From: Cyclobacteriaceae bacterium
Lineage (GTDB): Bacteria > Bacteroidota > Bacteroidia > Cytophagales > Cyclobacteriaceae
Direction: 5' to 3'
DNA: 59,254 bases
Assembly: GCA_019638285.1 (NCBI GenBank)
Contig: JAHBUB010000018.1
Location: 1 to 59,254 of the forward strand
Below, in pieces: positions 1-59,254 of the stretch. Each line of letters starts with the position of its first letter. Position 1 is the first letter of the stretch. The notes beneath the pieces are model-generated. The model saw nothing but the letters and a program-made list of their open reading frames with translations, was not told where the DNA came from and made no database searches. Made by a program: the position numbers and the translations under genes.

Positions 1-331
1 CGCCAGATGAGTTAAAGATCGAAAAACATGTAACATATCGTCCCTACGGGACTCACAAAATATAGACTTTTACATTACCTACATTTAGTCCCTACAGCAC
101 TACTCTCGATCACAAGTCTCCCACCTGCCAGCACACATGCGGAAGACGCACGCCAGCTTGGTAATCACACTTCAATTTTTATTTAACCGTTTGTTCCTCA
201 AGGCTATTTGAGGATAGGTCTTTTATAAATATGGGGAGGAACTACTTATAAATACTCAGACAATATACCAAACACTGGGTATGGTCTCCCAGTGCTACCT
301 CTGTTATCTATGCAAAAAGATAAACTAAATA
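1..331. other. Intergenic region at window edge, no gene seen
   Basis: No convincing reading frame or RNA gene is visible here. A short perfect inverted repeat, GTCCC-TAC-GGGAC, lies at 40-52. A related half site, AGTCCCTAC, follows near 89. Such short GTCCC/GGGAC palindromes look like dispersed intergenic repeats, but one copy cannot show that. The promoter for the gene starting at 374 must lie in the right half of this stretch; I see no clear consensus. Confidence 0.4.
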
Positions 332-373
332 ATGAATCAACAGAAAACATATGAGGTGTTGTGTGCTACAAGG

Positions 374-1111
374 ATGAAAACTGTATTCGTTCTCAGCCTG
401 GTAATGGTGGGTCTTTTACTTCACACCGAGTCCTGCGCTCAGCTCAGTGAAGTTAAAACCGATGGAAAAATATTTAGAACAGCACTTTACTATGGCAAAA
501 TGACCAACGAATGGTCAGATAAGGTAGGAAACGAAAAGTTCAGCGCAGTTGTACTGGATATCAGCAATAGCCGATCCACTTATGGCAACTTCAAGTTTCA
601 GTCTAGTCATCGTTATAAAATTTTGGGTGACGTTATGGCGCTTCTTTATACCAAACCTGGAATTGGTGAAAAACCCACCCCAGGTACCCCCACCCTTACC
701 AGCGTACTTGGCTGGCATAACTACGGACTGTCTTTGATCTCCACCAAATACTTTCAGTTTTCTGCTGGGGGCCATATTGGGGATTACTATTATGGAATTG
801 AGGGACTGCATACTTCAAGAAAATCTGATAAGAATATAGACGGCACCATTTATTACTACGGAGGTTTTGGGCCTTTGGCGATTGTGGATGTTAGTATTCC
901 TGGCACACCTTTAGTAATTCATTATGAAGGGTCTTACGCATTCACCTTTGGTGAAAAGCCAGTGATTCCGGATCAACAACCAGAAATACTCAATCAAATG
1001 TTTGAGCTAAGACTCGACAAGGTATTTTTCAACCTTGAAATAGTGAGTGGCCTCAACGACTGGGGCAACAGAATAAAAAGACAACAGTTTGGCATCGGTT
1101 TCATGTTTTAA
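374..1111 (+). CDS. Exported protein of unknown function, possible outer-membrane protein
   Basis: I do not recognise the family. An ATG at 332 would give 259 residues, but the signal peptide starts at the internal ATG at 374 (MKTVFVLSLVMVG...), which is preceded by AAGG, so 374 is preferred (245 residues). The signal sequence ends near an SCAQ motif, so either a lipoprotein (Cys) or a signal peptidase I substrate is possible. The rest has many alternating aromatic and polar strands and ends in a terminal Phe (FGIGFMF), a pattern seen in outer-membrane beta-barrels. It is the first of four exported-protein genes on the same strand, 13 bp before the next. Confidence 0.7.
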   Translation: MKTVFVLSLVMVGLLLHTESCAQLSEVKTDGKIFRTALYYGKMTNEWSDKVGNEKFSAVVLDISNSRSTYGNFKFQSSHRYKILGDVMALLYTKPGIGEKPTPGTPTLTSVLGWHNYGLSLISTKYFQFSAGGHIGDYYYGIEGLHTSRKSDKNIDGTIYYYGGFGPLAIVDVSIPGTPLVIHYEGSYAFTFGEKPVIPDQQPEILNQMFELRLDKVFFNLEIVSGLNDWGNRIKRQQFGIGFMF

Positions 1112-1124
1112 TCCTAATCCTTCA

Positions 1125-1775
1125 ATGAAGAATTTATCAATTTTTATCCTATTACTATCTACCCTATTTTCATGTGTAGACGAAGACGCTCCAGGTTCTG
1201 AATGTGGAAAGTGGGAAGTGGAGATCAACAACTCCGATGCTACAGTAACTGTAGAAAACGGATTGCTGATTGTTGATATTAAGAATCCAAAATCAAAAAA
1301 TGATGTACGCCTGATTCAACGTCAGACAGAGGCTGATAACCACAACGACATCTCAATAGGAATCACCCTCAAAGATTTTCAATGGACAGGTGTTGATGGA
1401 GGAGCTTCCCGCGATGCCCAGATCAGTGCTTCTGTGGCTTACAAATCAAGCCCGGACTCTCCCATTCTCACTTCGGTATATGGGGCTGACAAATCCACTT
1501 TTTTCGTTGAAGGCAAAGAAGTCTTTTCAAGAATGCAAGGCTTTGGAAGAGTCCCTTATGAAGTACTTTTTTTCGCTAAAGGTGAATTAGCAGCCTTTGA
1601 AAGAGACGCCCGCACCTTTCCCATGACGCTACTCTCAGTGGCTCCCAAGGTAGTGTATGTCGATTTTGGAATAGATCCCTTCATCACCCGACAGAACCCT
1701 ACTCAATCCATCCACTATGAAATTGACATCATCAAGTTTGAACAATACACCAAACACCCAGAATCCAATTTGTGA
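1125..1775 (+). CDS. Putative lipoprotein of unknown function
   Basis: The preferred start is the ATG at 1125 (MKNLSIFILLLSTLFSC), which begins a clean type II signal peptide with the lipobox LFSC and an acidic stretch (VDEDAPGSEC) after the cysteine. A longer frame opens at 1089 but overlaps the upstream gene and puts 12 residues in front of the signal. The mature part (about 200 residues) has no family I recognise. It is rich in beta-prone segments and has few cysteines. It sits 13 bp after the preceding exported-protein gene and 79 bp before another lipoprotein, so co-transcription is likely. Confidence 0.7.
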   Translation: MKNLSIFILLLSTLFSCVDEDAPGSECGKWEVEINNSDATVTVENGLLIVDIKNPKSKNDVRLIQRQTEADNHNDISIGITLKDFQWTGVDGGASRDAQISASVAYKSSPDSPILTSVYGADKSTFFVEGKEVFSRMQGFGRVPYEVLFFAKGELAAFERDARTFPMTLLSVAPKVVYVDFGIDPFITRQNPTQSIHYEIDIIKFEQYTKHPESNL

Positions 1776-1854
1776 TGGTAACTGGAACAAAAAATGGTGA
1801 TAAAAATTATGGACTCGCACATGATACATTCGATTGCAACTCGCTAAAGTAATT

Positions 1855-2391
1855 ATGAAAAATCTGAATAAATATTTAATCGTCCTTTCAACTGCCATTG
1901 TACTATTATTCAATGTTGCTTGTGAAGAGCAGCCTACTCCTATAGAACCCTGCAACGATAATCAATGGGCTACTGCCACTAAAAATGGAGAAGAAGTATG
2001 CTTGGGTGAAGCCGAAGCGATTTATTTCAACCCTAACACGGCCAATGCTATCATCGTGTTTACCGCTGGAAATGAGCAAACAGGTGATCGGGAAATTAAT
2101 GCCGAATTCTCTATTCCTATTGATGGCATCGCATTGAATACACCTTATCCTATTAAATCAGGGAAATTGTTTGGCGCAGACCCAATCACATCGGGCTCAA
2201 TTACATTTTTGGTTTTTGACCCTCCCGCTCAAGGTAAAGTAGGCTGTATCGCAGGTACTTTCTCATTGACAGCAGGCACACCAAACGGGCCAGTTACTTT
2301 TGAATATACCAACGGAAAGTTTGTGTATAACAAAGGAACGGTTTACGAAGAGGATAACCTTGGAGATACCGGCTGCAATCCATTCAAATAA
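1855..2391 (+). CDS. Putative lipoprotein of unknown function
   Basis: From the ATG at 1855 the protein has 178 residues, with a lipoprotein signal (MKNLNKYLIVLSTAIVLLF, lipobox NVAC) followed by EEQPTPIEPC. An upstream ATG at 1834 would add seven residues before the signal and is less likely. The mature domain looks like a compact beta-sandwich: it has Gly/Thr-rich strands and several cysteines (EPC, EVC, VGC, TGC) that could pair once exported. No family is recognised. It lies within the run of exported proteins at 0.4-3.7 kb, 31 bp before the next gene. Confidence 0.7.
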   Translation: MKNLNKYLIVLSTAIVLLFNVACEEQPTPIEPCNDNQWATATKNGEEVCLGEAEAIYFNPNTANAIIVFTAGNEQTGDREINAEFSIPIDGIALNTPYPIKSGKLFGADPITSGSITFLVFDPPAQGKVGCIAGTFSLTAGTPNGPVTFEYTNGKFVYNKGTVYEEDNLGDTGCNPFK

Positions 2392-2422
2392 ATACACATT
2401 TCAATAGCTGACTATATCCAAC

Positions 2423-3673
2423 ATGCATACATTTCTTACATCTGCCTTTAAAAGTATTTTAATCCTTACTGCAGTTTTATCCATTCAGTCGTGCTCTCTG
2501 TTTGAAGAGGAGGATGAAATTTGTAAGGTGACGGCAGAACCCCTGACCCATGATAACTTAAAGGTGACGGAAAATGCAGTATACCGAGGAGCGGGTGTAG
2601 GCACCGTTACTTACCTGTCCAGCACATGTAGTGATGATGGCACTACCAACGCCACCTGGACGTACAGTGGAGAAGCTCTCTTTGATGCCGCTACAAGTTA
2701 TACCAATGCAGTTCCTCCTGCCTTAATCTTTGACCAGAGTTCGAGTTTTGAATTCCTTACCAGCGGCACCCTATGCGTGCAACTTACGGCATGGGGCGAT
2801 GCCTCTGCGAAGTTATGCAAAGCGGTGAAAGTGCACAGAAAGCATGTTTGGTCGCGCTATCAAAAAGATTTTCCGGGAGGAAAGAGCAAACAACAAGTGA
2901 CCATGAACATTGCCGGTGATGTGTACAGCGGCTTCGGCATGTTCAACAACTGGTACAAGTTTGATACCACCACTTTTGAGTGGGCACCCAGAGCAGCTAT
3001 TCCCACCCTCCTTGATTTTAATGCTTTCGCTGGGTTCTCCATTGACGGTACAGGATACCTGGTGGGTAATAATTCTAAGTTATACGCCTACTCTCCTGGC
3101 GCAGACACTTGGATAGAGAAAGGGGCTTTACCAGAACTCGTTTCTACCGTTCTTAATCTGGGGGCTTTCGATGTTAGGTCTGAATACAGTTTCTCCGTGC
3201 TTGGAGCAAGCACAGGAGGAAAAGGATATTTTGGCCTCGGCAATCAGGATCGTCTGTTTGAATATGACCCTGCAGGCAACACATGGATAGAACTGACAAA
3301 GAAACCAGTAAAGGGTATATTGGGAGATCACACGTTTGCCTATAACGGAAAAATATTTAGCGGTCAGTATATATACACCATTGCTACCGATAGCTGGGTT
3401 AAGGGCAATGATAATTTTAATGTTTCCGTTGGGTACTCTCCAGGCTTTGTACCATTCAATGGCCTAATGTATGGTGGACTCACTGGAAAGACAGTGACGT
3501 TTGATGGTGTAAACCTAGCGACTCTTGATCTGGGAGGTGCCAATCAGTTTGTTCAGGTTCCATTGTTAAGGAATGGTAACGGAGCCTCCACTGGCAACTT
3601 TATTATCTTCCCTCGTTTGATGGGAGCCAATGGTTCAGACGAGATGAAGATGACTTATTATATAGACAGGTAG
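2423..3673 (+). CDS. Lipoprotein with Kelch-like beta-propeller repeats
   Basis: This is a 416-residue protein with a type II signal peptide (lipobox QSCS, then an EEEDE stretch). The N-terminal 140 residues look like an Ig/PKD-like domain with cysteines. The rest contains repeated Kelch-type units, seen as YDPAGNTWIEL, YSPGADTWIEKG and FDTTTFEWAPRA, each with a conserved Trp after Asn/Asp-Thr and preceding Gly-rich turns such as GKGYFGLG. Kelch propellers usually bind proteins or glycans; the ligand here is unknown. It is the last gene of the exported-protein cluster. Downstream lies 167 bp without a clear gene before the response regulator. Confidence 0.75.
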   Translation: MHTFLTSAFKSILILTAVLSIQSCSLFEEEDEICKVTAEPLTHDNLKVTENAVYRGAGVGTVTYLSSTCSDDGTTNATWTYSGEALFDAATSYTNAVPPALIFDQSSSFEFLTSGTLCVQLTAWGDASAKLCKAVKVHRKHVWSRYQKDFPGGKSKQQVTMNIAGDVYSGFGMFNNWYKFDTTTFEWAPRAAIPTLLDFNAFAGFSIDGTGYLVGNNSKLYAYSPGADTWIEKGALPELVSTVLNLGAFDVRSEYSFSVLGASTGGKGYFGLGNQDRLFEYDPAGNTWIELTKKPVKGILGDHTFAYNGKIFSGQYIYTIATDSWVKGNDNFNVSVGYSPGFVPFNGLMYGGLTGKTVTFDGVNLATLDLGGANQFVQVPLLRNGNGASTGNFIIFPRLMGANGSDEMKMTYYIDR

Positions 3674-3840
3674 ACTGTTCTGCGCTTTACAACCCATTCA
3701 GTGTGCTGGGTCACCCTCATGCCGAGACTCTTGTAACAGCTGTAGATCGACCTCCACAGAATGGTCCGATATTGCTTGCCAATGAAAAATAATGCTTTGT
3801 GAAAATATTCAATAAGCTCTATCTTTCCCGCACAAGAAAG

Positions 3841-4464
3841 ATGAAATACCGAATTCTATTGGTGGATGATCACCAAATTCTACTGGAGGGTACAAAGGCC
3901 ATTATTGATGGCGCCTCTGATTTGTTTGAAGTAACGGATACAGCTCATACTCCTGAGCGAGCTCAACAGCTTTTAAAAATCAATGATTACGACATCTTAA
4001 TTACCGATTATGAGATGCCTAATATGAAAGGTATCGAGCTGATCAAGATAGCCAAAGCCGTCTTACCTGAGATTAAAACCATCGTGTTGAGTATGCATGA
4101 TGAGCCTGCTGTAATAAGAGAGCTTCTTAAGGCGGGAACAGATGGGTTTATTTTAAAGAAGGATACCCACCAAAGTATCATAGACGCACTTGATAAGGTA
4201 GTACGTGGCAAGAAGTTCCTCAGTGAAGATGTTTCAGATATACTTATTCAGGGGATTGACGAAGACAAAAACAAAGACCTGACACCCAGAGAGGTTGAAA
4301 TCACCAAGTTGATCGCAAAAGAAAATAGTACCAAGCAGATTGCGGACATTCTCTTTATCAGCGAACGGACCGTAGAAACTCATCGGAAAAATATCCTCAA
4401 GAAAACAGGCACCAACAATGCAGTGGGACTTGTGCGCTATGCCCTTAAAAACAATTTAGTTTGA
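3841..4464 (+). CDS. NarL/FixJ-family response regulator
   Basis: The protein has an N-terminal receiver domain (about residues 1-120), with the acidic pocket in VDDH and the phosphoacceptor Asp near residue 56 in ITDYEMP. A C-terminal LuxR-type helix-turn-helix follows (LTPREVEITKLIAKENSTKQIA, then ISERTVETHRKNILKK). The start at 3841 (MKYRILLVDD) matches family starts; a GTG-initiated extension from 3799 is not needed. It overlaps the 3' end of the sensor kinase on the other strand by 9 bp, tail to tail. The two probably form a two-component pair, although they are not co-transcribed. Target genes are not visible. Confidence 0.9.
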   Translation: MKYRILLVDDHQILLEGTKAIIDGASDLFEVTDTAHTPERAQQLLKINDYDILITDYEMPNMKGIELIKIAKAVLPEIKTIVLSMHDEPAVIRELLKAGTDGFILKKDTHQSIIDALDKVVRGKKFLSEDVSDILIQGIDEDKNKDLTPREVEITKLIAKENSTKQIADILFISERTVETHRKNILKKTGTNNAVGLVRYALKNNLV

Positions 4465-6597
4465 TTTTATTGCATCGCTTTCTTTTTGCTCTGCCCGAGT
4501 GGTAAAGGTACCAATAGCGATAAGAACCGCTGACCCCTTTCTTCCTTCCTGCGTATCAATTTCCATTGTTCCTCTTATCAGATTCAGTCTGGTGTTAATG
4601 TTTCTCCATCCATTCCCCTGGCTGTTCTTAAATTTCTCTATGTCATAACCTATTCCGTCATCTTCAATAGACAATACAAGTTCATCCTCATGATTGCTCA
4701 ATCCCAAATAAACATGGGTGGCCTGGCTGTACTTCATGATGTTGGATAAGAATTCCTGAATGATTCGATACAGAGAAACTTCTACTACTTCGGGTAAGCG
4801 GTCTTCAGCATCCAAAACAGAAAGCTTTACCTGAAGTTGATTGGTGTTGTTAATTCGTTTGGCTAATTCCTCCACGGCAGCAACCAATCCTTCTTTCATC
4901 AACGTTTGTGGCATCAGGTTAAACGCGATGTTTCTGATTTCGTTGTGAACATCCTTTAGCAAGTACGTTGAGTTTTCATACAACTCATCTCTTTTGTTCA
5001 TATCTCCGTTGAGCTGGCTCATGGATTGAATGTTCAACTGAAGCGCTGCAATGAGCTGCCCCATCCCATCGTGCAAGTCAGTGGCGAAACGTTTTCGCTC
5101 CTGCTCCTGTGAATCGATCACCGCCTTTATCTGTGCTTCGCGCATTCTTATTTTCTGCTCTTGAAGTACCGACTTGGACCTTTGAATGGATCTGTAACGC
5201 AAGAAGTTGAACACAACAATTACTAAACCCAGAAGTATCAGCAAACCAACAATGAGGAAAGTGTTTCTTTCGAGCGAAGCTGTTTTTAATTCGTTCTCCT
5301 GATTTAGAAAATTTATTTCCTGATCTTTTTCCCTTGTTTTGTACTGCGTTTCCATCTCCACAATATCTTTCGACTTTTTCTCCTGGAACATAGAATCCTT
5401 CACAGCAAAAAATTTGTTCCTGAAACTCAGCGCGCGTTCGTAGTCTCCCCTCGCTACAGCAAATTCATATTGCGTATTCATGATCTCCGCAATTACGTTT
5501 CTCGATTTGATTTCCTTTGCCCTCATCAGGGACGAGTCCATATAGACTTGAGATAGCGAAAGCAAACCTTTGTGTCCATAGGCGGTGCCAATGTGATAGT
5601 AATTTAACGATTGATTGTACTTATCGCCTATCTCTTTGGCGATCACTACTCCGTCTTGCGCATAACCAATTGCCCGGTCATACTCTTTCACCACATTAGA
5701 AACAGCAGCTGAATTGGATTTACAAAGAAGCAGCCCGCTTGTGTACGATGCCTGACTGTAATTCAGAGAGGCACTGTCCAGATAACTTCTGGCTGCAATT
5801 AAATTGTTTTGGGTAAACATGATGCCACCAATATTGATGTACATATTGCCCACTTCAATGGGATCTCCCAGTTGTTTTTTCTTCTCCATGGCCTTGTTAT
5901 AAAACTGCATTCCCATTTTATCATCACCATGCTCCATATAGGCTATGCCCAGGTTATTGTACGTGTTGCCTGCCACACGGAGGTAGACTTTTGCCCATAA
6001 GGGCTTTGGCTTATAGGATCCAATTATTTCAACTGACTTATACAAGTAGAGAATGGCGGAGTCAAATTGTCCAAGCAATTGATGGCTCCTCCCTACATTG
6101 GAAAGCGATGTGATTAAACCCAAAGAATCCTTCGCGGCTACGAATAAATTGTTCGCATCATAGGAGAGAACCTTGAACCGTTCATATTGGTTGTCCTTTC
6201 CGTAAAGCGTTGCTAGGTCAAGCATAACCTGTCCTTGCATTACCCACTTTTCTTTTTTACCAAATTTTTCAATGGCCATAGTATAGTAATCAATGGCCTG
6301 ATCTTTTTCACCCTGAGATTCATACCGAATACCCTTCAATGCGGTAATCATTGCAGCCGACAATTCCTGATTAATTTTGAGAGCGGAGATATTACTCATC
6401 AACTCCTCTGCAATAGTAGTGTCTATCGGGGCATACTCTCTTGCCAAAAGCCAATAAGTATCTAGCTTTTCTTCGGGCGAATAGCTATGAAGTGCTTGCT
6501 TTAATGAATCAGAAAAAATAACATCCTGAGCGTGAGATGTGTGGAGTACTCCAACGAGAAAGAGAGAAAGCAGAGCTGAAGGAAAATTCAAGGTCAA
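4456..6597 (-). CDS. TPR-containing sensor histidine kinase (HisKA_3/NarX type)
   Basis: This is a 713-residue protein. It has a signal peptide (ending THAQ), then tetratricopeptide-like helical repeats to about residue 400 (for example YNNLGIAYMEHGDDKMGMQFYNKA). A transmembrane segment lies near residues 445-470 (FLIVGLLILLGLVIVVF) and is followed by a coiled coil. The HisKA_3 dimerisation domain carries the phosphoacceptor His509 in ATDLHDGMGQL. A HATPase_c domain has an N box near EFLSNIMKYSQA and a G1 box EDDGIGYD. It is predicted to sense something with periplasmic TPRs and phosphorylate the convergent NarL-type regulator that overlaps its end. The signal is unknown. Confidence 0.9.
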   Translation of the reverse strand: MTLNFPSALLSLFLVGVLHTSHAQDVIFSDSLKQALHSYSPEEKLDTYWLLAREYAPIDTTIAEELMSNISALKINQELSAAMITALKGIRYESQGEKDQAIDYYTMAIEKFGKKEKWVMQGQVMLDLATLYGKDNQYERFKVLSYDANNLFVAAKDSLGLITSLSNVGRSHQLLGQFDSAILYLYKSVEIIGSYKPKPLWAKVYLRVAGNTYNNLGIAYMEHGDDKMGMQFYNKAMEKKKQLGDPIEVGNMYINIGGIMFTQNNLIAARSYLDSASLNYSQASYTSGLLLCKSNSAAVSNVVKEYDRAIGYAQDGVVIAKEIGDKYNQSLNYYHIGTAYGHKGLLSLSQVYMDSSLMRAKEIKSRNVIAEIMNTQYEFAVARGDYERALSFRNKFFAVKDSMFQEKKSKDIVEMETQYKTREKDQEINFLNQENELKTASLERNTFLIVGLLILLGLVIVVFNFLRYRSIQRSKSVLQEQKIRMREAQIKAVIDSQEQERKRFATDLHDGMGQLIAALQLNIQSMSQLNGDMNKRDELYENSTYLLKDVHNEIRNIAFNLMPQTLMKEGLVAAVEELAKRINNTNQLQVKLSVLDAEDRLPEVVEVSLYRIIQEFLSNIMKYSQATHVYLGLSNHEDELVLSIEDDGIGYDIEKFKNSQGNGWRNINTRLNLIRGTMEIDTQEGRKGSAVLIAIGTFTTRAEQKESDAIKSN

Positions 6598-6809
6598 GCA
6601 GTTTTAAGGCAAAAATACCCAATAGTAGGTAGTGCAAAATTACCACAAAACACAGATTGAAATCACTCCCGACTAAGAAGATTTATAAAACTTAATTATA
6701 ATATAATTGTAAGCATCCGCTGCAGCAGAATTTATTTCATCCACAGAAACAATTCCCTGACCATCATAGAAAAAAAACTTGCAAATATGAAGCACATCAT
6801 TCTAAACAC
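6598..6809. other. AT-rich intergenic region upstream of the kinase gene
   Basis: The kinase promoter must lie here, on the minus strand. The stretch is AT-rich, and I see no other gene or repeat in it. Confidence 0.35.
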
Positions 6810-6842
6810 AGAACCTCCACATCAATATGTGAAGGTTCTTTT
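6810..6842 (+). terminator. Rho-independent terminator-like hairpin
   Basis: AGAACCT (6810-6816) pairs with AGGTTCT (6833-6839), and inside it CACAT pairs with ATGTG around a CAAT loop. TTTT follows on the plus strand. No plus-strand gene is recognised immediately upstream, so it may be left over from a lost gene or may end a short transcript. Confidence 0.5.
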
Positions 6843-6861
6843 ATCCTATTCAAACTGTAAA

Positions 6862-7023
6862 TTACTCCGACCTGAGACTTTTAACAGGATTCACTATTGT
6901 GGCTTTTATACTTTGGTAGCTTACAGTTACAATTGAAATAACAATCGCCAACAAAGCGGCAATGGCCAACGTGAACCAACTGATTTCAATTCGATAATAG
7001 AAGTTTTGCAGCCACTGATTCAT
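6862..7023 (-). pseudogene. Relic C-terminus of a MacB/FtsX-type ABC permease
   Basis: A 53-codon minus-strand frame encodes one transmembrane segment followed by VSYQSIKATIVNPVKSLRSE and a stop. This is the typical end of the MacB/FtsX permeases of this phylum. It matches the end of the intact permease at 18534-20954 (ISYQSFKAAKANPAQSLRSD). No upstream permease domain is present, so this is read as the remnant of a gene whose 5' part was lost, possibly when the neighbouring TonB receptor region arrived. It is unlikely to be functional. Confidence 0.75.
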
Positions 7024-7115
7024 TACACTATGTTGTGCGCTCGGGCGGATTATCTAATCTTTTCTTTAAATCTTTGAATCGTCAGTTTAATAGGCTCCTC
7101 AAATTGAAAGACATA

Positions 7116-9284
7116 TTACAACTTAATCTTGATTCCTCCATTCACTACGAACCCGTCTACTGGGGCGTAGATGTCGCGGAAGGTAGGATTGGTAACAGGC
7201 CCCGTGAAGATGGTGTCAAAGCGGGTTTGACGGGTATCCCCGAAATTCTCAAAGTTGAGGAACAAGGAAAAGTTCTCCCACAGCTTCTCTGTCATCAATC
7301 CAAATATCCAGTAGGATTTGCCTATGGTGCCATCGTTGAGTTTTTGCTGGCTAAAGTAGTAGCCTTCCAATCCTATTTTCAGTTTATCTTCTACCTCATA
7401 CATCAGCACATTGTTAAGTCGGTGTTTGGCCACCAGTGGAAAGGTGGCAGTAGTACCATTGTAATGGGTGTTTACATCGGCCAACGTATAACCAATAAAG
7501 AGTTTTAAGTCATTGTAGGTCAACTTCACATTGGTTTCTATGCCCTTTGTATCAATGAGTCCTGAGGGTTGTTGGTATTCGTAAAAACTACCTGCGGGTG
7601 TAAGTATCAATGGATTATCTATTCGGGTGTAAAAGAACAGGGTATTGATACTGAACGTCATGTTATCGGAGAGGGGCGTTTTATAATTGAAGTCCAGGTT
7701 CCCTCCTGTTGATTTCTCTGCTTCGGTAGTAGCCGTATTAATGGGCAGCACATTCTGGAATTGAATACGCTCTGCATCCTCCGTGAAAACCGTAGGTGCT
7801 TTGTACCCCAGTCCACCTCCTACTCTGGCGGTGAGTTTCGGATGCAGTTTAAACATGGCCGATATTCTTGGCAAGGCAAAGAACCCGTATTCATTTTGGT
7901 AATCTCCTCTTAGTCCAGTCTCCAAAGTCAACAGATCAGAAGCGTTCCAGGTATTCTGCACGAAAACACCTACTGTGTTATAAGTATAGTCAATGGCCTC
8001 GGCCGGAGTTACATTATCTTGTTTGAACTGATCGGTCCACACATTCAATCCTGCCACCCACTCCGCCTTCGCTCCTTGCTGATGATAAGCCAACTCACTG
8101 AAGGAGGACAATTGCACACCTGAAAAACTATATGATGGAATTTTTATCCCTCGGTCGTAGTAACTGACACTATTCCGGAAACTCAGTGTACGGTTTCCAT
8201 CAATTTTATGATCAAAGCCAGCTTGTGAACTTACCCGTGCAGTCGTGTTTTCCTCAAAGTAAGGATTCGGATAGGTGGGCTTCCCTTCGATGTAGTTAAG
8301 GTCGCCACCAGTACGTTTTTCAATGGTGGTGTTCAATCCCACATTGAAAGATGTGTTCTCATTGAGGTAAACAAAAAGTTTTGGATTCAATGTATAGCGA
8401 TCAAACTTTGGGATGGCCGTCAATCCAATATTTGCTGGATCGTACGGGGTGCCATGATTGGAGGAAGCAAAAATGGTGGTCCCTACTTTTTTGAATTTTT
8501 GGGAATAGAAAGCACTTGCATCCAGTCCCAATGCGGAAGTGCCATTGAGCATCACGTTGAATTCTCTTTCTTCAGAAGGAGTTTTAGAAACCAGGTTTAC
8601 CAATCCTGCAATGGCACCACCACCATAAAGTGTAGAAGAAGCTCCCTTGATCACTTCTACCTGTTGCAAGTCAAGCGGCACAATTTGAAGCAAACTCAAT
8701 CCCCCAGAAAATCCGGAGTACAGCGGCATACCATCACGCAGGATCTGCGTGTATTTTCCATCCAATCCTTGAATGCGGATGCTGGAATTGTAAGATGTGG
8801 CAGAAGTCTGCTGTGTTTGAATGCCCGTACTCTCATTCAACAACATTCTGATATCGCCTGGCTTCATGTTTCCTTTTTCTGTCAGCTCCTCTCCGGAGAT
8901 GGCTTCCACCCGGGTAGGGATGTCGGCAATCGTTCTGCTTGAGCGCGTGGCCGTAATGATCACTTCTTCCATTTCTTCATGGCTGTGCGCCAATAGAATT
9001 TCTGTCGGTGTGGCGGAAGACAATGGGAATGAATAGGTTTTGCGTTGCGTCTCGTAGCCAATGTATCGAAACTCAATGGTCTGCTGACCGTTGGGGATGT
9101 TGTTGATTTCAACGAGACCGTTAAGATTGGCAGTGGCGCCATTGTTGGTGCCCTGTACAATAGCGGTAGCACCTATCAAGGGCTCACTGCTTTCGCTGTC
9201 TTTGATGAATGCTTTAAAATTGTTTTGTGCCCATACAGGGCTTATCATAAAAATTGTCAATAATGACAGAATAATTCTTTTCAT
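7116..9284 (-). CDS. TonB-dependent outer-membrane receptor
   Basis: This is a 722-residue receptor. It has a signal peptide (MKRIILSLLTIFMISPVWAQ) and a carboxypeptidase-regulatory-like domain at about residues 22-105 (SSEPLIGATAIVQGTN). The plug domain follows at about 110-240 (TRVEAISGEELTE, IRIQGLDGKYTQILRDGMPL, VEVIKGASSTLYGGGAIAGLVN). A 22-strand-type barrel runs to the C-terminus. It imports an unknown substrate across the outer membrane using TonB energy. The lack of a SusD partner argues against a glycan system. The small exported Cys/Asp-rich protein just upstream on the same strand suggests a metal or metallophore, which is inference. Confidence 0.92.
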   Translation of the reverse strand: MKRIILSLLTIFMISPVWAQNNFKAFIKDSESSEPLIGATAIVQGTNNGATANLNGLVEINNIPNGQQTIEFRYIGYETQRKTYSFPLSSATPTEILLAHSHEEMEEVIITATRSSRTIADIPTRVEAISGEELTEKGNMKPGDIRMLLNESTGIQTQQTSATSYNSSIRIQGLDGKYTQILRDGMPLYSGFSGGLSLLQIVPLDLQQVEVIKGASSTLYGGGAIAGLVNLVSKTPSEEREFNVMLNGTSALGLDASAFYSQKFKKVGTTIFASSNHGTPYDPANIGLTAIPKFDRYTLNPKLFVYLNENTSFNVGLNTTIEKRTGGDLNYIEGKPTYPNPYFEENTTARVSSQAGFDHKIDGNRTLSFRNSVSYYDRGIKIPSYSFSGVQLSSFSELAYHQQGAKAEWVAGLNVWTDQFKQDNVTPAEAIDYTYNTVGVFVQNTWNASDLLTLETGLRGDYQNEYGFFALPRISAMFKLHPKLTARVGGGLGYKAPTVFTEDAERIQFQNVLPINTATTEAEKSTGGNLDFNYKTPLSDNMTFSINTLFFYTRIDNPLILTPAGSFYEYQQPSGLIDTKGIETNVKLTYNDLKLFIGYTLADVNTHYNGTTATFPLVAKHRLNNVLMYEVEDKLKIGLEGYYFSQQKLNDGTIGKSYWIFGLMTEKLWENFSLFLNFENFGDTRQTRFDTIFTGPVTNPTFRDIYAPVDGFVVNGGIKIKL

Positions 9285-9348
9285 TTCAGATAAAAGTTAA
9301 TACTTAAAAAATAAACCGAAGGATCCCGGTTGAATCAATTATGGAGGA

Positions 9349-9657
9349 TTAGGTATTCACCATTTTTGGCGGCTGCCAGATGGTAGTGAAGCAATTATCT
9401 ACAAAAAGAATAATGCCTGAATTTACATTAACAATCTTTTGCTCTAACGGTGCTGGAAAAATGAAAACCTCAAATAAAGAAACGAAGCCTGTACAAACAC
9501 CACAAGTCAGAAAAGGTGAACAAGTTTCATCTGTATTGTTGTGATTATCAGTTTGCTCTGTTGCCATCTTTTCGTCATCACAATCATCATCACCACAGCA
9601 AGGCATTGTTGATAAAAGCATCACAGACAATGAAAGTATCAGACAGAAAAATTTCAT
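9349..9657 (-). CDS. Small exported Cys/Asp-rich protein, DUF6660-like
   Basis: The preferred start is the ATG at 9657 (MKFFCLILSLSVMLLSTMPC). The longer frame from 9756 adds 33 residues ahead of the signal peptide and is rejected. The 102-residue product has a signal sequence, then CCGDDDCDDE, a polar stretch, a CSPFLTCGVCTGF motif, and a hydrophobic C-terminal half. Size, the leading Pro-Cys and the position upstream of a TonB receptor resemble the DUF6660 family; this is recalled, not searched. Its cysteines and aspartates would suit metal binding. It precedes the receptor gene on the same strand by 64 bp and is probably co-transcribed with it. Confidence 0.6.
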   Translation of the reverse strand: MKFFCLILSLSVMLLSTMPCCGDDDCDDEKMATEQTDNHNNTDETCSPFLTCGVCTGFVSLFEVFIFPAPLEQKIVNVNSGIILFVDNCFTTIWQPPKMVNT

Positions 9658-9883
9658 TGCATCAAATATAAGAAAAATAGCAATTTGAAGATGAGGGGAA
9701 TGGAATGCCTTCTGCATTTCTTTGTGCCTTCGTATAAAAAGAGGACTGTTGCACAAAGAACATTAAGAAGAAGAGAATTGAGCAGTGAGCGTTATCTTTG
9801 TACATTGTGTTTCCTGTGTTTTCTTTTAAATTCACCACGATGGCTATTACATGTTTTGTTAATATATTGATCAAAATAAAAAG

Positions 9884-11476
9884 ATGAGAAGGCAATTTAT
9901 AATTACTTCGGCAATATTGATTTTAGGATTGTTTGTGATTTCAATATTCTGGACTCCCATATTGTGGACATTCATTTTAATAGGTCCCCTATTTCTGATT
10001 GGCGTGAATGACATGCTTCAAAAAAGACATACGATCAGGAAAAATTTTCCTGTTATCGGTAATCTCAGGTATTTGTTTGAAAGCATAAGGCCGGAGATAA
10101 GCCAGTATTTTATTGAGTCAAATTCAAATGGAGTGCCCTTTAGCAGGCAGCAACGCTCCCTCGTATATCAGAGGGCCAAAAATGAGCTTTCCACCCAACC
10201 ATTTGGCACCCAGAACAATATGTATGAAGTGGGATTTGAATGGGTAAATCATTCTTTAAGTCCCACTACAGTAAATCCTGAAACTCTAAGGGTAACCATT
10301 GGCGGACCGGATTGCAGGCAACCCTATAATGCCAGCATTCTCAACATCTCCGCCATGAGTTACGGTTCGTTAAGCAAGAACGCAGTACAAGCATTAAATA
10401 AGGGTGCTAAGCTAGGCGGCTTTGCTCACAATACCGGTGAGGGTGGACTTTCGGAATACCATTTAATGCATGGAGGTGATATTATCTGGCAAATAGGTAC
10501 CGGATATTTTGGTGCCCGCACTCATGAAGGAGAATTCGATCCGAATCTCTTTAAAGTGAAAGCGAATCATGAAAATGTGAAGATGATAGAGATCAAGCTA
10601 TCACAAGGAGCCAAACCCGGTCATGGCGGTATCCTCCCTGCTGCGAAAGTAAGTGAGGAGATATCTAGAATTCGTCATGTGCCCATGGAAAAAGACGTAT
10701 TGTCTCCACCGGGCCACTCCGCGTTTACTACCCCCTTGGAAATGATGGATTTCATTAAAAAGCTAAGAGATCTTTCGGGTGGTAAGCCAGTGGGTATCAA
10801 ATTGTGCATTGGAAAGAGAAGAGAGTTTATCGCTATATGCAAAGCCATGGTGGAGACAGGAATACAACCTGATTATGTGGATATTGATGGTAGCGAAGGC
10901 GGTACGGGTGCGGCACCCATTGAGTTTTCGGATAGGATTGGCACTCCATTGGTAGAGGCACTTTCGTTTGCTCATAATGCGCTGGTGGGTTACGGCTTAA
11001 GAGATAAGGTAAAGGTGATGTGCAGTGGAAAAATAATCAGTTCGTTTGATGTGATCAAGAACCTAGCCATAGGTGCCGATGTGTGTTACTCAGCCAGGGG
11101 CATGATGATGTCGATTGGTTGTATTCAGGCATTGCTTTGCAATACAAATAAATGTCCCACAGGAATTACCACACAAAACCCACAATTGGTTGCAGGACTT
11201 GATATAGACCTGAAGGCCATTCGAGCAGCCAATTTCCATAAGGAAACCATTCATAGTGTTGCTGAGATGTTGGGTGCGATGGGCTTACACTCCACCACAG
11301 AACTAAGGCCATGGCATAGGATGCGCAGAACGGACTTCACGGAAATAAAACATTATGGCGAAATATACTCACAACTTAAACCTGGAGACTTGTTGAAGGA
11401 GGAAATACCTAAAGGCTGGGAACGTGCCGTTTTAGCAGCTTCTTCATCTACTTTTAAGAATGTGGATACGGATTAG
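9884..11476 (+). CDS. FMN-binding glutamate-synthase-family protein (GltB domain alone)
   Basis: The protein has 530 residues. It begins with one or two membrane-spanning segments (ILILGLFVISIFWTPILWTFILIG), followed by a full Glu_synthase TIM-barrel. The barrel is recognised by SAMSYGSLSKNAVQALNKGA, TGEGGLSEYH, DGSEGGTGAAP and GADVCYSARG. A CNTNKCPTG segment corresponds to the iron-sulphur-cluster region of glutamate synthase, with fewer cysteines than the classical 3Fe-4S site. The amidotransferase domain of true GltB is absent. Such stand-alone proteins are common and probably act as membrane-anchored FMN oxidoreductases; the substrate is unproven. It stands as a single gene, with its promoter in the 226 bp upstream. 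Confidence 0.88.
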   Translation: MRRQFIITSAILILGLFVISIFWTPILWTFILIGPLFLIGVNDMLQKRHTIRKNFPVIGNLRYLFESIRPEISQYFIESNSNGVPFSRQQRSLVYQRAKNELSTQPFGTQNNMYEVGFEWVNHSLSPTTVNPETLRVTIGGPDCRQPYNASILNISAMSYGSLSKNAVQALNKGAKLGGFAHNTGEGGLSEYHLMHGGDIIWQIGTGYFGARTHEGEFDPNLFKVKANHENVKMIEIKLSQGAKPGHGGILPAAKVSEEISRIRHVPMEKDVLSPPGHSAFTTPLEMMDFIKKLRDLSGGKPVGIKLCIGKRREFIAICKAMVETGIQPDYVDIDGSEGGTGAAPIEFSDRIGTPLVEALSFAHNALVGYGLRDKVKVMCSGKIISSFDVIKNLAIGADVCYSARGMMMSIGCIQALLCNTNKCPTGITTQNPQLVAGLDIDLKAIRAANFHKETIHSVAEMLGAMGLHSTTELRPWHRMRRTDFTEIKHYGEIYSQLKPGDLLKEEIPKGWERAVLAASSSTFKNVDTD

Positions 11477-11553
11477 TCATTGAAATCGCACTCAACTCAT
11501 TGATTTTTATTCGTCAATTCCGCGGCAGAAGAATCCTCAGGTAGAATTGAGAT

Positions 11554-12012
11554 TCAATTTTTTATATAAATGTATCCGTTCAAAGATGTAGCAATTAACA
11601 ACCAGATAAAATACGGTACTATTAAAATAGATAGGAGTTTCAATTCAGACCAGTAAAGGAATAAAAATACGCCAACAAGGACAGTAAGGCCGGTGATTAA
11701 AAATAATCCAGCCAACACATTGTGATAATAGAAGAAGGTAGGATTCCAACTTACATTTAATATCCATTGAATTGCATACAAACCAATGAGGAGACTCTTA
11801 TTCTCTACAGTGGGCCATACGTAGGCCATATAAATTCCAAAACAAATCATGATCGTTGTCCAGGCAGCTCCAAAAACCCAACCGGGAGGAGTCCATGGTG
11901 CTTTCAAAATATTTACATACCAATCAGAGGTAACTCCTGAGCTTGTAAACAATCCACCTATTGCGAGGGCCGCAAAATTGAGTGCCAAAAATACAATGAG
12001 CCTGATAATCAT
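11554..12012 (-). CDS. tspO: TspO/MBR (tryptophan-rich sensory) family protein
   Basis: A 152-residue integral membrane protein with five hydrophobic segments. It carries the family signature WYVNILKAPWTPPGWVFGAAWTTI in the first loop and helix 2, and WNPTFFYYHN and FLYW near helices 3-4. TspO proteins bind porphyrins and other hydrophobic ligands and modulate stress or tetrapyrrole responses. The length is typical. It converges with the FMN enzyme upstream and is followed by M24 on the same strand, though the 165-bp gap makes an operon uncertain. Confidence 0.92.
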   Translation of the reverse strand: MIIRLIVFLALNFAALAIGGLFTSSGVTSDWYVNILKAPWTPPGWVFGAAWTTIMICFGIYMAYVWPTVENKSLLIGLYAIQWILNVSWNPTFFYYHNVLAGLFLITGLTVLVGVFLFLYWSELKLLSILIVPYFIWLLIATSLNGYIYIKN

Positions 12013-12099
12013 TTTGCTTTTTGTTTAAAACGTCAGATGTGTGAAAAATGTTCTAGCCAGTAATATATCCGCTTCAAAGCGTTGTTTCACCTGTGGGTG

Positions 12100-12181
12100 T
12101 TTAGTCCTTAGTCTTTAGTAATTGGTCCCGTGCCTTTCGTATTACTTAAGCATAGACTCAAGACCAGATACCAAAGACTAT
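12100..12181. repeat. Degenerate TTAGTC-type short repeats
   Basis: TTAGTCCTTAGTCTTTAG lies at 12101-12118, and near-complements (GACTCAAGACC, CCAAAGACTA) follow at 12155-12180. The same word family forms a cleaner tandem array at 26867-26950. The element ends at the stop codon of the M24 gene. It looks like a low-complexity dispersed repeat, with no coding content. Confidence 0.5.
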
Positions 12182-13476
12182 TTGATCAACAATACCCTTT
12201 GATTAATCGGATACAACCACTCTATGCCCCTCTCAGTCACCACTGCATCATCTTCCAGCGGGATGCGCAACTTCTTTCCACCCCATTCAGGCAATGGAGA
12301 ATACGCAAATAACTCTATTGATAGTAAGTTGGTTGGTTTTACTGTGTATTTAAATCTCACTGGATTCCATTCAGCGATGCTTGGCCCTAGGCCATGTCCC
12401 CAGTTACCCACAGAGTGACAACCAATGATTACATTTGTTTTTCCATCCTCACTGGGTTTGTTAAAAGCGATTTTCGAAAATCCAGCTTGCTCCAATGCCT
12501 TATAAATATTGCTCATATTTTGCTCTGCGGTAATACCCGGCTTGATGGTCTGCTTGATAATGTCCCGTACTTTCACGCCTTGATTAAATGCGTTCTTAAT
12601 GCTCTCCGGTACATCCGTTTCTCCTTCTTTTAATACATAGGCTACTCTCTTCATGTCGGTGTACATATTCATAAGGCCCACACCCCAATCCAACATCAGA
12701 ATATCACCGCGTTGTATGATGCGATCGGTAGAGGTAGCCACAATGCCATCCGGACCTGTAACATAGACGGAAGGCATACCAAACGAAGTTTCCAGGTTGT
12801 TTTTAAATTGTTGCTCCCGCATCCACCAAGCTACATTTTCGAGGGTGGTGACACCGGGTGTAATCACTTCATTGGAAAAAGCTTTTTCTGCAATGGTATA
12901 AGAAAGCATACCAGCTTCGGCAAATGTGGCAATCTCGGTAGCCACTCTTCTAGATCTGAAATCAGACACCAACTTTTCAGCAGACACAAAACGATCTTCG
13001 TATTTTTTGCCCAGGGTTTCTGCCAGATGATGGTACATGGTATAAGACAATCCATCAGCTCCTCCAATCATCTTAGACATGTTGAGCCCAATTCTTTTCG
13101 GATCGCGTTTAGTGACAAAGTCTTTCAGCTCGCTTTCACTACCGAAATAATCATAGGATCCCCCTCCTTCTAAAAACCCTCCATCAATACCCAATGCGAC
13201 ACGCTCTATTCTCGGCTTTCCAATGTTGGTAAAAATATAATATCCGTTTTGTCCTGCGTACCCCTCTCCCATGTCGTGATACAACGGATCAAAGTTGCCT
13301 TCCTTATTGGTGATGATCCACATGTCAATGTTGTTTTCTTTCATCACCTCTGGAAGGATCAGATCAAACTTATCGTTGCGTATTTGATTCATTACCCGCC
13401 ATCTTCGGTACGCCTCTTGAGAAAATGCAGATTGAACCATTAACAGGGTGATCAGAAACAGGAATGTTTTTTTCAT
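12178..13476 (-). CDS. Exported M24-family metallopeptidase (Xaa-Pro aminopeptidase-like)
   Basis: From the ATG at 13476 the protein has a signal peptide (MKKTFLFLITLLMVQSAFSQ) and 432 residues; an upstream frame to 13596 only adds a non-signal leader. The N-terminal creatinase-like domain precedes the pita-bread domain. Metal-ligand regions are visible: LMLDWGVG, MYTDMKRV, GHGLG, SIELF and LEDDAVV. M24 enzymes remove N-terminal residues from Xaa-Pro peptides or cleave related bonds, here probably in the periplasm. It is divergent from the exported amidohydrolases that start at 13794, which suggests a shared peptide or amide catabolic theme. Confidence 0.88.
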   Translation of the reverse strand: MKKTFLFLITLLMVQSAFSQEAYRRWRVMNQIRNDKFDLILPEVMKENNIDMWIITNKEGNFDPLYHDMGEGYAGQNGYYIFTNIGKPRIERVALGIDGGFLEGGGSYDYFGSESELKDFVTKRDPKRIGLNMSKMIGGADGLSYTMYHHLAETLGKKYEDRFVSAEKLVSDFRSRRVATEIATFAEAGMLSYTIAEKAFSNEVITPGVTTLENVAWWMREQQFKNNLETSFGMPSVYVTGPDGIVATSTDRIIQRGDILMLDWGVGLMNMYTDMKRVAYVLKEGETDVPESIKNAFNQGVKVRDIIKQTIKPGITAEQNMSNIYKALEQAGFSKIAFNKPSEDGKTNVIIGCHSVGNWGHGLGPSIAEWNPVRFKYTVKPTNLLSIELFAYSPLPEWGGKKLRIPLEDDAVVTERGIEWLYPINQRVLLIK

Positions 13477-13793
13477 AGTGTCATTGTATAAATTAAAGAA
13501 TTCAAATTCAGTTATTGACCTATTAGGTATTATTGATTTTTTTGATTCACTATTGTGGGAAGGACATCCTAATACAAAAGTAGTTTTATTGAACAAGCAA
13601 AATTACAAGTATTCACTTTACAGAAGCTCCTTCCTGACTTTCATTACAATTGATGAATTCCACCCCACTTGCTTACCGCTAAGATAAACCATTTCGCTTA
13701 TTCCAGGTGAGTCAAATATATATCCATCCAATTAATTATTTTTAATTAATATCCACAAGAACGCGTAAATTATTTTCACTAAATCAAAATATT

Positions 13794-15374
13794 ATGAAGC
13801 GATTGTTACTGTTTTGTTTTTTTGTCCTCCCATTGTTTATTAATGCGCAGCAGGTAAAACCTGCTCCCGATCGAAAAGCAGGCGAAGGCGAAGGCCCCTT
13901 CAATAGAATGGTAATCCGTGGGGCTAATCTCATCGATGGAACAGGCGCTCCCGCATATGGCCCTGTGGATATCGTCATTGAGGGTAACAAGATCAAAGAT
14001 ATTGTATTGGTAGGTTCTGCTAAAGTACCCATTGATCCTGCAGGACGGCCTGCCAAAGGTGCAAAAGAAATAGATGCGCATGGTGCCTATGTACTTCCGG
14101 GCTTTGTCAACATCCACACGCACGTAGGCGATGTACCAAAAGCACCCGAAGCGGAGTATGCTTATAAACTTTGGATGGGTCATGGTATTACCACTATTCG
14201 TGGCGTACCAGCCGGAGATGTGAACTGGGTTGAAAGTGAGAAAAAACGCAGTGCTGAAAACAAAATTGTAGCACCTCGCATTGTCAATTTCCAGGTGCCG
14301 GGAAGCGGTTCCGACTGGAAGGGCGGGCCTGTAACTACACCTGCAAAGGCACGGGAGTGGGTAGCATGGGCCCATGCAAAAGGTGTAGAGGGAATTAAGA
14401 TTTTTAATATGGATCCGGAAGTGATGGAAGCCGCCATAGATGAATCCCATAAAAGGAAAATGGGTTCCGTAGCCCACTTATCGCAAATGATGGTAGGCCG
14501 GGTGAATGCACGCGATGCCGTTGCCTTGGGATTGGACAACCTTACTCATTTTTATGGGTTGTTTGAATCACTGTACAAAGATGAAGACATACAGCACTGG
14601 CCCAGAGATTATGAATACAACGATGAGCAAGATCGTTTCAGTCAGGTTGCCTATCAGTGGGATAAGATTTATCCGAGGGGAAGCAAACAATGGAATGATC
14701 TCATCCAATTCTTTCTGGAGCATAAGACCATTCTGGATCCTACCATGACGGCCTACCTGGCGGGTCGTGATGTGATGCGTGCGCGCACGGCAGAGTGGAT
14801 GCCAAGATATGTGCTTCCCTCGTTACACGATTTCTATGAACCCAATCGCTTAAACCACGGGTCTTACTTTTATAATTGGACGACATGGGAGGAGTTGGCC
14901 TGGAAGAATTTCTTTAGGGTGTGGATGTCATTTCTTAACGATTATAAAAACGCAGGTGGTAGGGTGACGGTAAGTGATGACGCCTCCTTTATCTATAACT
15001 TATATGGTATTGGGGTAATAGAAGAAATGGAGTTGCTTCAAGAGGCCGGCTTTCATCCTTTGGAGGTGATACGAGGCGCTACTTTTCATGCGGCACAAGC
15101 CATCTTTGAACCCAAGGGCAAGCCCATTGAGTTCGGAATGGTCAGGCCAAATATGTTAGCTGATTTGATCATTATCGATGAAAACCCCGTTGAGAATTTA
15201 AAGGTACTTTATGGCACGGGATTTCCCAGATTGAATGACGCAACAGGTAAAGTAGAACGAGTGGGTGGTGTAAAATACACAATAAAAGATGGTATCGTAT
15301 ATGATTCTAGACAGCTGTTGCGGGATGTCGAAGCGATGGTAAAAAAACAGCAGGACGAGCGCGCCAAAAAATAA
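13794..15374 (+). CDS. Exported amidohydrolase-family enzyme
   Basis: This is a 526-residue protein with a signal peptide (MKRLLLFCFFVLPLFINAQQ). It has the metal-dependent amidohydrolase fold: an N-terminal beta strand region (RGANLIDGTGAP), the HxH metal motif in GFVNIHTHVGD, later ligand regions SVAHLSQ and NLTHFYG, and the catalytic Asp region VTVSDDASF. The C-terminal beta sandwich contains MLADLIIIDENP. Substrates of this superfamily branch include imidazolonepropionate-like cyclic amides and dipeptides; the actual one is unknown. A paralogue of near-identical layout follows at 15568. A strong hairpin terminator separates them, so they are probably separate transcription units. Confidence 0.88.
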   Translation: MKRLLLFCFFVLPLFINAQQVKPAPDRKAGEGEGPFNRMVIRGANLIDGTGAPAYGPVDIVIEGNKIKDIVLVGSAKVPIDPAGRPAKGAKEIDAHGAYVLPGFVNIHTHVGDVPKAPEAEYAYKLWMGHGITTIRGVPAGDVNWVESEKKRSAENKIVAPRIVNFQVPGSGSDWKGGPVTTPAKAREWVAWAHAKGVEGIKIFNMDPEVMEAAIDESHKRKMGSVAHLSQMMVGRVNARDAVALGLDNLTHFYGLFESLYKDEDIQHWPRDYEYNDEQDRFSQVAYQWDKIYPRGSKQWNDLIQFFLEHKTILDPTMTAYLAGRDVMRARTAEWMPRYVLPSLHDFYEPNRLNHGSYFYNWTTWEELAWKNFFRVWMSFLNDYKNAGGRVTVSDDASFIYNLYGIGVIEEMELLQEAGFHPLEVIRGATFHAAQAIFEPKGKPIEFGMVRPNMLADLIIIDENPVENLKVLYGTGFPRLNDATGKVERVGGVKYTIKDGIVYDSRQLLRDVEAMVKKQQDERAKK

Positions 15375-15391
15375 TTATATCCCTAATCATA

Positions 15392-15438
15392 AATCAGCCT
15401 ATCCTACTGCTTTTTTAGTGAGGTAGGCTGATTTTTTT
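15392..15438 (+). terminator. Rho-independent terminator
   Basis: AATCAGCCTA(TC)CT pairs with AGGTAGGCTGATT around a short loop, and a run of T follows. It is placed to end the first amidohydrolase transcript. Confidence 0.8.
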
Positions 15439-15567
15439 GAAACGACATCAGGCAAACGGTCAACCAGAAAAATCCAGTCGGCTCTTGCTATAGCCACCTG
15501 TATCAATTTTTATAGGGAAATGACCACTTTTTAAATATCTTAGGTGGATAATCAAATTACATTTAAG

Positions 15568-17178
15568 ATGAAAAGAATTTTACTAGTTACACTCTTGTCT
15601 CTCCCTGTGTGGGTGTCTGCCCAGATGATTGGTGCACCAGACCGCAAAGCAGGTGAAGGCGAGGGCCCTTTTGATCAATTAATTATTCGTGGTGTAACCA
15701 TGATCGATGGCACCGGGGCACCCCCCACTGGTCCTGTTGACATCGTGGTAGAAAATAATAAAATCGTTCAAATCAGATCTGTTGGTGTGCCACATGTTGC
15801 CATCGACCCAGCAAGACGCCCCAAACTGGCCACTAAAGGAAAAGTAAAAGAAATCGATGCCACTGGTAAGTACCTTATGCCGGGTATCATCGACCTTCAC
15901 GTACATACCGGAGGACCAGAGAAAGCGCCTGAAGCAGAATATACTTACAAGCTTTGGATGGCCAATGGTATTACTACAGTACGCGGAGTACCTACCGGTG
16001 AGTTTGAATGGTCATTAAACGAAAAAAACAGGAGTGCGAGCAATAAAATTGTTGCTCCACGCATTGTCAACTTTCAAATACCTGGAAGTGGTAAAGAGTG
16101 GAAAGGCAGAAAAATCAACACTCCTGCAGATGCAAAAGAGTGGGTGCAGTATGCGAAAAAGAATGGCGTAGATGGATTGAAGCTTTTTTCTTTCCGTCCT
16201 GAAATCATGAAAGCACTATTGGACGAAGCCAATTCTTTGGGAATGGGTAGCACCGCTCACCTTTCTCAAAGTGGTGTGGCACAAATGAATGCTTTGGACG
16301 CTGCTCGTTTGGGCATGACAGGCATGACTCACTTTTATGGCTTGTTCGAAGCAATGTATGAAAACAACGATATACAGCCCTGGCCTTTGGATATCAACTA
16401 TGGTGACGAGCAACATCGCTTTGGTCAGGTAGCCCGTCAGTGGAATCTGGTGAAACCCCATGGAGAAAAATGGAATGCGCTAATGGATGAGTTTCTAAAG
16501 CTGGATTTTTACATTAACCCTACCATGACCATATACTCAGCTGGTAGAGATGTAATGGCAGCGCGCAATGCAGACTGGCACGCCAAGTATACCTTGCCCA
16601 CACAAATGGATTTCTTTACACCCAGTCGCTTGAGTCATGGTGCTTACTGGTTCGACTGGACTACTCAAGATGAAGTGGAATGGAGAAACTTTTATCACGT
16701 GTGGATGCAGTTTTTAAATGAGTATAAGAACAGAGGTGGAAAAGTAACTGTAGGCTCCGACTCTGGTTTTATCTATCAGTTGTATGGGTTTGGTACCATA
16801 CTGGAACTTGAGATGTTGCAGGAAGCTGGCTTCCATCCTTTGGAAGTAATCCGTGCAGCCACCATGTATGGAGCGGAAGAAATTTTCAAGCCGTTGAAAA
16901 AACCTATTGAGTTTGGCGTTATTCAGGAAGGTTTGTTGGCAGACATGATCATTGTTGGTGAGAACCCTTTGCAGAATTTAAAAGTACTTTACGGGACAGG
17001 TGCCGTGCGCCTGAATGATCAAACTGGAAAGCCAGAGAGAGTGGGAGGTGTAGAATATACGATCAAGGATGGTATCGTGTATGACGCAAAGCAACTTCTC
17101 AAAGATGTTGAGAATATGGTGATTAAGCAAAAATCAGAACGTCCTTCAGGTACCAAAGTGCCAGGACAGCAGAACTAA
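15568..17178 (+). CDS. Exported amidohydrolase-family enzyme, paralogue of the preceding gene
   Basis: The preferred start is the ATG at 15568 (MKRILLVTLLSLPVWVSAQ), which begins a signal peptide and leaves 536 residues; an in-frame extension to 15544 is unlikely. It is colinear with the upstream amidohydrolase over its whole length. Corresponding motifs are GVTMIDGTGAP, GIIDLHVHTGG, STAHLSQ, GMTHFYG and VTVGSDSGF, and it shares the post-signal stretch DRKAGEGEGPF. Compared with its neighbour it has a short insertion (KLATKGKVKE) before the HxH strand and a longer polar tail. The pair arose by tandem duplication, and substrate specificity has probably diverged. Confidence 0.88.
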   Translation: MKRILLVTLLSLPVWVSAQMIGAPDRKAGEGEGPFDQLIIRGVTMIDGTGAPPTGPVDIVVENNKIVQIRSVGVPHVAIDPARRPKLATKGKVKEIDATGKYLMPGIIDLHVHTGGPEKAPEAEYTYKLWMANGITTVRGVPTGEFEWSLNEKNRSASNKIVAPRIVNFQIPGSGKEWKGRKINTPADAKEWVQYAKKNGVDGLKLFSFRPEIMKALLDEANSLGMGSTAHLSQSGVAQMNALDAARLGMTGMTHFYGLFEAMYENNDIQPWPLDINYGDEQHRFGQVARQWNLVKPHGEKWNALMDEFLKLDFYINPTMTIYSAGRDVMAARNADWHAKYTLPTQMDFFTPSRLSHGAYWFDWTTQDEVEWRNFYHVWMQFLNEYKNRGGKVTVGSDSGFIYQLYGFGTILELEMLQEAGFHPLEVIRAATMYGAEEIFKPLKKPIEFGVIQEGLLADMIIVGENPLQNLKVLYGTGAVRLNDQTGKPERVGGVEYTIKDGIVYDAKQLLKDVENMVIKQKSERPSGTKVPGQQN

Positions 17179-17189
17179 TTTTAATTTTT

Positions 17190-17238
17190 AACGGTCTGTT
17201 TCATCCACTTTGTTGATGAAACAGACCGTTCTTTTTTT
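17190..17238 (+). terminator. Strong Rho-independent terminator
   Basis: A perfect 16-bp stem (AACGGTCTGTTTCATC at 17190-17205, with its complement at 17215-17230) has a 9-nt loop and is followed by CTTTTTTT. It ends the second amidohydrolase gene, before a convergent methyltransferase gene. Confidence 0.92.
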
Positions 17239-17259
17239 AATGAAAACAATACTAAAAAT

Positions 17260-18411
17260 CTAACTGATTATCTTTTCCAGATAATGGGAGTCAATATGAT
17301 AGGTCTTCTTTAAAGAATTGATTTTATTCTGAATGGCTTCCTGACTGATTTTATGATTTCCCTTTACCCCCACCAGCATGGTATTCTTCCTTGTGTGTTC
17401 GCTGGAGATAAACTCAAAGATGTTGGATTTGTAATTGTACTTTTCAAGAATCAAAGCGCGGATGGTATCAGTCACCATTTCAAATTCTCGTTCTTTGAAG
17501 ATGCCATATTTTAATATCGGGTTGATGTGCTCCTTTCCCTTTAGCTGCTGCCTGATCTGCTTGTGACAGCATGGTGCACATACAATGAGTGCAGCATCTG
17601 CCTTGATCCCTTTGGCGATGGCATCATCGGTGGCCGTATCACAGGCATGGAGCGCTATCAGAATATCTACTTTTTTTAACGCATAATCTTCGATGGAGCT
17701 ACACTCAAAATGAAGCTGATCAAATCCCAACGACTTAGCAACGCGGTTGCACTGATCTACAAGATCTTCTCTCCTCTCTATGCCCGTAACCGAAACCTCA
17801 TGTTGAAGTTTGTTTTTTAGATAATCATACAACGCAAAAGTAAGGTACCCCTTTCCAGCTCCCATGTCCACAATGCTGATGGGTCCAGGGAAATCGGCTG
17901 ACTTGATGAGATCTTCCATTATCTCCAGGTACTTGTTGATCTGCCTGAATTTGTCCGCCATCTTGGGAATGATTTTGCCCTGCTCATCAGCAATACCTAG
18001 TTTTATCAGGTAACTATCCCCCTCTCTTGCCCGTTTTATTTTTTGCTTATCATGCATCTTTGTGGATACCATCTGGGTGGCATCTGTGGTGGTGATTACC
18101 ATTTTTCCCTTTTTGGAAATAAGCAACACCACATCCAATTGGGTGGTAAATAATGTTCCTATCTTAAATTCGGTACTTAGCAATCCCTTTACCTTCTCTA
18201 CTCCTTCAGATAAGTTGTAGTTCTTTATTTCATCTCTGGTTTTGTAATGAAAAGTAAATGAAAGTTGCTGCTCCCCTTTCAGCATTATCAGTTTGACATA
18301 GACATTTATTAATTCAGACTTTCTTGCCGGCTTGCTTAAAGTCAACTTTACAAAATCACCGTTCGCAAGGGTCTTCTTCAGTTCTTCGATCCACCGTTCC
18401 AATTCACTCAT
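17260..18411 (-). CDS. SAM-dependent methyltransferase (Methyltransf_32 type)
   Basis: A 383-residue cytosolic protein. The N-terminal half (1-160) is a family-specific domain of unknown role. The C-terminal half is a Rossmann methyltransferase with the SAM motif IVDMGAGKGYLTFALYDYL and acidic motif II (VTGIERRED). It also has the characteristic ALHACDTATD and CAPCCHKQIR segments, whose paired cysteines are typical of the METTL25-like/Methyltransf_32 family. Members are thought to modify RNA, but the substrate here is not shown. It is a single gene between convergent and divergent neighbours. Confidence 0.82.
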   Translation of the reverse strand: MSELERWIEELKKTLANGDFVKLTLSKPARKSELINVYVKLIMLKGEQQLSFTFHYKTRDEIKNYNLSEGVEKVKGLLSTEFKIGTLFTTQLDVVLLISKKGKMVITTTDATQMVSTKMHDKQKIKRAREGDSYLIKLGIADEQGKIIPKMADKFRQINKYLEIMEDLIKSADFPGPISIVDMGAGKGYLTFALYDYLKNKLQHEVSVTGIERREDLVDQCNRVAKSLGFDQLHFECSSIEDYALKKVDILIALHACDTATDDAIAKGIKADAALIVCAPCCHKQIRQQLKGKEHINPILKYGIFKEREFEMVTDTIRALILEKYNYKSNIFEFISSEHTRKNTMLVGVKGNHKISQEAIQNKINSLKKTYHIDSHYLEKIIS

Positions 18412-18533
18412 ACTTCAAATTTATCAATTCCTGACTTATTCATTCATTTTTTCGTCTACTCCGATATAATCCATTTCAAAATGCAACTTATCTGCTCGTT
18501 GCATAGTCTAACCTTTAACGCGACAAGAAAACT

Positions 18534-20954
18534 ATGTGGAAAAACTATCTGAAAGTTGCCCTGCGCAGCATGAGGAATCAAAAATTCTATGCCTTCATCA
18601 ATATTTTCGGACTTACTGTAGGGATGGCCACTGCCCTTCTGCTATTACTTTACATAGCGGATGAAATAAGCTATGATCGTTTTCAAAAGGATGCGAACCG
18701 GATTTACCGTGTAGGCATTATAGGCAGGCTGGCAGACCAGGATTTTAATATGGCCACTTGCGCTGAGCCCATGGCCAGAACATTGGTAGAGGAAGTGCCA
18801 GAAGTAGAAGCTGCGGTCCGAATTCGACCTGTCAATCAAGTCATTGTACAATATGAGGACAAGGCCTTTACCGAAGACTGGGTGCTGCTGGCTGACTCTA
18901 ACTTCTTTTCCTTCTTTACATTCAATCTAATTGAAGGCTCAGCAGATGATGCACTAAGAGGCCCCAACAAAATGGTGCTCACTGAAAGCGCGGCAAGAAA
19001 ATACTTTAATTATCAAGGCAAAGGCGACACAAGCCCGCTGGGAAAGATTATTCTCTACGGCACACGACAATTGGCATGTGAAGTGACCGGTATTGTTCAG
19101 GATCCACCTGTCAATTCTCACTTTACCTTTAATATGCTACAGTCCATGGAAACCTGGGAAGGCTCCAAAAGAACCCAATACACCAGCAACAGCAGTTACA
19201 CTTACTATAGGTTAGCCGCCAATGCCAATCCGGATATACAATCCAAACTTGACGCCATCGTTGACAAATATGTAGGTCCAGAAATTCAAATGTATCTGGG
19301 TATCACCATGGATGAATTCCGTGCGCAAGGTGGTGGCTATCGATACGTACCAGAACGACTCACGGATATCCACTTGAAGTCTACTTTTGGAGAACAGATT
19401 CTACCCAACGGCAACATCCAATACCTTTACATATTTGGCGCTATCGGTTTGTTCATCATTGTGATTGCGTGCATCAACTTTATGAATCTCGCCACAGCGC
19501 GGTCTGCCAATCGTGCCAAGGAAGTAGGAATTAGAAAAACAATAGGGGCTGTCAAAGGACGACTCATCGCACAGTTCTTTTCTGAGTCGATATTATATGC
19601 CTTGCTGTCACTGATCATTGCTTTATTTACAGTATGGGCCATGCTTCCTTTGTTCAACCAATTGGCTGGCAAATCCATCACACTTTCAGCACTGCAATCC
19701 ATTCCTTTTGTATTGGGTATGCTGGGGCTAGTGGCCATCGTGGGGTTTGGAGCTGGAATTTATCCCGCCATCTACCTTACTTCCTTTCAACCCGTAGAGG
19801 TTCTTAAGGGGAAGGTGCGTGCCGGCTTCAAAAGTAGTGGTATCCGAAGCCTTTTGGTGACGCTGCAATTCACCATCAGTATCGTACTCATCATCTCTAC
19901 CCTTGTCGTGTTTGAGCAGGTAGACTACATTCAGAACAAGAACCTTGGCTTTTCAAAAGAGAATGTTTTGATCCTGGATAACGTGAACAAGTTGGGCAAC
20001 AACAAGAAGGCGTTCAAGGATATTCTGCAAAGACATGAAGGCATCAATTTGGTGAGTTATTCCCAATATGTTCAACCCAACATTGGCAATAGTTCTGTTT
20101 TTCGCCCCAGTGGAGAGAATGCCGAAGACATCCTTTTTGTTTATAACACGGTGGATGAAGATCACTTGCCCACAATGAAAATGGAGCTTGTCCAAGGGCG
20201 TAACTTTTCTAAAGAAATTGCCTCCGATTCAATGGCTGTAATTATGAACGAAGCTGCTTACAATCTCATCGGATGGGATAACATTGAGAATAAGGAAATA
20301 AGAGAATACAGGGAAGAAGGTTTAATCCCCTACAAAGTCATTGGTGTTTTGAAAGATTTCAACTTTGAATCGTTAAAGAATAAAGTAAGACCATTACTCT
20401 TGTTCTATGCTCCCGAAAATCAAATGATCAGCATTCAACTCAGTGGTGTTGACTTACAGGACAAGGTAAAATTTATTGGTGATCAGTGGAAAACACTTAC
20501 TGGGGGCGCGCCCTATGACTATGTATTTATTGATCAGGAGTTTGATGCTTTGTTCAGGGCCGAGCAACGCATGAGTACAATCTTTACGGTCTTCACCGTG
20601 CTGGCTATTGCTATTGCCTGTCTGGGGCTTCTTGGATTAGCTTCTTTTACTGCAGAACAACGTGCCAAAGAGATTGGTATACGCAAGGTAATGGGATCCA
20701 CTGTAACTCAGGTGGTAGTGCTCTTATCAAAAGGCTTTACCAAGTTGGTGATCATTTCCTTTGTGATTGCTGCTCCCATCTCCTATTACGGAATGAGTAC
20801 CTGGTTGGAAGGATTTGCCTATCGTATTGACATCAATCTATGGACGATTCTTGTTGGTGGTGTTTCTGCGCTGGTGATTGCATGGATTACAATAAGTTAT
20901 CAATCTTTTAAGGCAGCGAAAGCAAACCCAGCACAGTCATTGAGATCAGACTAA
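18534..20954 (+). CDS. MacB/FtsX-type ABC transporter permease
   Basis: An 806-residue membrane protein with the layout common in this phylum: two tandem FtsX-MacB_PCD modules. An N-terminal transmembrane helix follows WKNYLKVALRSMRNQKFYAF, and then comes a large periplasmic domain. Three helices surround residues 290-420 (FGAIGLFIIVIACINFMNLA, with the cytosolic coupling motif RAKEVGIRKTIGA). A second helix and periplasmic domain follow, and then a second three-helix bundle with RAKEIGIRKVMGS. The partner ATPase is not in the window. The family exports antibiotics or lipoproteins, or works in mechanotransmission. A relic of a similar C-terminus lies at 6862-7023. Confidence 0.92.
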   Translation: MWKNYLKVALRSMRNQKFYAFINIFGLTVGMATALLLLLYIADEISYDRFQKDANRIYRVGIIGRLADQDFNMATCAEPMARTLVEEVPEVEAAVRIRPVNQVIVQYEDKAFTEDWVLLADSNFFSFFTFNLIEGSADDALRGPNKMVLTESAARKYFNYQGKGDTSPLGKIILYGTRQLACEVTGIVQDPPVNSHFTFNMLQSMETWEGSKRTQYTSNSSYTYYRLAANANPDIQSKLDAIVDKYVGPEIQMYLGITMDEFRAQGGGYRYVPERLTDIHLKSTFGEQILPNGNIQYLYIFGAIGLFIIVIACINFMNLATARSANRAKEVGIRKTIGAVKGRLIAQFFSESILYALLSLIIALFTVWAMLPLFNQLAGKSITLSALQSIPFVLGMLGLVAIVGFGAGIYPAIYLTSFQPVEVLKGKVRAGFKSSGIRSLLVTLQFTISIVLIISTLVVFEQVDYIQNKNLGFSKENVLILDNVNKLGNNKKAFKDILQRHEGINLVSYSQYVQPNIGNSSVFRPSGENAEDILFVYNTVDEDHLPTMKMELVQGRNFSKEIASDSMAVIMNEAAYNLIGWDNIENKEIREYREEGLIPYKVIGVLKDFNFESLKNKVRPLLLFYAPENQMISIQLSGVDLQDKVKFIGDQWKTLTGGAPYDYVFIDQEFDALFRAEQRMSTIFTVFTVLAIAIACLGLLGLASFTAEQRAKEIGIRKVMGSTVTQVVVLLSKGFTKLVIISFVIAAPISYYGMSTWLEGFAYRIDINLWTILVGGVSALVIAWITISYQSFKAAKANPAQSLRSD

Positions 20955-21110
20955 TCTAAATCACCTTTGTAAACGCATTAACTCTATTTCCAAAGCTGTC
21001 GTCTTTCTGAGCGTAAGCGAAGAATCTAAAATTATTCCAACTTGAGATTCTTCGGTCGTCCTGCGTCCTCCCTCTGAAAGACGCAATCCTTGTAAATATG
21101 ATACTGAGTT

Positions 21111-21195
21111 GCTATTTCTCTTTTACAACTACTGGCGCTTTCCAAAAATCGCTGCTCGCCTTTTGTGAACGTGCCAACTCTCCTCCTAAAGCTGC
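21111..21195 (-). pseudogene. Fragment of an M14 peptidase C-terminus
   Basis: Read on the minus strand this gives ALGGELARSQKASSDFWKAP, then VVVKEK and a stop. That is almost the same as the intact neighbour's end (GGELARSQQANSDFWKAP, then VVTKEK and stop). Nothing upstream continues the gene, so it is a broken tandem copy. Confidence 0.8.
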
Positions 21196-21349
21196 CGTCT
21201 TTCTGAGCGTGAGCGCGCGTCCGCCTACTGGCGGGAAGAATCTCTAGCGCAAGCAAAGAATCTATAATTATTCCAACTTGAGATTCTTCGGTCGTCCTGC
21301 GTCCTCCCTCTGAAAGACGAAATCCTTGTAAGGGATGAATACTGAGTTG

Positions 21350-21450
21350 TTATTTCTCTTTTACAACCATTGGGGATTCTTCGGTCGTACCTCCCTCAGA
21401 ATGACGTGGAGCCTTTTGTGAACGTGCCAACACTCCTCCTAAAGCTGCCG
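21350..21450 (-). pseudogene. Fragment of an M14 peptidase C-terminus interrupted by a repeat
   Basis: The minus strand gives LGGVLARSQKAP and then, after about 16 residues of unrelated sequence from the intergenic repeat, MVVKEK and a stop. The DFWK core of the M14 end has been replaced by the short repeat (words CATTCTGAG and GAAGAATC). This is a second, more rearranged copy of the gene end. Confidence 0.72.
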
Positions 21451-21580
21451 CCATTCTGAGCGTGAGCGCGCGTCCGCCTACTGGCGGGAAGAATCTCTAG
21501 CGCAAGCGAAGAATCTATAATTATTCCAACTTGAGATTCTTTCGGTCGTCCTGCGTACCCCCTCTGAATGACGTAAATTA

Positions 21581-24247
21581 TTACTTCTCTTTTGTAACAA
21601 CAGGGGCTTTCCAAAAATCACTGTTGGCTTGTTGGGATCTGGCCAGCTCCCCTCCATAGTACAATGAATTGAAAAGGATTTTGAAGGTACCATACGGCTG
21701 ACCACGCCATTGCGGTCTATAGCCATGAAGGATGACGTGCCCCTCTCCATATTTCACATCCAAGGAAGCCGCATATCCATTCAGGTATTTCTCACCTAGT
21801 AAGTACCCTGACATCAGGGGGGAGCCCTGGCTTTTGTATTTTGCCAGTGCCTGTCCTTCAAACCCATCCAGGGTGGTAAATACCGGGCTGTCATCCACAA
21901 AAACATTTGCCCTCACATCTACACCCGCCATTACCGGATGTTGCGTATTGACTTCTACTTCAAGAATTGATCCGCCTGTAAAAAAATCTTTTCTGTTTAT
22001 TCCCTTCACTACGTTCTTCACCGGAAGATGCAACGCCTCTATGGCAAAGTCACTGCTTTCATTAAGACATACCAACGTACCTCCCTGGCGAACAAATTCT
22101 TCCAATCCCAAGATACCTGCATCTCCCAACCCACCTTCATATTGTGGCGGAACAGATCCCTTTTTAAATCCATTTATAATAGACGAAGGGCGATCTGCAG
22201 CCATTACGATCACATCAAAACGGGACCGCAAGGCTCCTGACTGAAAATCGTTGTTACCAATATTATCAAATGGAAACCCAAAGCATTCTAACAGCCAGCG
22301 TGTCCAACCTTCATCCATATTGGGTCGCCATGGACGGTAAAGACCAATACGCGGTTTCACGGCTACTCCTTTTGACGAGTTGGTGAGTTGTGCATTGAGC
22401 GCCAAATCCCTTACCCCATTGTCCATCACACTTTTGGAGACTCCGCTGATTACGTACTTGCCATTATCATATTTCACAGTACCTCCTGCCTTCAGGGCAC
22501 TGTTGATCATGCGAAATGAATTGTTTTCTTTAGGATCAACTAAAAGCGATGATCCACTTCCAGTAATCTTTCCTGCAGGCGCTAAGATAGCCGCTGCAGT
22601 GGCATTTGAATTGAAACCAAGACCAGGAGCAAAGTCTGCGGGATAAGCATCTCTGTCACCAATTTCTTTCCAATCTGTTGGGTTGCCTTTCAATGGCTGA
22701 ATGGAATTTCTCACCTCTGCGGTTAACGGTGATGCCGCTGCCACTACACGGGCACCAAACTGGAGCGGCATAGTCCACCCTGCAGCATCATAGGGTTGCT
22801 CAGGAGGACCATCCGGATATTCACGCAAGTCGGGATAAGACTGGCGATCAAATACCTGACGGACCAATTCGGCATACTCCTGTTCCATAGGGATTATCCA
22901 GGTACCTTTCTCATAAGTAACTCCATCGAATTCGACAGCCTTGTTCAACTGGCCTATCTTTACGCCATTGAAGGCCAATCTTCTCAACATCTCCACGGCA
23001 CTCATAGGATCACGCTGTTGCTGCGAGATAAAATAAGCATAAGGTGGCTCTTTGGTATATTTTTCTATTGTGCCTTTTGCCGATTGATATCTTCCGTACA
23101 ATAGTTCGTGCCCATACTTTGATGCATAGTCTAACACTGCCAAAGAGGCCGTCTGCATATAGGCCATGGCATCACTGATTCTCCACCAGCCCCCTTTCCA
23201 GGGACTGTTGTACAATGACTCTGTTCTCAAATCTGCTTTGTCTTTTGGAAAATCATAGATGGTATAGAAGCCGGGAGTTGCATAATTATACAATGCGGTC
23301 TCTGTCCAAAAGGAAGGCGTGTTTTGTAGCACCGGCATGTAGTCAATATACCCTGGATACCAGGCATCATATCCGGTACCCATGTGCACTGCACCCGGTT
23401 GGTTGTTGATCTCCAACGATTGGGCAATGGCCATTCCAATCATATTCACCTCTCTTGCAATGATAGGAGGTGTTTGGGTAGCAACGGGTTCGGCAAAAGG
23501 GGGCAACCAAATTCTGGTAGGAAAGGGAGATGTCTGATGTTGCACGTAAATGATGTTGGGCTCCCATTCTCTCCAGGTGCGCTCCATCACACGTGATTCA
23601 ATCATGTTGAGCATGTAGGCATCCCGGTTGTTGTCATGACCTACATACTTTTGGTACAATTTAGGGAGTGGTGCTACCTCATAGGGTGTTCCCACATTGG
23701 AAAGATACCAATCCGCTACCATGGTTTGCCCGTCAGGGTTGATGGTAGGGTAAAGCATGAGTACCACATTGTCCAAAATGCTCTTCATTTTTGGTGTGTC
23801 CGCTTTACTTAAGATTTCATATACCAAAGTCAGCGTGTGATTGGGGCCTGCTACCTCTGTGGCGTGAACTCCACCATCAATGTGTACAATGGGCTTTCCG
23901 GAAGCAGCCAAGGCTTTGGCCTCGCTTTCTGACAAACCTTCAGGATGTGCCAATCGCTTCGTAATGTTTTTAATGTTCTCAATATTATCGAGGTTTTGTT
24001 TGGATGAAATCAGCGCACAGTACCATTCGCGGCCTTCAGAAGTGTATCCGACCTGTATCAACTTCAATTTGTCTGTAGCCGCTTCCAGCTTTCGCATATA
24101 GGCTATGCTTTGCTCATAAGTAGCCAAGTGGAAATCAGCACCTGCTTCAAATCCAAGTGTTTCTTTAGGGGTGGGAATTTGCGAATAACCTGTTATAGCA
24201 ATTATAAGGCATAAAAACCCCATCAGGAGGGTGTAAAACTTATTCAT
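21581..24247 (-). CDS. Exported M14-family zinc carboxypeptidase-like protein
   Basis: The start at 24247 (MNKFYTLLMGFLCLIIAITGYSQ) begins a signal peptide and gives 888 residues; an extended frame to 24391 overlaps the channel gene's end and is rejected. The N-terminal peptidase_M14 domain (about residues 30-400) shows the zinc motif HATE in DGGVHATEVAG, then PTINPDGQ, a third ligand in YVQHQTS and the general-base Glu in FWTETALY. The long C-terminal part includes a glutamine-amidotransferase-like/ThuA-like fold region (VRQGGTLVCLNESSDFA). It is probably a periplasmic peptidase. Its 3' end is the source of the broken copies downstream. Confidence 0.9.
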   Translation of the reverse strand: MNKFYTLLMGFLCLIIAITGYSQIPTPKETLGFEAGADFHLATYEQSIAYMRKLEAATDKLKLIQVGYTSEGREWYCALISSKQNLDNIENIKNITKRLAHPEGLSESEAKALAASGKPIVHIDGGVHATEVAGPNHTLTLVYEILSKADTPKMKSILDNVVLMLYPTINPDGQTMVADWYLSNVGTPYEVAPLPKLYQKYVGHDNNRDAYMLNMIESRVMERTWREWEPNIIYVQHQTSPFPTRIWLPPFAEPVATQTPPIIAREVNMIGMAIAQSLEINNQPGAVHMGTGYDAWYPGYIDYMPVLQNTPSFWTETALYNYATPGFYTIYDFPKDKADLRTESLYNSPWKGGWWRISDAMAYMQTASLAVLDYASKYGHELLYGRYQSAKGTIEKYTKEPPYAYFISQQQRDPMSAVEMLRRLAFNGVKIGQLNKAVEFDGVTYEKGTWIIPMEQEYAELVRQVFDRQSYPDLREYPDGPPEQPYDAAGWTMPLQFGARVVAAASPLTAEVRNSIQPLKGNPTDWKEIGDRDAYPADFAPGLGFNSNATAAAILAPAGKITGSGSSLLVDPKENNSFRMINSALKAGGTVKYDNGKYVISGVSKSVMDNGVRDLALNAQLTNSSKGVAVKPRIGLYRPWRPNMDEGWTRWLLECFGFPFDNIGNNDFQSGALRSRFDVIVMAADRPSSIINGFKKGSVPPQYEGGLGDAGILGLEEFVRQGGTLVCLNESSDFAIEALHLPVKNVVKGINRKDFFTGGSILEVEVNTQHPVMAGVDVRANVFVDDSPVFTTLDGFEGQALAKYKSQGSPLMSGYLLGEKYLNGYAASLDVKYGEGHVILHGYRPQWRGQPYGTFKILFNSLYYGGELARSQQANSDFWKAPVVTKEK

Positions 24248-24305
24248 TTTTCCAATATTATTTGATCTGTAATGTTCAACACAATTTTGAACAATCAAAG
24301 AGAAA

Positions 24306-25310
24306 TTACACACAGTACATCTGAATTTTTTTGAGACTATCATGGGAGCCCAGCACAATGAGGATATCCCCTTTCTTAATGATCGTTTCACTGTTGGGGT
24401 CGAAGATAAATCCCTTTTCAGGATCTTTAACCCCTATCACTGTGGCACCCGTATTTTTGCAGATGTCCAATTCTTTGATGGTCTTATTTTTATATACATC
24501 CTTTAACTCATTGAACATGAGTTCTTCTAATTGCAAGCCCTGGTTTTTAATTCCTGTTAGTATTTCCAGAAATTCAATCACATGGGGTTGTGTGATTAAA
24601 TGCGCCATATGAATGCCACCCATAGCAAATGGTTTCACCACCTTATTGGCTCCGGCCCTATATAATTTCTTTTCTGCACTTTCTTCTGAGGCCCTTGCAA
24701 TGATGTTCAGATTGGGATTGATTCCTTTGGCAGTGATGCAAATGATCATATTGCTAGAATCATCCGGCAGGGTAACAATCAACGAGGCTGCTGTATCAAT
24801 GCGCGCTTTCATTAGTACCTCTTCACGGGTGGCATCTTCTTTTACAATCTGAAAATGCGGATTTTCTGGCAGGTATTGCAATGCTTGAGGACTATTCTCA
24901 ATCAGAATGAACTGCTGTTTACTTTTTAACAACTCATCGCAGGTTTTCGCGCCTGTCTTTCCATAGCCCACTACGATCACATGATTGTTCACTTTCTTTG
25001 CTCTATTATTAAAAATGAATGTAGTAAATATTTTTTTGAACTCACCTTCAAAGATATAACGGCTTATCGCAGATACGATATAGGCATAAATGCCCAAATT
25101 AATTATCATGTAAGCACTGGCGAATAGCTTGCCATGATCGCTCAAAGGGGAAACTTCACTAAAACCCACCGTGGACACCACGAGCATAGTCATGTAAAAG
25201 GCATTGAGAAGGGAGTAACCTTCGAGTACTGAGAAACCAATAATACCTGTGGCAATGCTTACCAACAGTATTAATGCCGCTATTAAAAAAGTTCTGACAG
25301 AATCCCTCAT
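24306..25310 (-). CDS. Potassium channel with RCK (TrkA-N/TrkA-C) domains
   Basis: A 334-residue protein with two transmembrane helices flanking a pore loop (about residues 1-85). A TrkA-N Rossmann domain with the dinucleotide motif VVGYGKTG follows (about 110-230), then a TrkA-C domain (about 250-334, with KGDILIVLGS). The architecture is that of MthK/Kch-type channels gated by a cytosolic ligand. The filter reads TVGFSEV instead of the usual TVGYGD, so ion selectivity is not certain. It lies 58 bp upstream of the M14 peptidase on the same strand and diverges from the APC transporter. Confidence 0.88.
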   Translation of the reverse strand: MRDSVRTFLIAALILLVSIATGIIGFSVLEGYSLLNAFYMTMLVVSTVGFSEVSPLSDHGKLFASAYMIINLGIYAYIVSAISRYIFEGEFKKIFTTFIFNNRAKKVNNHVIVVGYGKTGAKTCDELLKSKQQFILIENSPQALQYLPENPHFQIVKEDATREEVLMKARIDTAASLIVTLPDDSSNMIICITAKGINPNLNIIARASEESAEKKLYRAGANKVVKPFAMGGIHMAHLITQPHVIEFLEILTGIKNQGLQLEELMFNELKDVYKNKTIKELDICKNTGATVIGVKDPEKGFIFDPNSETIIKKGDILIVLGSHDSLKKIQMYCV

Positions 25311-25392
25311 GCAGCGTTAACCTCCTAATTAATTGTATTTATATTTAAGCCGTTAGCATACCTAAATATATACAATCAAGCCATCAGTAAAG

Positions 25393-26859
25393 TTGAAAAA
25401 TAATAATCTATCGCGTCATCTGGGCTTACTGGGCCTTGCATCCACAGGGATATGTTCCATGTTGGGCGCTTCTATTTATGTGGTGCCCTTCATGATACAA
25501 CGGAATGTGCCCGGCATAGGACCCTATGTACTACCTGCATTTTTGGTGGCGGCATTGCCAGCCATACTTGCTGCGCTTGCTTACAGCATTCTGGCATCGG
25601 CCATGCCCCGGGCGGGTGGAAGTTATATTTATGCCAGCCGGGGACTTCATCCCTATCTTGGGTTTGTAGCCAGCTTTTCACAATGGTTTGGACTCTCCAT
25701 TGTTATTGGAGTAATATCCTATGTGATCATTCCTTTTTTCAGGGACATCGCTACCGAATTGGCTATGCCACAATTAGCAAGTGCCTTGGACAGTGGCATC
25801 ATCCGGGTAACGCTCTCGCTCCTGTTGCTATGGTTGTTTGTATACGTCAACGTCAGAGGCGTAAAATCATACGAGCGTACTGTGATTCCGTTGATGCTTC
25901 TCATGTTTGCTTTAGGAGCCGTTGTTATTGTAGCGGGTTTCCTATTCAATCACCATGATTTTCAACTTGCTGTGCCAGACTTTAAGATAACCCCCTCCGA
26001 TGTTACACTCAGTGTCAGTACTTTTCTTGCCGCTGCAGCCATTCTTTTTTCCAGTTTTATCGGTTTCGATTCCATTGCTCAGGCTGGAGGTGAAGCCAAG
26101 AATCCTGCTACTGCCCTGCCCAAAGCCATTGCCATTGCCGTGCTCACTGTGGGTGGATTTTACTTTTTATTTACTGCCGCAGTGTACCATGCGGTGCCCT
26201 GGCAATTTATTGCACAAGAGGCCATGACCAAAGACATCACCGCTGCAGGGGTGTTGAGCTATCTGCTTCCCTCCGGCTGGGCCATATTAATTGTAGCGGG
26301 GGCTGCCATTGCACTACTCAATGACTTACCTGCCATGATCTTGTCCGTTTCGCGGCTGATGTTTGCCTGGGCGGAAGATGGTATTTTCCCAAAGTTTATA
26401 TCCAGAATAAATGCAAAACACCATACCCCCACTAACGCAATTATCGGAAGTGGCGTGATGGCATCCATCGGTATTCTGGGAAGTCACTTTGCAGGCGATT
26501 TCTTTCTAGGCATCGATATTATGGTCACCTCCATGTTAGTAAACTTTCTACTTATGTGTGTAACGGTGATCTCATTGCCGAAACATAACCCCGAACTGGC
26601 GAAAGAAGTGAAGGTAATCACCCATAGAAAATTACAATTGATACTTGCCATTGCTGGTGTGGTACTATTGACAGGCTTCCTCTGCATTCATACTTATAAA
26701 GACCTTACCTCCCAGGTGGAGCAATGGTACTTTCACTCTACTCCAGTGTGGATTATTGTAATGACCGTGGCCAGCCTTGTTTACTATAAAGAACGAAGGG
26801 CCTTGGAGAAGAGTGGTGTAGATACCAAAACGTTGTTTAGAGCGTTGCCGGAGGAGTAG
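25393..26859 (+). CDS. APC-superfamily amino acid permease
   Basis: A 488-residue protein with about 12 hydrophobic helices. The first has the APC signature (GICSMLGASIYVVPFMI, equivalent to the GxGIG substrate loop), followed by AYSILASAMPRAGGSYIYASRGL and FIGFDSIAQAGGEAKNPATALPKAI, all typical of APC transporters. The proposed start is a TTG codon, because no ATG lies near the conserved N-terminus. A shorter product from an internal ATG would lose part of helix 1. It probably exchanges or imports amino acids or amines. It is divergent from the K+ channel with an 82-bp intergenic region. Confidence 0.88.
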   Translation: MKNNNLSRHLGLLGLASTGICSMLGASIYVVPFMIQRNVPGIGPYVLPAFLVAALPAILAALAYSILASAMPRAGGSYIYASRGLHPYLGFVASFSQWFGLSIVIGVISYVIIPFFRDIATELAMPQLASALDSGIIRVTLSLLLLWLFVYVNVRGVKSYERTVIPLMLLMFALGAVVIVAGFLFNHHDFQLAVPDFKITPSDVTLSVSTFLAAAAILFSSFIGFDSIAQAGGEAKNPATALPKAIAIAVLTVGGFYFLFTAAVYHAVPWQFIAQEAMTKDITAAGVLSYLLPSGWAILIVAGAAIALLNDLPAMILSVSRLMFAWAEDGIFPKFISRINAKHHTPTNAIIGSGVMASIGILGSHFAGDFFLGIDIMVTSMLVNFLLMCVTVISLPKHNPELAKEVKVITHRKLQLILAIAGVVLLTGFLCIHTYKDLTSQVEQWYFHSTPVWIIVMTVASLVYYKERRALEKSGVDTKTLFRALPEE

Positions 26860-26866
26860 GTAGATT

Positions 26867-26950
26867 TTAGTCCTGAGTCTTGAGTTATTAGTCTTGGGTC
26901 CTTAGTCTTGGGTCCTTAGTCTTGGGTCCTTAGTCTTGAGTCTTGAGTGG
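26867..26950. repeat. Short tandem repeat, 14-bp unit
   Basis: Three consecutive copies of TTAGTCTTGGGTCC (26888-26929) are flanked by degenerate copies (TTAGTCCTGAG, TTAGTCTTGAGTCTTGAG). It is related to the words at 12100-12181. It lies between two convergent genes and has no coding content. Confidence 0.85.
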
Positions 26951-26963
26951 ATATGTTTTAGAA

Positions 26964-26998
26964 TAAAAAAACCTCTGCAGATATCATACAGAGGTTTT
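26964..26998 (-). terminator. Rho-independent terminator
   Basis: AAAACCTCTG (26967-26976) pairs perfectly with CAGAGGTTTT (26989-26998). On the minus strand the stem is followed by a run of seven T, so it ends the unknown gene at 27017-27742. Confidence 0.85.
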
Positions 26999-27016
26999 AA
27001 AGGAATGTGAAAGGTT

Positions 27017-27742
27017 TCATCTGATTCTGGGTTTAGTGAAACTTACTTCTTTCAACTGGACAGACTCTTGACTGCGATTGCCAAACTCTACCCGCACATA
27101 GCTTTTTACAGCTGTTGCATTGCTAAGTACTGCATCCACGCCTTGGTACAACACCTTATTGCGGTGGATCCTCGCATTGCTTAGCGCCACTTTGGCTTTT
27201 GACCAATTCTCATTCAATCCTTTGAGTTCTTCTGCCTTCTCCAGCAAAGCTGAAGGTTGCAGATCATTAGAATGAGTCTGGTACGAAGGGAGCTCCATGA
27301 CTAACTGTGCAAACCTTAAGAAGTTATGTGCTCGGGCTACAAAGCTCATCTGGTTGACAGACCGCGCAGTTAAGGATTCATCTTCGCTGTCCTCGCTGGG
27401 CACAGGAAGCCTTTCCTTACCTTCTCGATACCCGTTGATCAGGCGGGAGTAGTAGTAGGCATGCGCCAGTCTTCCTGAAGGCACCTGAGAAGCTTTCATC
27501 GTGCCGATGATTCGGGATACCAGTTGGTGGAGTGCTTTAAACTCTTGTTCCCGGTCATCGGTGGCTATGCTCAGCGCATTCCGTTTAAGTGAAACATGTT
27601 GCAATGAACTTTGTGCTTCCTTGAGCAAGGCTCTCATTGCTTTAAGCTGGAGGGTTTGACGACCGGGGTTATACGTACCTCCGTACCCGGTGCAGATGTC
27701 TACTAGCCTAGAGTAGCTTTCCACGTTTTTCGCATGTGACAT
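27017..27742 (-). CDS. Conserved-looking protein of unknown function, mostly helical
   Basis: I do not recognise a named domain. The 241-residue product has no signal peptide or membrane segment. It is rich in Leu, Ala, Lys and Glu in amphipathic patterns and probably all-helical. Distinctive segments are DICTGYGGTYNPGRQTLQL, SLKRNALS, AHAYYYSRLINGYREG and NARIHRNKVLYQG. Similar proteins seem familiar from other Bacteroidota, which is recollection and not a search. It has a clean terminator and an AT-rich promoter region containing an inverted repeat (27786-27804). It is the last gene before the CRISPR array, but nothing in the sequence links it to immunity. Confidence 0.75.
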   Translation of the reverse strand: MSHAKNVESYSRLVDICTGYGGTYNPGRQTLQLKAMRALLKEAQSSLQHVSLKRNALSIATDDREQEFKALHQLVSRIIGTMKASQVPSGRLAHAYYYSRLINGYREGKERLPVPSEDSEDESLTARSVNQMSFVARAHNFLRFAQLVMELPSYQTHSNDLQPSALLEKAEELKGLNENWSKAKVALSNARIHRNKVLYQGVDAVLSNATAVKSYVRVEFGNRSQESVQLKEVSFTKPRIR

Positions 27743-28228
27743 AACATTTGTTGTTTAAATTGTTATACATACTTATTGAACGGGAAAACCTTATGTAAAG
27801 GTTTCATAAATAAGAAAAAACTTTAAAAATATTTTGATTTATTTTTCAAACCCAAAATCTCCTTTGGCAGCAACTCCTTCTCCCCTGGTTTGGACTGCCC
27901 TGTGGCTCCGCTAGCCTACCCCCTTGACCTGGTCCCGAGGCGCTCAGGTTCTTCTCTTCACAGATGCCCTGACTGATGATGGGGCTCCTCATCGGGAATG
28001 GCCCTCATCGCTACTTTAGCTGATGTGGGTGCCTTATCGGTTGGTGCGCACAGCTACTCGGGGTAACTGGCATAGCCATTCGGACTTCGCGTACAGCTAC
28101 TTGTTGTCCCCTGCATGGCCATTCGGAGCGCTGGGTACGCTCATTCGGACTGTGCGCACAGCTACTCCGGCTAGCTGGCATAGCCATTCGGTCTTCGCGT
28201 ACAGCTACTTGTTAGTTGTGGGTGCAGG
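27743..28228. other. Region between the unknown gene and the CRISPR array
   Basis: The first 130 bases are AT-rich and hold the promoter of the minus-strand gene and an inverted repeat AAACCTT-ATGTA-AAGGTTT (27786-27804). From about 27880 the composition changes abruptly to GC-rich sequence that continues to the first CRISPR repeat. It contains a duplicated segment of about 61 bp. Because the tracrRNA implies that the array is read on the plus strand, this stretch lies at the 5' side of the pre-crRNA. I see no conserved protein in it; the open frames across it look incidental. Confidence 0.45.
28045..28213. repeat. Imperfect direct duplication next to the array
   Basis: Copies at 28045-28105 and 28153-28213 (61 bp each, offset 108) share TGCGCACAGCTACTC, CTGGCATAGCCATTCGG and CTTCGCGTACAGCTACTTGT with only a few substitutions. 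Two partial copies of the CATTCGG word lie between them. The second copy ends 15 bp before the first CRISPR repeat. Confidence 0.85.
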
Positions 28229-31200
28229 GTTGTGATTTGCTTTCAACAAACGATCTTTGACAACATTGGACGTCACGCACATCAGCAGCAGATTGTTGTG
28301 ATTTGCTTTCAACAAACGATCTTTGACAACAAGTGTATGAGTAGTAAAATTTGCGAACACGTTGTGATTTGCTTTCAACAAACGATCTTTGACAACTCCA
28401 AGCGGGGTTCATAAACACTACTGAAAGTTGTGATTTGCTTTCAACAAACGATCTTTGACAACCTACTACTAAATAGTAAGGTTACATTTTTAGTTGTGAT
28501 TTGCTTTCAACAAACGATCTTTGACAACTGTTCTACCTGGCGGGAATCAGGCCGAGATAGTTGTGATTTGCTTTCAACAAACGATCTTTGACAACCTTCA
28601 TTGCTATAAAAGCATGTACTATATCGTTGTGATTTGCTTTCAACAAACGATCTTTGACAACGAACCGGTATAGTTGAAACAAGAAATGGAGGTTGTGATT
28701 TGCTTTCAACAAACGATCTTTGACAACTCTGCGTACTGGTGTGTACGTAACCTGCTGGTTGTGATTTGCTTTCAACAAACGATCTTTGACAACTAGTAGG
28801 ATAGCTCCAACAAATAGCAATATGTTGTGATTTGCTTTCAACAAACGATCTTTGACAACAATTTCATTTACTCTTAAAGTAGTCCTGACGTTGTGATTTG
28901 CTTTCAACAAACGATCTTTGACAACGAGTCCAGATACACAAGTGATTTCAATATTGTTGTGATTTGCTTTCAACAAACGATCTTTGACAACGTTTACTTC
29001 ATCCTTACCAAAAGAATGTTGTTGTGATTTGCTTTCAACAAACGATCTTTGACAACTGTCTTTGGATATGTAACTTTTAAATCCTTGTTGTGATTTGCTT
29101 TCAACAAACGATCTTTGACAACGCTTCATGGTAAACTCAGCCAGTGCTTCTAGTTGTGATTTGCTTTCAACAAACGATCTTTGACAACGTCATCCCATTG
29201 AAATAGTGGATGTAGGACAGTTGTGATTTGCTTTCAACAAACGATCTTTGACAACGTAACCGCTCATTTGAACATTGAATCCAAGGTTGTGATTTGCTTT
29301 CAACAAACGATCTTTGACAACCCAGCCGCAGAATTGACTTTCTCACAAGAGGTTGTGATTTGCTTTCAACAAACGATCTTTGACAACATACTATAAGGCC
29401 ACGCCAAAAAAAGATCCGTTGTGATTTGCTTTCAACAAACGATCTTTGACAACTGAATTAGCATTTCTTCGGTTATCAAAATTGTTGTGATTTGCTTTCA
29501 ACAAACGATCTTTGACAACGGTAATAAAGGCTACCATGGTCATTTAGTTGTTGTGATTTGCTTTCAACAAACGATCTTTGACAACTAAAGAACTCATGTA
29601 ATGGGTCAACCTCCCGTTGTGATTTGCTTTCAACAAACGATCTTTGACAACTAGAGTTGTCGCGCCTGCATCTGTGGTGGTGTTGTGATTTGCTTTCAAC
29701 AAACGATCTTTGACAACGACAAAAAACTTTAGGGCGTATTATGGATAGTTGTGATTTGCTTTCAACAAACGATCTTTGACAACCTAGTATCTTAGTTAAA
29801 TCTCCAAACCTATGTTGTGATTTGCTTTCAACAAACGATCTTTGACAACCTGATGAGATTAGGAAACTAAATAGTCCTCGTTGTGATTTGCTTTCAACAA
29901 ACGATCTTTGACAACTCAAGAAGATGTGCCTTTGCTGTCTCGCCGTTGTGATTTGCTTTCAACAAACGATCTTTGACAACACGCGCTTGGGTGCATAATT
30001 ACGTTCATCAGTTGTGATTTGCTTTCAACAAACGATCTTTGACAACCAAGCAATTTTAAAGCACCTCCAAAGAGGCAGTTGTGATTTGCTTTCAACAAAC
30101 GATCTTTGACAACACTTACAGGCATTTGACCAATATAAAACCAGTTGTGATTTGCTTTCAACAAACGATCTTTGACAACCGGTTGTGCCTCCAACTGTTA
30201 TAAGCTGAGTTGTGATTTGCTTTCAACAAACGATCTTTGACAACGTATTGACCTCCTTGTGATGAGATTCAATGGTTGTGATTTGCTTTCAACAAACGAT
30301 CTTTGACAACCAAGGTTTCTGAGGGTAGAATGTTTGAACTGTTGTGATTTGCTTTCAACAAACGATCTTTGACAACTTCCAAATCAATCAATAAAACTGC
30401 CAATGGGTTGTGATTTGCTTTCAACAAACGATCTTTGACAACAAACACATCAAGTAAATTTCTTTTACGTTGTTGTGATTTGCTTTCAACAAACGATCTT
30501 TGACAACCCTGAGCTTTCCGAGGTATAGATCACGTCTGTTGTGATTTGCTTTCAACAAACGATCTTTGACAACGTGGAGTTGAAAAGGGATTTATCTACA
30601 GAGGTTGTGATTTGCTTTCAACAAACGATCTTTGACAACCGTATATAGTCGCTCGGCATTTTCCGCTCCGTTGTGATTTGCTTTCAACAAACGATCTTTG
30701 ACAACGACAATTTCCTCGCGCACCGGCTATCGTTTGTTGTGATTTGCTTTCAACAAACGATCTTTGACAACCGTGAGCTGCTTGATCGACTCGAGCTCGT
30801 TCGTTGTGATTTGCTTTCAACAAACGATCTTTGACAACGGTTACTACCTGCAGCACCAGGCTGATGTTGTTGTGATTTGCTTTCAACAAACGATCTTTGA
30901 CAACGCTTGCAATACTTACCATCATCGCTGCCGTGTTGTGATTTGCTTTCAACAAACGATCTTTGACAACTAGGACAGCGATTGCAGGGTGGTGAAGATG
31001 TTGTGATTTGCTTTCAACAAACGATCTTTGACAACTTGATCTGGCTATGCGTGTGCAGCGCAAGCAGTTGTGATTTGCTTTCAACAAACGATCTTTGACA
31101 ACAAATACATTACCTGTTCATTAACATCCATGTTGTGATTTGCTTTCAACAAACGATCTTTGACAACGGTATCCGTCAAACAGAGGTTAATTGGTGCGTT

Positions 31201-32024
31201 GTGATTTGCTTTCAACAAACGATCTTTGACAACTGGATTATTTAAATATTCTCCTTCGTGCTTGTTGTGATTTGCTTTCAACAAACGATCTTTGACAACA
31301 AAAATACCCCTACGCATCCAAAGGCGAACGTTGTGATTTGCTTTCAACAAACGATCTTTGACAACAATCCACTATATTTGTACTATGAGGATATAGTTGT
31401 GATTTGCTTTCAACAAACGATCTTTGACAACAGCTCTCCCATCCATTCATTCTCTGATTTAGTTGTGATTTGCTTTCAACAAACGATCTTTGACAACGGA
31501 GAAAAATTTGCGAACACTAAACTTAATGTTGTGATTTGCTTTCAACAAACGATCTTTGACAACAAACACCGCAAACACCTGCAGCATTATGTGGTTGTGA
31601 TTTGCTTTCAACAAACGATCTTTGACAACTCTTAAAAAACATGGACAACACATTGGATAGTTGTGATTTGCTTTCAACAAACGATCTTTGACAACTCAGT
31701 ATCAGCAACATCATCAAATACAATAGTTGTGATTTGCTTTCAACAAACGATCTTTGACAACGGAATCAATGATAGGTTTATGTGAGAAGTAGTTGTGATT
31801 TGCTTTCAACAAACGATCTTTGACAACTGAAGCAGCGGACTTGTCTGCAGCTACAGCGTTGTGATTTGCTTTCAACAAACGATCTTTGACAACTGTCGGT
31901 CCCATGCCAAATTTGTACACCAGTTGTGATTTGCTTTCAACAAACGATCTTTGACAACAGTAAAACCCTCTACCCCTGTTACTTCTATGTTGTGATTTGC
32001 TTTCAACAAACGATCTTTGACAAC
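28229..32024 (+). CRISPR. Type II-C CRISPR array, 58 repeats and 57 spacers
   Basis: The 36-bp repeat begins GTTGTGATTTGCTTTC and ends GATCTTTGACAAC. I located 58 copies; the first starts at 28229 and the last at 31989. By eye they are all identical, including both terminal copies. Most of the 57 spacers are 30 bp; some are 29 or 31. Direction is taken from the tracrRNA at 38325, whose anti-repeat is complementary to repeat positions 2-16 as read on the plus strand. The array is therefore read toward and against the cas genes. Frames across it with recurring peptides are artefacts of the 66-bp period. Spacers 2 and 50 overlap in sequence. Confidence 0.98.
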
Positions 32025-32104
32025 AGATTATCTATAATTTACCTGATTATCAGTGTTTTACGAGTATAATCGTTGTCAAAAAATCTGCTAAAGTTGTCAA
32101 AGGG
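32025..32104. promoter_or_regulatory. AT-rich junction between array and cas2, with repeat-end copies
   Basis: The 80 bases after the last repeat are very AT-rich (ATTATCTATAATTTACCTGATTA). They contain two copies of the inverted repeat end, GTTGTCAAA at 32072-32080 and GTTGTCAAAG at 32093-32102. The second is the exact reverse complement of the last ten bases of the CRISPR repeat. This could be a leader-like adaptation site adjoining cas2, or stem-forming sequence at the 3' end of the pre-crRNA. Which array end receives new spacers cannot be decided from one genome. Confidence 0.5.
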
Positions 32105-32160
32105 AGCCTCCGAAACCTAGAAAAGCTCAAGCTGCTGGGGTATCGGAGGCTTTTCTTTTT
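32105..32160 (+). terminator. Hairpin terminator for plus-strand array transcript, overlapping cas2 3' end
   Basis: AGCCTCCGAAACC (32105-32117) pairs with GGTATCGGAGGCT (32139-32151), with 12 of 13 pairs formed. On the plus strand it is followed by TTTTCTTTTT, and on the minus strand only by a mixed sequence. It therefore best terminates transcription leaving the array toward cas2, and may also protect the cas mRNA 3' end. The CCTCCGA/TCGGAGG core is the same as in the REP-like palindrome inside the transposase gene. Confidence 0.65.
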
Positions 32161-32446
32161 CCACTTTTCCGTAAAAAATCTGCATCATGCCAAACTGTTT
32201 ATCGGTAACGGTGAGTATGCCCACGTGTCCCCTCGGTGGAAGGTTACGCTGCACCCGTTTTACATGCACATCGGCATTTTCGCGACTGGCGCAGTGGCGC
32301 AAATAAGCACTGAACTGAAACATGGTAAAACCGTCTTTCAGCATGCTTTTTCTGAAGTCGGTATAGTTCTTTCTATCCCTTTTGGTTTCTACTGGAAGGT
32401 CAAAGAACACCATTACCCACATAACGCGGTATTCATTAAGGCGCAT
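32117..32446 (-). CDS. cas2: CRISPR-associated endonuclease Cas2
   Basis: A 109-residue protein with the ferredoxin-like Cas2 fold. The conserved Asp16 sits at the end of strand 1 ([11 protein letters not shown]), followed by the helix [15 protein letters not shown] and strands TMFQFSAYL and [12 protein letters not shown]. Cas2 dimers bridge two Cas1 dimers in the integrase that inserts new spacers. It starts 2 bp after cas1 and is the last gene of the operon, with 92 bp between its stop and the last CRISPR repeat. Its 3' end forms half of the terminator hairpin. Confidence 0.96.
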
Positions 32447-32448
32447 GA

Positions 32449-33384
32449 TTAAGTTGGCAGTTCGGGATAAAGCACTTTCTTTTCTGTTCCATCAAAACAT
32501 TTGGCCAGCGATGCCGTGGTGCGCTGGGCTGCGACCATCAATGGACTGCGTTCGCCATTGATTCGAACATCCATAGTAGCAATGCCAAGAAGTTGTTTTT
32601 TAATGGAGGGATTGAGATCGTGATAATCTTCACCATTTTTAATTATTTCGCACACCACCGCATCAGCAAAAGGCCGATACGGTTCCATAATGTCATCAGC
32701 CAGACAATAATGATTGTATTGATTGCGGTGATGGATGCCCAGTGTGGGTAATAGCCCCGATCCTACCAGGCTGCGCGCAATGATCGCCCTTAAAATGGCA
32801 TACGTATAGTTCAGCAAATTATTGGGTGGTATGCCCTCACGCTCACGCTTGAAACCTTTGATTTGCGGAAAAATGTTCTTCCAATAATAAGCTGCTGCGC
32901 GGGCTTCCAAATTATCGGGATCGCCTGATTTCACATCTCCTACCCACTTGGTCATGTTGGTGGCTTCGTATCCAAAGCGTTGAAGTAGAAATGCCTGATT
33001 CGAAATTTTTGCTTTAATGGTTTGCTGCCATAGTTGCTTCACCAATGGCTGACTGGCATTGAGTTGTTCTTTAAACTTGGCCGATTGCAATTTGTTGCCT
33101 GACAAATTAAGCATCAGTCCGGTAGGGTGATGTGTTTTGTCGCAGGAAATCAGTGCTACGTTGTTTTCAATTAACCCATCGATTAAATACTGGGTGATGG
33201 TGAGGCGGGTGTGATCCAAGATCACCACCCCGATATCTTCGATAGGAATTATAGCGTGTACTCCTTTTTTAAAAGATTCCGGTAACGTTTCGTTTTTCTC
33301 TACCTCGGGCAAACGCAGAACAAGCTGATCGTCTTTGCGGCTCAGGTAGCCGGGGTTACCAAAGTAGAGTGTTCGTTTGATCAT
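32449..33384 (-). CDS. cas1: CRISPR-associated endonuclease Cas1 (type II)
   Basis: A 311-residue integrase subunit of type II size. The N-terminal beta domain starts [20 protein letters not shown]. The helical catalytic domain carries the metal ligands Glu160 ([14 protein letters not shown]), the His pair 218-219 ([10 protein letters not shown]) and Glu234 ([10 protein letters not shown]). All are present, so it should be active in spacer integration with Cas2. Its start codon overlaps the stop of the upstream transposase gene (ATGA), indicating translational coupling to that gene instead of directly to cas9. Confidence 0.97.
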
Positions 33385-33998
33385 GATGTTTCGCTGAAAT
33401 CAGGAATATTGTTTGCAGTCTGTTGGTGAAACTGAATAAACTGCTGCAGGTTGCCAAACCAGTTGATGACCTCCTGTTGTGCAGGCATAAGTTCAGGTAA
33501 GAGAAAACCGTGGTACGAACTCCATGGCCAATTGGTAATCTGTTTTACGAAACCATGTTTGACCGGATTGGCGTGGATGTAATGAATAACGCTTGTAAAG
33601 TAACTATCTCTAGTGATCTCTTTCCGTTTAAAGTTGGGGATGAAAAGGCTACCTCTGCGGACGTACATTTTATTAAAAGATTTGGTGTAACTGTTAAACA
33701 GGTTACTAAATTGTTTGGAGATTCTTTTTTCGATGGAGTTTAAACCTCCGAGGTCTTGTTGCCTCGGAATAAAGACCTCGGAGGTTTGCGGGAAGGATTT
33801 TATAATTTCTTCCTCAGTTTTAATTCGCACCAGCAAATGGATATGGTTTGGCATCAGGCAATAAGCCAGCGTATCGGCTACTGGCGGAATAAAATGATCG
33901 TACCGCCTGAGAAAATACCGGTAGTTCTCATCCGAACGGAACAGGTTCTCGAAGCCGTTGGCGTGGGTGTAGAGGTGGTATGTGAGTTTTGGAGCCAT
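33381..33998 (-). CDS. RAYT/IS200-like Y1 (HUH) transposase embedded in the cas operon
   Basis: A 205-residue single-domain Y1_Tnp protein of the REP-associated tyrosine transposase type. It has the HUH metal motif His52-Ile-His54 (CLMPNHIHLLV) and a candidate nucleophile Tyr104 (SNLFNSYTKSFNK). The RAYT hallmarks RRGSLF, YIHANPVKHGF and WSSYHG are also present. Such enzymes nick single-stranded DNA at hairpins. It starts 2 bp after the cas9 stop and ends in an ATGA overlap with cas1. An AGGAG (34009-34013 on the plus strand, read on minus) lies 10 nt before the ATG. No terminal inverted repeats or target duplication interrupt the cas genes, so it behaves as an operon member, not a recent insertion. 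A role in adaptation is possible but unproven. Confidence 0.93.
   Translation of the reverse strand: MAPKLTYHLYTHANGFENLFRSDENYRYFLRRYDHFIPPVADTLAYCLMPNHIHLLVRIKTEEEIIKSFPQTSEVFIPRQQDLGGLNSIEKRISKQFSNLFNSYTKSFNKMYVRRGSLFIPNFKRKEITRDSYFTSVIHYIHANPVKHGFVKQITNWPWSSYHGFLLPELMPAQQEVINWFGNLQQFIQFHQQTANNIPDFSETS
33742..33787. repeat. REP-like palindrome inside the transposase coding sequence
   Basis: AAACCTCCGAGGTCTT (33742-33757) and its perfect complement AAGACCTCGGAGGTTT (33772-33787) flank a 14-nt centre that itself contains CCTCGG. Each arm also folds on itself (ACCTC-GAGGT). It encodes about 16 residues between the HUH motif and the catalytic Tyr. This is the form expected for a substrate hairpin of a RAYT enzyme. 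Confidence 0.85.
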
Positions 33999-34000
33999 TC

Positions 34001-37000
34001 TTAATATTCTCCTACTTTCACTATTTGTCCAATATGATTGATACGGACTTTAACAACATCTTTAAGGTGCCCGGTACTTTGTATTAGTTTATAGGTAATA
34101 TTTACTAATACTTTCTTATCCTCAACAGAAGTCTCTAAATGGTGCCTGAACATGTAATTTCTAGTCGCAATCTTCTGTACGCGAAACAAATTCTGGCTTA
34201 TTAATTTATTATTTTTCATGTCTAATAAATCAACCTCTTTAGGGGCGAAACCTGTTTGCTCATTAGGAAATAGAAAATATTCATTTTGTTTCATTGAAAA
34301 TAGAAACTTCCAACCAAGCCCTCGATTGAATTCTTTATCTATTACTGGGAATCCGGCATTCACCAACTGAACAGCATCAAAAAATGAAACAACTCTTTCT
34401 TGTAAACTCTCTTTTTCATCTTTGTAAATGGCTACATGGTGATTGTTCCCCGTACTAACAAAATCCACAGAAATGGGCTTGCCACTTTCATCCAATATCT
34501 CTTTACCCAGGTGGTCTCTTTTATAATGCAGCGCCTCTGCATTACTTACTCCACTAATCGTTACCCGTTTTATAGAAATACCTTTGTCTCTATTGAGCCA
34601 GATTGGGTTTTTATCCAAATCGGAAAATGCTTTTTTAGGATCATTTTCGTATTCTTTTAAACGGGAAAGCAATATCCTTTTTATGCCTTCATCCAATACT
34701 TTTTCAATGTTCTTTGCTTCTTTGAAGTTTTCTGGTGTTACATCCTTACGAATAGAATAGCCCTCTTCCAGCCATGTCAATCCTACTTTATCAGGCACGG
34801 TGTCAGTTTTTGAATCATCTAAATAAATTGGATTTTTAGATAGCGTATTCTTTCCTGTAAAGGCCTTTTTTGGATCATTTCCATTTTCAGACAAACGTTT
34901 AACTAATAATTCTTTATAGATCGGATTGGATACCTTATTAATTGTTTCCAAATCAAATTTTGACCCTATCTTTTCTTCACTATGCACGTAATATTGGTAT
35001 TTGCCGTAAATAGTTTCTTTATGAAGCTGACCCCTCGGGGTAAGCGTATCTTGAGGCTTTTCCTTTCCGGCAATTTTGTTTCTGTTTTTAGTTACCACTT
35101 TGTTTTTGGCTTTATGAGAAACTAAAATATTTTCAAGATGCTCCTTGGCTACAATTCTGAAATTTGGGATGGGAAGTTTGAATACCCGTTTACTATTTCC
35201 GTTGTAATCTTTAACTACAAGCGTTTCCTTATCCTCTATTCCTTTGATGTTCCGGTGTTCCTGATCTGCTTCATTGTAGCGCGCATTCAGGTGATTTAAA
35301 TATTGGATGTGGTTGTGTTTAGTAAAAGCAACTGTAAGGGCGTCCATTGCATGGTGTCGATGATCATTTCGTTTGCTCCAGTCCACAATGCGTTCTTTAA
35401 ATGTGCCGTCTTTCTTCTCCACTTTTTCGGTAAGTCCTTGTTTTTTAAATTTATCGAAATTGAGTTCCTGCATAATATTGATCAAATCCCAATCCTCACG
35501 AAGTCTATCTGTGACGCTCCCTGATGTAGAAACGACAGAACGTGTAATGTCATAAAGCATAGTTTTTGCTTTCTTAGCGATGTATTGGCTATCGCGTAGG
35601 TCACGTTCTATGAACCCTTCACCGATGTCGGTTGCTCTTTTTTGAAGCTTTTGATATTTTGCCTTGGATATACCATCTTCCTTGTTCCTTTTGCCAATCT
35701 CAAAAAGTTTCTCAATTCTCTTAATGAATATCTCTACATTTTCCTTTCCAAAATCGCTTTCGATGTAGTCAAAAGCCGTGCGGTTGCCCTTCTTTAAATT
35801 ATCTTTTCGAAAGGATAGTGTTTTGTTTGAAAAACTATCATCGAATACGCGCGCTTGTGGAATGATGTGATCAATGTCAATCTGCTTACTAAATAAAACC
35901 TCTCGTGGAATGTATTCATCTGTGTACAGATCTTTATAACCATTATTTCTAAGTTCTTCGTATAACTTATATCGTATGATGTCATTACGACTTGGGTTTT
36001 TTACACCAAATTCATTTCTCAAAAGTTTAATAATCTTATCGTGGTTAGCCTTTGCTGCATTAATATTGCTAGTCATCTCGGCTCGTTCTTTGGCATTTTT
36101 CTTTAATTCACGAGCCAACTCAATTCTAATTTCATCAAATTTGAAGTATTCAATAATGTCTCCGTTTTTATCTTTTTTACTATTGACTTCAATTAATGTG
36201 TTGACTACATTAATCATTTGATTTAAAATTTTCTCAACAACCGGATTTCGTAGACTGTTTTTTTTCAACAACTCAAGTTTATTTTTCAATGGACGGGTAG
36301 CAATCTCCTCTTTGGTCCATGAAGCAGCCGAATGCCTGTACCCCGCCTGTTCACATGCTTCGCTGAATTTACTTTCATGAATATAGGGGTATATCTTTCG
36401 CATGGCTTTAGTACTCAAATTGCCATAATCATCAGACAAGGTAATGTTTGCCAGAATCTGGCTATGCTCTTTTTTAAAGCCGAATTTCTCCCTCAACAAT
36501 TCATACAATTTTACATTTCCGCTTGGTGAATCATCACTTTCATACGAATACAACAAGTGCCAAAGTCGGTACGAGGCCTGCTGTTCAAATGCTTTCCCAT
36601 CTAACTCCGCATTGAAATCAAGAATTTCAGTTTTAATGTTTAGCACTTCAAAAATGGATTTTATCATGTGCTTGATTTCCAGAACCGGAACAGTCAAATC
36701 ATCTAACTCCACTTCATCTTTATTGGATTTTACTTTCAGTAAATCTTTTACATCATAACCCTCCAAATCAAGGATTTTAAGATATGCCTCATTAAAGACT
36801 CTATTGGTTCTGTTCCCCTCTAACTCGGTGTAGTTAAGCTCCCATTTATTCGGCTTGTAGCCCAACAATTCAATAATTTTATCCTGCTTTAAATAGCCCT
36901 TGAAATTCAATTCTTCAAACAATTGTTGCTTTGCTTGCAAATCAAATTCAAATATTTCCGTGTCATTATCACTTTGCTTTTCACCGTTTGATGCTATTCG

Positions 37001-38296
37001 TTTTCTGCTTCCCTTTTTTTTGATAAACACGTTATTAAGGACTTGCCAGATTTTAAACTCCTGAAATAATGGACATGATTTTGGCGCTACCCTTAACCCG
37101 ATAGTCTTCTTAACATTGCTACCGTTTCTTTCGACCACAATTTCCTTGCGTTCAAATTCACAGATGCTAATCAATCTTTTTTGTGATTTCAGTTTTCTTT
37201 GATAGAATATTATTATATCCCTGATCTCTGTTTTTAAATCATTGGTTAGTTCTGTGTAATGGTTGGATTGCTCCTTCCAAATCGCTTCAAATTCATCTAA
37301 ATAATCCTGACGGTAGAATACCTGATTCCTTAATCGGATATGGGGATTTCCATGCAATTGTCTATACAAAAATTGTCCCACGGTTTCCCTATTAAAATAC
37401 AATTCTTTGCTGCGGTCGCTTATTGCACCGAGATAGCCACTTGAATTATTTAGATTGTTGTTGATTTCGGTAATCACGTAGGCTGCCACTTCTTTTTCTA
37501 ACTTCTCTGAAATAGCGTTGCTTCTCCATTCATAAGCTCTTAATTTTTTTTCTTCTCTTGTTCCTTTATTTTCTGCTGTGTTGAATTTGTACTTTCCCCA
37601 AAACCATGCTGAAGTAGCACGCTGTCCCTTGCCTTGCAATTCTTTATAAAATTCGTGGGTAAAAATTTCGGGGTGAAACTGCTGTTGACAATCCCACACC
37701 TTATCAAATTCTACCTGTAAATCGGAACGATAGAAATCAGGTATATACTTTTTCCCTTCTTTTAATAACTCGTAAGATAATTGTCCCGGGGTTAAGCCCT
37801 CCTCATACAACCGTTTTGCGATGGCCATCCCATCAATAGCTGTTCCCTCTTCTTCATTTTTGGCCTTACGACTGCTTTTGTAGCCACGCTTTTTATTGAT
37901 TGCCAAAAATATTCTCGCCAATTCTTCCTTCTCTATTTTTTTTGTAACCGCTTTTGCGCGCAAGCGCCATGTCTCATGGGTGGTGTTTTTACCGTCTTCA
38001 GCAAGCTTGGTGTTGTTAGTAATCAACCCCTGCTGCCTTAACACTTCTATAAGGTTATTTCTGCGCAACTGATAGCGGTCGAGATTTTTTCTCATACCTC
38101 GTTTTAGTGTTCTATCGGCATTTACTGAAATTGCCTTCCCCTTTTCGAAGTTAGTTTGTTCATCTGTGCTCAAAGGAATGACTCTAACCCCAATTCTTTC
38201 TATTGAAGACCGTTCAGGTACTTCATTTTCAATAACATGGGCAAACCCAATAGAAGTTGTTCCTAGGTCTAGACCGAGTATATTTTTTTTACTCAT
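34001..38296 (-). CDS. cas9: CRISPR-associated endonuclease Cas9, type II-C
   Basis: This is a 1431-residue effector. RuvC-I lies at the N-terminus with Asp10 (ILGLDLGTTSIG). It is followed by an Arg-rich bridge helix near residues 60-80 (RTLKRGMRKNLDRYQLRRN) and a long REC lobe. RuvC-II contains Glu726 (IRIELARELKK), the HNH domain has His810 (IDIDHIIPQARVFDDSFSNK), and RuvC-III has His982/Asp985 (NDHRHHAMDALTVAF). A C-terminal WED/PAM-interacting region of about 400 residues completes it. All catalytic residues are intact. The length is large but within the range for Bacteroidota II-C enzymes. It is the first gene of the operon, is followed 2 bp later by the transposase, and diverges from the tracrRNA. 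Confidence 0.98.
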   Translation of the reverse strand: MSKKNILGLDLGTTSIGFAHVIENEVPERSSIERIGVRVIPLSTDEQTNFEKGKAISVNADRTLKRGMRKNLDRYQLRRNNLIEVLRQQGLITNNTKLAEDGKNTTHETWRLRAKAVTKKIEKEELARIFLAINKKRGYKSSRKAKNEEEGTAIDGMAIAKRLYEEGLTPGQLSYELLKEGKKYIPDFYRSDLQVEFDKVWDCQQQFHPEIFTHEFYKELQGKGQRATSAWFWGKYKFNTAENKGTREEKKLRAYEWRSNAISEKLEKEVAAYVITEINNNLNNSSGYLGAISDRSKELYFNRETVGQFLYRQLHGNPHIRLRNQVFYRQDYLDEFEAIWKEQSNHYTELTNDLKTEIRDIIIFYQRKLKSQKRLISICEFERKEIVVERNGSNVKKTIGLRVAPKSCPLFQEFKIWQVLNNVFIKKKGSRKRIASNGEKQSDNDTEIFEFDLQAKQQLFEELNFKGYLKQDKIIELLGYKPNKWELNYTELEGNRTNRVFNEAYLKILDLEGYDVKDLLKVKSNKDEVELDDLTVPVLEIKHMIKSIFEVLNIKTEILDFNAELDGKAFEQQASYRLWHLLYSYESDDSPSGNVKLYELLREKFGFKKEHSQILANITLSDDYGNLSTKAMRKIYPYIHESKFSEACEQAGYRHSAASWTKEEIATRPLKNKLELLKKNSLRNPVVEKILNQMINVVNTLIEVNSKKDKNGDIIEYFKFDEIRIELARELKKNAKERAEMTSNINAAKANHDKIIKLLRNEFGVKNPSRNDIIRYKLYEELRNNGYKDLYTDEYIPREVLFSKQIDIDHIIPQARVFDDSFSNKTLSFRKDNLKKGNRTAFDYIESDFGKENVEIFIKRIEKLFEIGKRNKEDGISKAKYQKLQKRATDIGEGFIERDLRDSQYIAKKAKTMLYDITRSVVSTSGSVTDRLREDWDLINIMQELNFDKFKKQGLTEKVEKKDGTFKERIVDWSKRNDHRHHAMDALTVAFTKHNHIQYLNHLNARYNEADQEHRNIKGIEDKETLVVKDYNGNSKRVFKLPIPNFRIVAKEHLENILVSHKAKNKVVTKNRNKIAGKEKPQDTLTPRGQLHKETIYGKYQYYVHSEEKIGSKFDLETINKVSNPIYKELLVKRLSENGNDPKKAFTGKNTLSKNPIYLDDSKTDTVPDKVGLTWLEEGYSIRKDVTPENFKEAKNIEKVLDEGIKRILLSRLKEYENDPKKAFSDLDKNPIWLNRDKGISIKRVTISGVSNAEALHYKRDHLGKEILDESGKPISVDFVSTGNNHHVAIYKDEKESLQERVVSFFDAVQLVNAGFPVIDKEFNRGLGWKFLFSMKQNEYFLFPNEQTGFAPKEVDLLDMKNNKLISQNLFRVQKIATRNYMFRHHLETSVEDKKVLVNITYKLIQSTGHLKDVVKVRINHIGQIVKVGEY

Positions 38297-38324
38297 TTTT
38301 TATAATAAATTATTTTGTTAAATT

Positions 38325-38411
38325 AGTCACTGAAAGCAAATCACAATAAGGATTATTCCGTTGTGAAAACATCTGGATTGCCTCTTGTCCATAAACCAGG
38401 AGGCTTTTTTT
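38325..38411 (+). ncRNA. tracrRNA
   Basis: GAAAGCAAATCACAA (38332-38346) is the perfect 15-nt complement of repeat positions 2-16. It is followed by the Bacteroidota-style nexus AATAAGGATTATTCCGTTGTG and then by a terminator stem (GCCTCTTG at 38380-38387, CAGGAGGC at 38397-38404) with seven T. The 5' end is approximate; a -7-like TTATTTTG lies at 38311-38318. It is transcribed away from cas9, pairs with the crRNA repeat and is needed for Cas9 loading and RNase III processing. Confidence 0.9.
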
Positions 38412-38948
38412 ATGCCCTATAAGGGTACAATCAGAACTATCTCTCCTCTAACGGTACGGATTTTATCCAATTAGCAGTTTTCTTCAGCTATAATAAGGTT
38501 TTCACAACAGGAAAACAATAGTTTTATATAGGCTAATTCGTTTTTTTTGCATCGTTAGCTAGGGAGGAGGTATCGCCTAACCAAGGCTTACAGGAGAAAT
38601 TTCGAATCAGAAAAGTAAGGCATAAGATGGAACAACATCAAATATTTGCTTTTCATCAAATTATTTAATATACTTGGCTAGTATCAACAAACGAATATTT
38701 AGTTATTCTTCCTATTCAAACCATCATTCGGAGTTTCATTCTTTATCAAAAAGAACAATACTTACTCCTGATTAAAAATAGTCAGAAGGTCACCTTCCAG
38801 AATTAAGGGCACTCGCGAGTGTGCCAGTCTCAACTCCCCTATTAATTAAATAAACACATCGTTGTTTGGGCATAATTTCATTGCGCCCGTTACTCGCCTG
38901 GAATTTAAATATAGGGCGATGTGTATCCACATTTAAAAATTGATAATC
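38412..38948. other. Intergenic region between tracrRNA and small basic protein gene
   Basis: I see no gene in this stretch. It includes GTTTTCACAAC (38498-38508), an inverted copy of the tracrRNA nexus word GTTGTGAAAAC (38360-38370). It also has two close palindromes, GAAGGT-C-ACCTTC (38785-38797) and CACTCGCGAGTG (38810-38821). The cas9 promoter must be read leftward from here or from within the tracrRNA gene. Confidence 0.4.
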
Positions 38949-39056
38949 ATGGCAAGAGGAAAGAACCTTAAAAGCGCAACAAAAGATTTGAAAGCTTTAA
39001 AACAAGAAAGAATACTTAAGAAGCTGGAAGATAAAAAGGCTAGGAAACGCAAATAA
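38949..39056 (+). CDS. Small basic protein, 35 residues
   Basis: The short frame begins MARGKNLKSATKDLKALKQ and continues as a Lys/Arg-rich amphipathic helix (ERILKKLEDKKARKRK) to the stop at 39056. About 40 percent of residues are Lys or Arg. It is followed 31 bp later by a good terminator, and the upstream region is AT-rich, as expected of a real gene in this phylum. The family is unknown to me. Composition suggests a nucleic-acid- or ribosome-binding peptide. It is the first gene beyond the CRISPR locus, on the opposite strand to cas9. Confidence 0.6.
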   Translation: MARGKNLKSATKDLKALKQERILKKLEDKKARKRK

Positions 39057-39087
39057 AGAATAACGCTTTATTAATGATTAATAGAAG

Positions 39088-39116
39088 AGGGCATTTCTTT
39101 GTTGGAATGCCCTTTT
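39088..39116 (+). terminator. Rho-independent terminator
   Basis: AGGGCATT (39088-39095) pairs with AATGCCCT (39106-39113) and is followed by TTTT. It ends the small basic protein transcript and faces the convergent methyltransferase gene. Confidence 0.8.
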
Positions 39117-39129
39117 AAATGCCGTCATC

Positions 39130-39783
39130 TTACTCTCCAACCTGTCGTTTGAAACTACAAAACAGGAAGTTTTGCAGGGTACCGAAGGGCGTCTGATGGT
39201 TCTCAGTGATACATTTTATTTTTTCGAACCCATCGCTTAACTGGTCTTGAAGTAGTTCTTCAGAATATTGTTTGATCTCTAGCCCACTGCATTTCTTAGG
39301 CCCATCCTGAGAGAAAGTCCCAATGGTAAGATATCCACTTTCTTTAAGATTTGTTTTTGCCTTCTCCAAGTATTCATTGATTTGATCAGGCGTTGTCATA
39401 AAATGAAAGGTGGCCCTGTCGTGCCACAGGTCGAAGGTTTTTTCAGTTTTAAGTTCTGTAATGTCTGACACAATCCAATTTACTTTTTTCGCCTTCTCCC
39501 CTAACCTCTTTTTTGTTCTTCGCAAAGCCTGCTCTGAAATATCTAAAACGGTAATGTCTTCATATCCCTCATCTATTAGCTTGTCTACTAATTTACTTTC
39601 TCCCCCACCGATGTCAATAATACTGGCTTGTTTTGGGAGATTAAAACTATGGATAAAGCCGAGAGAGGTAGTGGGGTTCTCTTGTGTCCAGCTTACCTCA
39701 TTGGGTTGCTTGGTAGAGTAGATTTTATCCCAGTGTTCTTTTTTATGGTTAGGCATTGGCTTAGAATGTTTCTCTTTAAACAT
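39130..39783 (-). CDS. Class I SAM-dependent methyltransferase
   Basis: A 217-residue soluble enzyme. The SAM-binding motif I is SIIDIGGGESKLVDKLIDEG, motif II is ITVLDISEQALRR, and the post-motif is FDLWHDRATFHFMTT, a segment typical of thiopurine/tellurite-type or general small-molecule methyltransferases. The N-terminus HWDKIYSTKQPNEVSWTQ matches that group. The ATG at 39783 is used, but the in-frame ATG at 39756 (MPNHKKEHWDK) is equally plausible. Its substrate is unknown. It lies 90 bp upstream of the CDF transporter's stop, so read-through from that gene is possible. Confidence 0.82.
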   Translation of the reverse strand: MFKEKHSKPMPNHKKEHWDKIYSTKQPNEVSWTQENPTTSLGFIHSFNLPKQASIIDIGGGESKLVDKLIDEGYEDITVLDISEQALRRTKKRLGEKAKKVNWIVSDITELKTEKTFDLWHDRATFHFMTTPDQINEYLEKAKTNLKESGYLTIGTFSQDGPKKCSGLEIKQYSEELLQDQLSDGFEKIKCITENHQTPFGTLQNFLFCSFKRQVGE

Positions 39784-39872
39784 AAGTTTAACAATTTAGT
39801 TCTGTATCTATCCGTTTTGTGACTGGATCACAACATCCACACCGAGGATCGTTAGTGAAATCGATCTCTTGT

Positions 39873-40739
39873 TCATTCCGGTTCAATGTGGATTAATACG
39901 TGTCCTAAATGTGGTATTTTATCGCGTAGATAATCTTTCAACCTGTGTGCGATGTTGTGTCCTTCTTCCACTGAAATTGCCCCGTTGACTATCGCGTGCA
40001 AATCAACGTGATATTCTGTTCCTGCTTTTCGGATAAAACACTTTTCGGTTCCTAGTACACCCGGAACCTCAACGGATTTCTCTCTGATCTCAAGCATTAA
40101 GTCGTCATAAATGTTTTCATCCATTATTTCACCCAAGGCAGGCCTAAATATTAAGTAACTATTGTACAAAATAAAGAAGGAAGCCAATAAGGCGGCCCAA
40201 TCGTCAGCAGCCTCATAGCCTTTTCCAAAGAGGATGGCTATGGAAATGCCAAGAAAAGCCATTACTGAAGTGATCGCATCACTTCTATGGTGCCAGGCAT
40301 CGGCCTTAAGCGAGGAGCTATTCGTTTCTTTACTTTTCTTAATGATTATGCGAAATGAAATTTCTTTCCATAAGATGATACCACCCAACACCAGTAATGT
40401 CCAGGATTTAGGGGTCTCATGGGGCGATTGAATATTTTGAATACTCTCGTAGGCAATTATTGTGGCGGAAGTCACAAGAAAAGCCACGACCATAAACGTA
40501 ATTAATGGTTCTATTTTCCCGTGTCCATAAGGATGGTTTTGGTCCGCTGGTCTTTTGGCGTATTTAAGTCCGAACAATACCAGAAGTGAAGAAAAAATAT
40601 CGGTAGTGGATTCGATGGCATCAGCAATTAAAGCATAGGAATTTCCAAATAATCCGGCCAGTCCCTTTATTAAAGCCAAACTAATATTTCCAATAATGCT
40701 GAAATATATGGTGCGAATCGCAGTTTGCTTATTATCCAT
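39873..40739 (-). CDS. Cation diffusion facilitator (CDF) transporter
   Basis: A 288-residue protein with six transmembrane helices and a cytosolic C-terminal ferredoxin-like domain. Metal-site Asp/His residues are visible in helix 2 (LIADAIESTTDIFSS) and helix 5 (ADAWHHRSDAITS). The loop motif NHPYGHGKIEPL and the C-terminal HVDLHAIVNGAISVEEGHNIAHRLKDYL are also typical. It exports divalent cations such as zinc, iron or manganese in exchange for protons; the metal cannot be assigned confidently. It is followed by the methyltransferase and preceded by the cupin gene on the same strand (44-bp gap). Confidence 0.92.
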   Translation of the reverse strand: MDNKQTAIRTIYFSIIGNISLALIKGLAGLFGNSYALIADAIESTTDIFSSLLVLFGLKYAKRPADQNHPYGHGKIEPLITFMVVAFLVTSATIIAYESIQNIQSPHETPKSWTLLVLGGIILWKEISFRIIIKKSKETNSSSLKADAWHHRSDAITSVMAFLGISIAILFGKGYEAADDWAALLASFFILYNSYLIFRPALGEIMDENIYDDLMLEIREKSVEVPGVLGTEKCFIRKAGTEYHVDLHAIVNGAISVEEGHNIAHRLKDYLRDKIPHLGHVLIHIEPE

Positions 40740-40783
40740 TGTCCATTTGCTGGTTGCTTGTACTTAAGCAACCCAACCATCCG

Positions 40784-41146
40784 TTATATCCACTTCAGTT
40801 CATGTACTGTTCTCTCGTGCTCTACGGCACCGGTATGTGCGGTATCTTTAGGTTCGAACAGTAGCACCCACACTTCTTCCCCATTGGTGCGTGGGTTGTG
40901 CTCCACTCCTTTCGGCACAATGATCATCTCTCCCTCTTTCACTACTTCCGTTCGATCACGAAAATCCATGTACAAAGTACCTTTAAAAATCATAAAGAGT
41001 TCGTCTTCGTTTTCATGACTGTGCCAGATAAACTCATCTTTCACTTTGGCCAATTTCACATACTGACCGTTCAGCTCTCCAATGATTTTTGGCGTCCATG
41101 TTTCTGTAAACAAATTGAATTTATCTTTGATAGGGATCGTTTGCAT
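40784..41146 (-). CDS. Small cupin-domain protein
   Basis: A 120-residue single-domain beta-barrel. The first cupin motif is visible as FIWHSHENEDELFMIFKG and the second as GEMIIVPKGVEHNP. Together they contain the His, His, Glu and His metal ligands. Small cupins of this type are often isomerases or dioxygenases, or sense small molecules; nothing indicates which here. It diverges from the aldo-keto reductase/RidA fusion gene with a 60-bp intergenic region and may share regulation with it. Confidence 0.9.
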   Translation of the reverse strand: MQTIPIKDKFNLFTETWTPKIIGELNGQYVKLAKVKDEFIWHSHENEDELFMIFKGTLYMDFRDRTEVVKEGEMIIVPKGVEHNPRTNGEEVWVLLFEPKDTAHTGAVEHERTVHELKWI

Positions 41147-41206
41147 TATTTTGTATTCGTAATAAAGGAAGTAAATTTATTTTTTTACCAGTGATAAAGA
41201 TAACCG

Positions 41207-42664
41207 ATGGATTCAATAATTGAAACTTGCCAATTATCGCCTACGCTTCAAATCTCCCGTGTGCTCACAGGACTGTGGCAAATCGCTGATATGGAACGTG
41301 ATGGACAAGTATTGGATCCCAATGAAACCGCTCAGTCCATGAGACCTTACCTTGAGGCAGGCTTCACTACTTTTGATATGGCCGACCACTATGGATCTGC
41401 AGAAGTAATAGCCGGAACATTTAGGCAAAGCCTCAGTCAGCCACATGCGGTGCAATTATTGACCAAGTGGGTGCCCAAGCCCGGGCAAACCAGCAAAGTA
41501 GAAGTGAGAAATGCTGTGGTCACAGCACTAAATCGTTTGCAATCCAAACAAATCGACCTGCTTCAGTTTCACGCATGGAATTATGCAGATCCCAATTGGC
41601 TGGATTGTCTCTACTGGTTACAAGAATTAAAACAGGAAGGATTGATTGCCAATATAGGGCTAACCAACTTTGACACCGCCCATCTTCGCATCGTGCTCAC
41701 AAGTGGTATCGAAGTGGTCTCCAATCAGGTTTGCTATTCAGTGGTGGATCAAAGGGCCGGTGGTGCAATGGCTAAAATTTGTATGGAACACAACATCAAA
41801 TTACTTGCCTTTGGCACAGTGGCGGGTGGGTTTCTTACGGACAAGTGGTTGAATAAACCTGAGCCTGTATTGGATGAAACACTCACTTGGTCACAAATGA
41901 AGTACAAACGATTCATTGATGAGGCAGGTGGATGGGAAAAGTTTCAACAATTGCTTTCAACATTAAGCGAGGTGTCAAAGCGGCACAATGTATCTATTGC
42001 CAATGTAGCAAGTCGCTATATGTTAGAGCAGCCCGCAGTGGGTGGTGTGATCATCGGAGCGAGACTCGGAAAAAGCGAACACGTGCAAGACAACATTAAG
42101 CTCTTTCAATTCAGACTAAGTGATGATGACAAAGCCATTATACAGAAAGCGCAGGCAACCCTAACACCGATACCCGGAGACTGTGGGGATGAGTACAGAA
42201 AGCCACCTTTCCTTACCGCATCGGGTGACCTGAGTCATCACGTGGATACCATTCCTCCCCCTTTTCCCACATTGGAAGGAAGCGATGGAAGAACCAAGGC
42301 ATTGAGCGGAACGATTTGGGAAGACATAGCAGGGTTTAGCAGGGCCGTAAGAAAAGGAAACAGAATTTTAATCTCTGGTACTACGGCCACACATGGCAGT
42401 AAATCCATCGGTGGTAATGATCCGGCAGCTCAGACTCATTTCGTTATCGACAAAATTGAAGGAGCATTGCAATCATTGGGTGGCACATTGGAACAAGTGG
42501 TGCGCACCAGAATATATGTACGCCACCTACATGATTGGGAACCGATATCACGGGCACATGGTGAGCGCTTTAAATACATTCAGCCGGCCAATACTTTGGT
42601 AAGGGCAGAAATCATTGGTGAGGAATACCTTGTAGAAATAGAAGCAGAAGCAATCGTAAATTAG
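41207..42664 (+). CDS. Aldo-keto reductase fused to a RidA-family domain
   Basis: A 485-residue fusion. Residues 1 to about 320 form an aldo-keto reductase barrel with the Asp-Tyr pair in TFDMADHYGSAE, the Lys in LLTKWVPK and the His in LLQFHAWNYAD, plus the cofactor loop GVIIGARLG. Residues from about 365 to the end form a YjgF/YER057c/UK114 (RidA) domain with RILISGTTATHG, VVRTRIYVRHLHDWEPI, VRAEIIGEEYLVEIEAEAI, including the Arg and Glu of the RidA pocket. RidA proteins hydrolyse reactive enamines and imines. The fusion suggests reduction coupled with removal of an imine intermediate. The substrate is unknown. Confidence 0.92.
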   Translation: MDSIIETCQLSPTLQISRVLTGLWQIADMERDGQVLDPNETAQSMRPYLEAGFTTFDMADHYGSAEVIAGTFRQSLSQPHAVQLLTKWVPKPGQTSKVEVRNAVVTALNRLQSKQIDLLQFHAWNYADPNWLDCLYWLQELKQEGLIANIGLTNFDTAHLRIVLTSGIEVVSNQVCYSVVDQRAGGAMAKICMEHNIKLLAFGTVAGGFLTDKWLNKPEPVLDETLTWSQMKYKRFIDEAGGWEKFQQLLSTLSEVSKRHNVSIANVASRYMLEQPAVGGVIIGARLGKSEHVQDNIKLFQFRLSDDDKAIIQKAQATLTPIPGDCGDEYRKPPFLTASGDLSHHVDTIPPPFPTLEGSDGRTKALSGTIWEDIAGFSRAVRKGNRILISGTTATHGSKSIGGNDPAAQTHFVIDKIEGALQSLGGTLEQVVRTRIYVRHLHDWEPISRAHGERFKYIQPANTLVRAEIIGEEYLVEIEAEAIVN

Positions 42665-42677
42665 ACGCGACTGAACC

Positions 42678-44579
42678 TTAATCTTGAGGCGTTAACCACT
42701 CCTTTCTCAATTTCATCTGTGCTGCTGTGGCATCCACTGCAAATGAGAGCACATGTTGTTTGGTAACGATGACTGGTTTGATTGGCGCTTCCAGTTTTAC
42801 CTCTTTATAGTCTCCTATTTCATCCTTGCGCAAAACGGTATAGGTAACCGTGTCTCCCTCTTTCATAGTTGCCCTGTGCTTGGAAATAATGGCGCTGGTT
42901 TCAGGACCCAACGGAGGCAACTCTACACCATTCATTTTAATAAGAATATCACCGTTTTGAAATCCAATTGCTTTGCCCTGATCATTGAGGTGATCACAAT
43001 TCTGAAGTGCAATCATGGGCTTGTCGTTGTATTGCAATACCGTGATGTTATTGCTTCCAAATCCAAGGTTCACCTCTTTCTCTTCCAATTCTTTGGTATA
43101 CTTAACGCCCACCTCTTCCCATATTTCTTTTAAGGGTAAACTTGATGGACCCCCTACGTAGGTTTTGAGAAATGTTTCAATTTCCGGATAGGTCAGTGCT
43201 CCAATTTCAGAAAACAAGTCATCATCATTAAATGAATTGTCTTTTCCATATTTCTTGGACAATTCGGCCATCAGATTCTGTAATCCGTATTTTCCATCTG
43301 ACAACTTTCTCAATTTTATATCCAGGCACATTCCAATCAGCGCACCTTTTTGATATACATTATAAAACTGATCCCCATAATCACTTAGTATTTTCCTGCT
43401 CAATTCTGTAAAGGGCAAATCATCCCTAAAGCCATCTGCGATTAATAACTTTTGACGGAGCATGGTGAGGTATTGCTCAGGCGAAATCAGGCCATACTTT
43501 ACCTGCATGTTACCCGCAAAATATTCGGTAACACCTTCGTACAGCCACAAATGCTCAGACATTTTAGGATTATTGAAATCAAAATGGCCGATCTCTTTGG
43601 AATGGATGCTAAGTGGTGTTACAATATGAAAAAATTCATGTGCTGCAAAGTCGCGCAAGTTCTGCTTCATTCTATCGATGGTACTCTCCGGCATGTAATA
43701 GAAGGAAGAATAGGAATGCTCCAGCGCGCCATAAGAGGTTACAGGCTGATCTGTAAAATAAAATATGAAGGCATATTTGTCCACCGGAAGGGTGCCTCCC
43801 AGATATTCTTTCTGAGCCATTAGCACTTCTTTGATGCTATTGGCAATTTCTTTGGCAGTGACTTTTCCATTGGGAGAATAAGATCCAATCAATACTTCGG
43901 TTTTACCCACGTAGATGACAGCTGTATCAATTTTAGCATACATCAATGGCGAATCCACAAGCCGGTCAAAATCTTTTACCTCAAATACATCTACTCTCTT
44001 ATCGGGTTGAGGTGATTCGTTCTTCAAAAGCACCAATGGTTCTCCTGTTTTCTCCGCTATCAAACCTGTAGATCCATAAAAACCTTTGTCCCGCACCACA
44101 TTAAATTTGAATGACAATTCCTTCATACCTTCAAAATATCCAAAAAAGCCTGCGGGATTAATGACGAAGTTTTTACCTTCTTCTATGTTGGTTCCTGCTG
44201 GCCAGAAGATATCAGGGCCTGTGAGGGATGTGTCAAAACTGTCCTCTATCCAGTAACTGATTTTGGCTATCTTTTTTGCCTTTTGTATCCGCCAGGCGTT
44301 GGTGTCAATTTTTTCAATGGGTAACAAGTTTCCCTTTTTGTCCTTCACTTCCAACGCTGAGACAAACCGTCCGTAGTCCTGAACAGCATAAGTACCAGGA
44401 ATAATTTTAGGGAGGTAGAAGGTAATCTCATTCTCCGCAATAGTTGGTGGAATCAATTCTACCTTCACTTTGTCGTCTACTACATGGGTCAGGTCGACAG
44501 TAAATTCATAGCCTTTTGACTGGGAAAAAACATTCCATGATGAAATTATGATGACAAATAGAGAAAGAAGGAATCTCAT
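42678..44579 (-). CDS. Exported M61 glycyl aminopeptidase-family metalloprotease with PDZ domain
   Basis: A 633-residue protein with a signal peptide (MRFLLSLFVIIISSWNVFSQ). The N-terminal beta domain (residues 20-190) precedes a thermolysin-like catalytic domain with the zinc motif HEFFH (FAAHEFFHIVTPLS) and the downstream Glu in LWLYEGVTEYFAG. A C-terminal PDZ domain lies around residues 500-600 (GFGSNNITVLQYNDKPMI, AIGFQNGDILIKMNGVELP). M61 peptidases with PDZ domains remove N-terminal Gly or Ala. It probably acts in the periplasm or outside. It is a single gene, convergent with the AKR/RidA fusion with only 13 bp between stops. Confidence 0.92.
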   Translation of the reverse strand: MRFLLSLFVIIISSWNVFSQSKGYEFTVDLTHVVDDKVKVELIPPTIAENEITFYLPKIIPGTYAVQDYGRFVSALEVKDKKGNLLPIEKIDTNAWRIQKAKKIAKISYWIEDSFDTSLTGPDIFWPAGTNIEEGKNFVINPAGFFGYFEGMKELSFKFNVVRDKGFYGSTGLIAEKTGEPLVLLKNESPQPDKRVDVFEVKDFDRLVDSPLMYAKIDTAVIYVGKTEVLIGSYSPNGKVTAKEIANSIKEVLMAQKEYLGGTLPVDKYAFIFYFTDQPVTSYGALEHSYSSFYYMPESTIDRMKQNLRDFAAHEFFHIVTPLSIHSKEIGHFDFNNPKMSEHLWLYEGVTEYFAGNMQVKYGLISPEQYLTMLRQKLLIADGFRDDLPFTELSRKILSDYGDQFYNVYQKGALIGMCLDIKLRKLSDGKYGLQNLMAELSKKYGKDNSFNDDDLFSEIGALTYPEIETFLKTYVGGPSSLPLKEIWEEVGVKYTKELEEKEVNLGFGSNNITVLQYNDKPMIALQNCDHLNDQGKAIGFQNGDILIKMNGVELPPLGPETSAIISKHRATMKEGDTVTYTVLRKDEIGDYKEVKLEAPIKPVIVTKQHVLSFAVDATAAQMKLRKEWLTPQD

Positions 44580-44786
44580 TTATAGGAGGTATTAATGTTA
44601 GAAATAATAAATCGCTCGGTATGCCAAAGATAGGTTAAACGTTTTTGATGGATATAATCAATAAGTGCCTTTACGGATAAATCGTGCAAGAGTTACAAAG
44701 TGACTCCTTCGAATGCCGGTTAAGATCAAGCGTGGTGTAATCCATTATAATTTTGGATAAATTAACGGCTTTAATTACGCTGCCCA

Positions 44787-47700
44787 ATGAACTTCTCTTC
44801 TTCTGAAATTAAGGACCTGATTGCGAGTACCTATCACCTTGATGGTGAGATTAAAACACTTCCTGGCGAGATTGATTTGAACTTCCTGCTCACCACCCCT
44901 GACAACAAGAAATATACCTTTAAAGTAGCGAACGCATCCGAAAAGAGAGATAACCTCGAATTTCAGAATGCCATGATGCTCCATCTGATTTCCAAAAATC
45001 TTGGACTGGAGATTCCTGAAGTGATCTGTTCTATCAATAATCAACTGATCACCGCTATTAAAGACAGTGAAGGAAACGAACGGTTGATCCGTTTGCTTAC
45101 CTGGGTAGAAGGAAGACCCTTTGCGACCGTAAACCCCCATTCGGAACATCTGCTTTATAACCTGGGTAACCTTTGCGGGAAGCTAAGCACCGCCCTCAAG
45201 GACTTTGACCATCCGGCAGCCCATCGTTTCATCAAGTGGGACATCGGCCAAGTAGAATGGATAAAGCCTCACCTGAATAGTTTTAAGGATAATAGAAAAA
45301 GAGCCTTACTCGATTATTATTACAATCTGCATGAATCGATCGTGAAACCCATTGAAGGTTCCCTACCAAAGAGTGTAATCTACAATGATGCCAACGACTA
45401 CAACGTGCTTGTGGGTTTTGACAAGGCTGATCCCAAGGTGCCTGGTGTTATTGATTTTGGGGATGCCGTGTATTCTCATACTATCAATGAACTGGCCATA
45501 GCCCTGGCTTACGCACTGATGCACAAACCCGATCCTCTGCAAGCAGCTTATCACATCGTGCAAGGTTATCACAAAACATTTCCACTACAAGATGTAGAAC
45601 TGAAAGCACTATTCACACTGCTTAACACCCGCCTGCTTATCAGTGTAGTGTGCTCTCACCAAAATCGTAAAGAAAATCCGGACAATATCTATCTGCAAAT
45701 AAGTGATGAAGCTGCATGGGCTTTGTTAGAAAAACTTCAAATTGTATCTCCCTCTTTTGCCTACTATGTTTTTAGACATGCTTGCGGCATGGAGCCATGC
45801 CCAACCCATTTGATCTTTAAAGATTGGGTAACAAAACAGGCTTTCAAACCAATTGTTGCCAAAGACCTTAACGATTCGTGCTGGCTTGATCTGGGAATGG
45901 ATAGTTTAGAACTCGGCAATCAGTCGATCGTTCTGGATGATGACAGGCTAAAGTCACAAATTGAAAGCGTCATACGTGAAAGCGGAAAAAGTGTAGGCCT
46001 CGGAAAATACAATGAAGTAAGACCATTTTACACCTCTTCAGCATTTGAAATTGAGAGCAACGATGGACCGGCATGGCGAACAGTGCACCTCGGGATCGAT
46101 GTATTTCTGAATGCAGGAGAAACAGTATTCGCTCCTCTTCATGGAACCATCTACAGCATTGTAGATAATGAAGGCGATAGGAATTATGGGCCGACTGTTA
46201 TTTTAAGGCATGATATTTTACCTGAGTTAACCTTTTATACCCTCTACGGACACCTGAGCAGGACTACCTTATCCAAATGGGCACCCGGAGATAAAGTGGA
46301 GGCGGGTGTGCCCATAGGTACCCTTGGAGACTTACATGAAAACGGTGGATGGTCACCTCATCTTCATTTTCAGATCATGTTGGATACCTTGGGGAAAAAG
46401 GGAGACTTTCCCGGTGTAGCTGCCCCAATGCTAATTGAAGTATGGAAAAGCATTTGTCCAGATCCATGGTTGCTTATTAATGGAACTATATCCCCGACCT
46501 CCAGGCCAACAGAAGACATCCAACTTCTCTCCTTCCGCAAAGAACACCTGGGGAAAAATCTTAGTCTCTCCTATCACAAGCCTTTGAAGATGCAGCGTGG
46601 ATACATGCAATATCTTTACGAATCGGATGGACGAAAATACCTGGATACCGTAAATAATGTAGCGCACGTTGGACATGAACATCCGCGCGTAGTCAGTGCA
46701 GGTCAAAAACAAATGGCGGTGCTCAACACCAACACCCGCTATCTGCATAAGAATATTGTTCAGTTCACAGAAAAACTGCTGGCCACCATGCCTTCATCAC
46801 TGAGCGTTGCCTATGTGGTCAATTCGGGCAGCGAGGCCAACGAATTGGCACTGCGAATAGCCAAGACCTACACCCAACAAAAGGACATGGTGGTGGTAGA
46901 AGTAGGATACCATGGAAATACCAATGCCTGCGTAGACATCAGTTCGTATAAGTTTGATAGAAAAGGCGGCAAGGGCGCACCAGAACATATCCATGTGGTA
47001 CCCATCCCCGATACCTACCGAGGCATTTATCGTGACAAAGCAGTTGCGGGCAAAAAGTATGCTTCGCACATCAAAGAAGCCATTGAAAGCGTTCGATCCA
47101 GTGGTAAAGGGATAGCTGGATTCATTTGTGAATCGGTACTTAGCTGTGGGGGGCAAATCCTACTGCCAGAAGGGTATTTAAAGGAAACTTACAAACACGT
47201 GCGCCATGCAGGTGGCGTGTGCATTGCCGATGAGGTCCAAACCGGGTGTGGTAGATCAGGCGAATACTTCTGGGCATTTGAGCACCAGGGTGTTATTCCG
47301 GATATTGTTACTATAGGAAAACCGATTGGTAACGGCCATCCGCTGGGCGTGGTAGTGACCACCAGGAAACTGACCGATGCTTTTGCCAATGGGATGGAAT
47401 ATTTCAACACATTCGGTGGCAATCCTGTATCCTGCGCCATTGGATTAGAAGTACTTCACGTAATTAATGATGAGGGGCTTCAGCAGAACGCGAAAGACAT
47501 CGGGAACTATCTGACAGATGGACTTTTGCGACTAAAGAATAACCATCCGATTATAGGGGATGTACGTGGATTAGGTTTGTTTTTAGGTATTGAATTAGTA
47601 AAAAATAGCAACCTTGACCCGGCTACTGACCAAGCTACTTACTTGGCCAACCGGATGCGTGAATTGGGAATACTGATGAGCACCGATGGGCCACACGAAA

Positions 47701-47807
47701 ATGTGTTAAAGATTAAGCCACCAATAATATTCAGCAAGACAGATTCCGATTTCCTTCTATCTACATTGGAACGTGTACTGAAAGAGGATTTTATGCAAAT
47801 TGATTAG
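44787..47807 (+). CDS. Three-domain APH kinase / LytM / class III aminotransferase fusion protein
   Basis: A 1006-residue cytosolic protein made of three recognisable domains. First is an aminoglycoside-phosphotransferase-like kinase domain (about residues 20-300, catalytic loop [13 protein letters not shown] near residue 200). Next is a LytM/M23-like fold (about 430-560, H434 in HLGIDVF and HLHFQIM near residue 525). Last is a class III PLP aminotransferase domain (about 575-1006, [31 protein letters not shown]-lysine K845 in GKPIGNGHP). The arrangement resembles bacterial relatives of ETNPPL/AGXT2L1, which act on phospho-amines by kinase then phospho-lyase. A role in amino-alcohol or hydroxylysine catabolism is plausible but unproven. 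Confidence 0.92.
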
Positions 47808-47895
47808 AAACTATTCATTTTTCATCCTGCTTATAGAAATTACTCTTTCAGCTTTACACGGCAAGACAAAACACGTTTGATTATATTTAAGGCGC

Positions 47896-48885
47896 ATGGA
47901 AGAAATAAATAAGATTCAAAGGTTAGGTGTTTTCACCTCCGGAGGAGATGCTCCCGGAATGAATGCAGCAATCAGAGCGGTAGTCCGTACGGGAATATAT
48001 TATCAAAAAGAAGTATATGGGATAATGAGGGGTTATGAAGGAATGATTGAAGACGACATTGTAAAACTTGGAGCAAGATCAGTGGGTAACATTTTGCAGC
48101 GAGGTGGTACCATTCTAAAAACTGCCCGCAGTACAGCATTCAGAACAAAGGAAGGAAGAGTTAAGGCCTTTGAGAATCTAAAGAAAAACGGAATTGATGG
48201 ATTAGTTGGGATTGGTGGCGATGGCACTTTTACGGGGTTGTATCATTTCTCCAATGAGTTTGGAATACCTACTGTCTGCCTTCCAGGCACCATCGACAAC
48301 GATATTGCAGGCACTGACTATACCATTGGGTTCGATACAGCCACCAATACAGCAGTGCAAGCCATTGATAGAATAAGGGATACAGCGCTCTCGCACAACA
48401 GATTGTTTTTTATTGAGGTAATGGGCAGAAACTCAGGTTACATAGCACTCAATAGTGGCATTGCCGGTGGCGCCGGGGCCATAATACTGCCAGAAGAAAA
48501 GATGACATTCGATGATCTGTATCAATTGCTTGGAGCTGGCAAGGAAACCAGTAAGAAGTCGAATCTTGTGGTGGTTGCCGAAGGCTCAAAACTTGGAGGA
48601 GCGAATGAACTGGCAAGAAAAATTTCAGAGCGCTCTGACTACTTTGATATTAAAGTAACCATCCTTGGACATCAGCAAAGAGGTGGCTCTCCCACTTATT
48701 TTGATCGGGTATTGGCCAGCAAAATGGGTGTTGCAGCAGTAGAAGGTTTACTCAATAATCAAAGTAATGTAATGGTAGGGTTCCGTGAAAACAAGATTGT
48801 TTATAACTCCTATGATGCAGTAATAAATCACCGACATGAGATTGAGGAAGACGCTCTGCGAATTGCAAAAATTCTTTCTATCTAG
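47896..48885 (+). CDS. pfkA: ATP-dependent 6-phosphofructokinase
   Basis: A 329-residue enzyme converting fructose 6-phosphate and ATP to fructose 1,6-bisphosphate, the committed step of glycolysis. It has the ATP-site TSGGDAPGMNAAIRAVVR, GGDGTFTG, the catalytic LPGTIDNDIAGTDYTIGFDTA (Asp acting as base), the substrate-binding VMGRNSGYIAL and the GHQQRGGSPTYFDRVLA segment. The length matches the bacterial PfkA group. It is a single gene, 88 bp after the aminotransferase fusion, with its own AT-rich promoter region, followed by a convergent Usp gene. Confidence 0.96.
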   Translation: MEEINKIQRLGVFTSGGDAPGMNAAIRAVVRTGIYYQKEVYGIMRGYEGMIEDDIVKLGARSVGNILQRGGTILKTARSTAFRTKEGRVKAFENLKKNGIDGLVGIGGDGTFTGLYHFSNEFGIPTVCLPGTIDNDIAGTDYTIGFDTATNTAVQAIDRIRDTALSHNRLFFIEVMGRNSGYIALNSGIAGGAGAIILPEEKMTFDDLYQLLGAGKETSKKSNLVVVAEGSKLGGANELARKISERSDYFDIKVTILGHQQRGGSPTYFDRVLASKMGVAAVEGLLNNQSNVMVGFRENKIVYNSYDAVINHRHEIEEDALRIAKILSI

Positions 48886-48922
48886 TCTTAGGGTTTCAAA
48901 TCCTTGCGGAACTATTGGTTGT

Positions 48923-49759
48923 CTAATCCACCACCACGCTTAGCACGGGTACATTGGATTTGTACAACAATGCTTCAGTAATACCAAAGTCATAAGCTAC
49001 ACGCCTGGACCGATTGCCCGTTACTTTCGTAATTATATCCACTTTGTTATTTTCAGCAAAAGTCAACATCCCCTTCTCCGCATCAAAAGCATTGTACACC
49101 TCTCCCTTTATTTTTACCTCTGGATAAGCTTCTATGAGTTTTTGCATAGCCTTTGTAACTGTGGGAGTGTCCTTGAAGTGAGAAGGAGTGTTAACAAAAA
49201 GCAGGGTCACTGAGGCCCCGGTAGCTTTCAGAAATGGAATGAACTTATTAAAAGGTTTAGTGAGATTTTCCTCAAAATCAGCAGCAAAAACAATTCTCTT
49301 TATTGATGTGGGTTTGAAATCTTTCTTTACAGACAACACAGGGCACGGGCTGGTGCGCATTATTTTTTGAGCATGAGAGCCAATGAAATAACGATGCGAT
49401 TCCCCTACACCATGTGCGCCCATTATTATCAAGTCGACCCGATAAAGTTTGGACATAGACAGCACTTCCTCCATCACTCGGCCTGGACGTACAAAGGTAG
49501 TTACTTTGACTCCGTTAAAAGATTTGTCCTTAATCAACTGATCCATTTTTATTTCTGCTTCCACCATACGCGCTTCGTTCTCAGGATAATCTTGTTGTCT
49601 TGCTACAGAAATGCGATTCCAATCAAGAGGTGCGGAGAATACATGAAGCAAAAATATCTCTGCCCCTGTCTTTTTGGCGAGTGCAATTCCTGATTGCATT
49701 GCCGTTTTAGCATACTCAGAAAAGTCAATAGGAATAAGAATGGATTTCATACGAGTCAT
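48923..49759 (-). CDS. Tandem-domain universal stress protein
   Basis: A 278-residue cytosolic protein with two UspA folds. The first (residues 1-145) starts KSILIPIDFSEYAKTAMQSG and ends with the ATP-binding signature IIMGAHGVGESHRYFIGSHAQKI. The second (about 150-278) starts RIVFAADFEEN and lacks a clear ATP motif, reading ITKVTGNRSRRVAYDFGITEALL in that place. Usp proteins help cells endure starvation and stress. The degenerate second half probably mediates dimer-like pairing. It converges with pfkA. Confidence 0.88.
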   Translation of the reverse strand: MTRMKSILIPIDFSEYAKTAMQSGIALAKKTGAEIFLLHVFSAPLDWNRISVARQQDYPENEARMVEAEIKMDQLIKDKSFNGVKVTTFVRPGRVMEEVLSMSKLYRVDLIIMGAHGVGESHRYFIGSHAQKIMRTSPCPVLSVKKDFKPTSIKRIVFAADFEENLTKPFNKFIPFLKATGASVTLLFVNTPSHFKDTPTVTKAMQKLIEAYPEVKIKGEVYNAFDAEKGMLTFAENNKVDIITKVTGNRSRRVAYDFGITEALLYKSNVPVLSVVVD

Positions 49760-49915
49760 CTAATTATGAAGCGCAATTACCTGCATTTTAATTGTTTATA
49801 AAATGATAAAGATCACCTACCTACAGTAACACTGGTAAAGAATATTTTGTAAATGATTTCTTTAAATTAACTTTCCATGATTTTTATCATCTTTGATAGA
49901 CCAAATAGTTATCCA

Positions 49916-51424
49916 ATGAAAACTATATACGCAATTATTTTAATTCTAATATCCTCCATTACACTTTCTCTTGCTCAGGAAGTTAAGAAAGAAGAACCCA
50001 AACCGATTCCAGAGCCTAAAGAATTCATAACCACCCATCAGGGAACTTTCGGTGGTAAACTGATAAAATATAAGGCAGTTGCCGGAGAAACTTACCTAAA
50101 GAGTAGTGAGGGTGACCCCGTGGCGTCTATTTGGTCCGTGACCTATAAATTGGATGGGCCTGAAAACACAAATCGCCCTGTTACCTTTGTTTTTAATGGC
50201 GGCCCAGGATCAGCATCCGTTTGGCTTCACATGGGTTTCTTTGGTCCTCAGGTGACCAAAGTAGACAGTGATGCTTCCAAAGACGATGGTGCGGCCCCTT
50301 ATCCTTTGGTGAACAACGACAATGCAATGCTTGATCTTACCGATCTGGTATTCATTGATCCGGTAGGCACCGGCTACAGCAGGGTAGTTGGCAAAGGGAA
50401 AGCAGAAGATTATTGGGGATTGAAAGAAGATGCCAAATCAATCGCTGCCTTTATTCGTGAATGGGTGACAAAAAATAAAAGGTGGAATTCTCCTAAATAT
50501 ATCGCAGGAGAAAGTTTCGGCACTACAAGGGCAGTTGCCGTTAATTACGAATTGGAGGGAGGCGGTCAGGAAATGTCATTGAATGGATTAATTCTAATAT
50601 CCCAGGCATTGGACTATCAGGGATCTACTTCTACCTTCGACAATATCGTTTCCTATGTAACATACTTTCCCAGCATGGCAGCCACCGCGTGGTATCATAA
50701 AAAAGCAGGACAAGGAAAAACAGTAGAGGCATTTGTGGAAGAGGCACGAAAATTTACATTGGATGAATATGTGTCTGCATTATATAAAGGATCCAGGCTT
50801 ACAGATGCGGAGAGGAATCACATTGCTGATCAGATGGTATACTTTACAGGATTATCAAAAAAATACATACAACAGTCCGACCTCAGGTTATTGGTACCAA
50901 GATTCAGAAAGGAATTGTTAAGAGACCAGGGTATTACGATTGGGCAACTGGATGGCCGCTATAAAGGTAACGAATACGATGACGTGTCAGATAGCCCTAC
51001 ATTGGGTGATCCTGCCGGCTATAGTACTGACGGGGCCTATACGGCAATTTTAAATCATTACTATGCAAGTCAGTTAAAGGTTGAAATGGATAGACCCTAC
51101 CTCACTTCCAATGGTGAATTGGGTTCGAAGTGGCGCTGGCGAGATGTCCCCGATGACAGCTACTGGGAACCCAGTTATGTGAACGTTGCACGAAAATTGG
51201 GCGACTCCATGAGAAGAAACAAAGACTTAAAGGTAATGGTAGCCAGCGGTTATTATGATCTGATATGCCCATTCTTTGATACAGAGTATACATTTGCTCG
51301 CAATGGGATATTAAAAAACCAGGTTACCCTCACCTACTATGAAGCCGGACATATGATGTATCTTCACGAACCCGATTTGGTCAAACTGGCAGGAGATATC
51401 CGAAAGTTTCTGACTACCAAATAA
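49916..51424 (+). CDS. Exported S10-family serine carboxypeptidase
   Basis: The start at 49916 (MKTIYAIILILISSITLSLAQ) begins a signal peptide and leaves 502 residues; the frame open from 49877 only adds a leader. The alpha/beta-hydrolase S10 motifs are present: NGGPGSASVWLHMGFFGPQ (oxyanion hole), the nucleophile Ser in AGESFGTTRA, Asp in SGYYDLICPF, and His in YEAGHMMYLHEPD. S10 enzymes remove C-terminal residues at acidic pH and are well represented in secretomes of this phylum. It is a single gene, divergent from the Usp gene. Confidence 0.92.
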   Translation: MKTIYAIILILISSITLSLAQEVKKEEPKPIPEPKEFITTHQGTFGGKLIKYKAVAGETYLKSSEGDPVASIWSVTYKLDGPENTNRPVTFVFNGGPGSASVWLHMGFFGPQVTKVDSDASKDDGAAPYPLVNNDNAMLDLTDLVFIDPVGTGYSRVVGKGKAEDYWGLKEDAKSIAAFIREWVTKNKRWNSPKYIAGESFGTTRAVAVNYELEGGGQEMSLNGLILISQALDYQGSTSTFDNIVSYVTYFPSMAATAWYHKKAGQGKTVEAFVEEARKFTLDEYVSALYKGSRLTDAERNHIADQMVYFTGLSKKYIQQSDLRLLVPRFRKELLRDQGITIGQLDGRYKGNEYDDVSDSPTLGDPAGYSTDGAYTAILNHYYASQLKVEMDRPYLTSNGELGSKWRWRDVPDDSYWEPSYVNVARKLGDSMRRNKDLKVMVASGYYDLICPFFDTEYTFARNGILKNQVTLTYYEAGHMMYLHEPDLVKLAGDIRKFLTTK

Positions 51425-51674
51425 GGAGGACATCGATAGTTTGACTCCTCAATAATTGGACAAGTGGGTGTGTGTAACTTTTAACACTCCTTTGCAATCT
51501 CGCGCTAACGGGGCCATTCTCCGCGCTGTTTTTTGGCATTGACTTATTGTAATTTGGTTCAATTAGAACTGAGTAAGCAGCAAAACACAATGAGGACAGC
51601 GTATTACATAAGTAGAATATTGATAATTTTAAAATTATGTATACTTCGTACTACAGACAGATAATTTAAGGAAG

Positions 51675-52364
51675 ATGAAGAATGTTTTAATTACCGGAGC
51701 CGGAGGCGCACTTGGAAAGGCATGTGTCACGGAGTTTTTAAAGAAGGATTATCAGGTCATTGTTATCCTTTCACCCAATAAAAAACTTTCTTATGCCACT
51801 AGTTCATCTGTAAGTATATACAATACCGATCTAATGGATGAAGCTGCCACAAACACCACATTAGTTCAAGTAATAAAAGATCATAAGACCATTGATGTAG
51901 CCTTACTTTTAGTGGGAGGTTTTACTTCGGGAAATATTGATACTACGGACGGTGCTTTGGTAAGGAAAATGATAAGCCTCAACTTTGAAACTGCATTTTA
52001 TACAGCACGAACTATATTTGGCCAGATGGCCAAGCAACCCAATGGAGGCCGCATTGTTTTCGTAGGCTCGCGCCCTGCCCTTGATGCCAAGGCAGGAAAA
52101 GGGGTGCTGGCTTATGCACTCTCCAAAACACTGATCTTTAAACTGGCAGAAATACTCAATGAAGAGGGGAAGGAAAAGAACGTGATTTCTTCTGTGATCG
52201 TACCAAGTATTATAGACACACCGGACAATCGCATTGCCATGCCAAAAGCAAATACTGGTAAGTGGGTAAAGCCAGAATCAATCGCTGAGATTATCGAATT
52301 TGCTACTTCAGAAAAGGGATCCGCAATAAGAGAGTCTGTTATAAAAGTTTATGGCAACTCCTGA
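51675..52364 (+). CDS. Short-chain dehydrogenase/reductase
   Basis: A 229-residue soluble SDR. It begins with the dinucleotide motif VLITGAGGALGKACV and has the conserved VGSRPA strand with Ser replaced in context, and the catalytic YALSK (LAYALSKTLIF). The substrate is unknown. The gene stands after a 250-bp intergenic region that holds no gene and probably its promoter. Its 3' end overlaps that of the convergent nitrilase-like gene by 16 bp. Confidence 0.88.
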   Translation: MKNVLITGAGGALGKACVTEFLKKDYQVIVILSPNKKLSYATSSSVSIYNTDLMDEAATNTTLVQVIKDHKTIDVALLLVGGFTSGNIDTTDGALVRKMISLNFETAFYTARTIFGQMAKQPNGGRIVFVGSRPALDAKAGKGVLAYALSKTLIFKLAEILNEEGKEKNVISSVIVPSIIDTPDNRIAMPKANTGKWVKPESIAEIIEFATSEKGSAIRESVIKVYGNS

Positions 52365-53302
52365 TCAGTCACCCTACTATGATCTACTTTAAACTCAAAT
52401 ACATCCCTTCTTTGATAGTGTCCTGATGTATCCAAGGTCATTCGTTCTTTGATGGTTTCATCCAAATCCAACTCACAGGTAATCAACTCTTCTTTGTTAA
52501 ATATAGGTTCAACTAGGTACCTGCCAGTGGGAGAAATAATACAACTCCCTCCATTGAGGGTCCATTGTTCAGGGTTGGATTTCAAGTAGTCGGGTTGTTC
52601 CAATAACTCAGGAAAATCACATGCCTTTAACATTTGCCCTGCAGCCAGCACAAAGCATCTTCCCTCAAATGCATAATGTCTGCTGGCTATCTGATGCATC
52701 TCGTGTACTTTGGGCCATAGGGCAATGTGAATGTGTTCACCGGAATCATGCAAGGCCTGGCGGGTTAGTGGCATCCAGTGTTCCCAACAAATACTGGCAC
52801 CTAGCCGCCCCACTTCAGTATTTACAGCCTTCAGCCCTTGTCCATCCCCTAGCCCATACAGCATTTTTTCAGTGTATGTGGGCATCAATTTCCGATGATG
52901 ATTCAGTAGTTTTCCATTTTGATCAATAATCACCAAGCTATTATAAACCGTACCATTGCCTGGACCTTGGCTCACTTTCTCATTGATACCAATGCATAGC
53001 GTAACCTTGTTTGATAGAGCCAACTGACATACTTTTTCAAACTCCTTACTTTTGATATCAATGCTACTGTTATAAAACTGGAGATAAACCTCTTTCATCT
53101 CTTTACTATCCCATTGAGATACATTGGTACAGTGATCCAACCATGAAGGGTATCCTGATAGCCAGGTCTCCCCCATCACCAATAGTTTAACTCCTTGGTT
53201 GGAGGCTTCACCCACAATCGATTCCAATTTTTGAATGCTCTGGGAGAGGTTCATATGGACGGAACTGAACTGACCAATTCCTACTTTCACGATATTCGCC
53301 AT
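52349..53302 (-). CDS. Nitrilase-superfamily carbon-nitrogen hydrolase
   Basis: The ATG at 53302 (MANIVKVGIGQFSSVH) begins directly at the first beta strand and gives 317 residues; an upstream in-frame ATG at 53338 is unlikely. The Glu-Lys-Cys triad is visible: Glu in MGETWLSGYP, Lys in HHRKLMPTYTEK, and Cys in LGASICWEHWMPLTRQAL. The CWEHWMP context is characteristic of aliphatic nitrilase/aldoxime-type members instead of amidases. It would hydrolyse nitriles to acids and ammonia; the true substrate is unknown. It overlaps the SDR gene tail to tail by 16 bp. Confidence 0.9.
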   Translation of the reverse strand: MANIVKVGIGQFSSVHMNLSQSIQKLESIVGEASNQGVKLLVMGETWLSGYPSWLDHCTNVSQWDSKEMKEVYLQFYNSSIDIKSKEFEKVCQLALSNKVTLCIGINEKVSQGPGNGTVYNSLVIIDQNGKLLNHHRKLMPTYTEKMLYGLGDGQGLKAVNTEVGRLGASICWEHWMPLTRQALHDSGEHIHIALWPKVHEMHQIASRHYAFEGRCFVLAAGQMLKACDFPELLEQPDYLKSNPEQWTLNGGSCIISPTGRYLVEPIFNKEELITCELDLDETIKERMTLDTSGHYQRRDVFEFKVDHSRVTDQELP

Positions 53303-53406
53303 GATACTCACGATGATTAATACATTCGAATACTCCATTAATATTTAGGAGTCTATTCAAAACTAAACTAATTTAAGGCGTGTTTGAATCATTTCTTGAT
53401 TAATGC

Positions 53407-55185
53407 ATGTTTAGAAGAATTCATCGGGTGTTTACGCATGTGATCCGGTACATGCAAGGAAGACTTAGCGAAAAACAGTTTTTGATGGTCTCCAGTATAT
53501 TGGTGGGCATCACCAGTGGATTGGCCGCTGTTATCCTCAAATTATTTGCCCATAACATTAATGAACTGGTAGAGGGGTATTCCAGTGACTACCATGATTT
53601 TTTCCTGTTCACTTTGTTCCCACTGGTAGGTCTCACGCTCACAGTGCTCTATTTACGTTACTTCATTAAAAAAGAAGATTTCTCAAGAGGAAGCGCGGAT
53701 ATCGTTTATGCTATTGCCAAAAAATCCAGTATTCTTCCACAGTCAGCTATGTACTCGCATGTTATTACCAGTGGGTTCACAGTAGGTTTTGGTGGCTCTT
53801 TGGGGCTGGAATCACCCATGGTAAGCGCTGGCTCTGCGATCGGGTCCAACTACGGAAAAACCTATAACCTGAGTTATAAAGACCGCACCATGTTGCTGGC
53901 GTGTGGCGCAGCGGCAGCTATTGCAGGTGCCTTTAACTCACCCATAGCCGGGGTGCTTTTTGCTATTGAAGTGCTACTTACGGATGTATCAGTGGCTGTC
54001 TTTATTCCACTCATTATTTCTGCTGCGTCAGGCGCATTGTTTGTAAAAATAATACTGGGCGAGGGTGTACTCCTTTCCTTCACTGATGTGCAGCCTTTCG
54101 ACTATAGCTACACTTTTTTTTACATTGCCCTTGGTATTCTGGCCGGGTTCACATCCTTGTATTACACACGAATGTATACCAAAATAGAACATCGCGTTTC
54201 AGGGATAAAAAATATTTACACCAAAGTAATTGGTGGAGGCCTCATACTGGCATTGTTGCTTATTGTTTTTCCTCCTTTGTATGGAGAAGGTTATGAGGGT
54301 ATTAAAATGCTAGCCACCCACGGTCATCAGCATTTTTATCAAAACAGTATTTTGCAATCCTTTATTACCACAGAGTGGGCTGGTCTGCTTTTTATTGTTG
54401 GGTTACTGCTGATTAAAGTGTTTGCAACGGCCATTGCAATCGGCAGTGGTGGCAATGGCGGCAATTTTGCCCCCTCACTTTGCCTGGGCGCATACCTTGG
54501 TTATACTTTCTCTCATTTTATCAATCTTAGCGGGTTAGCCAAACTTCCTACAGCCAATTTTACTTTGGTAGCCATGGCGGGGATTCTTAGTGGTGTTTTT
54601 TACGCACCCCTCACCGCAATATTTCTAATTGCTGAGATTACAGGGGGCTATAACCTCATGATTCCGCTAATGATCGTGGCTGCCTTTAGCAACGTAATCA
54701 TGAAATATTTTGAGCCATTGTCTATGGAGAGTAAAAAGCTGGCCACCAAAATGAACCTGTCTATAGACACCAGGGATAAGTATTTGTTGAGTAAACTTAA
54801 TCTTGAAAAGATGATTGAAACCGATTTTCAAACAATTAAGCCTGATGATAATCTCCGTGCGCTTGTCTCCGCTATTACTAAATCCCGAAGAAATTTATTC
54901 CCTGTAGTCAATGATGAACAGGAATTGGTGGGTGTCATTCTGTTGGATAGTGTAAAGGAAATGATGTTCAACCAGGAGTTATACGACAAGATTATTGTGA
55001 AGGACATTATGACCCGGCCTCTGGCGGTAATTTCACCCGATGAAAGCCTAAACTCAGTGTTAAAGAAATTTGAAGACACAGGTCAATGGAATCTCCCGAT
55101 CATAGAGTACGACAGATACATTGGTTTTTTATCCAAGTCCAGCATCCTGTCAGAGTATAGGGTGGAACTGCTTCGCTCCACATAA
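53407..55185 (+). CDS. ClC-family chloride channel/antiporter with CBS domains
   Basis: A 592-residue membrane protein. The ClC core (about residues 20-440) shows the gating-glutamate motif GGSLGLESP with Glu135, the GAFNSPIAGVLFAIE segment, and SGGNGGNFAPSLCLGAYLG. A pair of cytosolic CBS domains follows (residues 455-592, with the NLFPVVNDEQELVGVI and WNLPIIEYDRYIGFLSKSS pattern), which usually bind adenine nucleotides and regulate gating. It may exchange chloride or fluoride for protons. It is a single gene, divergent from the nitrilase-like gene with a promoter region of about 100 bp. Confidence 0.92.
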   Translation: MFRRIHRVFTHVIRYMQGRLSEKQFLMVSSILVGITSGLAAVILKLFAHNINELVEGYSSDYHDFFLFTLFPLVGLTLTVLYLRYFIKKEDFSRGSADIVYAIAKKSSILPQSAMYSHVITSGFTVGFGGSLGLESPMVSAGSAIGSNYGKTYNLSYKDRTMLLACGAAAAIAGAFNSPIAGVLFAIEVLLTDVSVAVFIPLIISAASGALFVKIILGEGVLLSFTDVQPFDYSYTFFYIALGILAGFTSLYYTRMYTKIEHRVSGIKNIYTKVIGGGLILALLLIVFPPLYGEGYEGIKMLATHGHQHFYQNSILQSFITTEWAGLLFIVGLLLIKVFATAIAIGSGGNGGNFAPSLCLGAYLGYTFSHFINLSGLAKLPTANFTLVAMAGILSGVFYAPLTAIFLIAEITGGYNLMIPLMIVAAFSNVIMKYFEPLSMESKKLATKMNLSIDTRDKYLLSKLNLEKMIETDFQTIKPDDNLRALVSAITKSRRNLFPVVNDEQELVGVILLDSVKEMMFNQELYDKIIVKDIMTRPLAVISPDESLNSVLKKFEDTGQWNLPIIEYDRYIGFLSKSSILSEYRVELLRST

Positions 55186-55206
55186 GCCATCGTAAATTTA
55201 AGACAT

Positions 55207-55241
55207 AAAAAAAGCCGTCCTAAAAGTTTAGGATGGCCTTT
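55207..55241 (-). terminator. Rho-independent terminator for the gyrA-TPR transcript
   Basis: GCCGTCCTAAA (55214-55224) pairs with TTTAGGATGGC (55227-55237). On the minus strand a run of seven T follows, which suits termination of the minus-strand operon. On the plus strand CTTTCT follows, so it may also end the ClC gene. Confidence 0.8.
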
Positions 55242-55260
55242 CTATGTTATAGGCTAAGAA

Positions 55261-56442
55261 TTAATAAAGGCCAAGAGCTTTCATCTTCTTTTCTATGCGG
55301 GTTACTTGCGCTTGCATGTCAAGATCACTGTAAATAGCATACAGATTATCAAGCACTTTTTCATCATCAGGATTTATCTTCTCACAAGCTTCCCAGTAAG
55401 GCAATGCCTTTTTTAGGTTCTCTACCAACACCTTATCCAATTCAAATCGTTTCTTTTTATCATCCGCTGTAATACCCAGTTGATTCATTTCCGCTTTTAC
55501 TTTTTTCGCATCAAAATATACCAATTCAGCAATTGCCAAGCGTGGTTCAAAATACTTAGGGTCCAATTTAACAGACTCATCGTACCACTTTCTAGCCTCC
55601 TCTGTGTTATTCAATTGCTGGTTAATTACGCCCAAAAAATAACGGGTTTCTGCATCATTAGGATCATTTGCAGCCTGACGTTCCATGGCTGTTTTAGCAT
55701 CCTGCAACTTGCCCATCCTGATATACATATCCAATTCATATTTTGGAAAATCTTTATTATTAGGGTGCGCTTTCATCGCCTTCATTACTACCTCCAAAGC
55801 TTTATCGTTGTCTTTAATCTGATCGCGGTAAGCGCTAAAAATCATAGTATAGGCGTCAGAAGAAGTGCCTCCATTATCAAGGTACTGTTGCAAATAATCA
55901 ATGGATTTTTGATGTTCGTTTGCTGAGGGTGCAAAAAACAAACCAGCGTTTAACAAGATGGACGTATCCTTTGGCACGAAATAAAGTGTCCTTTCTATTT
56001 CTTTCAAAGCTTTAGCATAGTCCTTATCATCCTGATATGCTTTCAGTCCTTTTTCAAAATATTTCTGTGCAAAGTAGGCATTGACCTGCTCGGTTAGCAA
56101 TGGAAAACCATTGGGTCCATTTATAAAGCTTCCTTTGTCTTTGTCTAAGGAATACGCTTTGTCGAAAGCAGCTTTAGCTTCTGGAAATGGATCTTCAATT
56201 AGTGATTTATAGGATTCGTTACTTGTAGTATCGATACCTGCATAAATCAAGCCCTTCAAGTACCACGCCTTCGCATTATTTGCGAATTTTTCGTTGGCCA
56301 AGGTGGCATCAATAACGGCTTTAGCTTCATCAAATTTGCCTTCACGCAATGCTTTTTCAGCTTTCGGGAGACTTGGCTTTATCGGCTTCTGTGCCACCAC
56401 CACAAATGGTATGATAAAAATAAAGAGAAGTAATTTTTTCAT
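55261..56442 (-). CDS. Exported tetratricopeptide-repeat protein
   Basis: A 393-residue protein with a signal peptide (MKKLLLFIFIIPFVVVAQ) and TPR-like helical repeats through most of its length. Examples are AKAWYLKGLIYAGID, LKAYQDDKDYAKALKEIER, TRYFLGVINQQLNNTEEARKWYDESV. The last repeats end in a DDEKVLDNLYAIYSDL pattern. Its partner is unknown. It is probably a periplasmic scaffold protein. It lies 33 bp downstream of gyrA on the same strand and ends at a terminator, so the two form an operon; such gyrA-TPR pairs may be conserved in relatives. Confidence 0.87.
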   Translation of the reverse strand: MKKLLLFIFIIPFVVVAQKPIKPSLPKAEKALREGKFDEAKAVIDATLANEKFANNAKAWYLKGLIYAGIDTTSNESYKSLIEDPFPEAKAAFDKAYSLDKDKGSFINGPNGFPLLTEQVNAYFAQKYFEKGLKAYQDDKDYAKALKEIERTLYFVPKDTSILLNAGLFFAPSANEHQKSIDYLQQYLDNGGTSSDAYTMIFSAYRDQIKDNDKALEVVMKAMKAHPNNKDFPKYELDMYIRMGKLQDAKTAMERQAANDPNDAETRYFLGVINQQLNNTEEARKWYDESVKLDPKYFEPRLAIAELVYFDAKKVKAEMNQLGITADDKKKRFELDKVLVENLKKALPYWEACEKINPDDEKVLDNLYAIYSDLDMQAQVTRIEKKMKALGLY

Positions 56443-56475
56443 TTGAAATAGGTTTAGAGTCGCAAATTTATCAGT

Positions 56476-58968
56476 TTACTCGGTTATTGTCGAATCCGGT
56501 TCTTCCATTTTTTGAATTTTTTCCACAGAAGAAATTTCATCGTCTTCATTTAGTTTGATGACTCGTACTCCCTGAGTGGCCCGACCCATTATCCGAAGCT
56601 CATTTACTCGTATTCGAATACTAATTCCAGACCTGTTGATAATCATCAGTTCATCTTCATCACCGACTTCCTTAATTGCAACAAGCTTGCCAGTTTTTTC
56701 TGTGATGTTGATCGTTTTAACGCCTTTTCCGCCCCTTCGGGTAATTCGGTAATCTTCAATAGAAGATCTCTTGCCATATCCTTTCTCTGAAACTACAAGC
56801 ACATTGGCATCATTGCTTGTAATGCAGATCATGCCAATTACTTTATCGGCTTCTGATTCCAGGGTTACACCCCTTACGCCAGACGCTGTTCTACCCATTG
56901 GGCGTACATCTGATTCATCAAAATGAACGGCTTTTCCTTCACTCTTGGCTATTAAAATATGATTTTGACCATTGGTAAGGGCTGCTGTAAGTAGCTTGTC
57001 TCCTTCGTGCACAGTAATTGCCGTGATACCATTTGCCCTGGGTCTGGAATAGGCCGACAAAGAGGTTTTCTTAATAATTCCATTCTGAGTGCAAAGAATA
57101 ACATAATTGGAATTGGTGTAAGCTTCATCCGTGAGATCTTTGATCTTTAATACTGCCCGTACGGTATCACCAGCTTCAATATTCAATAAGTTTTGAATGG
57201 CACGCCCCTTGGAAGTTTTGCTTCCTTCCGGAATCTCGTACACCTTCTTCCAATATACTTTTCCAAAAGCAGTAAATATCAACAAGTAATTATGCGCCTG
57301 GGCGACAAAGAGATGTTCTGTAAAGTCATCTTCCTTGGTTGTCACGGCTTTTGAGCCAATTCCCCCTCTTCCCTGCGTGCGGTAATCAGTGAGGACAGTC
57401 CTTTTTACATAACCCTGATTAGAAATGGTAATCACCATGTCCTCATTAGGAATCATGTCTTCCACGGTGAGGTCATCATCACTATGTACGATTTCTGTTC
57501 TCCTTTCGTCACCGTACCGCTCTTTAATTTCCAACAATTCGGTTTTGATAATATCCATTCTCATGGATTCATTGTTCAACACCTCGTTGAGGTGGGCAAT
57601 AAGCGCTTTTAATTCCTTGTATTCATTTTCAATCTTCTCTCGCTCCAGGCCAGTCAATCTTTGCAGGCGCATTTCGAGAATGGCTTTCGCCTGAATTTCG
57701 GATAGTTTAAAACGCTCAATCAAACCTATCTTGGCTACCTCTGGATCTTTGGAATTCCGGATCAAAGCAATTACCTCATCCAGATTGTCTAAGGCGATGA
57801 GGTATCCTTCAAGAATGTGTGCTCTTTTCTCCGCTTCATTGAGGTCATACTTGGCTCTTCGGATAACCACTTCATGTCGATGGCCTACGAAATGGACGAT
57901 TAAATCCAGCAGGTTTAGGGTTTCGGGCCTTCCCTTTACCAAAGCCACATTATTTACCCCAAATGATGATTGCAGTTGTGTGTACTTGTAAAGGTTATTG
58001 AGTACAATATTCGGGATGGCGTCTCTCCTAAGATCATATACTACCCTGTAGCCATCCCTATCGGACTCATCCCTGATGTCTGAAATTCCTTCTATTTTCT
58101 TTTCATTGACCAATGCAGCTGTCCGCTCAATCATGGTCGCCTTATTCACCAAATAGGGAATCTCGGTAACGATGATCTGATTCTTACCGTTTTCGTTGGT
58201 TATAATCTCAGCCTTTCCCCTGACTACTATACGGCCTCTCCCATTCAGAAATCCTTGCTGTACTCCTGCATACCCATATATTATTCCACCTGTGGGAAAG
58301 TCGGGGCCTTTGACATGCTCCATTAATTCAGGGATAGTAATATCTCTTTTATCGATGTAGGCAATAATGCCATCTACCACTTCCCTTAGGTTATGGGGAG
58401 CCATATTCGTAGCCATACCCACGGCAATACCTGAAGATCCATTAATCAGCAGGTTTGGTATTTTGGCAGGCAGCACCGTTGGTTCAGTGAGTGAATCGTC
58501 AAAGTTGGGTTGAAAGTCAACGGTATCTTTGTTGATATCTGCCAGAAGTTCCTCTGCGATTCGTTTCAGTCTGGCCTCGGTGTATCGCATTGCAGCCGCA
58601 AAGTCCCCGTCTATCGATCCAAAGTTTCCCTGCCCATCTACGAGGGGGTATCGCAATGACCAATTCTGGGCCATACGCACCATGGTGTCGTAAACAGAAA
58701 AGTCTCCATGGGGGTGATACTTACCAAGCACCTCTCCTACAATACGTGCAGATTTCTTGTAAGGCTTGTTGTAGTTAACCCCTAAATCCTGCATACCATA
58801 AAGTACCCTTCGGTGCACCGGTTTTAAACCGTCCCTTACATCGGGTAGGGCCCTGGAAATGATGACCGACATCGAATAATCGATGTAGGCGCCTCTCATT
58901 TCATCTTCAATATTTATGTGGATAATCCGCTGGTCTCCAGCCTGTGAATCGAGGGTGTCTTCTGCCAC
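56476..58968 (-). CDS. gyrA: DNA gyrase subunit A
   Basis: An 830-residue type IIA topoisomerase subunit. It starts with the winged-helix/tower region, with the catalytic Tyr129 in [11 protein letters not shown] coiled coil follows, then a C-terminal beta-propeller with GyrA-box-type QGRGGIG (near residue 535). It pairs with GyrB to introduce negative supercoils. The quinolone-resistance region reads GDFSVYD. A Phe (residue 90) sits at the position of E. coli Ser83, while the Asp87 equivalent (Asp94) is kept. Its own promoter lies in the 146 bp upstream. The TPR gene follows 33 bp downstream. Confidence 0.97.
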
Positions 58969-59114
58969 TTTTGTTCTTTTATAATCTTTTTTTTAGAGGT
59001 GAAATCTACTGTAGGCTCACCTCCATTTTAAGCCTTGCAAGATAAGTAAAATTGGGGAATTCTACCTGTAAAAAGTGGCTTTTAAGTGGCTTAAAAACAA
59101 GAATTTATATTACC

Positions 59115-59254
59115 TCAATAGGGGTTTAACTTCTTCCTGTTTTTCCGTTTTTCTTTGATCAAATTAGGATAATTTTCTCCGTAATGGGGGTTCTGTTTTT
59201 TCCAGAATGGTTGCACCCTGCTACGGTACTCTTTATTTCCATGGGCATGGTTAA
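59115..59254 (-). CDS. C-terminal fragment of an unidentified gene running off the window
   Basis: A minus-strand frame is open from the window edge to a TGA at 59115. It encodes about 45 residues rich in Lys, Arg and Asn, with HAHGNKEYRSRVQPFWKKQNP and a basic end, KEKRKNRKKLNPY. No start is visible. The protein is not recognised. The frame lies upstream of gyrA on the same strand with 146 bp between. Confidence 0.55.
   Translation of the reverse strand, partial: NHAHGNKEYRSRVQPFWKKQNPHYGENYPNLIKEKRKNRKKLNPY

Follow-up and report, generated by a model that had tools for sequence, protein, structure and literature searches.

A RAYT-like HUH nuclease gene recurs between cas9 and cas1 in type II-C CRISPR-Cas operons of the Cyclobacteriaceae

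The window, a stretch of 59,254 nucleotides from a member of the Cyclobacteriaceae (contig JAHBUB010000018.1), carries a type II-C CRISPR-Cas operon in which a gene for a HUH nuclease resembling REP-associated tyrosine transposases (RAYTs) lies between cas9 and cas1. The same arrangement, with the RAYT on the cas strand, was found in 43 of 70 type II loci of the family, in 41 genomes and 17 genera. This is far beyond chance, taking two RAYTs per 4500 genes as the expectation, and the association of the RAYT with the cas operon is nearly certain. As to its role, comparison of the loci leads us to favor, at a probability of roughly 0.45, a RAYT that serves in this family as an accessory single-stranded DNA hairpin nuclease of the CRISPR adaptation module, which is cas1-cas2 in type II and cas4-cas1-cas2 in type I-B.

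On the minus strand of the window, cas9 (34001..38296, 1431 amino acids, stop codon TAA) is followed by the RAYT gene (33381..33998, 205 amino acids), cas1 (32449..33384), cas2 (32117..32446) and the CRISPR array (28229..32026), in which the repeat core CGATCTTTGACAAC occurs 58 times. The three Cas proteins score above their NCBIfam cut-offs (432.7 bits for the type II Cas9, 294.9 bits for the type II Cas1 of TIGR03639 and 62.8 bits for Cas2), Cas9 matches RuvC and HNH models, and an anti-repeat upstream of cas9 (38331..38362, inverted repeats I1-I3) is a tracrRNA candidate. Cas9, type II Cas1, Cas2, array and anti-repeat, the features of type II-C, are all present; between cas9 and the array there is neither csn2 nor cas4, and the gaps between genes from cas9 to cas2 are at most 2 nt. 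The coordinates, reading frames and close junctions given in a preliminary description of this DNA were confirmed in the sequence. The TAA of cas9 is separated from the RAYT ATG by the two nucleotides GA, the RAYT stop and the cas1 start share the ATGA at 33381-33384, and cas1 and cas2 are 2 nt apart. A Shine-Dalgarno-like AGGAG (34009..34013, minus strand) also lies where it had been placed, within the 3' end of cas9 and 10 nt before the RAYT ATG. A 69-nt direct repeat with 108-nt spacing was noticed just past the array end, at 28037-28213.

The assignment of the protein to the RAYTs draws on profiles, active site and fold. Its profile scores are below the cut-offs, at 65.3 bits for NF047646 (REP_Tyr_transpos, cut-off 80) and 19.8 bits for Pfam Y1_Tnp (cut-off 23). 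A model predicted with AlphaFold2 from 8 sequences (mean pLDDT 81) had as its top Foldseek match the E. coli TnpA_REP structure 4er8, solved with its hairpin (E 1.8e-9), followed by IS200/IS605 transposases, and 4er8 was likewise the sole PDB sequence match at E<=0.01 (E 5e-8). The HUH motif, His52-Ile-His54, is encoded at 33837..33845 and the catalytic Tyr104 at 33687..33689, both on the minus strand. The initial view of a single-copy enzyme with an intact active site held well, since only one match was found in the window's genome at E<=1e-3 and, across cas-linked RAYTs, H52 is conserved in 47 of 48 and H54 and Y104 in 48 of 48. A low dN/dS, named there as a sign of recruitment, was also found, at 0.04-0.25 in the 11 of 12 RAYT pairs that were computable; for cas1, nine pairs gave a value, eight of them 0.01-0.09 and the ninth, where cas1 is truncated, 0.135. 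Synonymous sites are saturated in several pairs. The cas-linked RAYTs are thus under purifying selection, and they have evolved faster than cas1 in most pairs compared. Broken copies or decayed loci do exist among them (L152, L211). One genome (G263) has three copies of the operon (L198, L209, L211), with the cas9 of each in several frames through decay or sequencing error, and one locus (L100) has the order cas9-RAYT-cas1-RAYT-cas2, its two RAYTs having diverged from each other.

Type II cas1 was present in 68 of the 295 genomes of the family, from which the 70 loci were fetched. All 43 RAYTs in the slot are on the cas strand in a listing that covered either strand, and the sole other RAYT in the 70 stretches lies downstream of cas2 on the opposite strand (L200). 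In 7 of the 43 loci the end of the RAYT gene runs into the start of cas1, and in 38 it is no more than 100 nt away; the spacing ranges from -8 to +186 nt when three loci with a mis-called cas1 start are excluded. Within the genus of the window, the slot holds a RAYT in six of the six genomes with type II cas1 (16 sampled), that of G289 being split into two frames. The preliminary description had named absence from all close relatives, or a decaying active site, as what would speak against a gene built into the operon; the presence of the gene in all six of these genomes, with the site conserved in cas-linked RAYTs, bears the proposal out, and a single neutral insertion is ruled out by the 43 occurrences on one strand. 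Conservation of the position, named there as a sign of recruitment, holds only in part, as the RAYT, common as it is in the family, is absent from 27 of the 70 loci and has often been gained, lost or replaced. These absences include a close relative of an occupied locus (L192 versus L196), so the RAYT is dispensable and not required by the operon.

Beyond the family the arrangement is rare: in a phylum-wide sample, TIGR03639 was found in 59 of 395 genomes, and only one of the 57 further loci fetched (L230) has a RAYT in the slot. In searches anchored on the RAYT instead, a type II cas1 adjoins the RAYT in 18 of the best 30 loci of the family, the window included, and in 12 of the best 80 loci from genome_contigs, two sets that overlap in part; the latter cases include Paludibacter, Salegentibacter, Salinivirgaceae and Bacteroidales records. 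RAYTs beside type II cas1 in these searches are always on the cas1 strand, against a baseline of 27 of 51 with the next gene on the same strand among RAYTs lacking a type II cas1 neighbor. Type II cas genes were the only neighbor families to recur beside several RAYT clades in more than three loci, in a tally where 40 of the 47 cas rows had been picked via cas1.

The history of the gene was followed on quick or FastTree trees, some with long branches, on which label changes cannot separate gain from loss and a change is called forced where well-supported branches impose it. On the RAYT tree (123 rows), 15 changes are needed to place the cas-linked label, 7 of them forced; shuffled labels need 38 on average, and one clade of 17 rows is wholly cas-linked. 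This tree leaves out L152, L209 and L211, which are broken or duplicate, and labels L014, L030 and L056 as "other" though they are linked to type I-B genes. RAYT presence needs 18 changes on the Cas1 tree (131 rows; 11 forced, shuffled mean 40) and 25 on the Cas9 tree (112 rows; 21 forced, shuffled mean 36). As the cas-linked RAYTs are not one clade, the slot has probably been filled more than once, and a single ancestral recruitment inherited ever since is disfavored by the at least 7 forced changes on the RAYT tree and the 11 on the Cas1 tree. Across 45 loci, Mantel tests gave a rho of 0.56 for RAYT and Cas1 and 0.10 for RAYT and Cas9 (partial value given Cas1, 0.01). Hence the trees, whose congruence had been named as a sign of recruitment, are not all congruent: the RAYT follows Cas1, whereas Cas9 has been exchanged, and the idea of the RAYT as a traveling partner of Cas9, in the manner of IscB and TnpA, is ruled out.

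Two loci whose Cas1 proteins are 94% identical (L187 and L179) hold RAYTs of different lineages, only 37% identical, in the same slot. In six pairs with a RAYT in one locus only, detectable homology begins at most 3 nt from the cas1 ATG. Overall, the RAYT has been kept for long periods and, it seems, has also been acquired anew or replaced several times in this one slot. In two loci, short stretches resembling the 5' end of the RAYT gene are found between cas9 and a full RAYT (L189:5014-5107 and L194:5230-5288, oriented); it is possible that they are scars of earlier exchange.

As judged by comparing related loci, Cas9 is often replaced while RAYT-cas1-cas2 stays. The clearest pair, L191 and L186, shares Cas1 at 99%, RAYT at 93% and upstream flanking DNA at 98% identity, while the Cas9 proteins are 25% identical, with one breakpoint at the RAYT start and the left breakpoint about 108 nt from the nearest hairpin. 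Another pair, L196 and L192, is 96% identical from the cas1 ATG on and 91% identical upstream of cas9; the two cas9 genes belong to different clades, and L192 has no RAYT. In such swapped pairs Cas9 is 18-31% identical while Cas1 is 73-99% identical, and several breakpoints fall at gene starts. Among disjoint pairs whose Cas1 proteins are 70% identical or more, Cas9 was less than 45% identical in 12 of 15 pairs with a RAYT and in 4 of 15 without (p 0.009); within the family the corresponding figures were 12 of 15 and 2 of 4 (p 0.27). RAYT-free loci, too, swap Cas9 at the cas1 start (L169/L168, L166/L169), and the RAYT as sole driver of the swaps is not supported within the family. Replacement of cas9 through recombination has been described in Flavobacterium psychrophilum, according to an excerpt of PMC10309648.

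The boundary between cas9 and cas1 also receives other genes. The RAYT accounts for 43 of the 46 type II-C slots of the family with a recognized guest, non-RAYT guests having been sought in gaps of more than 350 nt. HIRAN, AAA, DUF6261 and PRiA4_ORF3 proteins use the same slot, sometimes beside a RAYT. HIRAN-domain proteins occur in this gap in two families; those of L159 and L244 were recognized by Pfam and that of L161 by its resemblance to L159. One type II locus without a RAYT carries a different Y1 transposase in the gap (L222:5403-5879; Pfam Y1_Tnp, 98.9 bits). In 4 of the 9 loci of family f7 (L272, L273, L274, L281), which are perhaps Flavobacterium-like, a divergent Y1 gene lies in convergent orientation between cas2 and the array; cas9 in these loci is beyond the array, and inspection by eye suggests a fifth case (L216).

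A link with adaptation genes was also found in type I-B systems. In Fulvivirga imtechensis (L041, the same locus as L323) the order is cas8-cas7-cas5-cas3-RAYT-cas4-cas1-cas2, where cas8 is assigned by position only, having no NCBIfam match, and cas7 scores below the cut-off. Of 40 type I-B loci from 39 of the 295 family genomes, three have a RAYT on the cas strand immediately before cas4 or cas1: this one, L288 (cas4-RAYT-cas1-cas2) and L334 (RAYT-cas4-cas1). A fourth case beyond the 40, L030 on another contig of G285, has the same order as L334, and two more of the 40 loci have a RAYT about 2 kb downstream of cas2. Guest open reading frames were also noticed in the gaps around cas4 and cas1 of L325, L326, L347, L314 and other type I-B loci, and by eye these resemble toxin-antitoxin (PIN-like), PRiA4-like or four-helix proteins.

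Hairpins occur both within the RAYT gene and around the operon. In the window, a REP-like inverted repeat (33742..33787; 16-nt arms AAACCTCCGAGGTCTT, 14-nt loop) that the preliminary description does not mention lies in the open reading frame between the HUH motif and Tyr104; it encodes residues 71-86, and residues 71-84 have a pLDDT below 50 in the predicted model. Inverted repeats of this kind (arms of at least 11 nt, some of them in frame but ahead of the probable start codon) are present in 42 of 47 cas-linked and 38 of 75 other RAYTs; their position is mostly constant across RAYT lineages while the hairpin sequence varies by lineage. The 15-nt arm core has no further copy in the window's genome at up to one mismatch, so no dispersed REP population is evident there. 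REP insertions within the tnpA_REP gene are known for RAYT subclass 2.4, according to excerpts of Quentin et al. (2018; PMC6006769), and the in-frame hairpin itself is therefore already known. One RAYT-like open reading frame (L110) has five hairpin units in its reading frame.

Outside the RAYT gene, perfect hairpins whose arms measure 13 nt or more were found in 22 of 43 family loci with a RAYT and 1 of 26 without (p 4e-5; L170, a stretch without cas9, was left out). In the 43 loci they lie between RAYT and cas1 (16), between cas2 and the array (13), between cas9 and RAYT (9) and upstream of cas9 (3), and in two of the four loci inspected (L270, L271) the array has hairpins on both sides. Hairpins of this size are not peculiar to REPs, since some were found in 6 of 45 RAYT-free loci outside the family as well; a strict double-palindrome filter, which is too narrow, retained 9 of 44 loci with a RAYT and 1 of 83 without. 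Two common hairpin patterns have 0-14 copies per genome, within and outside CRISPR loci, and none in the window's genome. The flanks of 16 hairpins from relatives showed by eye no common sequence and no GTAG tetranucleotide; atypical structures are reported for some RAYT subclasses in the same excerpts (PMC6006769). These patterns suggest that the RAYTs act on DNA near their own gene, as expected of RAYT/REP pairs. In the window itself, neither the cas9 edge nor the cas1 edge has a hairpin whose arms reach 13 nt. The preliminary description is corrected in one further point, as possible substrate hairpins are present in the gene and in related operons.

If the RAYT is an accessory of adaptation, it would be expressed together with cas1 and would bind and nick single-stranded hairpin DNA via Tyr104, yielding a 5'-phosphotyrosine and a 3'-OH. 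Such nicking could help to make or load prespacers, or to resolve integration at the repeat, and the RAYT would be the missing helper of type II-C, a subtype that lacks both Csn2 and Cas4, with the hairpins in the gene and operon as its cognate REP-like substrates. TnpA_REP enzymes cut and rejoin single-stranded DNA beside hairpins, as stated in an excerpt of PMC8266576. In favor of an accessory role, the slot and strand are fixed in type II loci, the catalytic residues are conserved, and the gene is under purifying selection, has diverged with Cas1 rather than with Cas9, has stayed in place when Cas9 was replaced, and lies beside the adaptation genes of two CRISPR types. Such a role is opposed by the 27 absences, the at least 11 (Cas1 tree) and 21 (Cas9 tree) changes in presence, evolution faster than that of cas1, the broken copies, the other guests in the slot, the hairpins outside CRISPR loci, the low frequency in type I-B (3 of 40, and L030) and the rarity outside the family. 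The main rival is a hitch-hiker, a semi-selfish RAYT/REP-like pair without any part in immunity, lodged at a tolerated module boundary of a defense operon that is often selected and transferred. We consider this a real possibility, if a tentative one: the hairpins outside the gene track RAYT presence in the family and have copies elsewhere in many genomes, the RAYT has been gained, lost and replaced repeatedly, the same boundary hosts other guests in both II-C and I-B loci, and purifying selection also suits a resident with its own replication. A mere lodger would not, however, readily account for 43 of 43 in-slot RAYTs on the cas strand, the strong preference for the place directly upstream of cas1 or cas4, the overlaps with the cas1 start, the dominance over other guests or the lack of a second copy of the hairpin arm in the window's genome. 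The accessory role is favored because a merely tolerated boundary would not call for anything as specific as this slot, this strand, the tie to cas1 and the recurrence in two CRISPR types.

Alternatively, the cas9/cas1 junction could be a preferred target of RAYT-type transposition, with the strand set by a single-stranded target. Different RAYT lineages in the same slot of close relatives (L187 and L179) and homology resuming within 3 nt of the cas1 ATG would be expected of such a hotspot, but the RAYT-to-cas1 spacing varies, the hairpin flanks have no common sequence by eye and the differing junctions of type I-B loci accept RAYTs as well, and we think this explanation improbable. Equally, we see little likelihood that the RAYT, together with hairpins at the edges of modules, promotes the exchange of cas9 genes upstream of a resident RAYT-cas1-cas2, in the way that integron hairpins serve gene cassettes. 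This analogy would fit the excess of diverged Cas9 in pairs with a RAYT, the pair L191/L186, which shares all but Cas9, and the hairpins found at each module edge and past some arrays; yet the excess is not significant within the family, Cas9 is swapped at the cas1 start in RAYT-free loci as well, and the left breakpoint of the best pair lies away from the nearest hairpin. Were it true, one bacterial family would reshuffle its CRISPR effectors, keeping its adaptation genes and trading its Cas9 for a distant one.

To our knowledge, type II-C adaptation proceeds without the Csn2 and Cas4 of its sister subtypes, and how prespacers are made there is still open. A HUH single-stranded DNA nuclease tied to cas1-cas2 in more than half of the family loci, and found also next to cas4-cas1 in type I-B loci, offers a concrete candidate for an adaptation factor; if the RAYT is only a lodger, it still shows clearly how a domesticated transposase has settled time and again in a defense operon. 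On either reading, a link between Y1 enzymes and CRISPR is now open to direct test, and anyone who classifies Cas9 by its operon has to reckon with how often Cas9 is swapped while cas1-cas2 stays stable. Among the literature matches listed (open-licence PMC text, preprints aside), none named a RAYT or Y1 gene as part of a type II-C or type I-B operon.

In its Cas proteins, gene order, array and anti-repeat, the locus in the window resembles known type II-C systems, from whose cas9-cas1-cas2 operon it differs by an extra gene between the effector and the adaptation genes, a position that recalls csn2 (II-A) and cas4 (II-B), the accessories of other type II operons. An RNA-guided nuclease beside a Y1 HUH enzyme also recalls IS200/IS605 transposons, in which IscB or TnpB is encoded next to TnpA; here, however, the HUH gene co-diverges with cas1 rather than with cas9, it is single copy, and unlike such a transposon it has no terminal hairpins with arms of at least 13 nt at the cas9 and cas1 edges. 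The closest relatives are the RAYT/TnpA_REP enzymes (Quentin et al., 2018; PMC6006769), with which it shares the HUH-Tyr core, the 4er8 fold, low copy number and nearby palindromes; going by excerpts of that study, the nearest subclass may be 2.4 or 2.6, the latter being mostly from Bacteroidetes and having atypical structures at its flanks. Unlike known members, the RAYT of the window lies in a cas operon and scores below the NCBIfam cut-off, and the word "CRISPR" occurs 0 times in the main text of that paper. Finally, a transposase-type gene beside CRISPR genes is also a feature of the CRISPR-associated Mu transposases (CasMu), which, according to an excerpt of PMC10910872, combine a DDE transposase with effectors without nuclease activity, whereas the cas9 of the window matches RuvC and HNH models and its companion enzyme is a HUH nuclease.
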